Below, piece after piece: positions 1 to 64,000 of a DNA stretch of 64,000 nucleotides. The DNA is taken from positions 2,480,001 to 2,544,000 of the forward strand of contig NC_018017.1 of the NCBI RefSeq assembly GCF_000243155.2, in the 5' to 3' direction. The position numbers and the translations under genes were made by a program. This DNA comes from Desulfitobacterium dehalogenans ATCC 51507. GTDB taxonomy: Bacteria; Bacillota; Desulfitobacteriia; Desulfitobacteriales; Desulfitobacteriaceae. The notes under the pieces are model-generated. The model did not search any database. It was not told where the DNA came from and saw only the letters and a list, made by a program, of their open reading frames with translations. Each line of letters starts with the position of its first letter. The first letter of the stretch is position 1.

Positions 1-214
1 TACCATTGCCCTGGGGGTCTCCTCCTTGAATCATAAAGCCCGGAATAACCCGATGGAAGATGATTCCGTCATAAAAGCCTTTTTCAACTAAAGAAACAAA
101 ATTCTTCACTGTCTCAGGCGCAACATCGGGGTAAAGCTCAACTTTAATTGTGTTGCCGCTTTCCATTTCAATAGTTACTACCGGTTTCTTTTCATTTAAA
201 TCTTGTTCACTCAC
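1..214 (-). CDS. Cyclophilin-type peptidyl-prolyl isomerase (3' part cut off)
   Basis: N-terminal 71 codons of a cyclophilin-type proline cis-trans isomerase; the rest lies beyond the left edge. I chose the GTG at 214 because an AAGGAGG site ends 7 bases before it, while the ATG between them runs into a stop after four codons. Family-typical stretches are visible: [14 protein letters not shown] and [19 protein letters not shown], the latter holding the conserved FHR(V/I)IP and GGD elements. The first 12 residues are charged with no signal peptide, so a cytoplasmic folding enzyme is likely. It is divergent from znuA and unrelated to it functionally. The family assignment is safe; which paralogue cannot be told. 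Confidence 0.9.
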
Positions 215-302
215 TGCGCATCCTCCTTGTAAAACAATTCCCTCCTGATTATAACCATTTTTCGCCTCATTTACCACTTCTACATTTTGCATGGAGAATA
301 AT

Positions 303-331
303 TTGACATTCGCACTATTTTCAAGTACACT
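303..331 (+). promoter_or_regulatory. Predicted sigma-A promoter of the znu operon
   Basis: TTGACA at 303-308 and TACACT at 326-331 are separated by exactly 17 bases. The -35 is perfect and the -10 has four of six consensus bases. Transcription would start near 338, about 30 bases before the znuA start codon. Seen by eye; not tested. Confidence 0.7.
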
Positions 332-334
332 TTC

Positions 335-357
335 TTATTGAAACACTATATCAATAA
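335..357 (+). promoter_or_regulatory. Inverted repeat over the znu transcription start, candidate metal-regulator operator
   Basis: A perfect 7-bp inverted repeat, TTATTGA at 335-341 and TCAATAA at 351-357, spans the predicted start point between the -10 box and the Shine-Dalgarno site. A dyad here could block RNA polymerase. The Fur-family gene at the end of the same operon is the obvious candidate to bind it. It does not resemble the Bacillus Zur box, so binding is inference. Confidence 0.45.
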
Positions 358-368
358 GGGAGGAACCT

Positions 369-1355
369 ATGTATACGTTCAGCAATCGTCTAAATTGGAT
401 GAAGATAATCCTGGCAGTTTCCCTTGCCTTATTTATAACTGGATGCACCGCAGAAAAGCCCGTCAGCACCATGAATCAAAAGGTCGTCATTACCAGTATC
501 TCCCCTCTGGCCGATCTGATCAGAAACGTCGGTGGAGATAGTATCCAAGTGATCAGTTTGGTTCCTACAGGGAGTGATCCCCATACTTACGAGCCTACTC
601 CCGACGCAGTGCGCCAGGTGTCCATGGGAAAACTGTTCTTTGCCAATGGTGTCGGTCAAGAAGCCTATTTGGAAAAGCTCATCGCTAATTCTCAGAATAA
701 GGATCTACGCACTGTGATTTTGTCCGACGGATTAGAAATACTGGGAAACGAAGGCCATAAAGACAACCATGATGAAGAAGCCGAGCATCACGAAGATGAG
801 GCCCATATAGAAGGAAATGGTCATGACCATTCCCAAGGCAACCCCCACCTTTGGTTGGATGTAAAAAATGCGCAACATTATGTTGAGAGTATTCGTGATG
901 CCTTGATTGAGGCCTATCCACAGGATCAAGAGCTCTTTAAAGCCAATGCAGAAAACTATCTTCAAGAACTGGAAGCTTTAGATCAATGGATAGCGAAAGA
1001 AATTCAAACTATTCCCCCAGAGAACCGGAATTTAATTGTCTATCATGATGCCTGGAGGTATTATACAGAACGGTATGGGCTTACCGTCCTTCGACCGGTA
1101 GTTCGTGGAGATGAGTCTGAACCTTCGGCAAAGGATTATGCTCAGCTTATCGAACTGATTAAGGAGTATAAGATCAAAGCTATTTTTGGCGAAGTGGGTT
1201 TTAATACCAAGCTTATTCTCCAATTGGCCCAGGAAACCGGGATTAAGATGGTGGATGATCTGTACAATGATACCCTTGGGGTTACACCGGAAACCGACAG
1301 CTATATCGAAATCATGAAGCACAATACCAAGGCTATTGTCTCAGCACTTGAATAA
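369..1355 (+). CDS. znuA: Zinc ABC transporter substrate-binding lipoprotein
   Basis: Cluster A-I solute-binding protein that captures a divalent metal outside the membrane and hands it to ZnuB. The start at 369 follows a GGAGG site. A hydrophobic signal ends in a lipobox (ITGC, Cys about residue 26), so it should be a lipoprotein. Residues about 130-160 form a His/Asp/Glu-rich loop (HHEDEAHIEGNGHDH) followed by NPHLWLD, the pattern typical of zinc rather than manganese binders. The metal ligands expected further on (GHDHSQGNPH, YHDAWRY, GEVGF) are visible. At 328 residues it is of usual length. It is first in the znuA-znuC-znuB-zur operon. Zinc specificity is inferred from the His-rich loop and the regulator. 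Confidence 0.93.
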   Translation: MYTFSNRLNWMKIILAVSLALFITGCTAEKPVSTMNQKVVITSISPLADLIRNVGGDSIQVISLVPTGSDPHTYEPTPDAVRQVSMGKLFFANGVGQEAYLEKLIANSQNKDLRTVILSDGLEILGNEGHKDNHDEEAEHHEDEAHIEGNGHDHSQGNPHLWLDVKNAQHYVESIRDALIEAYPQDQELFKANAENYLQELEALDQWIAKEIQTIPPENRNLIVYHDAWRYYTERYGLTVLRPVVRGDESEPSAKDYAQLIELIKEYKIKAIFGEVGFNTKLILQLAQETGIKMVDDLYNDTLGVTPETDSYIEIMKHNTKAIVSALE

Positions 1356-1405
1356 GCATTCCGTCTGAGTCACTACATCATACCTATAAGGAAGAAGGAT
1401 ATTTA

Positions 1406-2158
1406 ATGTTAGCCGTTGAGTTTGATTCATTTTCCTATACACTTCCCCAGCGGGACATTCTGTGGGATATTAATCTGCGCATTCCTTGCGGTTCCTGCGT
1501 TGGAATCATTGGCCCCAATGGCTCCGGAAAATCCACCCTGATGAAAAGTATTGTGGGCTTAAATCAAAGCACAAAGGGAAGCGTTAAGGTCTTTGGGCAG
1601 CCACCGACACAAGAATGGCGCCGTAAAATGCAGTTAGGTTATGTTCCACAACTGAAAACCATGGATAAAGATTTTCCTATTTCGGTCTACGAAGTGGTTC
1701 TTTTAGGCCGGACTGGTCGATTAGGTTGGTTTAAACGTCCCCGATCTGAAGATCATGGTCTGGTGGAACAGGCTTTAAAAAAAGTCAATATGTTGAATCT
1801 TAAAGATCGCCCTATTGGCCAGCTTTCCGGAGGCCAACAGCAACGAGTTCTGATTGCTAGAGCCCTGGCCACGGAATCTCGTCTATTACTATTGGACGAG
1901 CCAGCTACAGGGTTAGATATTCCTTCTCAACAAAGTATTTTTCGCCTGATCGAGGATCTCCACGGGGATGGGATAACTATCCTTACCACCACCCATGATT
2001 TAGCAGCATTGAAGTATCATCATTTTGATTTGATTCTCTGCCTTAATCAAACGGTTATCGCCTTTGGTCCTCCAGAAGAGGTTTTGGTTCCTCATATTCT
2101 GGAGCGTACTTTCATGGGAAGCCAGGGAGGAGTCATTCCGTATGCATCTACTTACTGA
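1406..2158 (+). CDS. znuC: Zinc ABC transporter ATPase
   Basis: Cytoplasmic ATPase subunit, 250 residues, that powers metal import. Walker A is GPNGSGKST (about residue 38), the signature is LSGGQQQRV, Walker B is LLLLDEPATGLD, and the H-loop is TTTHD. It begins 50 bases after znuA and overlaps the start of znuB by 17 bases, so the two are probably translationally coupled. Family and role are clear; zinc as substrate follows from the neighbours. Confidence 0.94.
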   Translation: MLAVEFDSFSYTLPQRDILWDINLRIPCGSCVGIIGPNGSGKSTLMKSIVGLNQSTKGSVKVFGQPPTQEWRRKMQLGYVPQLKTMDKDFPISVYEVVLLGRTGRLGWFKRPRSEDHGLVEQALKKVNMLNLKDRPIGQLSGGQQQRVLIARALATESRLLLLDEPATGLDIPSQQSIFRLIEDLHGDGITILTTTHDLAALKYHHFDLILCLNQTVIAFGPPEEVLVPHILERTFMGSQGGVIPYASTY

Positions 2159-2999
2159 TCCCTTGCAATATGCTTTTATGCAGCGGGCCCTCATTGGTAC
2201 CATTGCTGTGGCAGTGCTCACCGCTGTGGTGGGGACTTTTGTGATCTTAAGACGTCTGGCCTTTATCGGGGAAGGTTTAGCTCATGGTTCTTTAGCAGGA
2301 TTAGCCATTGGCTATCTCCTGGATTGGAATTTGTATATTGCCGGCAATATCTATACCATAGGCCTTGCCCTCCTTATTGGTGTACTCCATGAGAAAGCCA
2401 AAGTCAGTTTAGATACAGCCATCGGTATTCTCTTTTCCACTTCCATGGCTTTAGGGGTAGCATTAATTAGCTCCTTAAAATTCTATTCAACTAATTTAAC
2501 CGGCTATCTTTTCGGTTCAGTATTATCCATCGGTTCTTTTGACTTGGTTATCATCGTTAGTTCAACATGCGTGATTCTTTTCATTCTTACGATATTCTAC
2601 AAAGAGTTCGTTTATTATGCCTTTGATCCGGAAATGGCAGAAGTGGCGGGATTACCTCGTGCTCGCTTGCATTATGCCATGTTGGCTATGATAGCTGTGA
2701 CCGTGGTGGTGGCATCTCAAACCGTTGGCATAATTCTTGTCACAGCACTGCTGACCATTCCTGCCGCGTCGGCTTTTCAATGGACTCATTCCCTGAAAAA
2801 ATTAGTACTTCTCTCTGTATGTTTTGGATTAATCAGCGCCATCCTTGGCCTTTATCTCTCCTATTATTTAAATGTGGCTTCCGGGGCCAGTATCGCTCTG
2901 ACAGCAGCCGCAATCTTTCTGCTGAGCTTTCTCTGTTCTCCCAAACGAGTCAGTCTGCGTCGCAGCTTTGGCCGAGTCAAAACCTCTGAGAAAGGATGA
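2142..2999 (+). CDS. znuB: Zinc ABC transporter permease
   Basis: Membrane subunit of the ABC-3 (ZnuB/TroC/MntB) family. I start it at ATG 2142 (MHLLTDPLQYAF), which follows GGGAGG at 2125-2130; the frame is open 26 codons further upstream but that part lies inside znuC and is not membrane-like. It has multiple hydrophobic segments and the family elements FVILRRLAFIGEGLAHG (near residue 35) and GIILVTALLTIPAASA (near residue 200). About 285 residues, normal for the family. It is followed 6 bases later by the Fur-type regulator, suggesting one transcript. Confidence 0.93.
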   Translation: MHLLTDPLQYAFMQRALIGTIAVAVLTAVVGTFVILRRLAFIGEGLAHGSLAGLAIGYLLDWNLYIAGNIYTIGLALLIGVLHEKAKVSLDTAIGILFSTSMALGVALISSLKFYSTNLTGYLFGSVLSIGSFDLVIIVSSTCVILFILTIFYKEFVYYAFDPEMAEVAGLPRARLHYAMLAMIAVTVVVASQTVGIILVTALLTIPAASAFQWTHSLKKLVLLSVCFGLISAILGLYLSYYLNVASGASIALTAAAIFLLSFLCSPKRVSLRRSFGRVKTSEKG

Positions 3000-3005
3000 A
3001 CAAAA

Positions 3006-3443
3006 ATGGAGTACAATGAGATCATCCAACTCATTCAAGAAAAGGGATATCGCCTTACCGACCCTCGTAAAAAAGTCGTCAGCATATTGACCACCCATTC
3101 TGAATTTTTGGGTGCCTACGATATTCATAATCTTCTTCAGCAGGAAAATATTAATATTGGTGTCGCATCCATCTATCGAGTGCTGAGTTTGCTAAAAAGC
3201 TTAGGTCTGCTAAAATCCGAAGAATTCAGCGTAGGCGGCGAAAAATATCGTCTGGAAAGTTCGGACTCTCATCACCATCATTCCCACCAGTTGATCTGCT
3301 CCCAATGCGGCCGTACTGAAGAATGGATAGGGGATTGCCCCATCTCCAACATCGCAGAAAAACTTGAGCAAGACAGCGGATATCAAATCGAGGAGCATTG
3401 GCTCAGATTTTTTGGAGTATGTCCGTTTTGCCGCAAAGAATAG
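3006..3443 (+). CDS. zur: Fur-family metal regulator, probably Zur
   Basis: A 145-residue transcriptional repressor of the Fur family: an N-terminal winged helix (about residues 1-80, with the YRVLSLL recognition-helix region) and a C-terminal metal and dimerisation domain. A His-rich run SHHHHSHQ is followed by two CxxC pairs, CSQC and CPFC, that hold the structural zinc. Because it is the last gene of a zinc-uptake operon, zinc sensing with repression of znuABC is the best inference. Fur or PerR activity cannot be excluded from sequence alone. It converges on the dedA gene with 7 bases between the stop codons. Confidence 0.85.
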   Translation: MEYNEIIQLIQEKGYRLTDPRKKVVSILTTHSEFLGAYDIHNLLQQENINIGVASIYRVLSLLKSLGLLKSEEFSVGGEKYRLESSDSHHHHSHQLICSQCGRTEEWIGDCPISNIAEKLEQDSGYQIEEHWLRFFGVCPFCRKE

Positions 3444-3450
3444 AATCCAT

Positions 3451-4068
3451 TTATCGTCTATTTCTCCGATTGCGCTTAAAAAGAAAATACCCTATACCTG
3501 CTAAGATAAGCACACCGATGACTATATCCATGCGGTGGAATAATGGCTTTAATGAATTCCAGTTAGCGCCGAGTTTTTCTCCGACGATGATTAGGAACAT
3601 GCACCAAGGCAATGCTCCTAATACTGTATAGATAGCCATTTTTGCAGCATTCATTTTTGCTATACCGGCAGGCAGGGATATGAAGGTTCGTATAATAGGC
3701 AGCATACGTCCCACTAAGACGGTGATTTCCCCATGCTTGCTAAATAATCTCTCAGTCCACTGGAGCTCCTTTTCTTTCATAAAAAAATAATGTCCATAGC
3801 GTTGAATGAAAGGCCTTCCTCCTCGAACGCCCACATAATACGCTACGATACCCCCAAAAAGATTGCCTAAGGTAGCTGCTAAAGTGGCTGTCCAAAAATC
3901 AAAATGACCCAAATACACCATATATCCTGTGAAAGGGAGAATAATTTCACTGGGTAAAGGGATACAGGCGCTTTCGATGGCCATCGCCAAAAACACTCCA
4001 AAATAGCCCAAACTGGAGATCAATTCGACCACGAATTCTCCCAGAAGGCTTAGCAATTGTTCTAACAA
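3451..4068 (-). CDS. DedA-family membrane protein
   Basis: Integral membrane protein of the DedA/SNARE-associated (VTT) family, about 205 residues. Members have been linked to undecaprenyl-phosphate or phospholipid translocation; which applies here is unknown. Motifs seen: ESACIPLPSEIILPFTGY, the glycine-rich ATLGNLFGGIVAYYVG, and GRMLPIIRTFISLPAG, holding the conserved G-R-x4-R segment. The first possible ATG (4089) has no ribosome site. AGGAGG lies 7 bases before a TTG at 4068, which I take as the start. It runs convergently into zur, and repeat copy A begins about 50 bases upstream. Confidence 0.88.
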   Translation of the reverse strand: MLEQLLSLLGEFVVELISSLGYFGVFLAMAIESACIPLPSEIILPFTGYMVYLGHFDFWTATLAATLGNLFGGIVAYYVGVRGGRPFIQRYGHYFFMKEKELQWTERLFSKHGEITVLVGRMLPIIRTFISLPAGIAKMNAAKMAIYTVLGALPWCMFLIIVGEKLGANWNSLKPLFHRMDIVIGVLILAGIGYFLFKRNRRNRR

Positions 4069-4119
4069 GGGTTCTCCTCCTATCTCCATAGCTAACTTGA
4101 AAAAGGTCCGAAGGTTAAG

Positions 4120-4865
4120 TCTCCAGGATTTTGCTTTACACCGTTCGCTCCATAAGCTAAGCGGACAAAACTAACGCTCAAAGCCTTCGCTCCGAAAGGT
4201 GCACCTGCGCCGCTAAGTAGTCTCAGTGGTATGGCGGCTTGGGCGAAACCCTCACCCGGGTTTCGTGGCTAAATCGGCTCCTCGAAAGCACTGCTTTCGC
4301 ACTTGTTCTCATAGCCGGTTGGAAACGTCCTGTTTCCAACCTTTCTCCGCTGTTTGCTTTTCGCGAAGTTTTGTTTCCGCTCGCTTAAATTCGCTCTCTT
4401 CTGTAAAGCAAAATCCTTAGGCTGCTTTTCGGGTCTGTGCGTGCATGCAGGGCTTTGTGAAATAAGTTACGCGATCCGAGCGGCTTTTTCCGTCTTTACC
4501 GACGCCGCTTGAGCGGCATGGTCGGCTGCTCTGGGAACGGCCCTGAAGGTGACCCCCCCCCAAAATGTCCACAAGAGTTCCAAAAGCAGTGCTAAAGAGG
4601 ACCCGTGAGCGTAGCTTTACGTACAAAAGCGGACGGATTTCACTGTGTATAAGGCAGCTAAGGCTTCTGCTTCGCTTCACTCACCATAAGCCAAGCTTTC
4701 TTTAAGCGGAAGGGCGGCTAGGTCAACGAAGCTTTCTTAACTTAGACGAGCCACTGGTTAACATTCAGAAAACAGCGGGGTTTGGCTCGTCTGTTAAGAA
4801 AGCGAGTTTGACCAGCCCTGGAGCTATGGAGTACGTGTTGTGCGTAAAGCTACACAACCCGGACG
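4120..4865 (+). repeat. Dispersed repeat copy A (746 bp, non-coding)
   Basis: This fills the gap between dedA and spoVR. It matches, in reverse orientation, the segments at 49414-50030 and 57361-57740. A 291-bp core (4126-4416) is bounded by perfect 12-bp inverted repeats, GGATTTTGCTTT and AAAGCAAAATCC, and contains a near-palindrome around GGTTGGAAACG. The outer part carries TTGTGCGTAAAGCTAC, shared with copy B, and runs into the last codons of spoVR. I see no gene with a ribosome site inside; the short open frames are not conserved between copies. Confidence 0.85.
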
Positions 4866-6254
4866 ACGCTGTTCATACCCTTTCATACCTTGTCCATCCT
4901 GAACTCTTGCCATACCCTTCCGGGAAATTGTGTTGCTCGTGCATTCGAAAAGAATCTTTTTGCCATCCACCACAGTTTCCAGATAAACACCTTTTCCCCA
5001 TAATGTTTGTATTAACTGCAAGGTTTTTTCCAGATAAACAAGATCCAAATCCACCCCCTCATGCCCATGAACAAGATATAGCCCACCTTTCCCCTCGTAA
5101 TCCCCATCCATGACTAAAATACGTGGATGACCTCCATGGATCAATTGTTTAACGAGGTTATCACGTACCTTTTCCCATGCTGTATCCGTAACTTGCCAGT
5201 GGGCACCTACTTTACGATAATTAAAGAGGTTGAGGTCCTCAACCAGTTCTTGATTGAGATAATTACGCACAAAGGAGATATCATTCTCCATCTCCCGTAT
5301 TTCAAACAATGTTTCCCAATCATAACGCCCGGCAAGATGATCCCATATCTTAACACCAAGATAATAGGGATTCAGCTGCAGTCTTGAAGGCTGTACGACT
5401 TGACTATGCATTACTGCAAAATCCACCGCTTCTGCAGCAGTGAGGTTCAGTTCTCGCATGATTCGTGAATGCCAAAAGGTGGCCCACCCTTCATTGATGA
5501 TTTTTGTTTCGATTTGAGGGTAGAAATATAGAGATTCTTCACGGATCATGCTCAGAATATCTCGTTGCCAATCTTCAAGGCTGGAAGAATAGGTCATCAA
5601 ATAAAGCATCAGATCTTCATCCGGTAATTTTTCCTCGATTTCGTTATCAGGTTTTTGATCCCAAAGGTCTGTGTATTCAGTTCGGTGGACGGATATTTTC
5701 TTTTCCGCTCCATCTTTCTTGTTAGAGTTGCAGGTGGGGCCTTTTTTTTTGCCTAAATGAGCTCTAAAGTCCACATGCTCTTGAATGGATAATACTGCAT
5801 CCAGGTTTTTTTCCACCTTATCCCGGCCATGCTCTAATTCATAATCCCGAATGCGCTGTGCATGAGCTTCCATGCGTAACACCATGTCTTGGGGGGTTCG
5901 GCGGAAATAGCGGTTATTTTTAAAAAAATCCACATGGGCATAGACGTGACCTATGACCAGCTTGTTCTGAATTAAGCGATTCCCTTCTAACAAAAAAGCA
6001 TAAGATGGATTCGAGTTGATGACGAGCTCGTAGATTCGGGTGAGATTCAAATCATACTGCATTTTCATGCGATAGAAGGCTTTACCAAAGCTCCAATGAG
6101 TGAAGCGCACCGGCATCCCATATGCCCCGAAAGAATAAATTGCTTCCGCTGGACAGACCTCAAAATGCACTGGGTAAAAGTCAAGCCCCAGGCATCTGGC
6201 CACATTGGCAATCTCTCGAGCATGATAGCTAAGTTCTGTCACCTCATAGTCCAT
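4824..6254 (-). CDS. spoVR: SpoVR family protein
   Basis: SpoVR is a sporulation protein involved in spore cortex formation in Bacillus; its biochemistry is not established. I start it at ATG 6254 (MDYEVTELSY), 5 bases after AGGAGAGG; an upstream open extension of 48 codons is low-quality sequence overlapping a repeat remnant. The family core is clear: CLGLDFYPVHFEVCPAEAIY, SFGAYGMPVRFTHWSFGK, YELVINSNPSYAFLLEGN. At about 476 residues it is close to the Bacillus length, but its last 10 or so residues (VALRTTRTP) are encoded by repeat copy A. It is last in a prkA-yhbH-spoVR cluster, about 150 bases after yhbH. Confidence 0.93.
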   Translation of the reverse strand: MDYEVTELSYHAREIANVARCLGLDFYPVHFEVCPAEAIYSFGAYGMPVRFTHWSFGKAFYRMKMQYDLNLTRIYELVINSNPSYAFLLEGNRLIQNKLVIGHVYAHVDFFKNNRYFRRTPQDMVLRMEAHAQRIRDYELEHGRDKVEKNLDAVLSIQEHVDFRAHLGKKKGPTCNSNKKDGAEKKISVHRTEYTDLWDQKPDNEIEEKLPDEDLMLYLMTYSSSLEDWQRDILSMIREESLYFYPQIETKIINEGWATFWHSRIMRELNLTAAEAVDFAVMHSQVVQPSRLQLNPYYLGVKIWDHLAGRYDWETLFEIREMENDISFVRNYLNQELVEDLNLFNYRKVGAHWQVTDTAWEKVRDNLVKQLIHGGHPRILVMDGDYEGKGGLYLVHGHEGVDLDLVYLEKTLQLIQTLWGKGVYLETVVDGKKILFECTSNTISRKGMARVQDGQGMKGYEQRRPGCVALRTTRTP

Positions 6255-6344
6255 AGACACCTCTCCTGACTCTTTGTTATCTGCTTTGAAAAAGACCTGC
6301 TCTGCAAAAGCCCTGCTCTGCAAAAGCCCGGAAGCTGATTCTAG

Positions 6345-6405
6345 AGCGTTGTGCATAAAGCTACCCGAGTAAAATTTTTCATCTTCTGCCGGCGCCAACA
6401 GGGCT
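6345..6405 (-). repeat. Remnant of the stop-proximal repeat module between yhbH and spoVR
   Basis: Read on the minus strand directly after the yhbH stop: a GGCGCCGGCAGAAGATGA segment, then GGGTAGCTTTATGCACAACGC. The same order of elements occurs at 57361-57415, 49388-49445 and 49733-49780. It lacks the inverted-repeat core, so it is either a decayed copy or an independent short repeat. Confidence 0.6.
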
Positions 6406-7534
6406 AAGAAAATACTGTTTTTAAAGCTTCATAGACCTCTTGACGATCACGTATCGTTACTAAGCGGAGCTTAGGATCGGTTATACGTTTTAGAGTCGAC
6501 ATCAACGTACTGGAGTAATGGGTTCTTAGAATCTCTCCATATCCAACAACCTGACTCACGTCCACAAGCTTTTGCATAAGATTCAAGGACCGGGCGTTGT
6601 CTGAACCAATATTATCGCCATCTGTAAAATGAACCGGATAAATATTATAGTGGGCAGGAGGATAATCTCGCTGGATGATTTCTAAAGCCAGTTGATATAC
6701 GGATGAACAGCGGGTTCCACCGCTTTCTCCCCGGGTAAAAAATTCCTCTTCCGTGACTTCTTTCGCTTCGGTATGGTGAGCCAGAAAGCGCATTTCTACA
6801 TTTTCGTATTTTTCCCTCAAGAAACGCACCATCCAGAAGAAGAAGGTCCGAGATATATACTTTTCAAACTGTCCCATGGAACCTGAGGTATCCATCATGG
6901 CAAGAATGACTGCATTTGTTTCAAAGTTAGGGTGGGTTTCCCAAGTTTTAAAGCGCAGATCCTCGGGAATGATTTTGAGATCGTTACCCTTGCCGGCTAA
7001 TGCCTGCCGCTTGATACTTTCTATAAGAGTACGTTTTTTATCAATATTAGCCATGAGACCTTTCTTGCGAATATCTTTAAATTCCGGTTTATCTTGGGCA
7101 ATCAAGGGACGCTTTTTATCATCCAGATTGGGAAGCTGCAATTCCTCAAAAAGGATGGCTGCCAGATCCTCATAAGTGACTTCAGCCTCATAGATATCCA
7201 TACCCGGCTCATCTCCGGCACCCGGATCTTTTCCTGCCCCCTGTTTACGCTGGCTTTCCCGAGCAAGGATATCACCATTCTTCATCTTTTTGTTTCCTTG
7301 ACCGGTGTGATTCTTTTTGTTGTAATCAAAGCGAAATCGAAATTCTTCTAAGGAACGCATGGGGACTTTCATAGCCTTTTTTCCATCACTGAGAATGATA
7401 CTCTCATCAACAATTAAATCTCCCAACTGCTTCTTTATGGCCTCTTGGACTTTCTCTTTGTGCCGATTTTGATCCAGATAACCTTTGCGATGGAGACTCC
7501 AGTCTTCCCGGCTGACAATAATATCGTCACTCAT
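6404..7534 (-). CDS. yhbH: YhbH/YeaH family sporulation-stress protein (DUF444)
   Basis: A 376-residue DUF444 protein. The C-terminal half resembles a von Willebrand A fold: MMDTSGSMGQFEK (about residue 215) is a MIDAS-type DxSxS metal site, and DGDNIGSDN follows later. The N-terminal part is basic and lysine-rich. In Bacillus YhbH is a sporulation protein, and in enterobacteria YeaH works with the PrkA homologue YeaG. The gene starts 13 bases after prkA, matching that partnership. The ATG at 7534 follows a GGGAGGATGAACC site. The repeat module begins immediately after its stop. Confidence 0.92.
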   Translation of the reverse strand: MSDDIIVSREDWSLHRKGYLDQNRHKEKVQEAIKKQLGDLIVDESIILSDGKKAMKVPMRSLEEFRFRFDYNKKNHTGQGNKKMKNGDILARESQRKQGAGKDPGAGDEPGMDIYEAEVTYEDLAAILFEELQLPNLDDKKRPLIAQDKPEFKDIRKKGLMANIDKKRTLIESIKRQALAGKGNDLKIIPEDLRFKTWETHPNFETNAVILAMMDTSGSMGQFEKYISRTFFFWMVRFLREKYENVEMRFLAHHTEAKEVTEEEFFTRGESGGTRCSSVYQLALEIIQRDYPPAHYNIYPVHFTDGDNIGSDNARSLNLMQKLVDVSQVVGYGEILRTHYSSTLMSTLKRITDPKLRLVTIRDRQEVYEALKTVFS

Positions 7535-7547
7535 GGTTCATCCTCCC

Positions 7548-9449
7548 TTAACGATTGAGGAGGGAGCCGACATATTTTACAATTTCATTGGCACAAATAG
7601 GGCAGTACCCATGAAGCTGAATCAGACGATCCGTTACTTCGTTAATGCGGCGTAACTGTTCTTGGTCCGGGTGAGATACTGAAGTCGTCACCTTAATCAC
7701 ATCTTTAAGATCAGCAAATAATTTCTTTTCGATGGCCTCTCTCAATCGCTCATGTGAGGTGTATTGAAAGGTCTTATTTTTACGCGCATAAATGGAGATG
7801 CGGATAAGTATTTCTTCCCGAAAAGCCTTCTTGGCATTTTCCGACACCCCTATCTGTTCTTCGATACTGCGCATAAGTTGCTCGTCGGGCTCTAATTCCT
7901 CACCTGTAATAGGGTCGTAGAGTTTGCTGGAGTTACAATAGGCTTCTACATTATCCAGATAGTTATTAAGTAAGGACTTTGCAGATTCTTCATAAGCATA
8001 AACAAAGGCTTTTTGGACCTCTTTTTTTGCCACTTCATCATATTCCTTGCGAGCTACAGCTATAAGATTGACCAGGTTTTCTCTTTCCTCTTTCGTAATG
8101 GAAGTATGCTGAGAAAGACCATCCTTAAGTGCTCGCAAAATGTCCAAGGCATTAATACAGGTTTTGTGATCGCGGATGAGGGCTGTCGAGATACGATTGA
8201 TAACATAACGAGGATCAACACCGCTCATCCCTTCCCCCTGCTCTTCACCCTCAGTCATGATATCTTTAATATCCTTCTGATTAAAACCTTCCACATCTTC
8301 CCCATCATAGAGGCGCATTTTCTTGACCAGATCCATTCCTTGCTTTTTGGAGGGTTTTAGCCGGGAGATGATACTGAAGGCTGAAGCGGTCCAAAGGCTG
8401 TGGGGCGCTAAGTGAATTCCCTGGAGATCGCTTTGTTGAATAAGTTTTTCATAGATTTTAACTTCTGAGCTGATCTTCAGGTTATAGGGGACTGGAACAA
8501 CGATGATACGAGATTGGAGTGCCTCGTTCTTTTTATTGGCTACAAAGGACTTGTACTCGTTTTCGTTGGTATGAGCGATGATTAATTCGTCGGCGGATAT
8601 TAAAGCAAATCGCCCTGCTTTAAAATTCCCTTCTTGAGATAGGCTCAAGAGGTTCCAGAGAAATTTTTCATCGCTTTTCAGCATTTCCTGGAATTCCATA
8701 AGCCCTCTATTGGCTTTGTTCAATTCGCCGTCAAAGCGATAAGCTCTGGGATCCGATTCCGAACCGTATTCCGTGATGGTGGAGAAGTCGATGCTCCCTG
8801 TCAAATCAGCGATGTCCTGGGACTTAGGGTCAGAGGGAGTGAAGGTCCCAATTCCTACCCGCTGTTCCTCGGAGAAAACGATCCTCTTTACCGGAACATC
8901 CTCCACGCGCCCCTGGAACTCTTCTTCGACTCTTAGGCGGCAGACTGGACAAAGATTTCCTTCAATGCGGATTCCGTACTTTTGTTCGAATTCTTCCCGC
9001 AAAACCTGGGGAAGCAAATGGAGAGGATCCTCATGCATAGGGCAGCCATCAATAGCATAAACTGCCCCTTCATCCGTACGGGTATAGTCTTCCAAGCCCT
9101 TTTTCAGCAGGGTTACAATGGTTGACTTCCCTCCACTGACGGGTCCCATCAACAGAAGAATCCTCTTCCTGACATCCAGTCGTTTAGCCGCTGAATGAAA
9201 ATACTCTTCCACCAATCGCTCCAAGGTTTTCTCCATGCCAAAGAGCTCTTTATTAAAGAATGCGTAATTTTTATGATCATGTTCTTCTTTAATTCCTGCT
9301 TTACGAATCATCTCATAGATCCGTGCATGAGCGTGCATGGCAAGATTGGGGTTCTCTACAATCTTTAGCAGATACTCTGCAAAGGTTCCATTCCATACTA
9401 AGGCAGCTTCTTTATCCCTGTAATTTTTAAGCCATTGTATTACTTCCAT
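7548..9449 (-). CDS. prkA: PrkA-family AAA+ serine protein kinase or protease
   Basis: Cytoplasmic PrkA/YeaG protein, 633 residues, the usual length. Residues about 95-120 hold the P-loop (LLMGPVSGGKSTIVTLL) of an AAA+ domain; the C-terminal third is the PrkA-specific domain once compared with protein kinases. CPMHEDPLHLLP and a CPVCR motif in the AAA insertion are typical, and the C-terminus ends with another cysteine pair (CPICAN). PrkA is needed for efficient sporulation in Bacillus; recent work argues for protease activity, so the kinase label is not certain. First gene of the prkA-yhbH-spoVR cluster. Confidence 0.93.
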   Translation of the reverse strand: MEVIQWLKNYRDKEAALVWNGTFAEYLLKIVENPNLAMHAHARIYEMIRKAGIKEEHDHKNYAFFNKELFGMEKTLERLVEEYFHSAAKRLDVRKRILLLMGPVSGGKSTIVTLLKKGLEDYTRTDEGAVYAIDGCPMHEDPLHLLPQVLREEFEQKYGIRIEGNLCPVCRLRVEEEFQGRVEDVPVKRIVFSEEQRVGIGTFTPSDPKSQDIADLTGSIDFSTITEYGSESDPRAYRFDGELNKANRGLMEFQEMLKSDEKFLWNLLSLSQEGNFKAGRFALISADELIIAHTNENEYKSFVANKKNEALQSRIIVVPVPYNLKISSEVKIYEKLIQQSDLQGIHLAPHSLWTASAFSIISRLKPSKKQGMDLVKKMRLYDGEDVEGFNQKDIKDIMTEGEEQGEGMSGVDPRYVINRISTALIRDHKTCINALDILRALKDGLSQHTSITKEERENLVNLIAVARKEYDEVAKKEVQKAFVYAYEESAKSLLNNYLDNVEAYCNSSKLYDPITGEELEPDEQLMRSIEEQIGVSENAKKAFREEILIRISIYARKNKTFQYTSHERLREAIEKKLFADLKDVIKVTTSVSHPDQEQLRRINEVTDRLIQLHGYCPICANEIVKYVGSLLNR

Positions 9450-9617
9450 TGTAGCCCTCCTTTTCGCTATACTTATACCTTACAAGGCTTAATCTAAATA
9501 TATGCCTCGATCAAAAAGAAGAGACATTAGTTTTCTTTTCACTTTGTGAATACTTAGCGACGCCATAATAAATTCAATGCTCGGCAAATGCCACGAAGGC
9601 GCTGCCGAACTACAAAA

Positions 9618-9654
9618 TAAAAAACGCCTGCAGCTTTTCAGCTTCACAAGCGTT
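9618..9654 (-). terminator. Intrinsic terminator after the 70-residue gene
   Basis: Read on the minus strand: ACGCTTGTGAAGCT, a GAAA loop, AGCTGCAGGCGT, then a run of six T. It separates the 9691-9903 gene from prkA. Confidence 0.75.
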
Positions 9655-9690
9655 ATCATAAACCTTTTAATTACAAGAGACTTTATCATG

Positions 9691-9903
9691 CTATTGTAAT
9701 CTTGTTAGATCCTTAGCGTCATAAGCATATTCTCCGGTTAAGACATCAAGTTGAACCACGAAATATTCGCCGTATTCATCTTTTTCCAGACGTACTACGG
9801 TTCCCATTTTCGAATTATAGGTTAACACGCGGTCGCCACGTTTAAACTTTGGTAAGCGATCCGGGATGCCCGTCTTTGTGGATTCATATCTTGCTACATA
9901 CAT
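9691..9903 (-). CDS. Small conserved-looking protein, unknown function
   Basis: A 70-residue soluble basic/acidic protein without signal or membrane segment. The middle, KFKRGDRVLTYNSKMGTVV followed by YGEYFVVQLD, reads like a small SH3/KOW-type beta barrel (a G-D-x-V turn followed by a strand ending in G-x-V), but that is inference. Its start follows AGGTGTAAGTCAA. It has its own terminator at 9618-9654, so it is probably monocistronic. I do not recognise a named family. Confidence 0.75.
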   Translation of the reverse strand: MYVARYESTKTGIPDRLPKFKRGDRVLTYNSKMGTVVRLEKDEYGEYFVVQLDVLTGEYAYDAKDLTRLQ

Positions 9904-10073
9904 TTGACTTACACCTCCGTTTTATGTGAAAGTAATTTCTTGCTCTTATTCTAGCATACTTTTTTTTTAAAAGCTAGTAATAATTGCAGGGAATTTTCGC
10001 AAATTTTAAAATAGTTTATCCTTTCTAATTATTTACCATTGTTCTAAGCCTTGGTATTCTCTTGAGCTAAATA

Positions 10074-10119
10074 AAAGGGAGTGTCGCAAAACTACTTTTT
10101 AGTCAGCGATACTCCCTTT
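10074..10119 (-). terminator. Intrinsic terminator after cobO
   Basis: An inverted repeat (AAAGGGAGTGTCGC and GCGATACTCCCTTT) followed on the minus strand by TTTTATTT. The stem resembles the one at 42576-42630. Confidence 0.75.
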
Positions 10120-10168
10120 CCGTGTGTTTTGTCCAAAATAGAGCATCAAAAGGGGAAAGTGAGCCGGA

Positions 10169-10702
10169 CTAATACTCTATCCCTTTTCGAGCTTGGATAC
10201 CCAGTTCATAAGGATGTTTAATCTCCACCATCTCCGTTACAAGATGAGCTTCTTCAATCAATTGGGGTGAAGCATTGCGGCCTGTCATGATAACTTCTAC
10301 ATGCTCAGGTTTTTGTGCCAAAAGTTCCATGACCTTCTCTTCCGGAATCAGTTCAAACCAGAGCGCATTGATGATTTCATCGAGTATGACTATGTCCCAT
10401 TCGCCAGACATGATGATCTCACGGGCCCGCTCCAAACCTTCGCGAGCCTCGCGACGATCGGTTTCCTTAGCTTGCCCTTTAAGGACCCATCCCGGTGATC
10501 CATACTGCTCAATCCTGCATTCCGGCTCTAGACGTTTAAGGCCTTGCAGTTCTCCATAATCTTGTCGACCCTTCATAAATTGAAGTATAAAAACGTGATA
10601 TCCATGTCCGACAGCTCTCAGGGCTAAGCCTAAGGCGGCGGTCGTTTTCCCTTTATTATTCCCGGTATAAATCTGAATTAAACCTTTTTCCAGATTAGCC
10701 AT
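10169..10702 (-). CDS. cobO: Corrinoid (cob(I)alamin) adenosyltransferase, CobO/BtuR type
   Basis: Transfers the adenosyl group of ATP to the cobalt of a reduced corrinoid to make adenosylcobalamin; cytoplasmic. The 177 residues show the family P-loop GNNKGKTTAALGLALRA near residue 15, FMKGRQDYGE, and VILDEIINAL (Walker B-like). Length is normal for CobO. It starts 6 bases after the upstream unknown gene, so the two are cotranscribed. No other cobalamin gene is in the window; it may serve corrinoid salvage or corrinoid enzymes. Confidence 0.94.
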   Translation of the reverse strand: MANLEKGLIQIYTGNNKGKTTAALGLALRAVGHGYHVFILQFMKGRQDYGELQGLKRLEPECRIEQYGSPGWVLKGQAKETDRREAREGLERAREIIMSGEWDIVILDEIINALWFELIPEEKVMELLAQKPEHVEVIMTGRNASPQLIEEAHLVTEMVEIKHPYELGIQARKGIEY

Positions 10703-10708
10703 AACTGT

Positions 10709-11236
10709 TTACACCTGCCTTGACCATTGTTCTAACTGAGGGTGAATATACGCCACATTGGGGCAGCGAATAAGTTCCGGAAACTTCTCGACGATCTGCT
10801 GAGTAAAAGCATAAGTAAAGAGTATCTTTATCGCCGATTTTTCATCTATAGCCCGAAGTTCTACTTTGTCGGGATAAAAATAATAGCTGTAGTTACTGTC
10901 TCTCCACGAGGTCTCAAGTTCTCCACATTTTATTTTAATTATCCCGAATGGTTCAACTTTGATACTGCCGATGCTTGAAAAAGCCGAAGATATTTGACCT
11001 GTTTCCAATGACACTTGCCCCGATTTATGGCGGCAATGCATTAAATGCTCGATGATTAATCGAGCCGGCATAGAAATTTCTTCGAATATCCTCCGATGGT
11101 TTCGAACTTCCTCAGCCCATTCTTCGAAATGATGGACATGGACCGAACGAATCTTAGAAATTTTCTTCAGCGACTGTTCTATCATATGATGGATATCTTC
11201 CAAGCTTTCTAAAAGGAGCATGTCATCTAATCTCAC
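10709..11236 (-). CDS. Unknown protein upstream of cobO
   Basis: 175 residues, starting at a GTG preceded by AGGGA. Residues about 1-60 look helical and charged, with a run of His (SVHVHHFEEW); the rest has alternating hydrophobics. There is no signal peptide, membrane span or catalytic motif I can name. Its tight spacing (6 bases) to cobO suggests a shared transcript, but I see no motif tying it to corrinoids. Confidence 0.7.
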   Translation of the reverse strand: MRLDDMLLLESLEDIHHMIEQSLKKISKIRSVHVHHFEEWAEEVRNHRRIFEEISMPARLIIEHLMHCRHKSGQVSLETGQISSAFSSIGSIKVEPFGIIKIKCGELETSWRDSNYSYYFYPDKVELRAIDEKSAIKILFTYAFTQQIVEKFPELIRCPNVAYIHPQLEQWSRQV

Positions 11237-11321
11237 TGCAATCCCTCACATATCCTTCTCTTGGCTATATCCATATTCTAACCGAAAAATGGAAGTTTTC
11301 CTAGTATTCCGGCACAATTTA

Positions 11322-12587
11322 TCAATGTTTCTTCTGGCGGACCTTTCGGGAAACTCTTTGTACCGCTCGTTCCAGGTCCACAGTCTCATACCCAATGTCT
11401 CGAGCAATCTCTATGGATTGCCAATAGCACTGCAATGCATCCAAATATTGCCTTCTACGCTCATAATATTCGGCTAATCGCTGCACTGCATTCAAGGAAT
11501 GAGCATGATAGCCGACAATCATGCGTTTGGATTCCTTCCGATAGTATTCACTTTCTTCCTCTTCTCCCAAGGCGTCGAGAAGAAATGCCAAATATTCATA
11601 ACACTCACCTAAGCGGAGATCATCTCCCAAGAGCTCAAAAATAGAGGCAGATTCCAAAAAGTACTTTTTAGCTTGACCGTACTCTTCTTTCCTGACCATG
11701 AGTTTCCCTAAGCTTTGTAAACGTAGGGCTAAACTGTTCTCTCGATCAGAACAACATTTTATCGATACCTCAAGGTAATATTGAGTCTCATCCAAGTATC
11801 CTAATCCTTGAAGAATTTTCGCCAAAAAATAGACCGATTCACTGACTTCCTCCCACAAATTGTTTCTCATCTGCAAGGCGACCGCCCTTTGCAGGGCTGT
11901 TAACGCTTCTTCAAGTCTTTGAAGTTCGAACATCATAAAAGCATAGTATTGCAGACTATTGATAAGAGATAGTTCTTCTCTGATACCGGCAAAGACCTTA
12001 CAGGAATGTTGTATGCACAGTATGGCTTGTTCTTTATCATCCAATCTATAATGAACTTCACCAATGAGGACGCTTAATTCCCCTTCCCCTTTGGGATAAT
12101 TGAACCTGTGGCACAAACTCATCGCTTTCATATAGGTTTTCTGAGCTTCTTGCCAGTATTCCGACGCCGAATAAGCCTGACCTAAATCACTGTATAGCAT
12201 AGCTAAACGAAGTGGGGGAGACTCAACGGGATACACTTCTATAGCCCGACGATAGTGAACTATTGCGTTTTCGTAATTATCTTTTTCCACAGCGACACTG
12301 GCCAAACCGGCTAAAGCTTCGGACATCCCTTTATAATTATTGACTTCTTCGCAGATTTGTAGCGCTTCCCGGAACCCCTTCTCCGCACCTTCCGTCTTTC
12401 CTTGCTTTACCTGAACCGTTGACAGTAAACGTAGGGAAAAAGCTTTCACTAAAGGTACATCGAGATGATGGGCAATCCTCACCGCTCTCTTAAAATAGTC
12501 TTCCGCCTTTATATAGTCTGTTTGGCCCAAATAGGCCGTGCCTTTTTCCATTAGGGTTCGCCAAAATTCCAAGCTGTTATCGTTCAT
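11322..12587 (-). CDS. Tetratricopeptide-repeat protein
   Basis: About 421 residues made almost wholly of TPR-like helical hairpins from residue 10 to 400, for example YIKAEDYFKRAVRIAH, NYENAIVHYRRAIEVYP and RRQYLDALQCYWQSIEIA. There is no N-terminal DNA-binding or catalytic domain. I start at the second ATG (12587), 6 bases after GGAGGGG; the first ATG abuts that site. Such all-TPR proteins act as protein-binding scaffolds or, in Firmicutes, as Rap/PlcR-like peptide receptors, but nothing here shows a partner. It is unlinked to the flanking genes by spacing (about 85 bases to the next one). Confidence 0.85.
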   Translation of the reverse strand: MNDNSLEFWRTLMEKGTAYLGQTDYIKAEDYFKRAVRIAHHLDVPLVKAFSLRLLSTVQVKQGKTEGAEKGFREALQICEEVNNYKGMSEALAGLASVAVEKDNYENAIVHYRRAIEVYPVESPPLRLAMLYSDLGQAYSASEYWQEAQKTYMKAMSLCHRFNYPKGEGELSVLIGEVHYRLDDKEQAILCIQHSCKVFAGIREELSLINSLQYYAFMMFELQRLEEALTALQRAVALQMRNNLWEEVSESVYFLAKILQGLGYLDETQYYLEVSIKCCSDRENSLALRLQSLGKLMVRKEEYGQAKKYFLESASIFELLGDDLRLGECYEYLAFLLDALGEEEESEYYRKESKRMIVGYHAHSLNAVQRLAEYYERRRQYLDALQCYWQSIEIARDIGYETVDLERAVQRVSRKVRQKKH

Positions 12588-12724
12588 CAGCATCCCCTCC
12601 GTATCATAGTCATCATATGCGGAGAAGTGCTTTTTGGCGCGAAAACAAGCCTATAGGCGAATTGTTCAGCAATCTAGACAGTGTGGTCGAAATATGTTAA
12701 TCTGATGCTGTAGGAGGTGTTGTT

Positions 12725-12976
12725 ATGAACGCTTATCGTCCTGCTCCGTCTTCCAATTGGGTTATTGCTTTGAAAATTATCCTTTTAATTGTTGCCCTTT
12801 ATTTTTCTGCGATACTCTTGAGTCATGTTTTTACATGGTTTTTCTCTATTGCTTTTGTGGTCATTCGTATTGCCGTCTATTTTGTTACAAGTATACTTGT
12901 CCTTCATTTCTTTCTTAAGCTCTTGTTCGGTTATGATCTCTTAAAATTCATCTTGGGAACGCGATTTAGTCGTTAA
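12725..12976 (+). CDS. Small two-helix membrane protein, unknown
   Basis: An 83-residue hydrophobic protein. AGGAGG lies 8 bases before the ATG. Two long membrane segments (about residues 13-35 and 38-65) are joined by a short turn, followed by a basic tail (GTRFSR). It has its own terminator at 13001-13025. Function unknown. Confidence 0.75.
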   Translation: MNAYRPAPSSNWVIALKIILLIVALYFSAILLSHVFTWFFSIAFVVIRIAVYFVTSILVLHFFLKLLFGYDLLKFILGTRFSR

Positions 12977-13000
12977 GAACTATCCATACTTTAAAACATT

Positions 13001-13025
13001 AAAAGCACCTGATGGTGCTTTTTTT
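13001..13025 (+). terminator. Intrinsic terminator
   Basis: AAAGCACC, TGAT loop, GGTGCTTT, then a run of T. It ends the 12725-12976 gene. Confidence 0.85.
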
Positions 13026-13102
13026 ATTCTACGAATTAGTACAGCCTCTATTTACATGTTCTGCCCAGGCTTTGAATATCTTTTGAGAAGGGAGGGATAT
13101 TC

Positions 13103-13894
13103 ATGAAATTTATTGTATTTAAAAGACCGGCTTTACGTAATGCTATGCTCTGGGCTATTCTCTTATTTGTGGTTCTTGCTTATCGTGAAAATGTTATTTC
13201 TGTCTTTTCTAATAAGCTAAAGCCCGTCTACTCAGCGGAGGTTACCACCAATGAAATTGGTCTGACATTCGATATCAGCTGGGGAGAAAAAACTCCGGAA
13301 CCGATTCTGGATATTTTGAAAGAAAAAGGAGTTAAGGCTACCTTCTTCTTATCCAGTCCTTGGGCTTCCAAACATGAAGACTTAGTAAAACGCATGGTGG
13401 CTGACGGTCATGAAATTGCTTCCCATGGAAATCGACATGTGGATTTAAACACGTTAAGTCCGGGAGAAATTGAACGTGAAATTATGACTGCCCACGAAGT
13501 CCTTCAACACATCACCGGACAAAAAATTTCCTTACTAAGGCCACCTAATGGAGCTTATGATAATAAACTCATCAGTGTTTCTCAAAGGCTCGGCTATCAA
13601 GTCATTCAATGGAGTGTGGATTCCCTGGATTGGAAACGCCCCGGACCGGAAGCAGTTATCCGTAATGTACTGAATGGTCTTCCTAATGGGCATGGCGCTA
13701 GACCAGGAGATATCATCCTCTTTCATGCCTCAGACTCTGCTCCCGACACCATCAAGGCCCTTCCAGTGGTAATAGATCAACTGATAGCCAAAAATTATCA
13801 ATTAGTTCCTGTAGGGCAATTGCTAAAAAGTGCAGCAAAAACCTGGCCACCGGAAAGTAATCTACCTCCACTTGAGCAAAGAGAGGCCTCTTAA
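13103..13894 (+). CDS. PdaB-like polysaccharide deacetylase
   Basis: 263 residues. A single N-terminal membrane anchor or signal (about residues 12-28) is followed by a NodB-homology domain (residues 55-240) that removes acetyl groups from N-acetylglucosamine or muramic residues outside the membrane. Catalytic motifs: LTFDISWG (the TFD of motif 1, in the wording typical of PdaB), SHGNRHVDLN (metal-binding H-x3-H), RPPNGAYD (motif 3) and ILFHASD (motif 5). Motif 1 reads DIS rather than the usual DDG, so the second metal-binding Asp is absent, as in PdaB. PdaB acts in spore cortex maintenance in Bacillus. Start preceded by AAGGGAGGG. Confidence 0.85.
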   Translation: MKFIVFKRPALRNAMLWAILLFVVLAYRENVISVFSNKLKPVYSAEVTTNEIGLTFDISWGEKTPEPILDILKEKGVKATFFLSSPWASKHEDLVKRMVADGHEIASHGNRHVDLNTLSPGEIEREIMTAHEVLQHITGQKISLLRPPNGAYDNKLISVSQRLGYQVIQWSVDSLDWKRPGPEAVIRNVLNGLPNGHGARPGDIILFHASDSAPDTIKALPVVIDQLIAKNYQLVPVGQLLKSAAKTWPPESNLPPLEQREAS

Positions 13895-13918
13895 GCCGCC
13901 TAGGATGGCTTAGCTGGT

Positions 13919-14944
13919 TCACCTTTTGCCTGTTATGGCTTGCAACGCGCCTTCAGCTTCAACACGCTCTTGGGCTTGTGTCAAGGCCTGTACGGCATCC
14001 TTTTCTATAAAATCTGGTAGTCCCATTTGGATTGCTCCATTTAAATTCTCAGCTGCTTGAGCAAATTCCCCGCGTTCATACATTTTAATCCCCGCTAGAT
14101 ACTGGACACAGGCTTTCCCTTTGTCTTTTGTCTCCAGTGCCTTAAGGGTATTCTCATAGCTCTCTCGATCTCCTATCACAAGGGCAAGAAGTGCTTTTTT
14201 CACTAACACCTGCTCTCCGTATGAGGCCGCATGTGCTGGTGCGCTTTGACTGCTTAATTCCTTTGCTCTCCCCCATTGACCTGTGAAAAGGGCTAGGTCA
14301 TACTCTGTTCCCAACACCAAAGGATGTGTTGAGGATATCTCTGCGGCTATTTGCCACGATTTCTGGGCCTGTTCTAGTTTTCCCAAAGTCAGATAACTTC
14401 TGGATAAAGCAATATTTTTCAGCACTTGGTTCTCTGAGCTTAGATCCCTATCACTAATGGTTAATAGAGTACTCACTGCCTTTTCATTGTCTTCTCCATT
14501 AGCCAACAACATTCCCTGGGCCAGCTTCTGCAGAGCAGGATTTTGAAGGGTAGCAATGACCTTCTCAGCCTCACCGGGCCGATCTCTTAATAAATAAAGC
14601 TGAAACAGCCAGAAACGATGACCATCATCACCGTATTGTACTAGCTCCAACTCCATTTCCTCATACTCACCTTGATTGAGCCTTAGCCACAGCTCCCCTT
14701 TTTCAATAAAGGGGATTCGTTTTAACCAAACCCCATTTTCTTCTATCCAGGCTAATTCCTGAGAAAGAGCGGTAAAATCATAACGGTCTACTGCACTTCG
14801 GTAAGCACTAATATGTTGAAAATAGGGCAAACCTGCAAAAAGTAAGATTAAAATAAGTATTCCTGATATGAGGATTGGCAATGCTTGCTTATTTCTTCTA
14901 TTCCGTTTAGGTACTCTCTTTCTTCTCGACATTTCCTCACTCAC
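13919..14944 (-). CDS. Membrane-anchored TPR-like protein, unknown
   Basis: 341 residues. A very basic N-terminus (RRKRVPKRNRRNK) precedes one membrane helix (about residues 22-42); the rest is a helical repeat domain with TPR-like pairs (LEQAQKSWQIAAEI, RGEFAQAAENLNGAIQ). The topology suggests a cytoplasmic tail and an extracytoplasmic repeat domain. It converges with the PdaB-like gene, 24 bases apart, and follows the YitT gene by 29 bases on the same strand. No known function. Confidence 0.75.
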   Translation of the reverse strand: MSEEMSRRKRVPKRNRRNKQALPILISGILILILLFAGLPYFQHISAYRSAVDRYDFTALSQELAWIEENGVWLKRIPFIEKGELWLRLNQGEYEEMELELVQYGDDGHRFWLFQLYLLRDRPGEAEKVIATLQNPALQKLAQGMLLANGEDNEKAVSTLLTISDRDLSSENQVLKNIALSRSYLTLGKLEQAQKSWQIAAEISSTHPLVLGTEYDLALFTGQWGRAKELSSQSAPAHAASYGEQVLVKKALLALVIGDRESYENTLKALETKDKGKACVQYLAGIKMYERGEFAQAAENLNGAIQMGLPDFIEKDAVQALTQAQERVEAEGALQAITGKR

Positions 14945-14973
14945 AACCTTAAAGTCTATTTACATTGAGATAC

Positions 14974-15843
14974 TTAATGTCCTTTCCATGTGGAAAAGCC
15001 CTCCCCAACCACTTCCGGAACATCAGAAATTGACAGGAAGGCCTTAGGATCCCGGGTACGGATAATCTCCTTCATTTGAGACATTTCCGTCCGACTAATG
15101 ACACAGTACACCACTTCTTTATTTTCTTTCGAGTAAGCTCCTTTCGCTTGAAAAAGTGTTACTCCACGATCCAGCTTTTCCATAACATCTTGAGCAATCC
15201 CGTGAGGGTCCCCAGTGACGACAAGGACACTTTTAGAGGGGTTTAGCCCCTCTTGCACCATGTCGATAACTTTGGTTGCTATAAACATATAGATCATGGC
15301 ATACATGGCTCTTTCCGGGCCAAGAAAAATAGCGGCAGCTATAAAGATCAAAGCGTCAATGACCATGAGAACTTGTCCTACGCTAAAGGACGTGGTGCGG
15401 CTGAAAAATACAGCCAGAATATCTGTTCCTCCTAAAGAGCCGCGGCTGCGGAAGATAATACCCATCCCAATACCACTGACGACACCGGCAAAGATACAAG
15501 CCAACAAGGGATCGCCGGTAGGGTTAGGGATTGTCGTAGTCATTTCTAAAGCTAAGGAAAACGCAGATACGCCGGCGATGCTATAGACCAAAAAAACGCG
15601 TCCAACCATTTTCCATCCTATAAGAAACAAAGGTATGTTTAAGAGGATAACGACTTTACTGACGGGTAAATCGAATAAATAATAAATAATAATCGCGATC
15701 CCCGTAACTCCTCCGTCCGCTATCATATTGGGGATGATCATAGAGTTGATGCTGGCAGCTACGATAAAAGCTCCTATAATGATTGCCACAATTCTTTGAA
15801 AATGTACCCACGACACCCGAAGATAATCCTCTCTCCAGCTCAT
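14974..15843 (-). CDS. YitT family membrane protein (DUF161/DUF2179)
   Basis: About 289 residues. Five or six membrane segments fill residues 15-205 (DUF161 pair: AGVVSGIGMGIIFRSRGSLGG is typical), followed by a cytoplasmic DUF2179 domain (residues about 215-285, VVYCVISRTEMSQMKEIIR). Function in the family is unproven. I use the ATG at 15843 because GGTGGGG precedes it and the earlier ATG has no ribosome site. Likely cotranscribed with the TPR protein that follows. Confidence 0.88.
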   Translation of the reverse strand: MSWREDYLRVSWVHFQRIVAIIIGAFIVAASINSMIIPNMIADGGVTGIAIIIYYLFDLPVSKVVILLNIPLFLIGWKMVGRVFLVYSIAGVSAFSLALEMTTTIPNPTGDPLLACIFAGVVSGIGMGIIFRSRGSLGGTDILAVFFSRTTSFSVGQVLMVIDALIFIAAAIFLGPERAMYAMIYMFIATKVIDMVQEGLNPSKSVLVVTGDPHGIAQDVMEKLDRGVTLFQAKGAYSKENKEVVYCVISRTEMSQMKEIIRTRDPKAFLSISDVPEVVGEGFSTWKGH

Positions 15844-16003
15844 AAAAACCCCACCCATCATGAAAGATTATTTTCATCATTTCGATTGCTAAGGCCTAAT
15901 CTATGTTATGTACCGGGAACATTGATGATTCTATACTATGATAATCATCTTATAGTGGGAAGAATCCCCTTTGATTATACTCCCGCTAATAGGTTGTGCA
16001 ATG

Positions 16004-16029
16004 AAAAAACGCCGCAATTCCTTGCGACG
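16004..16029 (-). terminator. Terminator of tRNA-Arg
   Basis: On the minus strand, CGTCGCA, AGGAAT loop, TGCGGCG, then six T. It lies 14 bases past the tRNA CCA end. Confidence 0.8.
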
Positions 16030-16042
16030 TCGTTGTATCATA

Positions 16043-16118
16043 TGGTGCGCCCGGCAGGATTTGAACCTGCGACCTCCGGCCTCGGAAACCGTCACTCTAT
16101 CCCCTGAGCTACGAGCGC
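16043..16118 (-). tRNA. tRNA-Arg (anticodon CCG), CCA encoded
   Basis: 76 nt including a gene-encoded CCA. The acceptor GCGCTCG pairs with CGGGCGC; D stem GCTC/GAGT; T stem GCAGG/CCTGC with TTCAAAT loop; anticodon loop TTCCGAG gives CCG, which reads CGG. The outermost anticodon-stem pair (27-43) is an A-G mismatch, slightly unusual. It has its own promoter and terminator. Confidence 0.93.
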
Positions 16119-16138
16119 TCGAAAACAACCGCTATATA

Positions 16139-16167
16139 ACTTTACTAAAAGTACTTGGATTTGTCAA
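16139..16167 (-). promoter_or_regulatory. Promoter of tRNA-Arg
   Basis: On the minus strand, TTGACA (16162-16167) and TAAAGT (16139-16144) with a 17-base spacer; the start would fall about 14 bases before the mature tRNA 5' end. Confidence 0.75.
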
Positions 16168-16299
16168 GCCATGACTTGAAAGTTTAAATATACAAATTTT
16201 TTTATTAAAAAAGCTCGTGTAAATTACGAATATGCATTCAAATTTACTAATACTCTTTTATAATCTCGATTATTTGCTTTATGTTCATAAAAAATTGAA

Positions 16300-16974
16300 T
16301 CAATCAGATAATATTGTTTTGGCTACTTCATAGATTTCTTCGTGTATTTCGTCAATAGTTTTTAATCTTCCTTCAGTCACACAATTTATAGTTATCCAAT
16401 TTTCTCGTATTCGAATTTTTTGGGCATTTTCATAGGATTCATTAAGATAATTCCTGTTTTTCTCATGGATGTCCTGATGAGTAACAGAGGACTTGTCTTT
16501 ACGATTGGCAATAAAATGAATACTCAGGTCAGGAGGCATATTGAGATAAATAACCATGTCCGGTTCAGGCAAACCCATTAAGTGATATTCGAACTCTTTC
16601 AGCCAGTCAATATAGCTTTCCCAGCCATCTGAATCTTTGATTTTAACAGCTTGGTGGATCATATTCGAAGTAGTATATCGATCTGAGAGAATTACCCCAC
16701 CCCGGCTGTAAAAATCACCCCAGAGGGTTTTGTAAGACGCATAGCGGTCCACAGCATAGAATGTAGATGCCGCATAGGGATTCACCGCATTAGGGTCCGT
16801 ACCAAACTCCCCTCCCAAGTACATGGTGACCAGAGAAGAGGATGGGCTAGAATAATTGGGGAACTCTACTTTCTTTACTTGTAAGCCTTCGTCTGTAAGA
16901 CGTTGCCAGAGCTTCCGGGTCTGGGTCGCCTTGCCGCTCCCATCCCCACCTTCGATAATAATGAGTTTGCCCAT
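16300..16974 (-). CDS. Thymidylate kinase-like protein
   Basis: 224 residues. dTMP kinases phosphorylate dTMP to dTDP in the cytoplasm. P-loop GGDGSGKATQTRKL at residue 9 (GKAT in place of the commoner GKST), the DR(Y/H) motif DRYTTSNMIHQ, and a lid region NRKDKSSVT. It is slightly longer than the usual 205-215 residues and differs from the standard bacterial Tmk wording (for example PNYSSPSSSLVTMYL), so it may be a second, divergent dTMP kinase rather than the housekeeping copy. It stands alone on the minus strand downstream of the opp operon. Confidence 0.82.
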   Translation of the reverse strand: MGKLIIIEGGDGSGKATQTRKLWQRLTDEGLQVKKVEFPNYSSPSSSLVTMYLGGEFGTDPNAVNPYAASTFYAVDRYASYKTLWGDFYSRGGVILSDRYTTSNMIHQAVKIKDSDGWESYIDWLKEFEYHLMGLPEPDMVIYLNMPPDLSIHFIANRKDKSSVTHQDIHEKNRNYLNESYENAQKIRIRENWITINCVTEGRLKTIDEIHEEIYEVAKTILSD

Positions 16975-17073
16975 ATTCCTGATACATCCTCCATATCGTC
17001 AGATCGGGGAGGAGCTGGTCCTCATCGATCCGTACATTAAACACTCGATTCAAAGGGAACTCTTTAACCGAGA

Positions 17074-17094
17074 GGCCGCCGAAAGTCGGCGGCC
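17074..17094 (-). terminator. Strong hairpin after oppA
   Basis: Perfect 9-bp stem GGCCGCCGA/TCGGCGGCC with a 3-base loop, 36 bases past the oppA stop. No T-run follows on either strand, so it may be an RNA stabiliser or a weak terminator. Confidence 0.5.
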
Positions 17095-17129
17095 CCTGCT
17101 CTAGGTGATATGATTTAAGTCAGAATTCT

Positions 17130-18764
17130 TTACTCCACAATGTCAGCGTACTGGAAGTACCAGTAGCCATAGGGAGAGTGCCAGGAGCCTGTAATTTTGG
17201 GGCTTTGCAGATAGAACTCGTTGTAATAAGCGACCGGTACGACAGCAGCATCAGCCATCATGAGATCTTCCGCCTGATGCAAGTAACCGGAACGTGTCTT
17301 AGGATCGACTTCTGCAGCAGCTTTATTCATCAGCGCATCATATTCAGCGCTCTTATACTTAGCATTGTTGTTGCCATTGGTGCTGTACATCAGATCCAGC
17401 ATATTGGAAGCATCATTGTAGTCAAACAGCCATCCGTCACGGCTGGTTTGATAATCACCGGCACGGCGCTGGGGAGTGAAGCTGGCCCACTCGACGATCT
17501 CAACATTTGTTGTGACGCCTATTTCTTTCCAGGCTTGCTGGAGATATTGTGCTACCACTTTGTGATAAGCAGAATCGTTAGTGGAATAAGTGATGGCCGG
17601 GAAACCTTTACCATCGGGATAGCCTGCCGCAGCCATAAGTTCCTTGGCTTTGGCCAGATTACCCTCAAAATCATTGACATCAATATAGGGCTTGCCGCCG
17701 TTGGCATTGTCCATGAAGCTGCTGCCATCCCAGTCGGCTACGCCTGTGCCGATGAAATTGGAGGCAGGGGTATAGGTTCCTTGCATCAGGGTTTCAGCCA
17801 CATATTTGCGGTCGATGGCCAAGCTCAGCGCCATGCGGACGCGGGGGTCTGAAAACTGGGACAAGGTGTTGTTTAAGTCAAGATAATAGGTGCCGAGAAG
17901 AGGTTCAATATAGAAGTCGTCCTTGCCTTGAAGAGAAGGAATCTCCGCAGTCGGCACATCCTTGATCATCATGGCTTCGCCGGTCTTATAAGCAGCGTAA
18001 GAAGCATTGGAATCTTCGATCAGGAGCAGTTTGATGGAATCCAGCTTGATGGAATCCGGATCGCGGTAATTAGGATTTTTGGTGAAGAGGATATAGGAGC
18101 TGGGCACCCATTCAGAGATTTGGAAGGGACCGTTGCCGATATAGCTTTCCGGTTTGGTAGCCCAGGCATCGCCGTGGGCTTCAATGGTAGCCTGTTGTAC
18201 AGGGCTCAATGTCGCGAAAGCGGCCAGCTTATCAAAGTATGCGCAAGGATTGGAGAGCTCAACTACGAAAGTTTTGTCATCAGGTGCTGAAACAGCCAGC
18301 GCATCGGGATTGCCGGCAGCGGCTTCCTTAAATCCCTTTACCATACCCAGTACGGTTTCACCGTAGGGAGCAGCGGTAGCAGGATCTGCGACCCGTTTCC
18401 AGCTGTACACAAAGTCCTTGGCAGTTAGAGGTGATCCATCAGACCACTTCAGTCCTTCACGGAGATAGAAGGTCCAGGTCAGGCCATCTTCACTGGTCTT
18501 CCAATCCTCTGCGGCACCAGGGATGATCTTGTTGTCTTTGTCCACATTGAGCAGACAATCAAAGGCAAACAGGAGCATGTTACCGCCATCCACGGCACTG
18601 TTCAGAGCAGGATCAATGGTCTCGGGATTAGGGCCAATCTGTGCAACAAGCTGTTTGGGTTTGTCCCCGCCAGATTGCGCAGGAGTGGACGGTTTACCGC
18701 AAGCGGTAAGAGTTAGGGATAGGATCATGGTGATGACCAACAGTAAGGTACTCTTTTTTTTCAC
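17130..18764 (-). CDS. oppA: Oligopeptide ABC transporter substrate-binding lipoprotein
   Basis: 544-residue family 5 solute-binding protein that presents peptides to the OppBCDF transporter. The signal peptide ends in lipobox LTAC (Cys 22). The family signature is WTFYLREGLKWSDGSPLTAKDFVYSWKR (residues about 93-120), and RMALSLAIDRKYVAETLMQ is also typical. Length and C-terminus are normal. It is the last gene of oppB-C-D-F-A, about 77 bases after oppF, a gap without a visible terminator. Confidence 0.93.
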   Translation of the reverse strand: MKKKSTLLLVITMILSLTLTACGKPSTPAQSGGDKPKQLVAQIGPNPETIDPALNSAVDGGNMLLFAFDCLLNVDKDNKIIPGAAEDWKTSEDGLTWTFYLREGLKWSDGSPLTAKDFVYSWKRVADPATAAPYGETVLGMVKGFKEAAAGNPDALAVSAPDDKTFVVELSNPCAYFDKLAAFATLSPVQQATIEAHGDAWATKPESYIGNGPFQISEWVPSSYILFTKNPNYRDPDSIKLDSIKLLLIEDSNASYAAYKTGEAMMIKDVPTAEIPSLQGKDDFYIEPLLGTYYLDLNNTLSQFSDPRVRMALSLAIDRKYVAETLMQGTYTPASNFIGTGVADWDGSSFMDNANGGKPYIDVNDFEGNLAKAKELMAAAGYPDGKGFPAITYSTNDSAYHKVVAQYLQQAWKEIGVTTNVEIVEWASFTPQRRAGDYQTSRDGWLFDYNDASNMLDLMYSTNGNNNAKYKSAEYDALMNKAAAEVDPKTRSGYLHQAEDLMMADAAVVPVAYYNEFYLQSPKITGSWHSPYGYWYFQYADIVE

Positions 18765-18841
18765 ATTCTTTTCCTCCTTTTTTCTTTTGACTATTTATCA
18801 TTCACCGCGTTTTTGCACGGCAAATAATTTTGAGGACGGGA

Positions 18842-19822
18842 TCATTGAACCCGATCCAGATGATGGCAGGCGGCGAAGTGGCCGGCAGAGATCTCTCTCC
18901 ACTCCGGCTCCTCTGCGGCACAGCGTTCATCGGCGTAAACGCACCGGGTACGAAAACGGCAACCGGAGGGAGGATTGACGGGGCTGGGCACATCGCCCTC
19001 AAGCACTATACGTTGGGTGCTGCGGGAAATCTTCGGGTCGGCAATAGGGATGGCTGAAATCAGACTACGGGTATAAGGATGCACACTGTGAAATGTCAGC
19101 TCATAGCTGTCAGCCAGCTCCACCAATCTGCCCAGGTACATAACACCGATGCGGTTGGATATATGCTTCACCACACTTAAATTGTGGGAAATAAACAGAT
19201 AAGTCAGCCCCATACGCTGCTGAAGTTCCTCAAACATATTGACGACCTGAGCCTGAATGGATACATCAAGTGCAGAAATAGGTTCGTCACAGACAATAAA
19301 CTCGGGATTCACAGCCAAGGCACGGGCGATACCCACCCTTTGACGCTGGCCGCCGGAGAATTCATGAGGATAGCGGTTGGCATGCTCTGTATTAAGGCCA
19401 ACCAGACTTAAAAGTTCTACAATGCGCTCCCTGCGTTCCTGGGCATTGGCTGCCAAACGGTGAATGTCGATGGCCTCACCCACAATGTCCCCTACCGTCA
19501 TGCGAGGATTAAGACTTGCGTAGGGGTCTTGAAAGACGATCTGCATCTTCCGCCGGTAAGGCAGCATATTCACATGGGTGATATCTTTTCCCTCATAGAA
19601 AATTTTTCCCCCAGTGGGTTCATGAAGCCGCAGCAAAGTTCGTCCTGTCGTCGTCTTTCCACAGCCGGACTCGCCCACGAGGCCCAAGGTCTCACCCTTA
19701 TTGATATGGAAGGACACATCGTCCACAGCTTTGACAACTTTTTTCTCAAACAGCTTTTCGCTCTTAACCGGAAAATACTGTTGCAAGTGCTGTATTTCCA
19801 GCAATTTATTGTTTTCAATCAT
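18842..19822 (-). CDS. oppF: Oligopeptide ABC transporter ATPase OppF
   Basis: Cytoplasmic ATPase, about 326 residues. Walker [10 protein letters not shown], signature [15 protein letters not shown], Walker [14 protein letters not shown], and the C-terminal oligopeptide-transporter extension with cysteines ([14 protein letters not shown]). The start at 19822 (MIENNKLL) follows GGAGG by 6 bases and overlaps the oppD stop by 8 bases, consistent with coupled translation. Confidence 0.93.
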
Positions 19823-20822
19823 GTTGAACCTCCGACTGGCCTTCAAATTTTGCTTTATCTAGGAGCCAACATGCACTGTAATGTTCCTCACTAAGTCGGG
19901 TATAGGCCGGCATACTACTCAGACAGATTTTCATGCATGAACGACAGCGGGGAGCAAAAGGACACCCCGCCGGAGGATTTAGCATGTCCACCGGCAAACC
20001 TTCAATCGGCACCAACTGCTTATGATCTCGGTCGTTTATATTGGGCACGCTCTGGAGCAAGCCTTTGGTATATTCATGAGATGGTTGATAGAAAATTTCA
20101 TCCGTGGTGCCGGATTCTATCACCTTGCCGGCATACATCACGGCAATGCGGTCGCACATACCGGCCACAACACCTAAATCGTGGGTGATCAGAATAATGG
20201 ACATCCCCAATTTTTCCTTCAGATTCATCATGAGTTCTATGATCTGAGCCTGAATCGTCACGTCCAAAGCGGTCGTCGGCTCATCAGCAATCAACAGCTT
20301 AGGCTCGCAGGCCAAAGCAATAGCAATCATCACCCGCTGGCGCATGCCGCCGGACAACTCATGAGGGTATTGTTTTAAGCGCTTTTCAGGCTCATTAATA
20401 CCCACCAACTGCAAAAGTTCCCGGGCGCGCTCGTTGGCTTCCTTCCTGCTTTTGTTGGTATGCAGAAGAATGACCTCCCGGATCTGGTTACCGACAGTAT
20501 AGACCGGGTTAAGGCTGGTCATGGGGTCCTGAAAGATGATGGAAACCTCGTTCCCTCTGATCTCACGCATCTCCCGTTCCGTCATCTTATTGATGTGGTG
20601 CCCATTAAAATAGAGATCGCCGCCGATCAGACGGCCTGGATGAGCCGTTAAGCCCATAAGACTGTATGAAGTCACAGATTTTCCGGAACCACTCTCCCCT
20701 ACAATACCCAATACTTCGCCTTCACGAACATGCAGAGACACATCATTGAGTGCCTTCACCTCACCTGCAGGGGTAAAGAAGGAGAGCCTCTCGTTGCGTA
20801 TATCAACTAAATACTCATTCAT
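19815..20822 (-). CDS. oppD: Oligopeptide ABC transporter ATPase OppD
   Basis: 335 residues. Walker [12 protein letters not shown], signature [15 protein letters not shown], Walker [14 protein letters not shown]-loop LITHDLG, and a C-terminal [14 protein letters not shown] segment typical of the OppD/DppD class and able to hold an iron-sulfur cluster in some members. It pairs with OppF to energise peptide import. 15 bases after oppC. Confidence 0.93.
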
Positions 20823-20837
20823 TATCTTTCTCCTTCC

Positions 20838-21881
20838 TTAACTCTTCATCTTAGGGTCGAATGCATCCCGCAAACCATCACCTAATAGGTTGAAACTAAG
20901 AATGATGAGGCTGATCAGCAAGGCCGGCGCCATCAGCAAATAAGGATAACTATTCAGACCGTTGAGGGCATCACTAGCCAGAGAACCCAAAGAAGGCAAA
21001 GGAACAGCAACCCCCAAACCGAGGAAGCTCAGAAAACTCTCCGTGAAAATAGAAGAAGGAATCTGCAGTGTAGTGGTAACAATCAACGTCCCAATACAGT
21101 TGGTCAGAAGATGTTTACGGATAATGCGGCCAGTACCGGCACCCAGGGCTCTGGCCGCGGTCACATACTCATTCTGCTTAAGGGCAAGCACCTGGCTGCG
21201 GACAATCCGCGCCATGCCCACCCAATATAACAGGGCAAACACCAGAAAAATACTGATGAGATTGGGACCCACCGTCTGAATCCACCCGAAACCGGGCTTT
21301 GCGGCCAGGATGTTCAAGGGATCTCTAATTGCAAAAGAAATCAGTACGATCAAGAGAATATCCGGTACCGTGTATATAATATCTACAATACGCATCATGG
21401 CGAGATCTACCCAGCCGCCAAAAAAACCGGACACAGCACCGTAGGTTGAACCAATGATCAGTATGATTGCGGAAGCGATTAAGCCAACCATTAAGGAGAT
21501 ACGGCTGCCTACCATTACGCGGACTGCATAGTCGCGGCCCAAGTTGTCCGTTCCCAGAATATGCGGAAACACCTTTTCTCCAGCATCAATACGCAGTTGT
21601 TCTTGGGTGGAGTAGGTCATGGGTTTGAGGTACTCGGAACCCTTAATCTGCTGCTCATATTTATAAGGATAAAAACTGGGGACAATAAAAGAAAAAAACA
21701 TAACGACCAGAATGACCGTAAGGCTTACCATGGCTACCTTGTTTTTCCTTAGTCGGCGCATAGCATCCTTCCAAAAGCTGACGCCGGGGCGCATCTGAGT
21801 GAGGCTTTGCTTTTCTGCGTCGGTTGCAGGCAGAAAATCTTCGACCTTTAATTGTAAGCTAAGCGGATTTTTTTCAGTCAT
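20838..21881 (-). CDS. oppC: Oligopeptide ABC transporter permease OppC
   Basis: 347 residues. The N-terminal cytoplasmic stretch (1-48) and first helix (VSLTVILVVMFFSFIVP) are typical of OppC. The binding-protein-dependent permease loop EYVTAARALGAGTGRIIRKHLLTN (from about residue 230) contains the EAA motif that contacts the ATPases. 12 bases after oppB. Confidence 0.92.
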   Translation of the reverse strand: MTEKNPLSLQLKVEDFLPATDAEKQSLTQMRPGVSFWKDAMRRLRKNKVAMVSLTVILVVMFFSFIVPSFYPYKYEQQIKGSEYLKPMTYSTQEQLRIDAGEKVFPHILGTDNLGRDYAVRVMVGSRISLMVGLIASAIILIIGSTYGAVSGFFGGWVDLAMMRIVDIIYTVPDILLIVLISFAIRDPLNILAAKPGFGWIQTVGPNLISIFLVFALLYWVGMARIVRSQVLALKQNEYVTAARALGAGTGRIIRKHLLTNCIGTLIVTTTLQIPSSIFTESFLSFLGLGVAVPLPSLGSLASDALNGLNSYPYLLMAPALLISLIILSFNLLGDGLRDAFDPKMKS

Positions 21882-21893
21882 TTTCTGCCCTCC

Positions 21894-22811
21894 TTATTTT
21901 AGTTGAATGCGCGGGTCAATAAATTTATAGAGGATATCTATCAGCGCATTAATGGTGATAACAAGTGTCGCCAGGAAAATCGTCGTACCCATGATAACCG
22001 TATAATCGCGGTTGACAATAGAACTGACGAACTGACCGCCTAAGCCGGGAATGACAAAGATTTTCTCCACGATGAAACTGCCGGTCAGGGTGAAAGCCAG
22101 CATAGGGCCAGCATAAGTGATTACAGGCAGGATCGCGTTGCGCAGAGCATGCTTGAAAAGACTCTTCATCTGGGAAAGACCTTTGGCACGAGCTGTTCGC
22201 ATATAGTCCTGACCAATCACATCAAGCATAGACGAGCGCATCAGTCGTGTAATATAGGCTGTCGGATAGAAGGAAAGGGCAAATACCGGAAGGACATAAT
22301 GGGCCGGTGTCGTGAGGCCCATCGTCGGCAATACCCCTAAGTAGACGCCGAACACATACATGCCTACGGTACAGATAACAAAACTGGGAAACGCAATGCC
22401 GCAGGTAGCGATGACGATGATCACGTCGTCGAGCCATTTACCGCGGTTAAGCGCAGCAATGCTTCCCAGTGGAATCCCAATCGATAGAGCTGCAAGCACT
22501 GCGATACCGCCCAGCTTGGCTGATACCGGAAACTTGCTGATAATAATATCGCTGACAGTGCGGCCACGTTGTTTTAAGCTCAAGCCAAAGTCGCCCTGAG
22601 CAGCACTTAGCATATAATTTTTGTATTGCACAATGAGTGGTTTATCCAACCCGAATTTCTCATTAAGTGCGGCCTGGGCTTGTGCACTAATAGACTTTTC
22701 TGCAACAAATGGGCCACCGGGCACCATGTTCATTAGAAAAAAAGTTATGGTCGCAACCATAAAGATCGTCATCACTGCCAGAATAATTCGCTTAATAACG
22801 TATTTTATCAT
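21894..22811 (-). CDS. oppB: Oligopeptide ABC transporter permease OppB
   Basis: 305 residues, six membrane helices beginning at residue 8. OppB-type elements: FFLMNMVPGGPF, the EAA loop YMRTARAKGLSQMKSLFKHA, and FVIPGLGGQFV near the C-terminus. First gene of the opp operon, read from the promoter at 22920-22948. Confidence 0.92.
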   Translation of the reverse strand: MIKYVIKRIILAVMTIFMVATITFFLMNMVPGGPFVAEKSISAQAQAALNEKFGLDKPLIVQYKNYMLSAAQGDFGLSLKQRGRTVSDIIISKFPVSAKLGGIAVLAALSIGIPLGSIAALNRGKWLDDVIIVIATCGIAFPSFVICTVGMYVFGVYLGVLPTMGLTTPAHYVLPVFALSFYPTAYITRLMRSSMLDVIGQDYMRTARAKGLSQMKSLFKHALRNAILPVITYAGPMLAFTLTGSFIVEKIFVIPGLGGQFVSSIVNRDYTVIMGTTIFLATLVITINALIDILYKFIDPRIQLK

Positions 22812-23267
22812 TCCCTAATACTCCCTCGCTCTTTTCATAAACCTTTCCCCATTTACAAAGTATTTTTAATTACAACACTTGCTCCGACTTTTATTTTATT
22901 TTAACACAGACGCGAGTCAATTTTAACAATCAGAGTTAATTTTGTCAATTAGAATAGAAACGTAAAAAACCCTCTCGAAGCTTCTCCTTAAAGCAGATAC
23001 ACATTGAAAAAAAACTCTCGAAGCCTATCGTATCGACGGCCAGAACAAGCTTGTACCCTTGCGTGACAGTCGGCATTCCCCTAAAAATGAGGGAATGGCG
23101 CCAAACCATTTTTTACAATTATTGTCTTTTATAATTTTTTTATTACTTTGATCATGTTAATATTTTCGTTTTATGAAATTAAGAATAAACTGTTCTGGCG
23201 AAAGGTATCTTCACCAGAGTCCACAGCATATCCTAATGAATAATTATAAGTATAGGAAGTGATAGCT
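22812..23267 (-). other. Intergenic region upstream of oppB
   Basis: 456 bases, divergent, without a gene I can support. It holds the oppB promoter, a direct repeat of CTCTCGAAGC (22972-22981 and 23015-23024) and a 7-bp hairpin CATTCCC/GGGAATG (23074-23097). The long distance from promoter to oppB leaves room for a leader of about 100 bases with no recognisable riboswitch. Confidence 0.6.
22920..22948 (-). promoter_or_regulatory. Predicted sigma-A promoter of the opp operon
   Basis: On the minus strand TTGACA (22943-22948) and TAAAAT (22920-22925) are 17 bases apart; a second overlapping TTGACT/TAAAAT pair with a 16-base spacer lies just downstream. Confidence 0.75.
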
Positions 23268-23663
23268 GTGGCGAATGAAAATCTAGATTTGATCCTAATC
23301 TATGAAGAAAGAACGGGAGATTTTCTCTTTCTTTTAGGTACGATATTGGCCTTCATATCGAACTACCAAGGGGAAGAATCACTTCTCACAGAAAAAGGAT
23401 TAAAGGCTAAAACGAAGGAAGTTGACTCTGCCCTGTCTATCACAGCAGCGAGTTGGCTTTTCTTCCTAGCAAGTATACTCTTCACCCATGTAGCGATTAT
23501 TCGCTTAGAAGAATTAAAGTCAACCTCAAACGAAGAGACCTCCCCCGTATTGACTAGAGGAACAAAACTACTAGTAGTCGGTAATTCATTAAAGACCGCG
23601 GGTTTTGGAATAGCAGCAATTGCTAACCAGTTGAAACTATCCTATTACAAATATAAGTTTTGA
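23268..23663 (+). CDS. Small membrane protein, unknown
   Basis: About 131 residues from GTG 23268, 9 bases after AGGAA. Two membrane segments (about residues 18-35 and 58-80 from this start) flank a short polar loop; a charged stretch and a third weakly hydrophobic segment (LLVVGNSLKTAGFGIAAIA) follow. I know no family for it. The gene is convergent with spo0A across a shared terminator. Confidence 0.7.
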   Translation: MANENLDLILIYEERTGDFLFLLGTILAFISNYQGEESLLTEKGLKAKTKEVDSALSITAASWLFFLASILFTHVAIIRLEELKSTSNEETSPVLTRGTKLLVVGNSLKTAGFGIAAIANQLKLSYYKYKF

Positions 23664-23685
23664 GGAGCCGTGAAGAATTAGGCAT

Positions 23686-23722
23686 AAAAAAACACCCCCA
23701 TTCAATTGAATAGGAGTGTTTG
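23686..23722. terminator. Bidirectional terminator between the unknown gene and spo0A
   Basis: AACACcCC.ATTC paired with GAAT.GGaGTGTT around an AATT centre, preceded by seven A. It works with a T-run on the minus strand for spo0A and lies directly after the plus-strand gene. Confidence 0.75.
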
Positions 23723-23769
23723 CGGGCAAAAACATTGTGTTAACATTAGCGCAATTTTGATTACTAATT

Positions 23770-24564
23770 CTAACTCACCTTGCTCATAACTCTCAGCTTA
23801 TCAGCAAGAAGGGCAACAAATTCTGAATTTGTTGGTTTTTGCCGTTCTATATTCATGGAATAGCCAAAAATACGTTTTAGAGTCTCTGTATGTCCCCGTT
23901 CCCATGCTAATTCGATGGCATGCCGGATACCTCGTTCCACACGGCTGGGAGCTGTATCATACTTTTTCGCAATGGCCGGATAGAGCTCTTTGGTTACCGC
24001 TCCCAATAAGGACACATCTTCAACAACCATGAGAATCGCATCTCTTATGTATTGATAGCCCTTGACATGGGCTGGAATCCCGATTTGATGCATCATATTC
24101 GTGACTTCTGCTCCTAAATTAACACTTGTACCTGCATTGGTCACAGCATTCACTGTTGAAGTCATAGGAGCTGATGAGGAAGGCACACTTTGGGTTAAAC
24201 TACGGATCCTCTTACCCAAAATTTCCAGATCAAAGAGCTTCAGAATAAAATAATCTACGCCGAGTACCATGGCCTGATGGGTCAGGGATTCCTGGCCAAA
24301 GGCCGTAAGCATGATCACTTTCGGGCGTGAAGCCGTTGTTCGCCCGTTTATTCTTTCTAAAACACCTAACCCATCTAAGCTCGGCATAACCAAATCGATT
24401 ATGACAAGATCCGGCTCCTGCGATTGAATCAGATCCCATGCCTCGACTCCATTATACGCTACCCCTACCACCTCGAGATCGTCCTGACTTCGGAGAAAAT
24501 CCTGCAGCATTTGGCATAGATTACGGTTATCGTCAGCGACGACAATTTTGATTTTTCTTCCCAT
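23770..24564 (-). CDS. spo0A: Sporulation master regulator Spo0A
   Basis: Response regulator that commits the cell to sporulation. From ATG 24564 (MGRKIKIVVADDN) it has 264 residues. The receiver domain (residues about 5-125) has acidic pocket D11-D12, phospho-acceptor D57 in LVIIDLVMPSLDG, and a lysine in FILKLFD. The C-terminal Spo0A-specific DNA-binding domain carries RVERGIRHAIELAWERG and IFGYSMNIERQKPTNSEF, diagnostic for Spo0A. The linker is short and Thr/Val-rich. An ATG 12 bases upstream abuts the AGG and is less likely. spoIVB, often just upstream in Firmicutes, is absent here; an acetyltransferase occupies that place. Confidence 0.97.
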   Translation of the reverse strand: MGRKIKIVVADDNRNLCQMLQDFLRSQDDLEVVGVAYNGVEAWDLIQSQEPDLVIIDLVMPSLDGLGVLERINGRTTASRPKVIMLTAFGQESLTHQAMVLGVDYFILKLFDLEILGKRIRSLTQSVPSSSAPMTSTVNAVTNAGTSVNLGAEVTNMMHQIGIPAHVKGYQYIRDAILMVVEDVSLLGAVTKELYPAIAKKYDTAPSRVERGIRHAIELAWERGHTETLKRIFGYSMNIERQKPTNSEFVALLADKLRVMSKVS

Positions 24565-24652
24565 TTTACTTATCATCCTGCCTTATGGTAATTTTCCGGT
24601 CCCTATATCTTGCTATAATGTCAATTCTCTCTTGTCTTCTGCCGGTGACCTT

Positions 24653-24677
24653 ATTATACGTTAGCTAGGATGTCGAA
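24653..24677 (-). promoter_or_regulatory. Spo0A box and -10 element in front of spo0A
   Basis: TGTCGAA on the plus strand (24671-24677) is an exact 0A-box core. On the minus strand TATAAT follows at 24653-24658 with no good -35 at the usual distance, the arrangement known for Spo0A-activated sigma-A promoters. A possible sigma-H promoter (TAAGGTCAC, 14 bases, AGAGAAT) lies a little downstream. Autoregulation is inferred. Confidence 0.6.
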
Positions 24678-24851
24678 ATCGTAAAAAATAAGTAAACCGC
24701 ATAATTAACCAATAATTCTTAAAGTCTTAAAAATAAGGGGGTTGCTGGATATTTATGTAAATTAAATCTCGTTATTTTATACCATATTTCCCCAGAAGAG
24801 TCAATCCCGCATGATTATTCACGAATATGCTAGAAAATTCATACAAAATAT

Positions 24852-25355
24852 TTAGTTGAAAATTTTTTGCAAGACCATGACATCCAAACATTGCCCGAAC
24901 TTTGTCCCGACTTCCCGATATCTTCCTGCTTCAAAAAAACCATGCTTTTTGGCTAAAGAAATACTTTTTTCGTTGGTCGAAGTAATAAGACCCAATAGAG
25001 TATGGTATCCTAATTCTTTCGCCTCTTGACAAAGGACCTTCAGAAGCGTATCCCCCAGGGATTGACCGGTCCACCCAGAAGCAATATAGATGGAAAATTC
25101 TCCACTTTGTTTATAGGCCGGCCGTGGATGAAAAGGAGATAGACTCCCCCACCCTATGACCTGTCCTTGGCTTTCCACCACATACACCGGATAATAGGGA
25201 TCTTGATGCATATCAAACCAGGCTTCTGCTGCCACAAAAGAACGCTCTTCCATATCAAAGGTTGCTACCGTATTTAAGACAGCCCAATTATATATTTCGT
25301 TTATTTGCTCTATATCCTTATATTGGGCTTTGCGCAGGACAAATCGTACTTCCAT
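24852..25355 (-). CDS. GNAT N-acetyltransferase, phosphinothricin-acetyltransferase-like
   Basis: 167-residue acetyl-CoA-dependent acetyltransferase. The PAT-type order is visible: IYNWAVLNTVATFDMEERS (residues about 21-40), the SGEFSIYIASGWTGQSLG region with the acetyl-CoA pyrophosphate loop, LGLITSTNEKSISLAKKHGF, and EVGTKFGQCLDVMVLQK. The usual Q/RxxGxG/A appears here as WTGQSLG. Substrate is unknown; phosphinothricin or methionine derivatives are typical for the class. It lies about 290 bases upstream of spo0A on the same strand. Confidence 0.85.
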   Translation of the reverse strand: MEVRFVLRKAQYKDIEQINEIYNWAVLNTVATFDMEERSFVAAEAWFDMHQDPYYPVYVVESQGQVIGWGSLSPFHPRPAYKQSGEFSIYIASGWTGQSLGDTLLKVLCQEAKELGYHTLLGLITSTNEKSISLAKKHGFFEAGRYREVGTKFGQCLDVMVLQKIFN

Positions 25356-25486
25356 ATTCCTTTCTCATCCTTTCATAGTATGTCTTTATAAAGAGAATCC
25401 AGGGGATATACTCCATTAACTATGTATAACAACTTTAAAATAAGGGAACATTTAGTGTTGAGTTTAGCAAAGGAGGTCTATTTATA

Positions 25487-25672
25487 ATGACTGCATCAGT
25501 AGATGAAAATTGCATTGGTTGTGGTGCTTGTGCATCCATTTGTCCTGAAGTATTCCGCATGAACGACGAAGGCCTTGCCGAGGCATATGTTAACCCCGTT
25601 CCCAGTGAGCTGGAAGAATCCGCACAGGAAGCTGCGGATGGTTGCCCAACAGATGCTATCCATCTTGACTAA
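25487..25672 (+). CDS. 4Fe-4S ferredoxin
   Basis: 61-residue soluble electron carrier. C9, C12, C15 (CIGCGAC) and C53 (GCPTDAI) are the four cluster ligands of a single [4Fe-4S] ferredoxin; C19 (ICP) is an additional cysteine that could pair with another in members with a disulfide. The ATG follows AAAGGAGG. It ends in its own strong terminator. It faces the siroheme-protein gene convergently and could be its electron donor, though that is only a guess from proximity. Confidence 0.93.
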   Translation: MTASVDENCIGCGACASICPEVFRMNDEGLAEAYVNPVPSELEESAQEAADGCPTDAIHLD

Positions 25673-25693
25673 TACTACTCTATAGTACCACAG

Positions 25694-25727
25694 GGGGCGT
25701 ATCACTTGGATACGCCCCGTGTTTTTT
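25694..25727 (+). terminator. Ferredoxin terminator
   Basis: GGGCGTATC, ACTTG loop, GATACGCCC, then GTGTTTTTT. Confidence 0.85.
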
Positions 25728-25762
25728 GCTCTCATTTGTTTGTTAATTTTCTATTATCCGCT

Positions 25763-26647
25763 TTAGGCGTTCACAACATTTTGAGTAGCTTTTTGCAATT
25801 CTTCCAAACCTACGCGATCAATAAGCCGACCTATACGCTCTTGAGGTTTGGCATTCTCTTTAAAATAATCCATTACCGCATCAATGACAGGAACGAGTTG
25901 ATCGGATTGGAGATTCTCCAGAAGCAAATCCCCCCTGCGAGGTTTGACTCCGCCGTTGCCACCCACATAGACATGATATCCCTTGCTGGTTCCCATAATC
26001 CCTAGATCCACATTCATAGAATCGGTACATTTATTAGGACAACCGGCAATCCCTATTTTAAATTTGGCGGGCAGGGACATACCATGGTAGCGCTTATCAA
26101 TTTCCATACCGATGCCCAGAGTTTCCTGCAGCCCTCGCTTACAGAAGGTTATACCCGGACATACCTTGACACTGCGAACACACAGTCCCACAGCATGTCC
26201 AGGATCCATACCCAAATCCTCCCATGCATTAGGGATGATTTCCGGGGCTAAGCCTACGATGGCAATCCGCTGGGCGGAAGTCACCTTAATTGCTGCAGCA
26301 TTGTATTTTTCCGCCACATCGGCAATCTTTCGCAATATTTCAGGAGTCGCTACCCCTGCCGGAATATGTGGGGCGATGGCGTAGGTTTTTTTATCCATTT
26401 GCAATATAGCACCCTTAGGTTGGGCTTTGGCTTTAGCTGCTTCGGACATTTCCCCCTGCTCCACTGAATTAACAGCCTCCAGAAGCTTTTCAGGGTCGAG
26501 TTTATGCATTTGTGCAGCATTAAGCAGGGTTTCGTTTACTGAAAAAGGACAGCCCAGGCAATGCAACCCTAATTCCTGCATTACTTCAACCGTTTTGGGG
26601 TTGGTGGCCATGATGTCCTTAAGTTTCATTTCTAATGTAAATTTCAT
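25763..26647 (-). CDS. DUF1858 plus sulfite/nitrite-reductase-like siroheme protein
   Basis: 294 residues. An N-terminal DUF1858 redox-disulfide domain (residues 5-62, CxxC at C30-C33 in HCLGCPF) is fused to a single nitrite/sulfite reductase half-domain (ferredoxin-like region about 88-135). The siroheme-[4Fe-4S] ligand pattern C163-x5-C169 and C203-x3-C207 is complete. Full assimilatory enzymes are about twice this size, so this belongs with the small siroheme proteins of anaerobes, whose substrate is not settled. It follows the 48-residue zinc-ribbon gene by 21 bases and is probably cotranscribed with it. Confidence 0.88.
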   Translation of the reverse strand: MKFTLEMKLKDIMATNPKTVEVMQELGLHCLGCPFSVNETLLNAAQMHKLDPEKLLEAVNSVEQGEMSEAAKAKAQPKGAILQMDKKTYAIAPHIPAGVATPEILRKIADVAEKYNAAAIKVTSAQRIAIVGLAPEIIPNAWEDLGMDPGHAVGLCVRSVKVCPGITFCKRGLQETLGIGMEIDKRYHGMSLPAKFKIGIAGCPNKCTDSMNVDLGIMGTSKGYHVYVGGNGGVKPRRGDLLLENLQSDQLVPVIDAVMDYFKENAKPQERIGRLIDRVGLEELQKATQNVVNA

Positions 26648-26668
26648 TTTAAAACACCTCGATATCTT

Positions 26669-26815
26669 TTAACCATGAATTAACATGGGAAGACAATGCA
26701 CACAAACATGCTTCTCATCCCCTTGATGTACATAAGTTATGACGGGTGTAAGCTCACTGGTTGTTCCACAATGGGAGCATTCCTGCTCGATGTTTTCTTT
26801 TTTCGTATCGGCCAT
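26669..26815 (-). CDS. Small zinc-ribbon-like peptide (48 residues)
   Basis: Starts at ATG 26815, 8 bases after AAGGAGG; an earlier in-frame ATG is only 2 bases from that site. The 48 residues hold two cysteine pairs, C13-x2-C16 (CSHC) and C38-x2-C41 (CVHC), with His at 15, 30, 36, 40 and 47, the layout of a zinc or iron knuckle. It ends 21 bases before the siroheme-protein gene on the same strand. I do not recognise the family; a metal or redox accessory role is inferred from the pairing. Confidence 0.75.
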   Translation of the reverse strand: MADTKKENIEQECSHCGTTSELTPVITYVHQGDEKHVCVHCLPMLIHG

Positions 26816-26983
26816 GTTCATATCCTCCTTAGTAATTATGGCTTAAGTCTAGCAGAACTTTATCCACTCCAATGTGACCTACAGCACTCCTTAGTGTGTT
26901 TTTTTGAACACTTTTTTCATTTCACATCTCAGTTTAAACCTTTCTGAGAGGAAATATACTTAAACAGGAAAACCTGATAAGCA

Positions 26984-27009
26984 TAAAAAAACGCGCTCCA
27001 AGGCGCGTT
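26984..27009 (-). terminator. Terminator after the 152-residue gene
   Basis: Minus strand AACGCGCC, TTGGA loop, GCGCGTT, then six T; it starts 3 bases after the stop codon. Confidence 0.85.
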
Positions 27010-27011
27010 AC

Positions 27012-27470
27012 TTATAGAAGGGCTAAGGATTGAACATCGACTTTTTGAATTTGAATGATCTTCCATCCTTCGGAAGTGGATTGAGTTTGCATCACATAAG
27101 TTTGAACAATTTTTTCCTTGATCGGCGAGGTCCATTCTACATTGACCATCACACTATTGGGATCTGGGGAATCTGCTATTCCCAACTTTTTCAGGCTAAT
27201 TAAGGGATTATTTCTAACCTGAGTCTTCCATAATTCAAATTCCTGTTGCCCGAGTGGATTTAGTTCCTTTGCTACAAGCAGTTGTTCTGCCAATTCCAGT
27301 TGCCTTGTGTCCAGATAGCCCCAAAAACGTTGTACTGCCGCCCGTGGTGAATCGGCATATTGGGGTTGAGTTAGGGACACCATTACAGCTTGAGGAGATT
27401 TCCAGGCAACTATCCCCAGTAAACAGATGAGTGTTACTCCCATGATCCAGACATAACGACTTCGAGTCAT
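27012..27470 (-). CDS. Membrane-anchored protein, unknown
   Basis: 152 residues: one N-terminal membrane anchor (about residues 7-24) followed by a compact domain whose order (helix AAVQRFWGYLDTRQLELAEQL, then strands VMVNVEWTSPI, VQTYVMQTQSTSEGWKIIQIQ) resembles the NTF2/SnoaL-like lipoproteins of Firmicutes. RBS AAGGAGGG. Two strong hairpins (27499-27564) precede it. Its neighbour upstream is spoVM, but I see no shared-operon proof. Confidence 0.78.
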   Translation of the reverse strand: MTRSRYVWIMGVTLICLLGIVAWKSPQAVMVSLTQPQYADSPRAAVQRFWGYLDTRQLELAEQLLVAKELNPLGQQEFELWKTQVRNNPLISLKKLGIADSPDPNSVMVNVEWTSPIKEKIVQTYVMQTQSTSEGWKIIQIQKVDVQSLALL

Positions 27471-27498
27471 GTTTTCCCTCCTTGCTTGTCTTCCTACT

Positions 27499-27564
27499 TT
27501 ATCCTCACAGAGGATAAGGGCGACTAAGCTTCAGTTGGGGCGCAACCCCACCTGAAGACAAGTC
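27499..27564 (-). ncRNA. Two strong leader hairpins, unknown RNA element
   Basis: A perfect 8-bp hairpin (TTATCCTC/GAGGATAA, 27499-27517) lies next to a long composite one (27522-27564: GACT/AGTC outer pairs, then TTCAG/CTGAA, then TGGGG/CCCCA around CGCAA). There is no T-run, so it is not a simple terminator. It sits between spoVM and the 27012-27470 gene and would be in the 5' leader of the latter. No named riboswitch fits. Confidence 0.5.
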
Positions 27565-27651
27565 TACTTTATATCTATAGGAGGGAACCCGCTTTCATGT
27601 CATGTCTTAAGTAATTTTTATTTTTTAATCCTACTAACATAGTTGCTAGAC

Positions 27652-27717
27652 TTAATTGAATACCTTGCGGAGGAAGCTGAGTACGAACTCAGGCAGGCGG
27701 ACATAGTAAACCTTCAT
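27652..27717 (-). CDS. spoVM: SpoVM, 21-residue spore-coat anchoring peptide
   Basis: A 21-codon frame starting at ATG 27717, 6 bases after AGAGGTGAT: MKVYYVRLPEFVLSFLRKVF plus one Asn. It aligns without gaps to the known Bacillus SpoVM over its first 18 positions, keeping M1, K2, Y4, basic 7, L8, the critical P9, F11 and R17. SpoVM is an amphipathic helix that lies in the outer forespore membrane, recognises its positive curvature and tethers SpoIVA, seeding coat and cortex assembly. At 21 residues it is shorter than the Bacillus peptide (26) and lacks the charged tail. Too short for most gene finders. Confidence rests on this alignment from memory. Confidence 0.85.
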   Translation of the reverse strand: MKVYYVRLPEFVLSFLRKVFN

Positions 27718-27772
27718 TCAGATCACCTCTTTCCTTCTTAATAAGTTTATGCGATAGGCCATCTGATGGGAC

Positions 27773-28123
27773 TTAAATAATTTGGTAATTTTTCACTGCC
27801 TCTTCCAATTGAGCAACAAGTAGTTTTTCGTCTTCAGTACTGGCTGTGAAGTAAAGTCGTCCGATAATTGAGCTAATAATTCTTAATACATCCTCAACAA
27901 CGAGTTTATCTCGCATAGCTAATTGAGCACTGGTTTCTACTAAAGCGATACCAAATTGATGGCCTACCCCTTCTTTCATTGTTTTCATACAGGTTTTTCC
28001 CAACAATTTCATAACTAAAGAAGCCTCTTGAGCATCAAGTTGTCGAGCAGCATCAATAACGGTTGTTAACCCTTGCACCATTCTTAATCCCACATTGGCC
28101 CAATTCACTTGTTGATTATCCAT
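27773..28123 (-). CDS. Soluble helical protein, unknown
   Basis: About 116 residues from ATG 28123 (MDNQQVNWANVG), 7 bases after GGAGG; an upstream extension is open for 11 codons but lacks a site. It is mostly helical and amphipathic with a Gly-x-Gly-His turn (EGVGHQFGIALVETSAQLA), with no membrane span or catalytic motif. It ends 55 bases upstream of spoVM on the same strand, so it could share its transcript. Function unknown. Confidence 0.72.
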   Translation of the reverse strand: MDNQQVNWANVGLRMVQGLTTVIDAARQLDAQEASLVMKLLGKTCMKTMKEGVGHQFGIALVETSAQLAMRDKLVVEDVLRIISSIIGRLYFTASTEDEKLLVAQLEEAVKNYQII

Positions 28124-28185
28124 GCTTTTCCCTCCATACAAGTGTTTCCGTGCCATACTATATGCAAAGATCCTTGAATGGGTGA

Positions 28186-28306
28186 TAAAGAAAACCCGGC
28201 TTCGCCCAGCCTTTGACCTATATCTCCAGTGGGGCGAAGTCGCTGGTTGCCCTTATGCTTAGAAAGCATATAACGCAAGTTTATGCTTTCTGATAGCGAA
28301 ACAAAA
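28186..28306. repeat. 121-bp two-hairpin dispersed repeat, copy 1
   Basis: Matches 51924-52044 over its whole length. On the minus strand it folds into GAAAGCATA/TATGCTTTC around AACTTGCGTTA, then a second hairpin CTTCGCCC/GGGCGAAG. The pattern resembles non-autonomous relatives of IS200/IS605 (palindrome-associated elements); that label is inference. It lies directly after the pssA terminator. Confidence 0.75.
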
Positions 28307-28334
28307 ACGGGTACAGAGCAATACTCTGTACCCG
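28303..28334 (-). terminator. Terminator after pssA
   Basis: Minus strand CGGGTACAGAG, TATTG, CTCTGTACCCG, then TTTTTG: a perfect 11-bp stem. Confidence 0.85.
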
Positions 28335-28379
28335 CACGATACCTAAAACCTTGTCCCTTGATAATCACAGCAGAATCAG

Positions 28380-28907
28380 CTATTTCCCCAGCTTCGGGAC
28401 CTTGATTGTGGAGACCATGAGAAATGCCAATACTGCCAAAGCCACAGGAAAAATTACCCAAGGCAGGCTTTTATGAAAAAGGATCAATAAAGCCATGAAC
28501 CCGCCGGCAAAAGTAATAGGTACGCCCAAAAAATGGGTGGTTATGTTGAGAATATTAAACCGAGCCAAACGAACTGCTCCGCACATGGCGAAAGCAGCAG
28601 CAAGAAGCATACCCCAAAATCCCATATGCGCTGCCAGCAGGACTTTATAAGTTAAAACCGCTGGAGCTACACCAAAGGAAACCACATCACATAAAGAATC
28701 CAGTTCCTTGCCAAAATCTGAACTCACGGAAAGCTTACGGGCTACCTTACCGTCCATACTATCCATAAGAACGGAGAATAAAATGAACCCGGCAGCCATT
28801 TTATATTCACCATTCATGGTCCAAAGAATCGCCAAGAATCCAAAAAACAAATTCCCTAGTGTAAAAACACTGGGGATCATATCCACTTTAATGGACTTAC
28901 CACTCAC
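28380..28907 (-). CDS. pssA: CDP-diacylglycerol-serine O-phosphatidyltransferase
   Basis: 175-residue membrane enzyme that joins CDP-diacylglycerol and serine to make phosphatidylserine, precursor of phosphatidylethanolamine. The CDP-alcohol phosphatidyltransferase motif D-G-x2-A-R-x8-G-x3-D-x3-D is complete (from about residue 51, MDGKVARKLSVSSDFG onward). The start IPSVFTLGNLFFGFLAI is typical of PssA rather than PgsA. No psd decarboxylase is adjacent. It ends in a strong terminator. Confidence 0.9.
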   Translation of the reverse strand: MSGKSIKVDMIPSVFTLGNLFFGFLAILWTMNGEYKMAAGFILFSVLMDSMDGKVARKLSVSSDFGKELDSLCDVVSFGVAPAVLTYKVLLAAHMGFWGMLLAAAFAMCGAVRLARFNILNITTHFLGVPITFAGGFMALLILFHKSLPWVIFPVALAVLAFLMVSTIKVPKLGK

Positions 28908-29062
28908 ACAACTTCACTCTCCCAACATTTTCTAACCTGACTTTGTCTCATCTTATCATCTCCATCTGATGGGAGAACATCTTACATCTTTTCCTGGCTC
29001 CATTATAAGGTAACGAAGCTTCACAGTGATCATGCTTAAGTTTATCATCTTTTCTTTAATTA

Positions 29063-31849
29063 TTAAAGCAATTCCTTTTGATATTCCTCGTCAAACCAAC
29101 TATCTATTTTGTCGAGAATCTGCGACCTACTGGTTCGAATATGAGTTCTGACCGGCAGGGAACTCAAAAAATATCTCCCATATCGCTTATGAATTACTCT
29201 GCCATCGCATAGAATAACAAGCCCTCGATCCGATTTGGAGCGAATCAAGCGGCCAAAACCTTGTTTAAAACGAAGTACAGCCTCGGGAAGAAGAAACTCA
29301 TAAAAGGGATTTCTTCCCTGTGCTTCAAGATATTCTGACCGTGCGGCGATGAGTGGGCGATTAGGGGGTCCAAAAGGCAATTTTATGAGAATGACACAGG
29401 ACAACTTATCCCCTGGGATATCGATACCTTCCCAAAAGCTGCTGGCTCCCAATAAAACACTCTTGGGATTATCAAGAAATGCTTCGAGAATGGCCTGACG
29501 TCCTCCATCTATTCCTTGAGCCAGCAGTTCAATCCCAGAACCTTCTAGGTAGCGGCTCAAAGGCAAGTGAATCTCCCGCAAAAAGCGATGAGAGGTAAAA
29601 AGCACCAGAGTTCTTCCCTGCATGCGCTCAGATACCTCTGATATAAAAAGCGCTACTTTTTCTATATCAAATAATTCATCTTGATCCACATCCACTAAAT
29701 CCTTTACGACCATAAGCTGCATCTGATGATCATAATCGAAGGGAGAATCCACCAGTAAAGATGTCGTACTTTCATTTAAACCAATTTCCCTCAAAAAATG
29801 CTGAAATGAATTGGAAATGCTTATGGTTGCGGAAGTCAAAATGGCACAATCCAGAGGTGCAAACAGTTTCTCCTTAAGAATGGAGCTCACATCCACTGGA
29901 GAGGTTTTCAGTAAAATTCGATTGCTTTGTTCCAGCCAGCTGACCCGAGTAAGTTGGTCTACTTGCTGTGCAAGAACGAAACACTCTCTCATCTCTTCAA
30001 GGTTCCGTATTCGTCCAGAAATCTCATGGGCCAGAGCTGCTGAGTCCTCATCATCTTGAGAATCGAGAAGATTAATCATGGCTTTAAGTAAGTCAGTTAT
30101 GACCTTAAGCCGCCCTAACAAATTTTCGATTTGCACAGCTACAGTTTGCCACCATCTTTCCTTATGGCAGTGAACCGTTAATCGATAGGAAAGTTCCTTC
30201 CCTAGTATTTGTTCAAAGGTTGCAAAGAGCTCTTCAGCCTGTTGATAGAGTTCGTCACAGGCTTCAGGTAGTTTTTCAAGGTATCCACGAAAACGTTCCC
30301 AAAGGGCCACAGAAAGAATGCGTTCCCACAATTGAGCTCTTGCTTTAACATTCCCGTAGAAACTTCCTGCCATAGAACGGCTGAGCAGATTAAGGACTCG
30401 GGAAATCTGTTCCAGACTAATCTCATTCCCTAATTGCTCTAAAGCCGATTGATGGAGATGGTGGGCTTCGTCTACGACCAATTCGTGGTATTCGGGCAAA
30501 ATATTCCTATCTGTCCTAATATCCGAAAAGAGCAAAGAATGATTGACGATGATTAAGTCAGCCTCTTCAGCACGCTTGCGGGCCTGCAGCATATAACAGC
30601 GATTGGCTTGAGAGCATTTTCCAGGTATACAGCTCTCTTCCTCGCAATTCAGGCTCCCCCATATCTTTCCCAGGTTTGGGATTTGTGAGACCTCCTGCCA
30701 ATCCCCAGTGGTGGTTTCTCTAAGCCACACCATAATGCTCAGGAGGACCAGACGCTCACCAGGGTCTAATTCCGTAGTGATGCTCAGGGTTGACAACCAT
30801 CTTTTCAAGCATATATAATTTGATTTTCCTTTTAATAAGACTCCACGGAAGGAAAAAGGTAAAACTTGAGCAAGAATAGGGAGATCTTTTTTAAAAATCT
30901 GCTCCTGTAAAGGAATGGTATGAGTAGCCACCACGACTTTTTTCCCTGTTGTTTTAGACCACCAAAGGCTGGGAATTAAATAAGCATAGGATTTCCCTGT
31001 ACCTGTTCCGGCTTCTATGACGATATGGGTAGAGCTTATCAAGGACTCACCCACGGCTTTGGCCATCTGCAACTGACCAAGACGGCTTTCATAACTTTTC
31101 AGCTTATTTTCCAAGATTCCCCCTTGAGAAAAGCACTTCTCAATCCACCCTATATCTTCTGAGAAGGGTTCTTCGTCCTTCTGCTCTTCAAAAAGGCCTA
31201 AATCCTGATTATAAAGCACCAAATCGGTTGGTATCAGCCGTTCGGGGAATTTCCTCCTGGTGGTTTTCTCTAATTCCCGAAGAAAGCCGGTTACCCGTGA
31301 ATTGCCGGCAATGGCAAGGGCTCTTTGATAGAAACCCAAATCCAAAGTCAATCCTTTTTCCCAGCAGGCTTGTAATAGTTCCCAAGCAGCCTGCGCATCC
31401 GACAAAGCCCGATGGGCCTTTACCAAGGGTGTCAAACCGAGGCTCTTGGTTAGATCACCTAATTTATACTTATTCATATTAGGGTAAAGGATTCGGGTAA
31501 TCTCCAAAGTGTCCCAGAGAGTGTTTTCAAAATGAATATTTAAGGCGTGCTCAAGAAATCCTAAATCAAACTCAACATTATGCCCCACGATAATGGCATT
31601 TTGGAAAAGATTTAGGATCTTATCACGATAAGTCTGAAGGGAACCGGCTTGCCTTAATTCCTCTTGAGAGATACCCGTTAGTCGTAAAATTCGTTCCGGG
31701 ACTTGCCTTCGGGGTGAGATTAAAGCGCTAAAAGTCTCCGCTTCTTTCCCCTCTTCAATGCTCAAGGCAGCAAATTCTATGATTTCATCGTTATAGATAT
31801 CAAATCCAGTGGTTTCAATATCAACAACTACTATTTTTCGTTTAATCAT
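29063..31849 (-). CDS. dinG: DnaQ-DinG fusion: 3'-5' exonuclease plus DinG-family helicase
   Basis: 928 residues, the size of the Bacillus DinG/YpvG type. Residues about 5-165 are a DEDDh exonuclease domain (VVDIETTGF, GHNVEFDLGFLE, HRALSDAQAA). The rest is an XPD/DinG superfamily 2 helicase: Walker A EAGTGTGKSYAYLIPSLWW near residue 280, DEAH box VVDEAHHLH, then SFWEGIDIPGD and QGFGRLIRSKSDRG. The four cysteines near residue 410 (C-EEES-C-IPGK-C-SQANR-C) are positioned like the iron-sulfur ligands of DinG/XPD; many Bacillus members lack them. It acts on DNA in repair; exact substrate not known. Confidence 0.92.
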   Translation of the reverse strand: MIKRKIVVVDIETTGFDIYNDEIIEFAALSIEEGKEAETFSALISPRRQVPERILRLTGISQEELRQAGSLQTYRDKILNLFQNAIIVGHNVEFDLGFLEHALNIHFENTLWDTLEITRILYPNMNKYKLGDLTKSLGLTPLVKAHRALSDAQAAWELLQACWEKGLTLDLGFYQRALAIAGNSRVTGFLRELEKTTRRKFPERLIPTDLVLYNQDLGLFEEQKDEEPFSEDIGWIEKCFSQGGILENKLKSYESRLGQLQMAKAVGESLISSTHIVIEAGTGTGKSYAYLIPSLWWSKTTGKKVVVATHTIPLQEQIFKKDLPILAQVLPFSFRGVLLKGKSNYICLKRWLSTLSITTELDPGERLVLLSIMVWLRETTTGDWQEVSQIPNLGKIWGSLNCEEESCIPGKCSQANRCYMLQARKRAEEADLIIVNHSLLFSDIRTDRNILPEYHELVVDEAHHLHQSALEQLGNEISLEQISRVLNLLSRSMAGSFYGNVKARAQLWERILSVALWERFRGYLEKLPEACDELYQQAEELFATFEQILGKELSYRLTVHCHKERWWQTVAVQIENLLGRLKVITDLLKAMINLLDSQDDEDSAALAHEISGRIRNLEEMRECFVLAQQVDQLTRVSWLEQSNRILLKTSPVDVSSILKEKLFAPLDCAILTSATISISNSFQHFLREIGLNESTTSLLVDSPFDYDHQMQLMVVKDLVDVDQDELFDIEKVALFISEVSERMQGRTLVLFTSHRFLREIHLPLSRYLEGSGIELLAQGIDGGRQAILEAFLDNPKSVLLGASSFWEGIDIPGDKLSCVILIKLPFGPPNRPLIAARSEYLEAQGRNPFYEFLLPEAVLRFKQGFGRLIRSKSDRGLVILCDGRVIHKRYGRYFLSSLPVRTHIRTSRSQILDKIDSWFDEEYQKELL

Positions 31850-32024
31850 CAATGAGCCCCTTTCTGAAAGTCATTTTACACACATTTGCACAAGGAATCA
31901 ATGCAAGACTTCAAAAGAAGGGTTTAGCTTTTATAAAGCGAATTAATAGTAATTGTCATTTTGAAGAAAATTCTTTAGCAAAAATTATACCTCGTATTTC
32001 TACAGGTTCGGGAGGAAGTATACC

Positions 32025-32735
32025 TTGAATAAGCTCCGTAGGATATCTTCAATGATATGTATCATGCTATTGGTCTTTATTTTAAGCGGTTGCGCAGATC
32101 GACCTTTTTTAACTAAAGATGGCATGTACAGCATCGTTTCCATTTCTTCAGATCAAACGGTACAGAAAACTCCTATTCAATTAACATGGAATTCCAATAT
32201 CGCTGTCATGCAGAAGCTTCTGGTCGAAGCCTCCTTTGTCTTAGGAGACCTCCATTCTATCCCCAGCTTAGAGTCCGGTGAAGCCATAGTCCAAGATGAC
32301 CTCGGCTTAAGCCCACCTAAACACTTAGAAGCCTCTCTTGTTCCATCCGGAGAAGGAACCTTTATCCCTATCAATGCCTTCGAACCGGCAAAGGACCTGA
32401 TTGAGGCCAAAGAGGATGTCAAGACCGCCCGTAGTGTTATCCATGACGAAAGGTTGAATGAAAACCTCAGCAGCCTGCTCGGTGAGTCTACCGAAACCAT
32501 CCTTTTGGAAGCAACTTTTCCCGAGATGAAACCCTTTGCACTGCTCATTGATAATGAGATCAAGACTCTCAATATAACATCTATTCAGATTGAAGTCATA
32601 GGGAAGTATCCTGGTCGCGTCCTATTAAATCAAAACATCATCCTGCAAGGGATTCCTAATCCTAATCTCCAATCGGCTTTCATAGAATTCTTAAAAATGC
32701 AGCAGAAAACCGAACAAATACCCGGCAACGGATAG
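32025..32735 (+). CDS. Lipoprotein of unknown function
   Basis: 236 residues from a TTG start at 32025 preceded by GGGAGGAAG. The signal ends at a lipobox (LSGC, Cys 23), so the protein is anchored outside the membrane. The remainder shows no known domain; a proline-rich, acidic middle precedes a strand-rich end. Own terminator at 32771-32807. Function unknown. Confidence 0.75.
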   Translation: MNKLRRISSMICIMLLVFILSGCADRPFLTKDGMYSIVSISSDQTVQKTPIQLTWNSNIAVMQKLLVEASFVLGDLHSIPSLESGEAIVQDDLGLSPPKHLEASLVPSGEGTFIPINAFEPAKDLIEAKEDVKTARSVIHDERLNENLSSLLGESTETILLEATFPEMKPFALLIDNEIKTLNITSIQIEVIGKYPGRVLLNQNIILQGIPNPNLQSAFIEFLKMQQKTEQIPGNG

Positions 32736-32770
32736 GTTAAGACTCTATTTATCGGATAAAGATAGTAAAA

Positions 32771-32807
32771 ACAAGAAGCTCGCTTAACAGCGGCTTCTTG
32801 TTGTATT
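32771..32807. terminator. Bidirectional terminator
   Basis: ACAAGAAGC paired with GCTTCTTGT, T-rich on both sides, between convergent genes. Confidence 0.8.
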
Positions 32808-32824
32808 TACGACAATTTAAATCA

Positions 32825-33451
32825 TCAATGATTGGGTTTGACCGGACTGGGAAAATGGCGACAGAATCGATTGAATCCAAATACATACATCGCTAATTTT
32901 TCAGGCCGTAGGTGCATCCATTCTGACATGTTTACTTCTTCTCCAAAACGATTGCGCAACACACCGTCACTTTGTATCCAGCCGCTTGGGCCATTTTCGT
33001 GTAATTTAACTTCCCATATCGTTCTGTTTTCTTGACATTGTACTGACGAAATATGCAGTCCACATCGAGCATGGTAAATTTCAATAAGTTTGACGATTAA
33101 AGTTGCCAAAGGGTCGATTTGATGCTTTGTATCAAGGGGAGTAATTTGAATTTCTTCCTTGATCTGCCTTGCTAATTCTTCAAGACTTTTTTCATTGCGG
33201 TACCGTTGTTCAAGTGGAATATTCAAATTTCTTGCATGTAAAGATCCCGAGCGCAAATCAAAATGGAGGGGGTCGTGTTCCTGGAGATTAAGAATGAGCC
33301 GACTTCCATCCACTTGAATTTGTCCCGGTACACTTGACAGAAGCTGGTGCGCGATTTGGTAGGCAAGAATATGAGCTGATACCTCCCGCTCATCACGTTG
33401 GGTACAGCTTTGACATTCTTTTACCGGATTGACATCTAAGGCTATCCTCAA
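32825..33451 (-). CDS. Unknown protein with N-terminal CxxC
   Basis: About 208 residues beginning LRIALDVNPVKECQSCTQRD if started at the TTG at 33451, which follows GGGGGTG by 6 bases. The frame is open to 33508 with another possible TTG, but an extended -10 sequence (TGTGTATAAT on the minus strand, ending at 33491) lies inside that extension, so I prefer the shorter form. C13 and C16 (from this start) make a possible metal site. The rest is mixed and without a known domain. Confidence 0.7.
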   Translation of the reverse strand: MRIALDVNPVKECQSCTQRDEREVSAHILAYQIAHQLLSSVPGQIQVDGSRLILNLQEHDPLHFDLRSGSLHARNLNIPLEQRYRNEKSLEELARQIKEEIQITPLDTKHQIDPLATLIVKLIEIYHARCGLHISSVQCQENRTIWEVKLHENGPSGWIQSDGVLRNRFGEEVNMSEWMHLRPEKLAMYVFGFNRFCRHFPSPVKPNH

Positions 33452-33625
33452 CCTAAACACCCCCATATTTTTTCTATCTAGTCTATCCATATTATACACA
33501 AATCCCAAAGAAAAATCCTCATAATATTTTAAATTTTTAAAAAATTTGCTACAAAATTTTTGTGCTCGTATCTGCCTATTCTACTTTTTTATTGCCATAA
33601 GTTTAGAAGGCTATCTATATATCAA

Positions 33626-33655
33626 GAAAAGGAGAACCAGCTTTGTCTCCTTTTC
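33626..33655 (-). terminator. Terminator after the monooxygenase-like gene
   Basis: AAAAGGAGA paired with TCTCCTTTT across an 11-base loop, about 30 bases past the stop codon at 33684. Confidence 0.7.
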
Positions 33656-33683
33656 TACGTTGATATATTCTCACATCATTCTT

Positions 33684-33947
33684 TTAAGATTTCTCATCAA
33701 TAATATCAAACAGCTGCGGGGTGGCCTGTTTAAAGGCTTTGTTTTCTCCAACTGTGGCCGCCCATTTTTCGTAGGCACTGAGATTCTCCCATTTGGTCAT
33801 CACCATAATCTCATTGGAATTGGTTTGTTCATTGATGCTGGCGTATTTAAATCCTCCGACTTGTTCTAAAGTATCCAGACCGCTGCGAATATCCGATAAT
33901 AACCGATCACGATCGGGGGCATCAAAAGTATGAACGATAGTAAGCAT
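33684..33947 (-). CDS. Antibiotic-biosynthesis-monooxygenase-like (ABM) protein
   Basis: About 87 residues from ATG 33947 (MLTIVHTFDAPD), 6 bases after GGGAGGT. The ferredoxin-like ABM fold is suggested by VVHTF-like strand 1, the central MVMTKWENLSAYEKWAATV helix-strand with the conserved W-x-s-x2-a-x2-W spacing, and PQLFDII at the end. Members include heme-degrading and quinol monooxygenases; which reaction applies is not visible, and the heme-contact Asn of IsdG is not evident. Confidence 0.75.
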   Translation of the reverse strand: MLTIVHTFDAPDRDRLLSDIRSGLDTLEQVGGFKYASINEQTNSNEIMVMTKWENLSAYEKWAATVGENKAFKQATPQLFDIIDEKS

Positions 33948-34174
33948 GGTGGTACCTCCCTGAACAAACGTTTTATTCATTTTTTATTTTATCCCAACTC
34001 CTAATCGATCATACAAAAAATTACGAACACTTCACTTTTTTCCTTGTTCCACATAGACTATTTTGCAAGGTTTTCAATTATGGTGAAGAAAATTCTTGCA
34101 GTCATCGTTTTTTGCTTCTTAAAGTGCTATACTTGATTTGTGAATCACATCAATGTGTGACAAGGAGGATCCTG

Positions 34175-34489
34175 ATGAAGTTAGTTTATTTAAAAACAGA
34201 CTTCCCTAACGGTCGATCCCATATCCTCATGCGCAATACTGAGTCCCAAACCCCTGAATTAAATCATTTTGTACTCGTACTTACCAATCGGGGAACCCTT
34301 TGGGTTGATGTTTTTTGGCCATATGATGATGAATCTGAGCGTTATACCCGGCGCATTTCCGAACAACAATTTTGGCAAACATTTCGGGAATGGCGTCTTA
34401 ACGGAGTCCAACTTGGGGATACTGAGCAAGTAGCTGCCGTCTTAGCCAGGCGACAATTAAACCTCAAAAAGCAACCGATCGATGCATAG
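34175..34489 (+). CDS. Small soluble protein, unknown
   Basis: 104 residues from ATG 34175 (MKLVYLKTDFPNGRSH), 6 bases after AAGGAGG. Strand-rich start, a DVFWPYDDESERYTRRIS segment, then WQTFREWRLNGVQLGD. No signal, no membrane span and no motif I recognise. Monocistronic, ended by the terminator at 34541-34594. Confidence 0.72.
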   Translation: MKLVYLKTDFPNGRSHILMRNTESQTPELNHFVLVLTNRGTLWVDVFWPYDDESERYTRRISEQQFWQTFREWRLNGVQLGDTEQVAAVLARRQLNLKKQPIDA

Positions 34490-34540
34490 TTTGCATACAG
34501 AAAAATTATAATTCCAACTCTCAACAAGTTAAGGCGTGTA

Positions 34541-34594
34541 AATAATTAAGGCATTCAATCAGGATTATGAACTGGTTGAATGCCTTAATTATTT
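34541..34594. terminator. Bidirectional terminator
   Basis: AATTAAGGCATTCAA paired with TTGAATGCCTTAATT, a 15-bp stem, between convergent genes. Confidence 0.85.
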
Positions 34595-34600
34595 ATCTAG

Positions 34601-34867
34601 TCAACTCTTTACATGCCCCCTGGCAAGCTTATCAAGACGGTAAACGAAAGCTAAAAGTTCAGCCACAACTTGGTAGAGCTGAGGGGGAATTTCTTCACCA
34701 TATTCCACCCTCATGAGAGTCTCCACAAGAACCTCATCCTTTTGGATAGGAATTCCATGTTCGATAGCTTGTTCAATAATTTTGCGAGCAACTTCTCCAG
34801 TACCTTTCGCAACCACTTTAGGTGCACCACTTTGGTCATAGGCGAGAGCAGCGGCTTTCTCTCTCAT
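34601..34867 (-). CDS. FlhB-like cytoplasmic-domain protein (FlhX/YlqH type)
   Basis: 88 residues that match only the C-terminal cytoplasmic part of the flagellar export gate protein Flh[26 protein letters not shown], then [39 protein letters not shown]. The NPTH autocleavage site and membrane helices of FlhB are missing, as in the stand-alone YlqH family. Its ATG overlaps the stop of the FliK-like gene (ATGA), so translation is coupled. No other flagellar gene is in the window, so its job may be unrelated to flagella. Confidence 0.88.
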
Positions 34868-36861
34868 ACTTGATAATCCACCCCCTCACGCAGTTCTCCC
34901 TTAAGGAAACGATGGAATTCATCCGCTGTCTTGAGCGGTCCCACGGTGATAGGCTGCAGACTCATTCCCATCTGACTAAAAATTTCACGGGTATGGGCGA
35001 AATTTTCTCCCACTAAAGACTGCAGATAGTCTGGATTATCACTCAGCACTTTAAGAGTTAGTTGGGTTTCATATATCCATCCTTCAATGCCTAGTTCACC
35101 CAATGTAGGAGTCTCGGCACGAAGGGCCAGGCGGCAATGATCCAAATCCAGTTTTTTACCCTTTCGAGAGGCTTTAATGGCTAAAGTTTGATTATAGAGT
35201 TCTCCGTCGGATTGAAGAGGAATTTCCATTAGATAGAAGGGGGCTTCTGAACTCCCCCTCTGCAAAAGGATCTGCTGCCCGGTTAAGCGTTCAAGAAGAT
35301 TGGAGGCATGAGACTTTTCATCACCATCGGAATCCCCTGTAAGTAAGGAAAGGAGAATCCCTTTAAGGCTTTTCTTAAGGTCTGCTTGTAAATTGCTTTT
35401 TTCATTTTCTTTAGTAGTATCTAAATTCTTAAGTCTGCGTTCATAATCCAAACCCAGCCCCCTAAACAGGAGAAAGAGCTGCATAAAACCATCTTTGCTT
35501 AAATTAGACCACTGCGGGACGGTGTTATTTACAAACGAGGTAATGAGTTCTTTGCCTGTAAGGCTTATTCTCTCGTCATTAGAATCATTTTGAGCACTAT
35601 CAAGAGTATTTACGCTTTTACCTTCGTTTGTCTGTATGATCTTTACCTCATTGGACATAGGGTTCCCCTTTCCATCACTGGACACGGGGACACCTTTCCC
35701 ATCGCTGGGCACTGAAGTACCCTTTCCATCGCCGGGCACCGGAGCACCCTTTCCGTCGCTGGATACGGGGACACTCTTCCCATCGCTGGGCACTGGAGCG
35801 CCCTTGTCGCTGGCTACGGGGACACCCTTTCCATCACTGGACACTGGGACACTCTTCCCATCACTGGGCACTGGTGCACCTTTCCCGTCGCTGGGCACCG
35901 GAGCGCCCTTTCCATCGCTGGATACTGGGACACCCTTTCCATCACTGGATACTGGGACACCCTTTCCATCGTTGGGCACCGGAGCGCCCTTTCCATCGCT
36001 GGGCACCGGAGCGCCCTTTCCATCGCCGGGCATCGGAGCGCCCTTTCCATCACTGGGCACCGGAGCGCCCTTTCCATCGCTGGGCACCGGAGCGCCCTTT
36101 CCATCGCTGGGCACCGGGGCGCCCTTTCCATCGCTGGGCACCGGGGCGCCCTTCCCGTCGCTGGGCACTGGGGCGCCCTTTCCGTCACTGGGCACCGGAG
36201 CGCCCTTTCCGTCACTGGGCACCGGGGCGCCCTTTCCGTCACTGGGCACCGGAGCGCCCTTTCCGTCACTGGGCACCGGAGCGCCCTTTCCGTCACTGGG
36301 CACCGGGGCGCCCTTTCCGTCACTGGGCACCGGAGCGCCCTTTCCGTCGCTGGGCACCGGAGCGCCCTTTCCGTCACTGGGCACCGGAGCGCCCTTTCCG
36401 TCACTGGGCACCGGGGCGCCCTTTCCGTCACTGGGCACCGGAGCGCCCTTTCCGTCGCTGGGCACCGGAGCGCCCTTTCCATCGCTGGACGAAGGGACAC
36501 CTTTCCCATCACTAAGAAATTGGCGCAACAAATTCGATAGTGAATTCTCTTTGTTTTCTCCGAACTCAATATATAAGCGCCCTATTCCTTGAGAATCTAG
36601 TAGGGTAGCTTTATCCGTATTAGTGCTTTTGTCCCTTGCAAGTACAATACCACTTTCGTCAATCTTATGTACTGTTGCCCAAAATTTCTCTCCGGGTTGA
36701 ACAGAGATTTCCAATAAAGCTGGGACAACTTGTCCTGCAATGCGAATCTGTGCTTTTCCACTGGGATCTTTCTGGATTACTTCGATAAAAAATCTCTGAC
36801 CAGGTTGAATCCCTTGATTTTTCAGTGGTAGATTAATTGACCCTAGACCTTGTAGTTCCAC
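34864..36861 (-). CDS. FliK-like protein with 32 tandem 9-residue repeats
   Basis: 665 residues starting at GTG 36861. Residues 1-115 form a compact N-terminal domain. Residues about 117-402 are 32 tandem units of the consensus SDGKGAPVP. The C-terminal part (about 470-650) resembles the flagellar hook-length control (FliK C-terminal) domain: [31 protein letters not shown], and [20 protein letters not shown]. It is coupled by ATGA overlap to the FlhB-like gene, as ylqG-ylqH in Bacillus. FliK acts as a length ruler interacting with FlhB's cytoplasmic domain, so the pair may copy that relation; no flagellar operon is near. Repeat region GC is higher than its flanks. Confidence 0.82.
35656..36513 (-). 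repeat. 27-bp coding minisatellite, 32 units
   Basis: 858 bp of tandem 27-bp units inside the FliK-like gene. The units toward the 5' end of the gene (plus-strand 36000-36490) are nearly identical; those toward the 3' end vary ([27 protein letters not shown]). One unit lacks a Gly codon. Every change keeps the frame. All six frames stay open through it, producing spurious long frames. Confidence 0.95.
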
Positions 36862-36963
36862 GAATTATCCCACTCCCAAATGAATTAGTCCTTCTTCCCG
36901 TCGTTGAATTTTTTTATTACCCCAGATAGTATATCGGCAACTTGTAGGCATTGGTTTAGCTCC

Positions 36964-37449
36964 TTAAAAATAAATATGTTGGGCTTTAATCACTTTGTCT
37001 TCAATACAAATCATTCCCATAGAATACTTAGGCTGCCTTCGTTTATCCGTGGGAGATCCAGGATTAAACAGTAATATCCTCCCTTGCTTTTCCTGATAAG
37101 GGATATGGCTGTGCCCAAAGATTATAAGGTCCACCTTATCCTGATCAAAGGTCCGCATAGCTCTCTCTGGAGTCGAACGTCCCGGCCCATATACTCCATG
37201 GGTCACTCCTATTGTAATCTCTCCACAGGTGATGATCTTATTATGTGGTAAGCGTGCCAACTCCCATCCATCACAATTTCCCTGAACTGCCTCCAAAGGA
37301 GCAATCTGCTCCAAATCACTCAGGAGACTTGGGCACACTACATCTCCGGCGTGGATAATCAGATCCACCCCATCACATTGTTCCCATACCCATCTTGGCA
37401 AGGTCTGACCTGCCCTTAGATGGGTATCAGATAAGACCGCTATTCTCAT
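36964..37449 (-). CDS. MJ0936/YfcE-family metallophosphoesterase
   Basis: About 161 residues from ATG 37449 (MRIAVLSDTHLRAG). The calcineurin-like metal motifs are in order: LSDTHL (D-x-H), HAGDVV (G-D), VQGNCDG (G-N-C-D), THG and GHSHIP (G-H-T/S-H). Hydrolyses phosphodiesters such as bis-p-nitrophenyl phosphate in characterised relatives; the physiological substrate is unknown. It overlaps the end of the MFS gene by about 23 bases, so coupled translation is likely. Confidence 0.9.
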   Translation of the reverse strand: MRIAVLSDTHLRAGQTLPRWVWEQCDGVDLIIHAGDVVCPSLLSDLEQIAPLEAVQGNCDGWELARLPHNKIITCGEITIGVTHGVYGPGRSTPERAMRTFDQDKVDLIIFGHSHIPYQEKQGRILLFNPGSPTDKRRQPKYSMGMICIEDKVIKAQHIYF

Positions 37450-38692
37450 GACCTTCATCCTTTCGATAACGCCTTAGTAAAAAGACAATCCCACACATAA
37501 ATAATAATGTGAGAATTCCACTAATTACAAAGGTGACCTTCGCTCCCCAAAAATCGGATAATGTCCCGGCGTAAACACTTCCTATGGGAACCATACCTCC
37601 AAAAACGAGGCTATAAACACTCATTACTCTCCCTCGATATTCACCGTCCACTGTAATTTGGATTATTGAATTAGCTGAAGCAGAAAAAACAATCATGGAC
37701 CAACCGAGAAAGGCTAAGAAAAATGCACTTAAAAGATAAGTATTCTGCAATCCTACAACCACATTGAAAATCCCCAGTCCAAAAGCTCCCACTAAAAGTA
37801 AAAGAGGTTGTGGGCCTTCCGCACTTTTTATGACCACAGTTAAAGCGCCGATAAGGGCACCAAATCCCAAAGTGCTCATTAAGAGTCCATATCCCAAGGC
37901 CCCTTCTTGCAAATCAATTTTGGCCAAAACAGGAACAAGTACATTGAAATTCATGGCAACGGTGCTCAAAAAGCCCATCATAATGATAACCATAAAAATA
38001 GAGGGGGTTTTTCTTATATAGTTCAACCCATTAAGAATATCTTTCCCCAAGGTTTCTTTTTTAGGAGCGACCTTTTCTTGATGAGGAATGGAGGGAACAA
38101 AGATTAAAATTCCTAAAACCCCAATAAAACTAAAACCATTAATCAAGAAACACCACATCGGTCCCCATACTCCCATGATCACTCCGGCTATGGCAGGGCC
38201 TACTAAACGAGCAGCATTAAAAATCGCGGAATTCAGGGCAATAGCGTTGGCTAAATGTTCCCTCCCTACCAATTCAATAATAAAGGATTGGCGCGTTGGA
38301 ACATCCACTGTGTTGGACACGCCAAGAATGAACGCCATAATTAGAAGCATCCAATATTGAAGCGAACCCGAACCCACTAAAAAAGCTAAAGCAAAGGCTA
38401 AAATCATCATAATGGTCTGTGTTGCAATCAGTACTTTACGTTTAGGTAAATGATCAATCCAAGCTCCGGCATGTAGGGAGAACAACATGGTAGGTACGAA
38501 TTGCATGGCGGCTACCAACCCAAGCAAAAAAGGTGAATTGGTTAACTGCAATACCAACCAGGCTTGACCTATATTTTGGGTCCATGTCCCAATCAGTGAA
38601 ATAATCTGTCCACCCCAAAACCAACGGAATGAGCTATGACTGAGTGCTGGAAATACTCGATATAAGGAATTATGCCTAGGTAAATTTCTCAT
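37427..38692 (-). CDS. Major facilitator superfamily exporter
   Basis: 421 residues with about 12 membrane helices. The EntS/MFS_3-type motifs are visible: AGAWIDHLPKRKVLIATQTIM (the D-R-x2-R-R-like motif A loop), SNTVDVPTRQSFIIELV, and NSIIQITVDGEYRGRVMSVYSL near the end of the C-terminal half. Such proteins export siderophores, drugs or other small molecules; the substrate is not visible. Overlaps the phosphoesterase gene downstream. Confidence 0.88.
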   Translation of the reverse strand: MRNLPRHNSLYRVFPALSHSSFRWFWGGQIISLIGTWTQNIGQAWLVLQLTNSPFLLGLVAAMQFVPTMLFSLHAGAWIDHLPKRKVLIATQTIMMILAFALAFLVGSGSLQYWMLLIMAFILGVSNTVDVPTRQSFIIELVGREHLANAIALNSAIFNAARLVGPAIAGVIMGVWGPMWCFLINGFSFIGVLGILIFVPSIPHQEKVAPKKETLGKDILNGLNYIRKTPSIFMVIIMMGFLSTVAMNFNVLVPVLAKIDLQEGALGYGLLMSTLGFGALIGALTVVIKSAEGPQPLLLLVGAFGLGIFNVVVGLQNTYLLSAFFLAFLGWSMIVFSASANSIIQITVDGEYRGRVMSVYSLVFGGMVPIGSVYAGTLSDFWGAKVTFVISGILTLLFMCGIVFLLRRYRKDEGHENSGLI

Positions 38693-38845
38693 GTCTGACC
38701 TCGATTAACCCTAATTATACTTCAACCAAATAAAGAGCATCGCCGCAGATGCCCCAAGAAGTACTTACAGCCGGATACATATCTTTAATAAAAATTATAA
38801 CATAATTTAATGAGTTACAGAAAACAATAGCATTAACTAAGGATA

Positions 38846-38873
38846 TAAAAAAAGGCGTAGCAATTTGCTCGCC
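38846..38873 (-). terminator. Terminator after the 124-residue gene
   Basis: Minus strand GGCGAGCAA, AT, TTGCTACGCC, then seven T. Confidence 0.8.
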
Positions 38874-38886
38874 CTTTAAAGGAAGT

Positions 38887-39258
38887 CTAGTGGTAGTATC
38901 GACCTAGAGATTGTTGTTTTTTGATGGCTTTACGTACTTCATTGGCCACCTTCCAAGTCTCTTGATATTGCGGGGTAATTAAGCTTAATTTACCTGTATG
39001 TTTATCTATCAGGATATCGACACCGGGCTTTCTTCCCGACCTAGTTTCACCGGGGTGCAAAATATCAATACCTATTTTATTTTCATCATATTCCGGAGGA
39101 ATTAGATAATTGAGCACCTCTTCAGTGGCATCTATCAGTTCTATCACTTGTTCTTGAGGATATCCTTCCCTAAGTAAAATGTCCCGTACTTGAGAAAGAG
39201 GATGATCAAGAGTAAGCAGCATCTGGGCCCGTTGTACCAAATTATAGTCGATTTCCAC
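38887..39258 (-). CDS. Unknown soluble protein
   Basis: About 123 residues from GTG 39258 (VEIDYNLVQRAQML), 4-5 bases after AGAGGTGG. Residues 15-55 read like a small UBA-type three-helix bundle (SQVRDILLREGYPQEQVIELIDATEEVL); the middle holds HPGETRSGRKPGVDILID, and the C-terminus is basic. No known function. Own terminator at 38846-38873. Confidence 0.72.
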   Translation of the reverse strand: MEIDYNLVQRAQMLLTLDHPLSQVRDILLREGYPQEQVIELIDATEEVLNYLIPPEYDENKIGIDILHPGETRSGRKPGVDILIDKHTGKLSLITPQYQETWKVANEVRKAIKKQQSLGRYYH

Positions 39259-39387
39259 GACGCCACCTCTTTTCATTTTTCTTTACAACTTCATTTTCCC
39301 CTTGAGCTTAATTTGAAATACGAACTACTTCTTGTCGAACTTGGTGAAGATGACCATTTCCATCAAAATTTAAATTTGGAGGTTTTC

Positions 39388-39831
39388 ATGAATAAATTTA
39401 TATCTCTACCGGCAGTTATAGCTGCACTTTCCGGCATTGCAATGGCTATTCAAGGCACTTTGAATTCCGGACTTTACCAAAAGACTTCCATTTTAGCCGC
39501 TACTTTGGTTGTACATATCATCGGCACAGTGATCGGGCTAATTGCCGTAATGGTCACTAGAGTCCCCCTACTAGATTATAACTGGCTATCCATTCCTTGG
39601 TACTTTTACCTCGGTGGGGTTCTTAGTGTAGTCATTGTAGGTTTAGTCGCCTTAAGCATTCCAAAGATTGGGGTAAGTAATGCAACTACAGCTATCATCA
39701 TAGGTCAAGTAGGGGCCGCACTAATTATCGATCATTTAGGACTTTTTGGTGCAGAACGTCTCGCCTGGAACCCCTGGCAATTTCTTGGGTTATTGCTCTT
39801 TGCCGTTGGAGCAAAACTTCTTTTTAATTAA
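39388..39831 (+). CDS. YdcZ/DUF606-type small multidrug-like transporter
   Basis: 147 residues from ATG 39388 (MNKFISLPAV), 6 bases after GGAGG; an open extension upstream overlaps the divergent gene and has no membrane character. Four or five membrane segments, with AIQGTLNSGLYQKTSILAA and SIPKIGVSNATTAIIIGQV, the typical DMT-superfamily DUF606 wording. Many members come as pairs of half-proteins; only one is here. Confidence 0.85.
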   Translation: MNKFISLPAVIAALSGIAMAIQGTLNSGLYQKTSILAATLVVHIIGTVIGLIAVMVTRVPLLDYNWLSIPWYFYLGGVLSVVIVGLVALSIPKIGVSNATTAIIIGQVGAALIIDHLGLFGAERLAWNPWQFLGLLLFAVGAKLLFN

Positions 39832-39856
39832 CCCAATAATTAGAGTTTCCATGCTC

Positions 39857-40420
39857 TTATCCTGATTTTGCACGTGTCTCAATAGCCGCCATATTGGTCA
39901 CGATCTGATAAATTTCATTGGTCACGGTGAACTTCCGGATCTGACCATTGGCGGCTAAAATCAGAGTATTCTTCCCCTCTCCGGTTTGATCTCTTTCGAT
40001 CAAACGTAAAAGAAAAGTATACGCCTCGCTGGTCACTGAAAGTTGTTTAAAATCCCCATCCGCCACAAAAAGCACCCAATAGCCTGTGGCAACTTCATTG
40101 CCGAGATAAAGTGACGTAGTCGAAGAACCATAAGACCCGTAAGCATTCCCCGTGGAATAGAGGTAATTGGAGGGTGTATCCGTGTAGCGGTCTGTGGAAT
40201 AGGAATCACCCGTAGTGTATCCATCATAACCGGGATCATAAGTTCCAGTGGTTGTATCTACCAACTGGGCTGCAGGATCGGTAAGACGTGAATAAACGTC
40301 ACTAAAAAAATTGGGAAAAAGAATAAACGCTCCTACTCCAATAAGGAGTACCCAAAAGGCCAAAGCCTGTATATCCTGCCATTGCTCATTCCGCGGAGGC
40401 CGCCCCCAAGAATTCGGCAT
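39857..40420 (-). CDS. Membrane-anchored protein with Tyr/Ser/Thr-rich linker, unknown
   Basis: 187 residues. One membrane helix (about residues 18-38), then a low-complexity linker rich in Tyr, Ser, Thr, Gly and Asp (residues 55-105, e.g. GYDGYTTGDSYSTDRYTD), then a compact C-terminal domain (VLFVADGDFKQLSVTSEAYTFLLR). The linker resembles surface-exposed spacers. Function unknown. Confidence 0.75.
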   Translation of the reverse strand: MPNSWGRPPRNEQWQDIQALAFWVLLIGVGAFILFPNFFSDVYSRLTDPAAQLVDTTTGTYDPGYDGYTTGDSYSTDRYTDTPSNYLYSTGNAYGSYGSSTTSLYLGNEVATGYWVLFVADGDFKQLSVTSEAYTFLLRLIERDQTGEGKNTLILAANGQIRKFTVTNEIYQIVTNMAAIETRAKSG

Positions 40421-40596
40421 ATATACCCCTCCTTATCTTATCATGACCTTATTAATAACTATACGAATGAACGATGTCCGATATGTTTGTCCCAGGGCAG
40501 GATAGATTACTAAAGTTCAAAGATAGCTCCCATACTGTTAAGGAGACTTGCATTACCGGTGATCTCCGACTAGAATAATACCGAGGTGTTCAAAAA

Positions 40597-42372
40597 ATGG
40601 AGATACTTCGGGAAAAACTTAGTTTATTACCGGATAAGCCAGGTGTCTATCTAATGAAAGATGCATCCGGCCAAATTATATATGTAGGGAAAGCGAAGAT
40701 TCTCAAAAACAGAGTCCGCTCCTACTTTACCGGGTCCCATAATGGAAAAACCCAGCTTATGATTAGCTTGATTGCGGATTTTGAAACGATTATTACCGAT
40801 TCTGAGGTGGAAGCTTTACTCTTAGAGTGCAACCTTATTAAAAAGCATAATCCAAAGTATAATATTCTATTACGCGATGATAAAACATACCCTTTTATAA
40901 CCATTACCGATGAAGCACATCCTCGGATTTTGGTGACACGGCAAGTAAAAAAAGGGATGGGGAAATACTATGGCCCCTACCCCAATGCTACAGCGGCTAA
41001 AGAAGCTGCCCGACTGCTCAATCGCCTCTTTCCCTTTCGTAAATGCCGGCAGATTCCGGGCAAACCTTGTCTCTATTACCATCTTGGGCAATGCTTAGGC
41101 CCCTGTCAGGAGGATGTCCCCAAAGAATCTTATGACAAAATACGTAAAGAAGCGGCTACTTTTCTTAAAGGTGATCAGGGAGCAATTCTTAGGTCCCTGG
41201 AGAAAAAAATGAAAGACGCTTCGGAAAACCTGGAATTTGAAAGGGCAAAAGAATACCGCGACCTTATCGAGGATCTCAAAAAAGTAGGCGAGAAACAAAA
41301 CATCACCTTAAACGACTTTGTGGATCGGGATGTGGTAGGGTATGCTTATACCCGAGATCAACTCTGTATTCAGATCTTTTATTTGCGCCAGGGAAAACTT
41401 CTGTCTCGTGACAATTTCATTTTCCCTTATTACGAAGAACCGGAAGAAGCTTTTGTCTCCTTTCTGGCTCAGTTCTACACAGAAAGTTCTGCTCTCCCTC
41501 AAGAAATTCTCCTCCCTCCTCTGGATATTAGTGTATTAGCAAAGCTTTTTCCGATGATCGTGCCGCAAAAAGGACAAAAGCGAGATCTGGTGCAAATGGC
41601 TATGGAAAATGCTCAAACCACCTTACATGAGCAGATTTCCATCGAAATACGAAACTTGACCGAATGCACACAAGCTTTGGAGGAAATCGGCAATGCCTTA
41701 GGCATTCCTTCCCTCCGCACCATCGAGTCCTTTGATATTTCCAATATCGCCGGCACCCATAGTGTGGCCGGAATGATTCAGTTTCTTGATGGCAAACCCA
41801 ACCGCAGTCAATATCGCAAATTTAAGATTCAACCCATGCCCAATATAGATGATACCGCATCCATGCACCAAGTGATTGAGCGCCGCTATGCCCGTCTTCA
41901 GCAGGAGTGCCTTCCTCTTCCTGATCTTATCCTGGTGGATGGGGGCAAGGGACAGATTAATGCAGCCCTGGATGCTCTCCGCAACTTAAAGGCCGCGATT
42001 CCTGTTGCCGGCATGGTCAAAAACGACAAGCATCAAACTTCGGCTTTAATCGACTCCGCTGGCCGAATCCATTCCTTGGATCGCCGTTCAGCCGGTTTTC
42101 GTTTGATGGAACGGATTCAAAATGAAGTCCATCGATTCGCTATTACTTTCCATCGGCAACAACGGGCTAAAAGCATGACCCTTTCCGAGTTGGATGGAAT
42201 ACCGGGTGTCGGTCCCAAGAGAAGGCAACAGCTCTTGAGATATTTTAAATCCATGGATACTATCCGCCTAGCCACTGTGGAGGAACTTCAAAAATCCGGT
42301 CTTCCTTCCCCGGCAGCTCTCGCGGTATATGAACATTTCAACCCTCATAAGGAGGAAAACCATGATTCTTAA
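40597..42372 (+). CDS. uvrC: Excinuclease ABC subunit C
   Basis: 591-residue nucleotide-excision-repair endonuclease that nicks on both sides of a UvrB-bound lesion. N-terminal GIY-YIG domain (PGVYLMKDASGQIIYVGKAK, residues 14-33; active-site Y and R present), a Cys motif CRQIPGKPCLYYHLGQCLGPC, a UVR segment (NLEFERAKEYRDLIEDLKK, about residue 210), the RNase H-like domain (ESFDISNIAG and LILVDGGKGQ) and a C-terminal helix-hairpin-helix (LDGIPGVGPKRRQQLLRYF). Normal length. The stop codon overlaps the next gene's ribosome site. Confidence 0.97.
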   Translation: MEILREKLSLLPDKPGVYLMKDASGQIIYVGKAKILKNRVRSYFTGSHNGKTQLMISLIADFETIITDSEVEALLLECNLIKKHNPKYNILLRDDKTYPFITITDEAHPRILVTRQVKKGMGKYYGPYPNATAAKEAARLLNRLFPFRKCRQIPGKPCLYYHLGQCLGPCQEDVPKESYDKIRKEAATFLKGDQGAILRSLEKKMKDASENLEFERAKEYRDLIEDLKKVGEKQNITLNDFVDRDVVGYAYTRDQLCIQIFYLRQGKLLSRDNFIFPYYEEPEEAFVSFLAQFYTESSALPQEILLPPLDISVLAKLFPMIVPQKGQKRDLVQMAMENAQTTLHEQISIEIRNLTECTQALEEIGNALGIPSLRTIESFDISNIAGTHSVAGMIQFLDGKPNRSQYRKFKIQPMPNIDDTASMHQVIERRYARLQQECLPLPDLILVDGGKGQINAALDALRNLKAAIPVAGMVKNDKHQTSALIDSAGRIHSLDRRSAGFRLMERIQNEVHRFAITFHRQQRAKSMTLSELDGIPGVGPKRRQQLLRYFKSMDTIRLATVEELQKSGLPSPAALAVYEHFNPHKEENHDS

Positions 42373-42517
42373 TTACCGTGTCGAACTATGCCGTCAATGC
42401 TATTATAAGCGGACGAAACAATGCGGAAAGACCGACCTCTATATCCATAATCGGACACCGGCGGAACCGGGAGGGGAATGCAAGAGTTATAGACTGGTGC
42501 CTTGGCTACCTTATTAA
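42362..42517 (+). CDS. 51-residue Cys-containing protein overlapping uvrC
   Basis: ATG at 42362 lies 6 bases after AAGGAGG and overlaps the uvrC stop by 11 bases, so coupled translation is likely. Cysteines C10, C13, C21 and C40 (CRQC ... QC ... EC) could bind one zinc; the rest is basic with Tyr and Arg. I know no family. Overlap with uvrC suggests a link to DNA repair, but nothing else shows it. Confidence 0.72.
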   Translation: MILNYRVELCRQCYYKRTKQCGKTDLYIHNRTPAEPGGECKSYRLVPWLPY

Positions 42518-42519
42518 AG

Positions 42520-42546
42520 CTAAATTACCAATCGGTTGGTAATTTA
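42520..42546 (+). terminator. Hairpin after uvrC
   Basis: Perfect 12-bp stem CTAAATTACCAA/TTGGTAATTTAG with a TCGG tetraloop. T-run weak (TTTAGTTC), so termination is probable, not sure. Confidence 0.5.
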
Positions 42547-42575
42547 GTTCAGGTCCGAAAAGATGGTCCTTAGAG

Positions 42576-42630
42576 TAAAAAGAAGTATCGCAAACTACTT
42601 TAAAGAAAGCAGTTATGCGATACTCCTTTT
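42576..42630 (-). terminator. Terminator after the NlpC/P60 gene
   Basis: AGTATCGCA paired with TGCGATACT; T-rich on the minus strand (TTCTTTTTACT). Same stem words as at 10074-10119. Confidence 0.65.
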
Positions 42631-42652
42631 GTCCCTATAACAAGACCATGAA

Positions 42653-43444
42653 TTAAAAAACTCTCCTGGCTCCAAGGTAACGACCGGCGTAATAACTATC
42701 CGATAAGCCTGTGGTCTTAATGCCGGTGCTGGAGGCATGGATAAAGCTTCCACCACCTATGTAGATTCCCACATGAGATGCCCCGCTATCATAGGTAGAG
42801 AAGAATACCAAATCCCCAATCTGAAGCTCATCTTTCTTGACGGCTGTTCCAATTTCATATTGTGAATATGAGGTTCGTGGCAAGTCGATCTCCGACCCCT
42901 CAAAGACGTATTGGGTAAAGCCGGAACAATCAAAACCATTTGGAGTAGTTCCTCCAAACACATAGGGGATACCGATAAGTCTTTGGGCATTGCTGACAAT
43001 CTCCTCAGCTTTGGAACTGCCGCCACGAGAGATTTCCTGGGAGGGAGCCGCTGCGGCCTGTTTCGAGACCTGATCTCTTAAGGCCGTTATCGTCATTTCC
43101 TCAGGTGTCGTGACGGTATCTTCACTCTCCGCCTTTGAAAATTGCAGTGATTCCTTTTGGTTATCTGTATCGGCTACTATAGGCTCTGAAGAAAAAGCTA
43201 AGGTCGCTGCTAGCCTAGGCTGCAGGATCATATCCTCTTTCTCTACTTGGATGATATCGGATAGTAATGTACTGGAGACCATTTGTGCCTTAAACGATGA
43301 AGCATTCCTTAAGAGAATAGATTCTGAACCTGTAACAAGCTCAGCAGCATTTCCCGGCACATAGGTTCCCGGGAGGCTGCTAACCAATAAGGTGCCGGAC
43401 AACACCACACTGGCAATCCACCCCCTCTTAGAGGAAGAGTCCAT
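42653..43444 (-). CDS. NlpC/P60 cell-wall endopeptidase
   Basis: 263 residues with a signal peptide (about 1-34). Residues 150-263 are an NlpC/P60 (C40) cysteine peptidase that cleaves D-gamma-Glu-diaminopimelate bonds in peptidoglycan: catalytic Cys in FDCSGFTQYVF, His in SHVGIYIGGG, third residue His in SFIHASS. The middle region is Ser/Glu-rich, a likely linker. Expression is under a c-di-AMP riboswitch read from its leader, linking it to cell-wall and osmotic control. Confidence 0.92.
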   Translation of the reverse strand: MDSSSKRGWIASVVLSGTLLVSSLPGTYVPGNAAELVTGSESILLRNASSFKAQMVSSTLLSDIIQVEKEDMILQPRLAATLAFSSEPIVADTDNQKESLQFSKAESEDTVTTPEEMTITALRDQVSKQAAAAPSQEISRGGSSKAEEIVSNAQRLIGIPYVFGGTTPNGFDCSGFTQYVFEGSEIDLPRTSYSQYEIGTAVKKDELQIGDLVFFSTYDSGASHVGIYIGGGSFIHASSTGIKTTGLSDSYYAGRYLGARRVF

Positions 43445-43454
43445 GAATTTTCCA

Positions 43455-43578
43455 CCTTTCGTCGCTTACGAGGTTAGTTGACGGATTCGGGCAACAAGGT
43501 GTAAGCCCTACGCATGACTGCGATTCACCCCAAAAGATAGTCCCCCGCTCTAAACATATGGTTTAGATTCAGCCCACA
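43455..43578 (-). ncRNA. c-di-AMP riboswitch (ydaO/yuaA class)
   Basis: Read on the minus strand: a GCTGAATC segment, GGGGTGAATCGCAG, then the highly conserved end GCCCGAATCCGTCAACTAACC, TCGTAAGCG. This order is the hallmark of the class. It ends within 15 bases of the hydrolase start. In characterised members c-di-AMP turns expression off; direction here is inferred from the class. Control of NlpC/P60 hydrolases is a known pairing. Confidence 0.92.
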
Positions 43579-43712
43579 TTTCTTATGTAGTATTCGCCGA
43601 AAATTTCCTTATTCCTCCACGTAAATAATGGCAAAAGCCTATAATCTTGGAAACTGATGTTATTTATATCTATTCAACAGCTTTTTTTCTGTGCACATGA
43701 AGTATACTATAC

Positions 43713-43740
43713 AAAAAACACCTCTCTTACGAGAGGTGTT
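43713..43740 (-). terminator. Terminator of the large RNA
   Basis: Minus strand AACACCTCTC, GTAA loop, GAGAGGTGTT, then TTTTTG: a perfect 10-bp stem ending the RNA at 44319-43714. Confidence 0.85.
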
Positions 43741-44319
43741 GCCCTTTGAGCCTTAGGACACCAACGAATAAATATTGCGCCATAGGTCAAGTAGGTTTTC
43801 CCACTGAGCTCCTTCAGTTTCCTGTTAGGCGGTTTCCCTTTTCCCTCAGTCTAGAATGTTGCCAGCTCCAGCACTTGATCGCCACTAAGAACGCACTTTA
43901 ATCCTCGTTAGTTTTCGCTCTAGAAGTTTTCCTTAACGCTCCGTGACAGTCTAGCCTCTTTTGCAGAAAAGAATTTCAGGCAACTTAAGTCCATCGGCCA
44001 ATAGACAGAAGTTCCTTCAGCCCTCCCAACTTCTCCACCTCAAGGCAGGCTACACTGCACTAAGTTCCTTCCTAATGCAGGTTCATACCCTAAGCCATAA
44101 CCAGAAAACAGCCACGAACTTAGGCCTCCACGGAAGAGGGTATCGCCCGCATGCCATTGCAGATCCCCCTCATCCTTAACTCCCAGCAGCAACCCTCGAC
44201 TGGGCGTCGAAAGCCACCACCAGGAACTTCATCGGTATGCCCTTAGCGGATTCTTAGGCCCGCCTTCGACTGTCATTTTACGCACTAGAATTGCGCACCA
44301 TAGCTCAAAGAAGATTACA
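43714..44319 (-). ncRNA. Large structured non-coding RNA (about 600 nt), candidate OLE RNA
   Basis: About 600 bases with no credible protein frame and its own intrinsic terminator. Purine-rich, GNRA-like and conserved-looking blocks on the minus strand (GACAGTCGAAGGCGGGCC, then GATGAAGTTCC, GGCTTTCGACGCCCAGTC) suggest a folded RNA. A TACAAT -10-like box at 44326-44331 would start it near 44319, giving about 606 nt. Length and occurrence in a Clostridial spore-former fit OLE RNA, which associates with a membrane protein (OAP); no OAP-like gene is near. It is not RNase P RNA, tmRNA or 6S. A group II intron is unlikely since no domain V stem is seen. The OLE assignment is from memory and unverified. 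Confidence 0.55.
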
Positions 44320-44418
44320 TCGATTATTGTACACCGAAATGAACAATTTTTAAAACAACCTTTGCCTATTCATATTCACGATTCTCTTTGATAATGAATG
44401 AAAAGAAGGAGTAAACTC

Positions 44419-44446
44419 AAAAAAAGAGAGCTTTGCGCTCTCTTTT
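44419..44446 (-). terminator. Terminator of the regulator-acuA-HD operon
   Basis: Minus strand AAAAGAGAGC, GCAAA, GCTCTCTTTT, then more T. Confidence 0.85.
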
Positions 44447-44536
44447 GCCTTATTAAAACAATTTAACAAAATCAAAATCATTTAATCGTTAAATTTTTAA
44501 ATAAAATGATGTTTTAATATATTTTTCCTGCCGGAT

Positions 44537-44815
44537 TTAAACCGATTTCGCTTGAGATCCAGGTTTTCCGTCAGAAAAAAACTTCCGCAGCAACACTTCG
44601 ATACTGCCGGGCAAATCCTGTGCAGCTTGTTTAATCTGAACAGACCGCCATTCAATTTCCTCTAATAAGAGTTGGGTTCGTGGCGAGGAAATATAGGCTT
44701 GGGGCTGTTCCGGAGTAAATAAGCCTTTAGCAACCAAAAGGACAATGAGAATGACTAAAATACGTTTCAACCAACGCAATGGATATACCGTCCTTTCCCA
44801 AGAAGATATATCCAT
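44537..44815 (-). CDS. Small membrane-anchored protein, unknown
   Basis: 92 residues, one membrane helix (about residues 15-33) preceded by a basic RWLKR and followed by a soluble helix (QLLLEEIEWRSVQIKQAAQDL) and a basic tail. It lies 12 bases after the HD gene and ends the operon. No known family. Confidence 0.72.
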   Translation of the reverse strand: MDISSWERTVYPLRWLKRILVILIVLLVAKGLFTPEQPQAYISSPRTQLLLEEIEWRSVQIKQAAQDLPGSIEVLLRKFFSDGKPGSQAKSV

Positions 44816-44827
44816 AGTTTAACCAGC

Positions 44828-45427
44828 TTAGTCCTTTTTAAGTCTCATTTTTTCTAATTCGGACCAAAAATTCTCGGAATACAAAAAGAGGGGCTCGAAA
44901 AGTACCCGGGCTGTCTCGGTATAGAGATGCTTATGATAGTGACTAATTCTTTCACGGTAAAAGGATTCACAGGAATCCGGCCCAAAAAAGGGTTTTCCTT
45001 CTTTTCCTGCCCACGCAAAAAGCCTTGCTATACCTATAGGGCCTACAAAGTCCAATTTATCGGCATCATAAAGAATCTTCGCTTCCAAAGTTTCCGGTTC
45101 ATAACCTTCCCGTGAGTGGGAAAGAACGGCTGTTTTAACGGCTTCGATAATGTTTTCAGGGTAACCGCATTTTTGAAGTATTCCACCTGCCAAAGCCGAT
45201 CCGCTTTCAGCATGAGTTCTCGATAAAGTTCCGGAGCGGCCGATATCATGAAGAATAGCTGCCAGCTCCACAATCACTAGATCAGCACTCTCCTGTATTC
45301 CAATCTTCTTTCCCCATTCTCTGACCCGAAGGGCATGTTCCAGATCATGGGCTTGGTCTTTACGCCCGTAAATCCCCTGCACAGCGTTAATTACCGGGTT
45401 TAAAGGGTCTTGATTCATCTCCAGCAA
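44828..45427 (-). CDS. HD-domain phosphohydrolase
   Basis: About 200 residues. The HD metal-binding residues appear in order: HDLEHALRV (H near residue 28), LAAILHDIGR (HD near 62), SHSREG, and LYDADKLDFVG (D near 125), so the fold is an HD superfamily phosphohydrolase, perhaps acting on nucleotides. The TTG at 45427 follows GGGGGTG by 6 bases; a GTG at 45436 that overlaps the acuA stop is an alternative. Substrate unknown. Operon context with acuA does not decide it. Confidence 0.85.
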   Translation of the reverse strand: MLEMNQDPLNPVINAVQGIYGRKDQAHDLEHALRVREWGKKIGIQESADLVIVELAAILHDIGRSGTLSRTHAESGSALAGGILQKCGYPENIIEAVKTAVLSHSREGYEPETLEAKILYDADKLDFVGPIGIARLFAWAGKEGKPFFGPDSCESFYRERISHYHKHLYTETARVLFEPLFLYSENFWSELEKMRLKKD

Positions 45428-45432
45428 GGCAA

Positions 45433-46041
45433 TCACCCCCGATCAGAATTCAAGAACAAAATTCTTTCAAAATGCTCGATACTCTTTTGAGAAAGGTTTT
45501 TTCCATAGCGTGCCGTAAGCATATTGGCCGGATGGGAGCATATCTCGTCGTCATCTGTCTCCCTTATGAGCAGACCTGCGCTTGACATAAGACGATCCAT
45601 CACCTCACGGTACTCCCAAACCCGAAGTCCTGTCCTTTCCAGGTCCCAGTGCCAATAATATTCTGTGGCTATGACGAGATGATTCTCCATGGTGGGATCT
45701 AAAAAAGCTACTTCAAGCAGTTTTTTTCCCACTCCAAGACCCCGAACTTTTGGGGAAACCTCAATTGCTCCTAATTCCAAGAGTTCTGGAGGGCCCTCAG
45801 CCCATCGTTCAAAAGCATCCGGAGGATGAAAGGTCACGTAGCCCACGACATCGGTCCCGATCCGTGCAATAACAATTCGGCCATTAGGAATTTGACTGAT
45901 TTCTATCAAGGCCTCTTTTTGGCGCTTCGGAGGGCGGAATGCCCGCAAATCATCGTCTAAAGTCAGTTGGCTTAAGCTCTCCGCCGTAACCGGCCCTTCA
46001 ACAATAAGCTCCCCTTTATGGGTCGGAAAGGTCTGTTTCAC
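45433..46041 (-). CDS. acuA: AcuA-like protein N-acetyltransferase
   Basis: 202-residue GNAT protein. In Bacillus AcuA acetylates and inactivates acetyl-CoA synthetase. It matches the known AcuA wording along its length: LIVEGPVTAESL, RAFRPPKRQKEALIEI, FERWAEGPPELLELGAIEV, RGLGVGKKLLEVAFLDPTMEN (acetyl-CoA loop), TEYYWHWDLERTGLRVWEYR, SSHPAN-like CSHPANML. Third from the end of a four-gene operon; no acs or acuC gene is near, unlike the Bacillus acuABC locus. Confidence 0.92.
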   Translation of the reverse strand: MKQTFPTHKGELIVEGPVTAESLSQLTLDDDLRAFRPPKRQKEALIEISQIPNGRIVIARIGTDVVGYVTFHPPDAFERWAEGPPELLELGAIEVSPKVRGLGVGKKLLEVAFLDPTMENHLVIATEYYWHWDLERTGLRVWEYREVMDRLMSSAGLLIRETDDDEICSHPANMLTARYGKNLSQKSIEHFERILFLNSDRG

Positions 46042-46067
46042 CCTATATCCTCCTTACGGAACTTTGG

Positions 46068-46967
46068 TTATGGATTAAGATTATAACGCTTAAGCTTATT
46101 GTACAGTGTTGCTAAGGAAATGTTAAGGGCTCTTGCCGCTCTTTTCTTTCCTTCCAGTGTAAATCCATAGCGCTCCAAAGCACTTCGTAAAAGAATTTCC
46201 TCCATTCGCTCTAAAGGCATCACTCCATGGCCAAACCCATCTTCTTTAGATATCCCCAAATTGTCGCTAAGATGACGCTGAGAGATATGGGATTCGTTAG
46301 CTACATGCATGGCTCTGTTGATAATTTGTTTTAATTCTTCTACATTGCCCGGCCAGCGATAGGATAAGAGAACTTCCTCGGCCTGCGGTGTTAGCCCTTG
46401 AATAGACTTTCTCAATTCCAAATTAAATACCCTGATATAATGATGGACTAAGGGAAGTATATCCTCTTTTCTTAGACGTAGGGGTGGAATAGAAATCTCC
46501 CACTGACTGACATAGTCATATAAATCCGGATCAAAGGCTTTCTCCAATCTCATTAAATGAATATTTTGTGATGAACTAAGAAATATTCTAAACTTTTTCT
46601 TCTCTATTCGTTCAAGAGCTCTATAAAGCAGATTCTGCTCTTCAAGGCTGAGACTCGCCACTTCACGAAAATAAATACTTCCCCCCTCATAAGGACATAG
46701 TTGGTTGATATCAAAACCTGGAGCAAGTATTTCGCGAATCATATCTTCGTCTTTAATACAATCCACTATAAGCAAGGGCTGGTGGGAGCGTTCACTCTCT
46801 TTATGCAGAAAACCGGCTAAAAGTAGTTTACCCGTACTGACTTCACCCTGAAACATAACCGGATCATTTTCTTTAGCCGCCTTTCGGCATCCCTCAATGG
46901 CCTGCCGTAATCCTTTGCTCTCTCCGATGATATCTTGGCTTAAGGAATAAACGAGAAACATCGGCAT
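46068..46967 (-). CDS. Sigma-54-type AAA+ regulator with lost Walker B and GAFTGA
   Basis: About 299 residues from ATG 46967 (MPMFLVYSLS), 7 bases after GGGGG. The AAA+ body of a bacterial enhancer-binding protein is recognisable: Walker A GEVSTGKLLLA, the sensor region WEISIPPLRLRKEDILPLVHH, RWPGNVEELKQIINRA, and a C-terminal Fis-type helix-turn-helix (KKRAARALNISLATLYNKLKRY). The GAFTGA loop that contacts sigma-54 is absent, and the Walker B acidic pair is missing (GGSIYFREV in place of the usual LFLDE). It therefore probably does not remodel sigma-54 and may act as an ordinary DNA-binding regulator. Upstream of acuA by 26 bases. Confidence 0.85.
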   Translation of the reverse strand: MPMFLVYSLSQDIIGESKGLRQAIEGCRKAAKENDPVMFQGEVSTGKLLLAGFLHKESERSHQPLLIVDCIKDEDMIREILAPGFDINQLCPYEGGSIYFREVASLSLEEQNLLYRALERIEKKKFRIFLSSSQNIHLMRLEKAFDPDLYDYVSQWEISIPPLRLRKEDILPLVHHYIRVFNLELRKSIQGLTPQAEEVLLSYRWPGNVEELKQIINRAMHVANESHISQRHLSDNLGISKEDGFGHGVMPLERMEEILLRSALERYGFTLEGKKRAARALNISLATLYNKLKRYNLNP

Positions 46968-47090
46968 ATCTATCCCCCTTACAGTCACCAAAGACTTATC
47001 TGATACTAATACAATTTATCCTTTCTATTGTATACTATAACAGAATAGAACAAAAGATATTTTTCACTGTTTAATAATGTTTTTAAATAA

Positions 47091-47125
47091 TAAAAAGGTC
47101 CTAATGACTATTTATCATCAGGACC
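47091..47125 (-). terminator. Terminator after ahcY
   Basis: Minus strand GGTCCTgATGA paired with TCATtAGGACC, then TTTTTATTATTT. Confidence 0.8.
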
Positions 47126-47158
47126 CTGATACCAGATTATTATTTTCAAGAGTCTTGC

Positions 47159-48457
47159 TTAACTGTGCTGCCAGCTGGCAAGGTAGCGTTCTTGTTCCTC
47201 AGATAGTTGATCAATACTTAAACCCAGGGTTTTTAATTTAAGCTCAGCCACTCTAGTGTCCATTTCGGAAGGAACAGAATAGACTTTTGGCTCCAAGGGA
47301 GTTTTAACTGTGGCGAGATAATGCAATGCTAGGGCTTGTAAAGCAAAGGTCATATCCATAACTTCTGCGGGATGACCGTCTCCTGCCGCTAAATTGACCA
47401 AGCGGCCTTCTGCTAAAAGGTATATCTTTCGTCCATCCTGAAGCAAGTATTCTTGAATATTGCGACGAACCTCACGGTGACTCTGGGCCATTGCCGCCAA
47501 TTGAACTTTGTTCACTTCTACATCGAAGTGACCTGCATTGGAGAGTATTGCCCCGTCCTTCATGACCAGGAAATGTTCACCTGAGATGACATTCTTATTT
47601 CCTGTTACGGTGACGAAAAAATCACCTAAAGGAGCGGCATCTAACATGGGCATCACTTCAAAACCATCCATCCAAGCTTCATTGGCTTTAATAGGGTTCA
47701 CTTCACAGATAACGACTCGGGCGCCTAGGCCCTTAGCGCGTAAAGCTACACCTTTTCCACACCAGCCATAGCCCACCACACAAACGGTCTTTCCGGCAAC
47801 CACCAGATTCGTTGTGCGCATAATACCATCCCAAACCGATTGACCTGTGCCATAGCGATTGTCAAAAAGGTATTTCATCTCAGCATCATTGACCGCAATC
47901 ATGGGAAAGGCCAATTCTCCGTTCTTCTCCATGGCTCGTAACCTTAGGATGCCTGTAGTAGTCTCTTCAGCGCCTCCCTGTACCTTAGGCAATAATTCCC
48001 GGCGTTCTTTGTGGAGGGTAGATACCAAATCTCCACCATCATCAATAATATAATCCGGCTCAAAATCCAAAGCCTTGTGAAGATGTTGATGGTACTCTTC
48101 ATCGGTGGCACCATACCAAGCATGGGCATGAACACCGCCGGCTACCAAGGCAGCGACCACATCATCCTGGGTGGATAAAGGATTGCTCGCCGCCACGGTA
48201 ACTTCCGCTCCGCCAGCTTGAATCACTTTAGCCAGATAAGCAGTCTTTGCTTCTAAATGCAGGCAAATGGTCACTTTTTTACCCTTAAAGGGCAGCGTTT
48301 TCTCAAACTCTTCTCTTAAGGTGTTGAGAACCGGCATATGAGCTTGTACCCAATCAATTTTTAATTGTCCTTGCGGTGCCAATCCTATGTCCCGAATCGT
48401 TGATTCCATATTGTCCTGGCTAGGCCAGGTCACCCCCTCTTTTACTTTCATTTTCAC
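47159..48457 (-). CDS. ahcY: S-adenosylhomocysteinase
   Basis: 432-residue cytoplasmic NAD-dependent enzyme that splits S-adenosylhomocysteine to adenosine and homocysteine, keeping methyl transfer running. Motifs: [38 protein letters not shown] (active-site Glu), [19 protein letters not shown] (NAD-binding Rossmann), and [11 protein letters not shown]. It begins at GTG overlapping the mrp stop (GTGA), or at the internal ATG of MESTIRDIG 16 codons in. Pairing with mrp in one transcript is an oddity, not a known functional link. Confidence 0.94.
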
Positions 48458-49296
48458 TTTTGTATTTTCTGTATAACCTCAGCCAAATTCCTGGCAATTT
48501 GCGTAAAGTTAGCGGATTCATAATCCTCTATCTTGCCCAGATCCGACATTGTGGCCAAAACAGGGTCAATGGGTAATTGACCGAGATAGGGAATCTCATT
48601 TTGGGCGGCTTCCTCTTCCCCATGGGGTTTTCCAAAAATCTCAATTTGCTCCTCACACTGCGGGCAAGCAACATAGGCCATATTTTCTACCAAGCCATAT
48701 AAGGTTGCGTCGTATTTTTTGACCATATTGATAGCCTTACGAACAATCATTCCCGCCAGCTGTTGAGGGCTGGTTACGATAACCACTCCGGATACCGGCA
48801 AGGATTGCATGACAGTAATGGGGACATCTCCTGTTCCGGGTGGTAGATCGATGAGCAGATAATCCAACTCCCCCCAAACGACATCCGTCCAGAACTGCTG
48901 CACCAATTGGGTAATGATTGAACCACGCCAGATCACCGGATCATCTTCGTTAGGAATCATTAGATTGAGGGACATCACTTTAATTCCATGTGAGGTTTCA
49001 CCTGGAATAACCCCTACTTCATTCATATTGGCCTTATCCTTCAGTCCGAAAATTCTCGGAATGCTGGGTCCGGTTATATCCGCGTCCAATATCCCCACTT
49101 TAAAGCCTTGTCGTATTAAACTCACCGCAAGCATAGAGGTAACGGAGGATTTCCCCACTCCTCCTTTGCCACTCATGACCGCTATGACATTTTTGATATT
49201 GCTGGCTTGTTGGGCTTTTGTTTTTTCCGGTTGTGTGGGGCAGCTTCCCGTAGTACAGGAACTTGCCGATGGGCAGGATCCGCAGGCGTCACTCAT
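48454..49296 (-). CDS. mrp: Mrp/NBP35-family P-loop iron-sulfur carrier
   Basis: 280 residues. The N-terminus is Cys-rich (C5, C8, C14, C19 within [19 protein letters not shown]) as in Nbp35-type proteins. The deviant Walker [15 protein letters not shown] (about residue 41) and [14 protein letters not shown] are diagnostic for Mrp/Apb[13 protein letters not shown] (CxxC near residue 215) is the cluster-binding site. Acts in iron-sulfur cluster assembly and transfer. Cotranscribed with ahcY. Confidence 0.93.
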
Positions 49297-49413
49297 GATC
49301 TTTTCTTCCTTTCTTTCTGAGAATAAGCATATATGTTGAGGTTTTGATTATAGCATAGATTTTGGAGAGGGCGTTCGTGCCTATGGGTGGCACCGACAGT
49401 GGGTGACAGTCTT

Positions 49414-50030
49414 GTCCAGGTCGTGTAGCTTTACGCACAACGCACCTTCGGGCGTGATCTCCTGAAACCCTCCACTGGAGGCTTTCTTCATCGGAGCTCA
49501 CGTTCTCCATAGCTCCAGGGCTGGTCAACTCGCTTTCTTAACAGCTACGCCAAACCTCAGGGTAATACCTGATGTGAACCGTGGCTCCGCTATATTAAGA
49601 AAGCCTCGTTAACCCGAACGCCCTCCGCTAAATCCGTTCGCTCTTGTGCGCAAAGCTACGCTTGCGGGTCTTTTTCAGCTCTATTTTTAGGCCTTTTGGG
49701 GTCTTTTCGGAGTAGCCGGTCATACCGTGGAGCGGCACCAGCAGAGGATGAAAAAAGCTGCTAAGGTCAGGTAACTTATCCTACATCTGCGCCGCTCAAA
49801 CCCGAAAGACAGCCCAAGGATTTTGCTTTAAGGCAGAGAACGGATTCTAAGCGAGCAGGTAAGCAATCTTCGCGAAAAGACTGCAGCGGAGTCGGGTTGG
49901 AAACAGGACGTTTCCAACCGGCCATTGAGCAGGAGCGATTTGGCCGGGCACCCGACAGAGCGAAGGTCTTGAGCGATTAGATTGCTCCGCGCTGCTTATG
50001 GAGTGAACGCCGAAAGCAAAATCCTGGAGA
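49414..50030 (-). repeat. Dispersed repeat copy B (617 bp, non-coding)
   Basis: Fills the 750-bp gap between mrp and pepF. It is antiparallel to copy A and matches copy C over 49780-50030. The 207-bp core (49818-50024) is bounded by the same 12-bp inverted repeats, shorter than in A or C (291 and 296 bp), consistent with an internal deletion. The stop-proximal module occurs twice in this region (near 49388 and 49733). No gene. Confidence 0.85.
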
Positions 50031-50048
50031 ATTAGCTTTTAGGTTTTT

Positions 50049-51854
50049 TTAGAGTAGCGCCTCTAAGCGATCCAGCAGACTGGTGAAGACCTGAAGAGCC
50101 TCCCTTACCGGAACCGGAGTCTCCATATCGACGCCTGCCTTGCGCAGCAGCTCAATCGGGTAGTCGGAGCTGCCACTGGATAGAAATTTAAGGTAACGCT
50201 CCACTGCCGGTTCTCCTTCATCAAGAATTTTTCTCGCTAAAGCTGTGGCTGCAGAGAATCCTGTAGCGTATTTATAGACATAAAATGCATTGTAAAAATG
50301 AGGAATTCTTGCCCATTCCATCGCAATTTGCGGGTCCATCACCACATCCGGTCCATAGTAATCCGTATTGAGCTGAAGATATATACTGGAGAGTAATTCA
50401 GCAGTCAAAGCTTCCCCCTGTTCAACCATGGCATGGGTCTTCTTTTCAAATTCAGCAAACATGGTCTGACGGAAAACAGTACCTCTGAATTGCTCCAGAT
50501 AATGATTGAGCAAATAAGCCAACAATTTGGGATCTTCCGTGGTTTTGAGCAAGTGCTCCATAACTAAGGCTTCATTGAGAGTAGATGCCACTTCCGCTAC
50601 AAAGATCTTGTAACCGGCATAGATATGAGGCTGAGTACGGTTGGAAAAATAAGTGTGGAGTGAATGCCCCATCTCATGGGCAATCGTAAACATCGAATCC
50701 AAAGTATCCTGATGATTAAGCAGTACATAAGGGTGGGAGCGGTAGGTCCCCCAGGAATAAGCGCCACTGGTTTTTCCCTGGTTTTCATAGACATCAATCC
50801 AGTGAGAAGTGAACCCTTCTTCTAAAACCTTACGATATTCAGATCCTAAGGGTTTGAGCCCTTCCAAACACATATCCACAGCCTCTTGATAAGGGATCGT
50901 CATCTTGGCTTCAGAGACAATGGGAACATAAATATCATACATATGTAAGTCGTCCAGCCCCAATGCTTTCTTTCTCAGCTTCACATAACGATGCATTTCC
51001 GGTAAAAACTCACGGACTGTATCAATCAAGGCATCATAGACCGTCAGGGGAACCTTATCATCATGTAAGGAAGCCTCTATAGCCGAGGGGTACCGTCTGG
51101 CCTTGGCAAAAAAGGCGTCCCCTTTAATATTGGAATTAAGTATAGCTGCCCAGGTATTAATTTGTTTTTGGTAAGTGCCATATAAGGTTTCGAAAGCTTC
51201 CTGACGTACTCGTCGATCTTCGCTTTCCATGAACTGAATATAATTTCCCTTGGTGAGTTCGACTTCCTCACCCTTCTCATTTTTAATACTGGGAAATTTA
51301 AGGTCAGCATTATTGGCCATACCAAAAATAGTGCTGGGACCTTCAGCTATTTCCCCCATTTCAGCCAGCAACTTTTCCTCTTGAGAGCTTAATACATGTT
51401 CACGTTTACGCAAGATATCCTCTAAGGCGTGGTCATAAAGAGTTATTTTTTCATTGGTTTTACGAAATCCTTCCAGCCTTCCTTCCGGTAAAGCGAGAAT
51501 TTCCGGAACGACAAAAGCTAAGGCGCTCCCCACTCGGACAGAAAGAGCACCGGCCCGATCCGTTAAAGCCTGATAACGAGAGTTTCGATTGTCTTCATCC
51601 CGGCGCATCCTTGCATAGGTATAGATTTCACCTACACTTTGCCCCACTTCATTCATCCATTCAAAGCAGGCCAACAAAGTTTCTACACTATCTCCCAAAT
51701 GTCCTTTGAAGGCTTCAGCCCGTTCTAAGAGCTTCTCTGCTTTAAGAAATTCTTCTTCCCAAGCTTGATCACTAGGGAAAATATCCTCAAGATGCCATTT
51801 ATATTGCTCAGGGATTTCCGAACGTGTTTTTAGTTTAGCTTGTTCCATAATCAT
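50049..51854 (-). CDS. pepF: Oligoendopeptidase F (M3 family)
   Basis: 601-residue zinc metalloendopeptidase that trims short peptides in the cytoplasm. The zinc motif HEMGHSLHTYFS (HExxH near residue 385) is intact, with the downstream Glu in EVASTLNEALVMEHLL. LNPNTK-type N-terminal and Y-x2-F-RGT-VFRQTMFAEFE (near 475) also fit M3B/PepF. Normal length. It is alone on the strand, with repeat copy B directly after its stop. Confidence 0.94.
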   Translation of the reverse strand: MIMEQAKLKTRSEIPEQYKWHLEDIFPSDQAWEEEFLKAEKLLERAEAFKGHLGDSVETLLACFEWMNEVGQSVGEIYTYARMRRDEDNRNSRYQALTDRAGALSVRVGSALAFVVPEILALPEGRLEGFRKTNEKITLYDHALEDILRKREHVLSSQEEKLLAEMGEIAEGPSTIFGMANNADLKFPSIKNEKGEEVELTKGNYIQFMESEDRRVRQEAFETLYGTYQKQINTWAAILNSNIKGDAFFAKARRYPSAIEASLHDDKVPLTVYDALIDTVREFLPEMHRYVKLRKKALGLDDLHMYDIYVPIVSEAKMTIPYQEAVDMCLEGLKPLGSEYRKVLEEGFTSHWIDVYENQGKTSGAYSWGTYRSHPYVLLNHQDTLDSMFTIAHEMGHSLHTYFSNRTQPHIYAGYKIFVAEVASTLNEALVMEHLLKTTEDPKLLAYLLNHYLEQFRGTVFRQTMFAEFEKKTHAMVEQGEALTAELLSSIYLQLNTDYYGPDVVMDPQIAMEWARIPHFYNAFYVYKYATGFSAATALARKILDEGEPAVERYLKFLSSGSSDYPIELLRKAGVDMETPVPVREALQVFTSLLDRLEALL

Positions 51855-51923
51855 TCCCTCCTTACTGACTTACCCTACCTGCTTATTATACACAGGATGG
51901 GGAAAATTTAGCAAAATTATTGT

Positions 51924-52044
51924 TAAAGAAAACCCGGCTTCGCCGTGCCTTTGATCCATACCTCCAGTGAGGCGAAGTCGTTGGTTGCCCTTATGCTTAG
52001 AAAGTATATAACGCAAGTTTATACTTTCAGATAGTGCAATAAAA
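51924..52044. repeat. 121-bp two-hairpin dispersed repeat, copy 2
   Basis: Copy of the element at 28186. The first hairpin reads GAAAGTATA/TATACTTTC here against GAAAGCATA/TATGCTTTC in copy 1, a paired change that keeps the stem. A terminator borders it at the same place as in copy 1. Confidence 0.75.
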
Positions 52045-52126
52045 AGTGAAACAGGCAGCGTACGTTCCACTGCCTGTTTCTGCCACCTCGTCCACCTATC
52101 TCCCAGGAAGGTTCCCCAACCTTCCA
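52041..52126 (-). ncRNA. Candidate small RNA (about 85 nt) with own promoter and terminator
   Basis: Minus strand TTGCAG (52155-52160), 17 bases, TAAAAT (52132-52137). The predicted transcript starts near 52125 with a perfect hairpin GGAAGGTT/AACCTTCC and ends with GAAACAGGCAG/CTGCCTGTTTC plus T-rich ACTTTTTATT. There is no conserved protein frame. Prediction only. Confidence 0.5.
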
Positions 52127-52261
52127 CACATATTTTAACGTGCTTGTAAGGTTTCTGCAAGTTCAAAGTATACAAATATCTTAAATATCAAGAATTTACT
52201 AAGACGATTCCCCCTGGGCGCAAGATTTTCCCCTCAGCATGTATTGGTTAAAAAGTTTTCC

Positions 52262-52290
52262 TTTTCAATTGGCAAAGTTCCTGATATAAT
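52262..52290 (+). promoter_or_regulatory. Promoter of the pheA T-box transcript
   Basis: Extended -10 TGATATAAT (TATAAT at 52285-52290) with a weak TTTTCA -35 at 52262-52267 and a 17-base spacer. Confidence 0.6.
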
Positions 52291-52322
52291 TGATAAAATT
52301 GAATTCAAAAATTAATTAATAA

Positions 52323-52577
52323 CGATGAAAGAGAGCATCTGTTAGCCCAGACCTTCAGGGAACTAAAGTCAGAGACTGGAAGCTTTAGTGGTTGCTGGTA
52401 ACAGAGATTCACTCTGGAGTTGCGTTCCTGAACTCAAAGTAGGGAGCGTCGGCGGCTTCCGTTAAGAGCCTTGATTCATTCTATGATCATGTAAGAGGCT
52501 GTTTTAGATACAGCAAAAAGGGTGGTACCGCGTGACTTAGCTCGTCCCTTATTTAGGGGTGAGTTAAGTCTTTTTTC
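52323..52577 (+). ncRNA. T-box leader of pheA
   Basis: Senses uncharged tRNA and switches pheA on when it is scarce. The T-box AGGGTGGTACCGCG is present, and the terminator hairpin GACTTAGCTC...GAGTTAAGTC followed by TTTTTT ends the leader 35 bases before pheA. TTC at 52425-52427 (after GAGTTGCG) is in the right place for a Phe specifier codon, consistent with the gene controlled; I could not fold stem I to prove it. Confidence 0.9.
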
Positions 52578-52612
52578 ATTTAGAATCAGAACAAGATGAG
52601 GAGGATAAGACT

Positions 52613-53470
52613 ATGAACATTGGCTATCTGGGGCCTAAGGGCAGTTTTTCTGAGGAAGCACTTCAACTCTTTCTGACTACTCAATCCGATCTATTGGAGC
52701 CACCGCTAACCCTTGTCCCCTTTACGACAATTCCCAAGCTCTTAACGGCCTGCCAAGACCTCGAGATTGAAGGAGCCTTTGTCCCTCTGGAAAATTCCAC
52801 CGAAGGTCAAGTAGGGGTAACCATGGATATGTTAGGTCAGACGGAAAGTCTATATATCATGAGAGAATTTATTTTCCCTGTGGATCAATGCCTGATTACT
52901 GCGAAGCCCCTTGATTTAGGTCAGATAGAGCAAGTCTTTTCCCATGAGCAAGCCTTAGGACAATGCCGAGATTTTCTTGAAGCTCATCTGCCTCAGGCGG
53001 AGCAATTACCCTGTCCCAGTACTGCTGAAGCTGTTATGAAAATCGCCAATAGCCCCGGTAAGCATTGGGCTGCTCTCGGACCGCGCCGGGCCGCAGAAAT
53101 CTATAATTTACACTGTGAAGCGGAAAGAATCCAGGACTCCATGCTCAATGCGACCCGTTTCATTTTCGTAGGTCATCATCTTGCGGAAATGAATGAGGAG
53201 GATAAAACTTCACTTTTAGTCATTACCGGAGATACCCCCGGAGCCTTGGCCAGTGCCCTTCAGGAATTTGCCCTGAGGAACATTAACTTGAGCCGTATTG
53301 AGTCTCGCCCCTCCAAGAAAAAACTGGGAGAGTATGTGTTCTTCGTGGACATTGATGGATATGTCTTCTCTCCATCTCTCCAAGAGGCTTTATGGGCTCT
53401 CAAAGACAAAGGGGTCAGTACTAAACTCCTGGGATCCTATCCCAAAGCACAGCCTTTTGCGAAGGAATAA
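52613..53470 (+). CDS. pheA: Prephenate dehydratase
   Basis: 285 residues; converts prephenate to phenylpyruvate in phenylalanine synthesis. The catalytic domain (1-180) starts GYLGPKGSFSEEAL and holds the conserved NATRF (TR catalytic pair). The ACT domain (about 200-275) has LVITGDTPGALA and IESRPSKKKLGEYVFF, the phenylalanine-binding ESRP motif, for feedback inhibition. Start follows GAGGAGGATAAGACT. Separate from chorismate mutase. Confidence 0.95.
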   Translation: MNIGYLGPKGSFSEEALQLFLTTQSDLLEPPLTLVPFTTIPKLLTACQDLEIEGAFVPLENSTEGQVGVTMDMLGQTESLYIMREFIFPVDQCLITAKPLDLGQIEQVFSHEQALGQCRDFLEAHLPQAEQLPCPSTAEAVMKIANSPGKHWAALGPRRAAEIYNLHCEAERIQDSMLNATRFIFVGHHLAEMNEEDKTSLLVITGDTPGALASALQEFALRNINLSRIESRPSKKKLGEYVFFVDIDGYVFSPSLQEALWALKDKGVSTKLLGSYPKAQPFAKE

Positions 53471-53493
53471 CCCAGCCGTCTGATTAGCATCTT

Positions 53494-53528
53494 GAGCACC
53501 AACTACACGCATGGTTGGTGCTTTATTT
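53494..53528 (+). terminator. pheA terminator
   Basis: AGCACCAAC paired with GGTTGGTGCT followed by TTATTTAG, between convergent genes. Confidence 0.8.
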
Positions 53529-54051
53529 AGTGTAAAACCTTATTCGCCCAGAATCCCCCGCGGAAATTCTTCGGTTCTTCAAAAATTACAAATGCATTTG
53601 CGCACAATTTGTCTATCAGCTTTAACAGTTCTTTCTGGCGATTGCGCTTGGCCAACACCATCATGACCATACGCGGCCCGGATTTCCCTTCTCCCAGCCA
53701 GCTTGTCACACCAAAGCCAGCGTTTCTCAGTTCCTCTGCCAGCCCCTGATATTCGCATTCAACGATGACCTGCGCCATAATATATCCGAGTGCCAGCCGT
53801 TCTTCGATTCTGCTGCCAAGATATACTCCCATTCCATAACCAAAGCAATAGGCCGCAATATTCCAATAGCTGTCAAGGTTGTCCAGAATAATGGACAGTC
53901 CCATGATATAGATGAAGACTTCTATCACGGACAAAAGGGAAGCGTAGATCCGCATTCCTTTAATCATTAAAATAAAGCGTATTGTCGTTAACGTTACGTA
54001 TGTTATATTGATAGCAATGATGATTAGGACAAACTGGAAAGCCGGACCCAT
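53527..54051 (-). CDS. UPF0316 membrane protein (YebE type, DUF2179)
   Basis: 174 residues. Three membrane helices (about 5-25, 35-58, 63-80) are followed by a cytoplasmic DUF2179 domain (ECEYQGLAEELRNAGFGVTSWLGEGKSG). Length and topology are typical of UPF0316. Role unknown. Confidence 0.85.
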   Translation of the reverse strand: MGPAFQFVLIIIAINITYVTLTTIRFILMIKGMRIYASLLSVIEVFIYIMGLSIILDNLDSYWNIAAYCFGYGMGVYLGSRIEERLALGYIMAQVIVECEYQGLAEELRNAGFGVTSWLGEGKSGPRMVMMVLAKRNRQKELLKLIDKLCANAFVIFEEPKNFRGGFWANKVLH

Positions 54052-54321
54052 ATTATCACCACTTTCTCCTTTTTAAGATTTTTCTCCTATGTCAAATCAC
54101 TTTGTTCGATATGAATTGAGTATCTCCTCTTTTCTGAAAACTCTTTCTTTTTATCGCCAAGTGTTATTCCCTGAATTCTTCTTTCAACGAAAAACCAGAG
54201 TTGGTGCAAAAAAAGAAAAGGGCTTATCTGGTGATAAACCCCGAAGATGCCAATATACGAAATCTTCACGATAAGCAAAGAGTTTTTACTTTAACGAGAA
54301 TCTTTTATTGTATGGAGGATC

Positions 54322-55803
54322 CTATCTCTTGGAAGTATAAACCTTCTGAATGAGCCCCGGAATCTCTTCAGGCCGTACAGGTTCCAAGCCGAATGTCTCT
54401 TTATCCTCTAACCCTTGAAGTCCTTTGGGTATACTCCAGCCGGTAATTTCCTTTAGTTTTCGTAAATTCGTCCATTCGTCATCGGTTATAGCACTTGGCT
54501 CAATGCCCTCTAAAACAGTTTTGGCAAATTTAAAGGGGCTGGCTGTAGAAGCAATCACTGTGAAAGTGTTGTCTCCTGATTCCTTAACATAATCTTGATA
54601 GACTTTCACCGCTACGGCAGTATGAGGATCCAAAACATAGGAATACTCTTTATATACTGATTGTATGACCCTCAGAACATCCGCCTCATCGGCCCACCCG
54701 GCAGTGACTGCCTTTCTGGCTTTGGCTAATGTATCCGCATCCACCGTAAATTCCCCAAGGTCTTGCAAATCATGATACCACTTCCCAATCTTTGCCCCAT
54801 CCCTTCCGGAAACTTCGTAAAGGAAGCGTTCAAAATTACTGGATATCAGAATATCCATAGAAGGAGAAGATGTCACGAAAAAGGGACGATTGCGGTTATA
54901 CACCCCTTGGTTAAAGAAATCCGTCAGGACATTATTCTCATTGGAGGCACAAATGAGGTTATTAATGGGTAATCCCATCTCCTTGGCATAATAGGCAGCA
55001 AGAATATTGCCAAAGTTCCCCGTGGGCACCACCACGTTCATTTTTTCTCCGGGACGAATCCTTTGGGAGTCCATTCCCTGTAAATAAGCCCAATAATAGT
55101 AGATAATCTGCGGTAAAAGTCTGCCCCAGTTAATGGAGTTCGCCGAAGAAAAGGCGATTCTCTGTTCCTTAAACTTGTCTCTTAAGTCAGGATTACCAAA
55201 AATCTCTTTCACAGCGGATTGACACTGATCAAAATTACCGGTGACAGGAACGACTTTAGTATTGGCTCCATCGGTGGTGGTCATCTGTTGTTCCTGAACG
55301 GTGCTCACGCCATGCTCCGGATAAAAGACCATGATCTCCGTACCCTTAACATTCTTAAAGCCTTCCAGCGCAGCCTTGCCGGTATCCCCTGAAGTAGCGA
55401 CTAAAATCAGAACCTCATCGGTGTGGGTGAGAACCTGCATGCTTTCTCCTAAAAGGTGCGGCAAGGCCTGCAAAGCCATATCTTTAAAGGCAGCAGTGGG
55501 ACCATGCCATAACTCAAGTACTCCCATGTCCCCCACCTTCACCAAGGGGGCAGGATTATCCGTATCGAAGACTTTATTCGTATATATTTCTGAAGTCTCA
55601 ACACATTTCTCCTCCGGAAAATCAGGAAGATAGTGTTTAAAAATTAATTGAGCTAGTTCAGGATAGGAGATTCCGCGGATTTCTTCCCAGTGGATTTTTG
55701 GAAACTCTTTCGGAACAAATAATCCCCCTACCGGAACCATGCCCAAGGCAATTGCTTCTCTTCCTGTTTGATCAGGATAATTTCCTCTCGTGCTTTCGTA
55801 CAA
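54322..55803 (-). CDS. thrC: Threonine synthase
   Basis: 493-residue PLP enzyme making threonine from O-phosphohomoserine. This is the long-form class: YESTRGNYPDQTGREAIALG at the start, Lys in HGPTAAFKDMALQAL (PLP Schiff base), ATSGDTGKAALEG, and VVPTGNFGNILAAYYAKEMG. Complete. No hom or thrB is near. It is divergent from the nucleoside-kinase gene. Confidence 0.95.
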   Translation of the reverse strand: MYESTRGNYPDQTGREAIALGMVPVGGLFVPKEFPKIHWEEIRGISYPELAQLIFKHYLPDFPEEKCVETSEIYTNKVFDTDNPAPLVKVGDMGVLELWHGPTAAFKDMALQALPHLLGESMQVLTHTDEVLILVATSGDTGKAALEGFKNVKGTEIMVFYPEHGVSTVQEQQMTTTDGANTKVVPVTGNFDQCQSAVKEIFGNPDLRDKFKEQRIAFSSANSINWGRLLPQIIYYYWAYLQGMDSQRIRPGEKMNVVVPTGNFGNILAAYYAKEMGLPINNLICASNENNVLTDFFNQGVYNRNRPFFVTSSPSMDILISSNFERFLYEVSGRDGAKIGKWYHDLQDLGEFTVDADTLAKARKAVTAGWADEADVLRVIQSVYKEYSYVLDPHTAVAVKVYQDYVKESGDNTFTVIASTASPFKFAKTVLEGIEPSAITDDEWTNLRKLKEITGWSIPKGLQGLEDKETFGLEPVRPEEIPGLIQKVYTSKR

Positions 55804-55971
55804 TATGCTTCACTCCCCAAGACATTATCCGGTTTGTATTCGCCAGTGATAGACATTTCTCCTTCTTCAGTGTACTATACTTTTTAAACATCATAATCAA
55901 AGGTAAAAGGAAGGTGTCATTCCTCCGTAGAATTAATCTTAAAACAGAGTATCTAGAAAAGAGGGATTCGC

Positions 55972-57360
55972 ATGAGTATAACGGAAACTACCCATCGTCA
56001 ATATCGTCAGACCCTTATTTTTGGGTTGATTAGGATTGTGGAGGAGCTTTTTCCTCAAGAAGAAATAAAGATTCAATACTCCATTTTGGATGGCATCTAT
56101 TGCGAATTAGAGAACTCACCTCTTTCTCCCCGGGAAGTGGCTCAAATCGAGGAAAAGCTTCATCACTGGGTGGACTCTAAGCCGGAGATCATGTCCTGTG
56201 AAGAAGAGGATGGTTTCTTTCACACCAAGGTCAATCATACTTTTGTCAAGTCCCTTTATCCTGCTATGCGCCCGACTGGAACCCATTACCCTTTTATGCT
56301 CATCTTCTATCATCCCGGCTTTATTTTGCTCTTTTCTAATCCTGAGCATCCCTGTGAGTTACCAAATTTCGTGCCGCCGGAAAAATTAACCGCTACTTTC
56401 TTGGAATCGCAGCGATGGGTAGAAAATCTGCATTTGGATAAGGTAGAGTCTATTAACCGCAATATCCAGAAAGGCAAGACCACTGAATTGATCTCTTTAG
56501 CCGAGGCGTTGCATGAGAAAAAAATTTCCTTAATCGCTGATCGCATTCTAGAACAGCGAAAGAATACCCGCATTATTCTCATTTCCGGTCCATCTTCCTC
56601 CGGGAAAACTACCTTCGCCCAACGTCTATCCACACAGCTTCGGGTCAACGGAATCCGACCTATTGCCTTATCCTTGGATAATTATTTCTTCGATCGGGAA
56701 CACACTCCCCTTGATGAGAATGGGCAATATGACTTTGAAGCTCTCGAAGCTCTTGATCTTCCCTTGCTGAACCAGCATGTCAATGCTTTAATCCACGGCC
56801 AGGAGATTGAGTGCCCTGTTTTCGACTTTGTTGAAGGCCGCCGTAAACCCGAAGGAACGCGGATGAAATTAGAACCTGATGAAATATTGGTCATGGAAGG
56901 GATTCATGCTCTCAATCCCCGGCTTTTGCCTTCCTTGGAACGCTCCCATCTCTTCAAAATCTATATCAGCGCCCTTTTTCAACCCAATATTGATACCCAT
57001 AACCGCATCTCCACCACGGATGTACGGCTGATTCGCCGCTTGGTTCGCGATAACAAATACCGTGGAATCAACCCGGAAAAAACCCTCAATCAATGGTCCA
57101 GCGTTCGGCGCGGGGAGAACAATAATATTTTTCCTTACCAAGAAGAAGCGGACATTATGTTTAATTCCAGCCTGCTCTATGAATTGAACGCTCTTAAGGC
57201 CTATGCTGAACCTCTTCTCATCAATATCCCCAAGGATCACCCCTATTACTCTACTGCCTCCCATCTCTTAAGGCTGCTTTACCATTTTGAAACCTTGGAT
57301 ATAGCTAAAGTACCCTTTAATTCTATCTTAAGAGAATTTATTGGCGGTGGGATTTACTAG
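55972..57360 (+). CDS. Uridine-kinase-like protein with ThrRS-like N-terminal domain
   Basis: 462 residues. The N-terminal ~170 residues look like the editing/second additional domain of threonyl-tRNA synthetases (FFHTKVNHTFVKSLYPAM), and residues about 200-440 are a uridine kinase: P-loop ISGPSSSGKTTFAQRL, SLDNYFFDREHTPLDENGQYDFE, and MEGIHALNPRLLP. The family usually also has a TGS domain at the N-terminus; it is missing here. Nucleoside phosphorylation is likely, preferred base unknown. The stop-proximal repeat begins directly after its TAG. Confidence 0.88.
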   Translation: MSITETTHRQYRQTLIFGLIRIVEELFPQEEIKIQYSILDGIYCELENSPLSPREVAQIEEKLHHWVDSKPEIMSCEEEDGFFHTKVNHTFVKSLYPAMRPTGTHYPFMLIFYHPGFILLFSNPEHPCELPNFVPPEKLTATFLESQRWVENLHLDKVESINRNIQKGKTTELISLAEALHEKKISLIADRILEQRKNTRIILISGPSSSGKTTFAQRLSTQLRVNGIRPIALSLDNYFFDREHTPLDENGQYDFEALEALDLPLLNQHVNALIHGQEIECPVFDFVEGRRKPEGTRMKLEPDEILVMEGIHALNPRLLPSLERSHLFKIYISALFQPNIDTHNRISTTDVRLIRRLVRDNKYRGINPEKTLNQWSSVRRGENNNIFPYQEEADIMFNSSLLYELNALKAYAEPLLINIPKDHPYYSTASHLLRLLYHFETLDIAKVPFNSILREFIGGGIY

Positions 57361-57740
57361 GGCTGGCACCGGCAGAGGATGAACAACATGATCGGGGTCA
57401 GGTAGCTACACCGTCCAGACCCGAAAGACAGCCCAAGGATTTTGCTTTAAGGCAGAGAACGGATTCTAAGCGAGAAGGTAAGCAATCTTCGCGAAAAGAC
57501 TGCAGCGGAGTCGGGTTGGAAACAGGACGTTTCCAACCCGACCATTGAGAACAAAGTGCGAAAGCAGTGCTTTCGAGGAGCGAATTGGTCGGGCCGAAAC
57601 CCGGACGAGGGTTTCGCCCAAGCCGCCACACCACAGAGAATGACTTAGCGGCGCAGGTACCGACGCAGCGGAGGTCTTGAGCGATTAGATTGCTCCGCGC
57701 AGCTTATAGAGTGAACGCCGAAAGCAAAATCCTGGAGAAT
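57361..57740 (-). repeat. Dispersed repeat copy C (380 bp, non-coding)
   Basis: Begins on the base after the uridine-kinase stop. The 296-bp core at 57437-57732 has GGATTTTGCTTT and AAAGCAAAATCC ends and a central near-palindrome GGTTGGAAACAGGACGTTTC. Same orientation as copy B. No gene. Confidence 0.85.
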
Positions 57741-57767
57741 CAGCTTTCAGGGTAGGGGAGCCAAAAA

Positions 57768-57804
57768 GTAAGGCTGACCGCAGATTCTACGGTCAGCCTT
57801 TAAT
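57768..57804. terminator. Bidirectional terminator
   Basis: AAGGCTGACCG paired with CGGTCAGCCTT, T-rich on both sides, after the GIY-YIG gene. Confidence 0.8.
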
Positions 57805-57911
57805 CTTTGTCAGTTTACTATTCTCTTTCCTGTCCCAGCAATGATCTCGGAAACACTCTTTTCAAAATGCCTGAATTTGTATTATAGTAGTGTGTAATAC
57901 GGATTTTATCC

Positions 57912-58223
57912 TCAATCGATTCTATCCCCGATCTTTATAACAAAGTCATAGCCCTTCTCTTTAGCCAGGCTCAAAAGGCATTGAGGATCGTCGATGAAGC
58001 GTTCCTTTTCTTTACGGGTAAACCTTTTTATAAAGGCTTCCAGCTGCAGAGCTTGGCTCCGATTCTCGACAGTCCATGCTTGCCTAAGGAATATCGGCCG
58101 CCGCCCCCGAGTGTATTTCGCCCCTTTACCCTCATTATGTTCCTGAAGTCTACGTTCCAGCCTTGGAGTCGATCCGGTGTAAAGTGTATTGTCAGCACAG
58201 TAAAGAATATAAACCCAATACAT
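57912..58223 (-). CDS. GIY-YIG nuclease-like protein (YhbQ/UPF0213 type)
   Basis: About 103 residues from ATG 58223. The single GIY-YIG domain: WVYILYCADNTLYTGSTPRLERRLQEHNEG has the Y-x-L, Y-T-G and R residues of the fold; KYTRGRRPIFLRQAW and a Glu near residue 70 follow. Stand-alone members may cut or bind DNA; activity here is unproven. It overlaps the FAH gene's stop region and starts with no strong ribosome site, so coupled translation is likely. Confidence 0.85.
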   Translation of the reverse strand: MYWVYILYCADNTLYTGSTPRLERRLQEHNEGKGAKYTRGRRPIFLRQAWTVENRSQALQLEAFIKRFTRKEKERFIDDPQCLLSLAKEKGYDFVIKIGDRID

Positions 58224-58230
58224 GGCGTTT

Positions 58231-58986
58231 CTAACGGACAAGGTTCCGTAGCCGACCTATGCCTTCGATTTCAACGTCAATCACATCACCGGCTTTCATC
58301 GGCCCTACTCCCTCAGGAGTCCCAGTCATGATCAGATCTCCAGGATTAAGAGTCATAATCTGGGAAATATAGCTCACCAGTTTAGGAACTGAATTAATTA
58401 AATTGCTCGTCCCGGCAGACTGCTTTACCTCCCCATTCAGCACTGAGCTGATCTTCACATCTCTATGGTCCAGGTCTGTAACAACCCAGGGTCCGATGGG
58501 ACAAAAAGTATCAAAGCTTTTACTGCGGGTCCATTGACCATCTTTCTTTTGTAGATCCCTGGCAGTGACGTCATTACCGCAGGTAAAGCCGAAGATATAG
58601 TCTTCAGCCTGATCTTCAGTAATATACTTAGCCGTTTTACCCATAACCACCACAAGCTCTACTTCATATTCGACCTGTTGGCTCATGGGAGGAAGGATGA
58701 TCTCGTCCTCCGGCCCCACTAAGGAAGTAACGGGTTTCAGAAAGATGACCGGGTCATCATGTAAGGTATGTCCCAATTCTTCTATATGTTTGGCATAATT
58801 CAAACCAATGCACACTATCTTGGTGGGTTCAACGGGTGACAACAAACGGACCTTCTCTGCTTGGAGTATTTGACCTGTTTTCCGACAGCCTTTTTCCAGA
58901 TAAGAGCGGTCAAGAACCTCAATGGATTCTCCTTGAAGTTGACCAAAGCAAATTTTGTCCTCATATAAAAATCGAATGTACCCCAT
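58231..58986 (-). CDS. Fumarylacetoacetate hydrolase (FAH) family protein
   Basis: 251 residues. The FAH-type metal site and fold are clear: CIGLNYAKHIEELG, PVIFLKPVTSLVGPEDEIILP, VEYEVELVVVMGK (E-x-E metal ligands), GFTCGNDVTARDLQKKDGQW, KSFDTFCPIGPWVV, and TPEGVGPMKAGD. It may be an acylpyruvase, oxaloacetate tautomerase or similar C-C hydrolase; substrate not visible. Confidence 0.9.
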   Translation of the reverse strand: MGYIRFLYEDKICFGQLQGESIEVLDRSYLEKGCRKTGQILQAEKVRLLSPVEPTKIVCIGLNYAKHIEELGHTLHDDPVIFLKPVTSLVGPEDEIILPPMSQQVEYEVELVVVMGKTAKYITEDQAEDYIFGFTCGNDVTARDLQKKDGQWTRSKSFDTFCPIGPWVVTDLDHRDVKISSVLNGEVKQSAGTSNLINSVPKLVSYISQIMTLNPGDLIMTGTPEGVGPMKAGDVIDVEIEGIGRLRNLVR

Positions 58987-59055
58987 CGCACTGCTTTCCT
59001 TTCTTCACGATCTCATCTTCATCATCAATCCAATATATTATCTTAGGAGGCTAAA

Positions 59056-59682
59056 ATGAGTAAAGCAAACTCCATACTAAGCATATTGGCAGCGACCTAT
59101 CCTGACGCGCATTGTGAACTCAACTTCTCCACTCCATTTGAGCTCCTTATTGCCACTATGCTCAGTGCTCAAGCTACGGATAAAAAAGTAAATCAAGTCA
59201 CCGAAAAGCTGTTCAGAAACTACAAAACTCCTGAAAGTTTCTTAACCTTGTCTTTAAAGAAAATGGAAGAGGCCATCAAAGAGCTGGGGCTCTACCGCAA
59301 TAAAGCAAAAAATATTTTAGCTACCTGCCAAATCCTGATTGAGAAATATAACGGAGAAGTCCCGGACTCCATGGAGGCTCTAACCCAACTCCCTGGTGTG
59401 GGAAGAAAAACAGCCAATGTGGTCCTAAGCAATGCTTATAATATCCCCGCGTTTGCTGTAGACACCCATGTTTTGAGGGTCTCCAACCGGCTCGGGCTGG
59501 CCTCAGGGACGAATCCCGATCTTATCGAGAAGCAGCTGATGAACAGTATTCCCCGTTCGCAATGGATTCAAGCCCATCATTGGCTCATTTGGCACGGACG
59601 GAGAATCTGTGCCGCCCGCAACCCAAAATGTTCGGAGTGTCCCCTTTCACCTTTATGCCCCAGCACATTGCTTCCGGCTTGA
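59056..59682 (+). CDS. nth: Endonuclease III
   Basis: 208-residue DNA glycosylase/AP lyase for oxidised pyrimidines. HhH motif ALTQLPGVGRKTANVVLSN with the catalytic Lys, Asp in VDTHVLRVSNR, and the C-terminal 4Fe-4S loop C-x6-C-x2-C-x5-C (CAARNPKCSECPLSPLC). Normal length. AGGAGG precedes the ATG by 6 bases. Confidence 0.96.
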   Translation: MSKANSILSILAATYPDAHCELNFSTPFELLIATMLSAQATDKKVNQVTEKLFRNYKTPESFLTLSLKKMEEAIKELGLYRNKAKNILATCQILIEKYNGEVPDSMEALTQLPGVGRKTANVVLSNAYNIPAFAVDTHVLRVSNRLGLASGTNPDLIEKQLMNSIPRSQWIQAHHWLIWHGRRICAARNPKCSECPLSPLCPSTLLPA

Positions 59683-59700
59683 ACTAGACTTCCTTTAGTG

Positions 59701-60795
59701 TTAAACCAAAACCTCAGTGATGAATACGGTTCGGTTCTCAACCATATTATACTCTTTGCCTTGTCCAGCTTCATAGTTCATCTCATCATAGACACGAACC
59801 ACCGGCCGGGTAGGAATGCTGAGATTCTGATCCACCACAACTCCGATTTCTCCCGTATTAAGCCGAACTGTACTCCCAGTAGGATAAGCTGCGATATTAC
59901 GCAGGAACAGACGGACCGGTTCCAATGGAAACTGTTTGCCCACAAGGCCCATAAGGACTTCACAAGCCTCGTGAGGCATGACTCGTTTCATCCCGCTATG
60001 ATCGGAGGTCAACTTATCATAAAGATCGGCGATAGCGACGATTTGAGCCAAGGGATGAATTTCATCTCCCTTAAGCTGACGAGGGTAACCGGTTCCATCA
60101 ATGTATTCATGATGCTGAAAGGCTATATGAGCAACCACAAGGTTAAGATCCTTGCGCTTCCTCAGCTCTTCAAATCCCAATGTGGTATGGGTTTTAATCT
60201 CTTCCTCCTCTTCCTGTGTATGATTATCTTGATTCTCCATTATATTCTGGGGAAGATGAACCATGCCGATGTCATGAAGTAAAGCGCCTATGGCCACGGT
60301 TTCCAGTTTTTCTTTATCCAAGAGCATCACCTTCCCCAGAACCGTGGAAAGGACACATACGTTGACAGAATGAGCAAAGGTGTAGTTATCTTTGCTGCGG
60401 ATATCCATCATACTAACCAGTATATCTTTTTTAAACAGAATCTCTTCGACAATCTTGCTCACTATATTACGCAAGTGGAAATCATCCATATTTTTTCCCA
60501 GCCGGACTGCCTGAGATGCCTGCTCAATGATTGCCATAGCCTCCCGGCGATTCTCTTCATCAATAACATCTTCCGGGATAACATCTTCAAAGCGATCGTC
60601 TTCAATATACACAATGGTGATTCCCATATCTCTCATCTTACTAATATAAAGAGGTGTAAGTTTAACCCCTTTTCCTAATAAGATCCGCCCATTGCTTGAA
60701 TAAATGGTTTTACCCAAAACGTCACCGATCTTCAGGGAATTCACACTGACTTGACGCACTAAGTCCCCCCCTTTGAACAACTTCTTAATATTCAT
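59701..60795 (-). CDS. HD-GYP domain protein
   Basis: 364 residues. An N-terminal PilZ-like or unknown domain (1-120) precedes an HD-GYP c-di-GMP phosphodiesterase domain: HDIGMVHLP (the HD pair; HDIG wording), IAFQHHEYIDGTGYPRQLKG (the GYP motif, GTGYP), and IVAIADLYDKLTSD. C-di-GMP cleavage is inferred from the intact motifs. Convergent with nth, 18 bases apart. Confidence 0.92.
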   Translation of the reverse strand: MNIKKLFKGGDLVRQVSVNSLKIGDVLGKTIYSSNGRILLGKGVKLTPLYISKMRDMGITIVYIEDDRFEDVIPEDVIDEENRREAMAIIEQASQAVRLGKNMDDFHLRNIVSKIVEEILFKKDILVSMMDIRSKDNYTFAHSVNVCVLSTVLGKVMLLDKEKLETVAIGALLHDIGMVHLPQNIMENQDNHTQEEEEEIKTHTTLGFEELRKRKDLNLVVAHIAFQHHEYIDGTGYPRQLKGDEIHPLAQIVAIADLYDKLTSDHSGMKRVMPHEACEVLMGLVGKQFPLEPVRLFLRNIAAYPTGSTVRLNTGEIGVVVDQNLSIPTRPVVRVYDEMNYEAGQGKEYNMVENRTVFITEVLV

Positions 60796-60875
60796 CCTAC
60801 ACTATTACTGAGTTTTTTTAAATCGCTTTAAGTGGTAAAACGGAACAAAATTTTCCCACGAGAAAGAGGATTATT

Positions 60876-61631
60876 ATGTTTGATGAAATCATTCTACTCT
60901 GTGTTCTCGGATTTATCGCTGCCACAATTGATGCCATTGCCGGGGGCGGAGGGTTAATCAGCCTTCCCGCTTTACTACTGGTTGGTATTCCACCTCATTA
61001 TGCCTTGGGAACTAATAAATTTGCCGCCACCGTAGGTTCTCTGACCAGTTCATTAACCTATGCCCGCTCCGGGAAAGTGTATCTTCCCGTGGTTATATGG
61101 CAAATTCCCTTTACGTTTATTGGGACCTGTTTAGGGGTATGGTCTATCTTACATATTTCTTCCGATTTTTTAACCAAAGCCGTTCCTATCTTGATTCTCT
61201 TGGTTGGTTTTTACACTTTGCTGCAAAAAAATCTAGGGTTAGAAGATAGATTTCAGGGAATAACTCCCCTATCACGGCTTCTGGGCTTTCTTTTTGCTTT
61301 CGTTCTTGGCTTTTATGATGGATTTTTCGGTCCAGGTACTGGATCCTTCTTGATTTTTTGCTATATCACTCTTTATGGTTTTAATTTCACCGTTTCTTCA
61401 GCCAATGCAAAAGTCCTTAATTTTATAAGCAACTTTGTTTCACTTATTCTCTTTGCTTTGAGCGGTAAGATTATTTATACCTATGGAATCCCCATGGCAT
61501 TATCCATGTTTTTGGGTTCCCGACTAGGTACCCATCTGGCTATTCATAGAGGCAGCGCCTTGATTAAGCCAATCTTTATTACCATGTCTCTGCTGGTTGC
61601 ACTAAAACTCGTTATTGAAAACTATATGTAA
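60876..61631 (+). CDS. TauE/SafE family membrane permease
   Basis: 251 residues with about eight membrane helices. Family elements: ATIDAIAGGGGLISLPALLL (residues 16-35), ALGTNKFAATVGSLTSSLTYARSG, FYDGFFGPGTGSFLIF and the closing SMFLGSRLGTHLA. TauE-type proteins export or import sulfur-containing anions or are uncharacterised (YfcA group). Substrate unknown. Confidence 0.9.
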   Translation: MFDEIILLCVLGFIAATIDAIAGGGGLISLPALLLVGIPPHYALGTNKFAATVGSLTSSLTYARSGKVYLPVVIWQIPFTFIGTCLGVWSILHISSDFLTKAVPILILLVGFYTLLQKNLGLEDRFQGITPLSRLLGFLFAFVLGFYDGFFGPGTGSFLIFCYITLYGFNFTVSSANAKVLNFISNFVSLILFALSGKIIYTYGIPMALSMFLGSRLGTHLAIHRGSALIKPIFITMSLLVALKLVIENYM

Positions 61632-61642
61632 TGCCCAAAAAA

Positions 61643-61672
61643 TTAAAGCCGCTCATATTGGGCGGCTTTTAA
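61643..61672 (+). terminator. Terminator after the TauE gene
   Basis: AAAGCCGC paired with GCGGCTTT, then TAAATAAT. Confidence 0.75.
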
Positions 61673-61690
61673 ATAATCGACTTCCTCGTG

Positions 61691-62818
61691 TTATTTATCA
61701 TTTAGCCATTCTCCAGGTTTTACAGGATAACCGTCGGGTTCATTAAGCACAGGATGTTCAGAATCAGCCATGCCGAAAATCCTTACCCGAATCCAATTGC
61801 CCCCTGTGACTGCATTAATAAGCAGATAACCCTGGGTAGTATTACGAAAACGAAAATCCAGCACTCCATAGGCAACCGTAGCATCCTGACCCAGTGGAAC
61901 ATAAGAAACCGGCATAGAATGACTGTGCCTTTCCACTACTTCCAGCTTTGCCTGTTTAATTGCTTGATAAAGGGTGGTCGAATCCTGGCAGATTCCCCCT
62001 CCATCATCAGTGACAACTTTGTTGCCCATATATATTAAGGCCGGCAAATACCCTCTTTCAGGCTCTCGTTTCCCCACCACATCATTAAAGGAAAATTCAC
62101 CACCCGGAGGAAGAATAAGTCCATTAATCGCCTTAGCGGCAAGTCGTACATTGGTAACCCGTTCATAAAAGAAAGAATCAAAATATGTGGTGTAATCCCC
62201 TAAGGGATCCTTGATTTTCTCTAATTCAGCGGTGGTGGGGTGAACCTCTATAACCTCAGTGATTAATAGGACAGCCTCTGTTCCATTGCTCTGCTTCAGC
62301 TGTTCCCATGATTTGTCTATATTGAGTCTGACTCCCAAACTACCTTCCTCGAGAACGACCTTTCCATTCTCATAATAGACACTAGCCGGCTTACCCGGTT
62401 GGTCAATGTCTAAGGCAATATTACGAAGTTGAGCAAAAATCTCTTCCTGATTGAGTCGTTCAGGGGATGGGAGAGTAATAGACATTCTGCGCAAGTACTC
62501 GAAAGCGTCAGTCATAATATTCCCGGTAGAAATGATGTATTGACCCGCCAGATAATCTTTTAGATCCTGATAAGTTTGTTCAAGCTCTAAAGGATAAACC
62601 TCCTGGTTATAGCCAACAGCCTTTGGTATCACTCCCATAAGGACTTCATATGCTTCTTCCTTTGTCATCCCGCTCAGATCTTTTTCCCAAACAATCAACC
62701 CCTCGGGTGCTTTAGAATAACCCGCACCGTAGGTTACTGTAGCCCCCAAGAGAACCGACAGGGCAAGCTGACTAAGCAGAATGACTAAAAGAAAGACCCA
62801 TGGTTTCCTTCTCATCAT
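61691..62818 (-). CDS. VanW family protein
   Basis: 375 residues. N-terminal membrane anchor (about 8-30), then a peptidoglycan-binding-like domain (about 40-210), then the VanW domain (215-345): ILPPGGEFSFNDVVGKREPERGYLPA, GGGICQDSTTLYQAI, and VERHSHSMPVSYVPLGQDATVAYG. Members are cell-surface proteins of unknown reaction, named from vancomycin gene clusters. It lies 14 bases after the PRC-barrel gene. Confidence 0.9.
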   Translation of the reverse strand: MMRRKPWVFLLVILLSQLALSVLLGATVTYGAGYSKAPEGLIVWEKDLSGMTKEEAYEVLMGVIPKAVGYNQEVYPLELEQTYQDLKDYLAGQYIISTGNIMTDAFEYLRRMSITLPSPERLNQEEIFAQLRNIALDIDQPGKPASVYYENGKVVLEEGSLGVRLNIDKSWEQLKQSNGTEAVLLITEVIEVHPTTAELEKIKDPLGDYTTYFDSFFYERVTNVRLAAKAINGLILPPGGEFSFNDVVGKREPERGYLPALIYMGNKVVTDDGGGICQDSTTLYQAIKQAKLEVVERHSHSMPVSYVPLGQDATVAYGVLDFRFRNTTQGYLLINAVTGGNWIRVRIFGMADSEHPVLNEPDGYPVKPGEWLNDK

Positions 62819-62832
62819 AACATAACCACAAC

Positions 62833-63603
62833 TTAGTTCTTATGAAGTAAGGATGTAATTTCCATTAATTTATTCCGCGTCGTAATCTGACGAATTGTCT
62901 CTTCTGTCATAGGTTCACCGGCAGGCAAAATCTCGCCATTATCCAAAACAACATCCTGTACCACTGCTTTGCCTACAAAATATTGTAATTGGCGCTGCTC
63001 GAAAAGATTAAACTCTGTTCCTTCATTTTGCTGTTCTGCTACAGCTTCTTCAACATGAGCAGTGACTTCCTGAGGTACTTGTTCTCCCTCATTACCGACA
63101 CTTACTGGTTCCTTTACCACTTCAACTTTTACTTCACCGGGGCCCCCTTCGATAATTAAAAGTTCCTTACCATAAGTAATGATTTGTTCTCCGGCAACTT
63201 GATGCTCTTCACCATTATTGTCAGCGAACAGACATTGGACAATCTTTCCGGTCTCTTCATCGATGAGAATCTCTTTAACTTCACCAATTAATGTACCTTT
63301 TTTGGTTAATACTTTCGTTCCGATGACCTCTACATTCTGTTTAATCAGTTCTTGAGCGTCATTGTTGCCGGCCACACTTTGAATGACACCGGGATTAGGA
63401 ACTGTCAGGGCAAACTCTCCTAAGCCAACAATATCGGCGTAAGAAATGACTTTCGCTCCGAAATAATCAGAGGGTTGATCCACTACAAAAAAATCCAAAC
63501 TCCCTTTTAGTGGATTTAAAATGACATCTTTTACTGTTCCCACTTGTGTTCCTTCTGATATGCTAATAATTCGTAAACCTTTGATTTCTGCACTTGCCTT
63601 CAT
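62833..63603 (-). CDS. PRC-barrel domain protein
   Basis: 256 residues with two PRC-barrel segments (about 1-80 and 90-165): GLRIISISEGTQVGTVKDVILNP and TKVLTKKGTLIGEVKEILID. A low-complexity, Glu/Val-rich linker (170-205) follows, then a C-terminal domain (VVQDVVLDNGEILPAGEPMTEE). Found in Firmicutes as photosystem-like barrel proteins of unknown function. In the middle of a three-gene minus-strand cluster with the 126-residue gene and VanW. Confidence 0.85.
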   Translation of the reverse strand: MKASAEIKGLRIISISEGTQVGTVKDVILNPLKGSLDFFVVDQPSDYFGAKVISYADIVGLGEFALTVPNPGVIQSVAGNNDAQELIKQNVEVIGTKVLTKKGTLIGEVKEILIDEETGKIVQCLFADNNGEEHQVAGEQIITYGKELLIIEGGPGEVKVEVVKEPVSVGNEGEQVPQEVTAHVEEAVAEQQNEGTEFNLFEQRQLQYFVGKAVVQDVVLDNGEILPAGEPMTEETIRQITTRNKLMEITSLLHKN

Positions 63604-63607
63604 CTAA

Positions 63608-63988
63608 TCAATCAATCCTTCCTAAAATTTCCCCTGGAACGGGCAGGTTTTCATTTTCCAGCCATCCCATCAGTTGGGTTCTCCACTCCGGAGGTGCGTT
63701 TTGAATATACTCATTGATATAAGGAGTGACCTTATCCAACGCATCATAAATAGAGGAGCCATTCTTCCAGTGCTCACAGGTTTCAACAATGAGGTAAAAA
63801 GCAATATCATAGGAGGGCTTTTGATCTAACGCCAAGATAAACCATTCGGCAGCCAGGTGGAAACGCTCCTGTTCTTTTGCTTGAAACCCCTTTTCAATCA
63901 GCTCCTGCAGACCGAATTCCTTCATATGTATAAGTGGAGGCTCTGTTTTCTCAAGGGTTTCGGATCCTCCGAGCATTTCCTGGTTCAT
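63608..63988 (-). CDS. Unknown protein, possibly continuing beyond the window
   Basis: 126 residues from ATG 63988, but the frame stays open to the window edge (AFES precedes it), so the true start may lie further right. Residues 27-60 resemble a TPR hairpin (QELIEKGFQAKEQERFHLAAEWFILAL). It ends 4 bases before the PRC-barrel gene. Function unknown. Confidence 0.7.
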   Translation of the reverse strand: MNQEMLGGSETLEKTEPPLIHMKEFGLQELIEKGFQAKEQERFHLAAEWFILALDQKPSYDIAFYLIVETCEHWKNGSSIYDALDKVTPYINEYIQNAPPEWRTQLMGWLENENLPVPGEILGRID

Positions 63989-64000
63989 GCTCTCGAATGC

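Follow-up and report, generated by a model that had tools for sequence, protein, structure and literature searches.

An OLE RNA gene with its own promoter-like box and terminator

The window, a 64,000-nt stretch of the Desulfitobacterium dehalogenans ATCC 51507 chromosome (NC_018017.1, positions 2,480,001 to 2,544,000), displays an OLE RNA gene (ole) on its minus strand at 44317–43737. An Infernal cmscan of the locus with all of Rfam returned the OLE family, RF01071, at 412.2 bits (threshold 50, E 1.2e-117), aligned over model positions 1–616 of 616, while no other family among the 4227, including ROOL, GOLLD, raiA and the group II intron, was reported at 43737–44317. The original prediction had described this region as a candidate OLE RNA of about 600 nt on the minus strand, free of any credible protein frame and bounded by a possible -10 box at one end and a perfect intrinsic terminator at the other, and in all these respects it proved correct. 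The longest ATG/GTG/TTG frames inside the RNA region are 50 aa (minus strand) and 72 aa (plus strand); a -10-like box, TACAAT, is found at 44331–44326, and a hairpin with a perfect 10-bp stem, a 4-nt loop and a T run occupies 43740–43717. A weak -35 box, TTTAAA, lies at 44354–44349, so that the candidate promoter (44354–44326, minus strand, 17-nt spacer) scores 9/12 in the consensus scan, which is a consensus match only. As judged by eye, most relatives also carry a -10-like box upstream of ole. Together with a terminator-like hairpin that follows the genes upstream (44446–44422, minus strand, hairpin scan), the promoter-like box and the gene's own terminator make ole look like a separate, single-gene transcription unit.

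Downstream of ole, and separate from it, a c-di-AMP riboswitch (RF00379, 43584–43448, minus strand, 88 bits against a threshold of 38, E 3.4e-19) precedes a gene for an NlpC/P60 cell-wall hydrolase (43444–42653, minus strand, PF00877, E 2.1e-33), as expected from the earlier proposal that the downstream gene is a c-di-AMP-controlled hydrolase. Upstream, 44815–44537 on the minus strand encodes a 92-aa protein that has no Pfam or NCBIfam match and is conserved in several loci of the same family. Elsewhere in the window, a T-box leader (125 bits) is found at 52316–52552 on the plus strand.

OLE is, to our knowledge, among the largest structured RNAs of bacteria for which no biochemical function has been established. 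The OLE ribonucleoprotein is membrane-bound and has been implicated in how cells withstand Mg2+, cold, alcohol and growth on poor carbon sources. Desulfitobacterium is said to have been listed already in the 2006 description of OLE; in our literature search we found no paper pairing OLE RNA with Desulfitobacterium, nor one testing OLE function in the clade considered here. The window RNA belongs to a known family and is very likely part of published genome surveys already.

As a fallback, the locus had been proposed to encode an undescribed large RNA, in this case one that would merely resemble OLE. Its score is indeed lower than in sister families (412 against 512–525 bits), one hairpin is absent and the bases of helix P2 differ from the canonical ones; however, a full-length match lying 360 bits above threshold already refutes a non-OLE reading, the OLE core strings are invariant, the OLE helices are supported by covariation and the partner protein OapA co-occurs. 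We therefore reject this alternative, to which we give next to no probability: its covariance-model score identifies this stretch of about 600 bases as a true member of the OLE family. A covariance-model search found a single ole copy in the 4.32-Mb single-contig genome, and RF01071 matched in none of 14 control genomes. No exact match to one OLE core motif was obtained in IMG/VR viral contigs and no match to the window RNA was obtained in plasmids; these searches thus gave no sign of mobile carriage of ole.

OapA is encoded in trans

The original prediction also stated that no protein partner lies nearby. This holds for the neighbourhood, from which OapA is absent, but not for the genome, where the search for a homologue elsewhere located OapA about 406 kb from ole (G000:C1:2930231-2930827, E 4.2e-65). 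The profile used was built from the ORFs that immediately follow ole in five relatives of the same class and was searched against 83 genomes of that class. Relatives' OapA proteins are not well covered by any Pfam or NCBIfam model, with CNNM (PF01595) scoring one of two below threshold and missing the other; a PF01595 search of the own genome found only MpfA, and the absence of OapA that this search alone suggested was overturned by the profile from the sister-family ole neighbours. The genome thus holds one MpfA-type CNNM-CBS-CorC protein, in agreement with the "no more than one" reported for OLE genomes.

Gene names assigned by reading the ORFs give the oapA operon the order xseA-xseB-ispA-DUF212-oapA-dxs. 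Only about 23 nt separate DUF212 from oapA, and ole is therefore cleanly missing from its usual place. In relatives of the f2 family (L007 and L009), the order is ispA-DUF212-ole-oapA-dxs, and the aligned gap between DUF212 and oapA, which contains ole, measures 722–734 nt. OLE and OapA have been reported to be mutually inclusive almost without exception (PMC11332333), and ole has been reported to stand in tandem with oapA "almost always" (PMC9723947), an arrangement which is usual and not defining.

The separation of ole and oapA is old and clade-wide

We followed both genes across 398 Bacillota genomes, each at least 90% complete. OLE was found in 290 and OapA in 290, with both in 288 (Fisher p 5e-92); the exceptions are G350 and G373, having OLE without OapA, and G268 and G375, having OapA without OLE. 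Family f1, which is the window's own and includes Desulfosporosinus, Acididesulfobacillus and Paradesulfitobacterium, and family f3 have an arrangement of their own. Outside these two families, oapA lies directly downstream of ole on the same strand, with a gap of 6–275 nt, in 96/96 genomes, or in 97/97 genomes with listed coordinates once G082 is counted, a set that is biased to high-scoring OLE and of which five are f2/f4 genomes of the window's class. Among 30 low-scoring OLE loci elsewhere in the phylum, oapA was within 1.5 kb in 26, the others being those of G373, G239, G128 and G093. Within f1 and f3, ole is beside oapA in none of the 37 genomes having both; in 10 of these the two genes share a contig, with 62 kb to 1.04 Mb between them. 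The fact that ole is unlinked from oapA in these genomes and yet is mostly gained or lost together with it shows that the link is functional, not just positional.

The ole loci of several f1 and f3 genomes have uvrC on one side, while on the other they share genes for an S-adenosylhomocysteine hydrolase, an Mrp/NUBPL-type ATPase and a homologue of the 601-aa ORF found at window positions 50049–51854. Because these flanking genes are common to the ole loci of both families, the gene order argues for a single relocation of ole in the ancestor of f1 and f3. With one fixed rule, a terminator was found after ole in 15/20 relocated copies against 0/5 ole-oapA tandem copies, a pattern fitting a shift of ole from membership of an operon to a single-gene unit. 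In a collection of 85,000 species, 25 stretches contain an exact match to a sequence signature of this relocated subtype, and these come from Desulfosporosinus, Acididesulfobacillus, Paradesulfitobacterium, Peptococcaceae, Gracilibacter, Dichloromethanomonas and unplaced Bacillota or Clostridiales.

Separation of the two genes seems recurrent beyond the f1/f3 clade. At three loci, L161 (G239), L176 (G128) and L177 (G093), ole has no adjoining oapA and sits in unrelated surroundings, which apparently reflects independent relocations or assembly errors. Besides, many genomes of the f1 genus g4 (for instance G013, G017 and G036), single-contig ones included, have neither OLE nor OapA, while sister species keep both genes, so that these appear as joint losses.

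The helices are maintained by compensatory changes

In order to describe the RNA itself, we aligned 25 OLE RNAs, 20 of them from f1/f3 and five from f2/f4; the stem names P1 and P2 were assigned by position and do not come from a drawing published for this sequence. In P1, the 5' strand CUUUGAGC (44310–44303, minus strand) pairs with GCUCAAAG (43751–43744, minus strand), and in P2 the 5' strand CGCAAUUCUAG (44295–44285, minus strand) pairs with CUAGAGCG (43923–43916, minus strand). Pair counts in the 25 relatives reveal that P1 has been re-paired, with double compensatory changes in 7/8 pairs, while P2 displays double changes in 3/4 variable pairs: CAGU/ACUG in the sister families f2/f4 becomes CGC/GCG, CGU/ACG or UGU/ACA in f1/f3, with pairing kept. 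The drawn P1/P2 structure pairs in 90% of cells and has 46 double-change cells, a value reached by 0/500 shuffles (shuffled mean 13). Pairing falls to about 50% when the partner strand is slid by one base, although the structure was drawn from the same sequences, which biases this control toward it, so that more weight falls on the double changes. An unguided consensus fold of the alignment of relatives also recovers the P1/P2 stems, and 69 of its 151 pairs stay paired through double changes. These compensatory changes in the re-paired P1 and P2 indicate that the OLE fold is under selection in f1/f3. OapA has been reported to contact OLE at P2 and P4a (PMC9723947), and the altered P1/P2 pairs refine the structure model close to this reported contact.

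The canonical OLE hairpin that follows the P2 3' strand (Rfam positions ~424–435) is missing from the window RNA; it is present in 5/5 f2/f4 RNAs and absent in 20/20 f1/f3 RNAs. We considered this loss as a marker unique to the clade and ruled it out, other lineages (for example G232, G102 and G179) also appearing to be without the hairpin.

The lost hairpin, the absence of OapB, the distance between ole and oapA and the many g4 genomes devoid of both OLE and OapA could all be read as signs of a relict, an RNA that has been decaying since its split from oapA and whose function is gone. Such decay is hard to reconcile with helices maintained by compensatory changes across two families, with OLE and OapA being mostly co-present or co-absent even where they are unlinked, and with the retention of a promoter-like box and a terminator; we regard it as a very remote prospect.

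OapC is present while OapB seems to be lost

OapC (YbxF) has been reported in about 45% of OLE genomes and is not defining, while OapB has been reported in about 60% (PMC11332333); since the latter figure is only about 60%, the absence of OapB does not disqualify an OLE system. In the own genome, the YbxF/OapC ORF is flanked by rpoC and rpsL, and its product matches YbxF proteins of solved structure (E 5e-15). The k-turn bound by OapC was described in the H. halodurans OLE (PMC9723947), and the corresponding strands are almost invariant in our alignment, the k-turn being judged from strand conservation only.

OapB was searched with a profile of three sequences, the first of which, an f4 protein, matches the OapB structure PDB 7k9b at E 2.5e-13. 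It is present in 8/9 f4 genomes and in 1/3 f2 genomes (G048), where it occupies the map-infA interval. In f1/f3 genomes, the own genome included, the profile returned only chance-level matches, and the map-infA interval is too short for OapB in the own genome and in the clearly read f1/f3 relatives. A search for OapB with the KOW Pfam model gave only two positions that fit rplX and nusG and one weak match in a long frame. OapB thus seems to have been lost in f1/f3, judging from a three-sequence profile and an empty map-infA slot, which a diverged homologue or a substitute could escape. A clade with OLE, OapA and OapC but without OapB would offer a natural test of the OapB requirement.

The c-di-AMP riboswitch neighbourhood

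A scan of 14 f1 loci, that of the window among them, placed a c-di-AMP riboswitch downstream of ole in 12, in the same orientation and between about 120 nt and 1.4 kb away. A link between OLE and c-di-AMP has already been speculated upon (PMC11332333), and OLE in f1 might be functionally tied to the adjoining c-di-AMP-controlled NlpC/P60 hydrolase, for example via the local c-di-AMP or cell-wall state. Yet no riboswitch is found beside ole in any of the 6 f3 loci scanned or in the two remaining f1 loci, it is 1.2–1.4 kb off in three others, and in the window a terminator stands between ole and the riboswitch. Inherited gene order accounts for the pattern equally well, for which reason the neighbourhood is suggestive only, and we consider the functional tie most unlikely.

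A proposed OLE ribonucleoprotein assembled from unlinked genes

With high confidence, we favor an ordinary, functional OLE ribonucleoprotein made from a stand-alone ole and an unlinked oapA, without OapB. Family identity, the OapA and OapC genes, the lack of detectable OapB, the separation of the genes, the compensatory changes and the terminator are observed, while from these we infer transcription, membrane assembly and a physiological role. A single departure from the oapA operon, in the common ancestor of the two families, would have turned ole into a single-gene unit, whose own promoter and terminator would yield an OLE RNA of about 600 nt adopting the fold of other OLE RNAs. This RNA would join, in trans, the OapA supplied by the ispA-DUF212-oapA-dxs operon elsewhere in the genome, and OapC would bind at the conserved k-turn to give a membrane-bound complex which, in f1/f3, would work without OapB.

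The window RNA resembles the OLE of Halalkalibacterium halodurans and other Bacillota (RF01071) in covariance model, length, P1/P2 closure and k-turn strands, and its genome likewise has OapA and OapC genes. It differs from the H. halodurans type in that ole is not beside oapA, has its own terminator and occurs in a genome without detected OapB, while the RNA has no hairpin at Rfam ~424–435 and its P2 bases are changed compensatorily. The f2/f4 OLE loci (L006–L010) come from the same order or class and, as in the window's genome, have oapA before dxs; unlike the window, they keep ole directly upstream of oapA with no terminator between, and the hairpin is present. The OLE "variant 1" and "variant 2" (Fernando and Breaker 2024, PMC11332333) also have reduced peripheral stems and often no OapB, a likeness to the window RNA that is by described features, the score classes of the variants resting on another model. 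They are described by shortened P7–P9 or by a lack of P7/P8 and occur most often in the TANB77 and RF39 gut clades, largely without OapB and OapC, whereas the window genome has OapC.

To the known family, the locus adds OapA encoded in trans, an old and clade-wide separation, and an apparently missing OapB alongside continued selection on the RNA fold. The stronger proposal that Desulfitobacteriaceae and the sister family hold a distinct, OapB-independent OLE complex wholly in trans and, at once, that the hydrolase adjacency in one family marks a real functional tie of OLE to c-di-AMP or to control of the cell wall strikes us as unlikely.

Two further loci stood out in the survey. In G373 (99% complete), a 674-nt OLE RNA lies between ispA and dxs (L152, G373:C36, 1501–2174), with oapA missing from the short gap and no OapA found genome-wide, making this a possible case of OLE without OapA, a state reported to hardly exist. 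Finally, one draft genome (G041, 78% complete, 5% contaminated) carries two OLE copies, on contigs C349 and C486.
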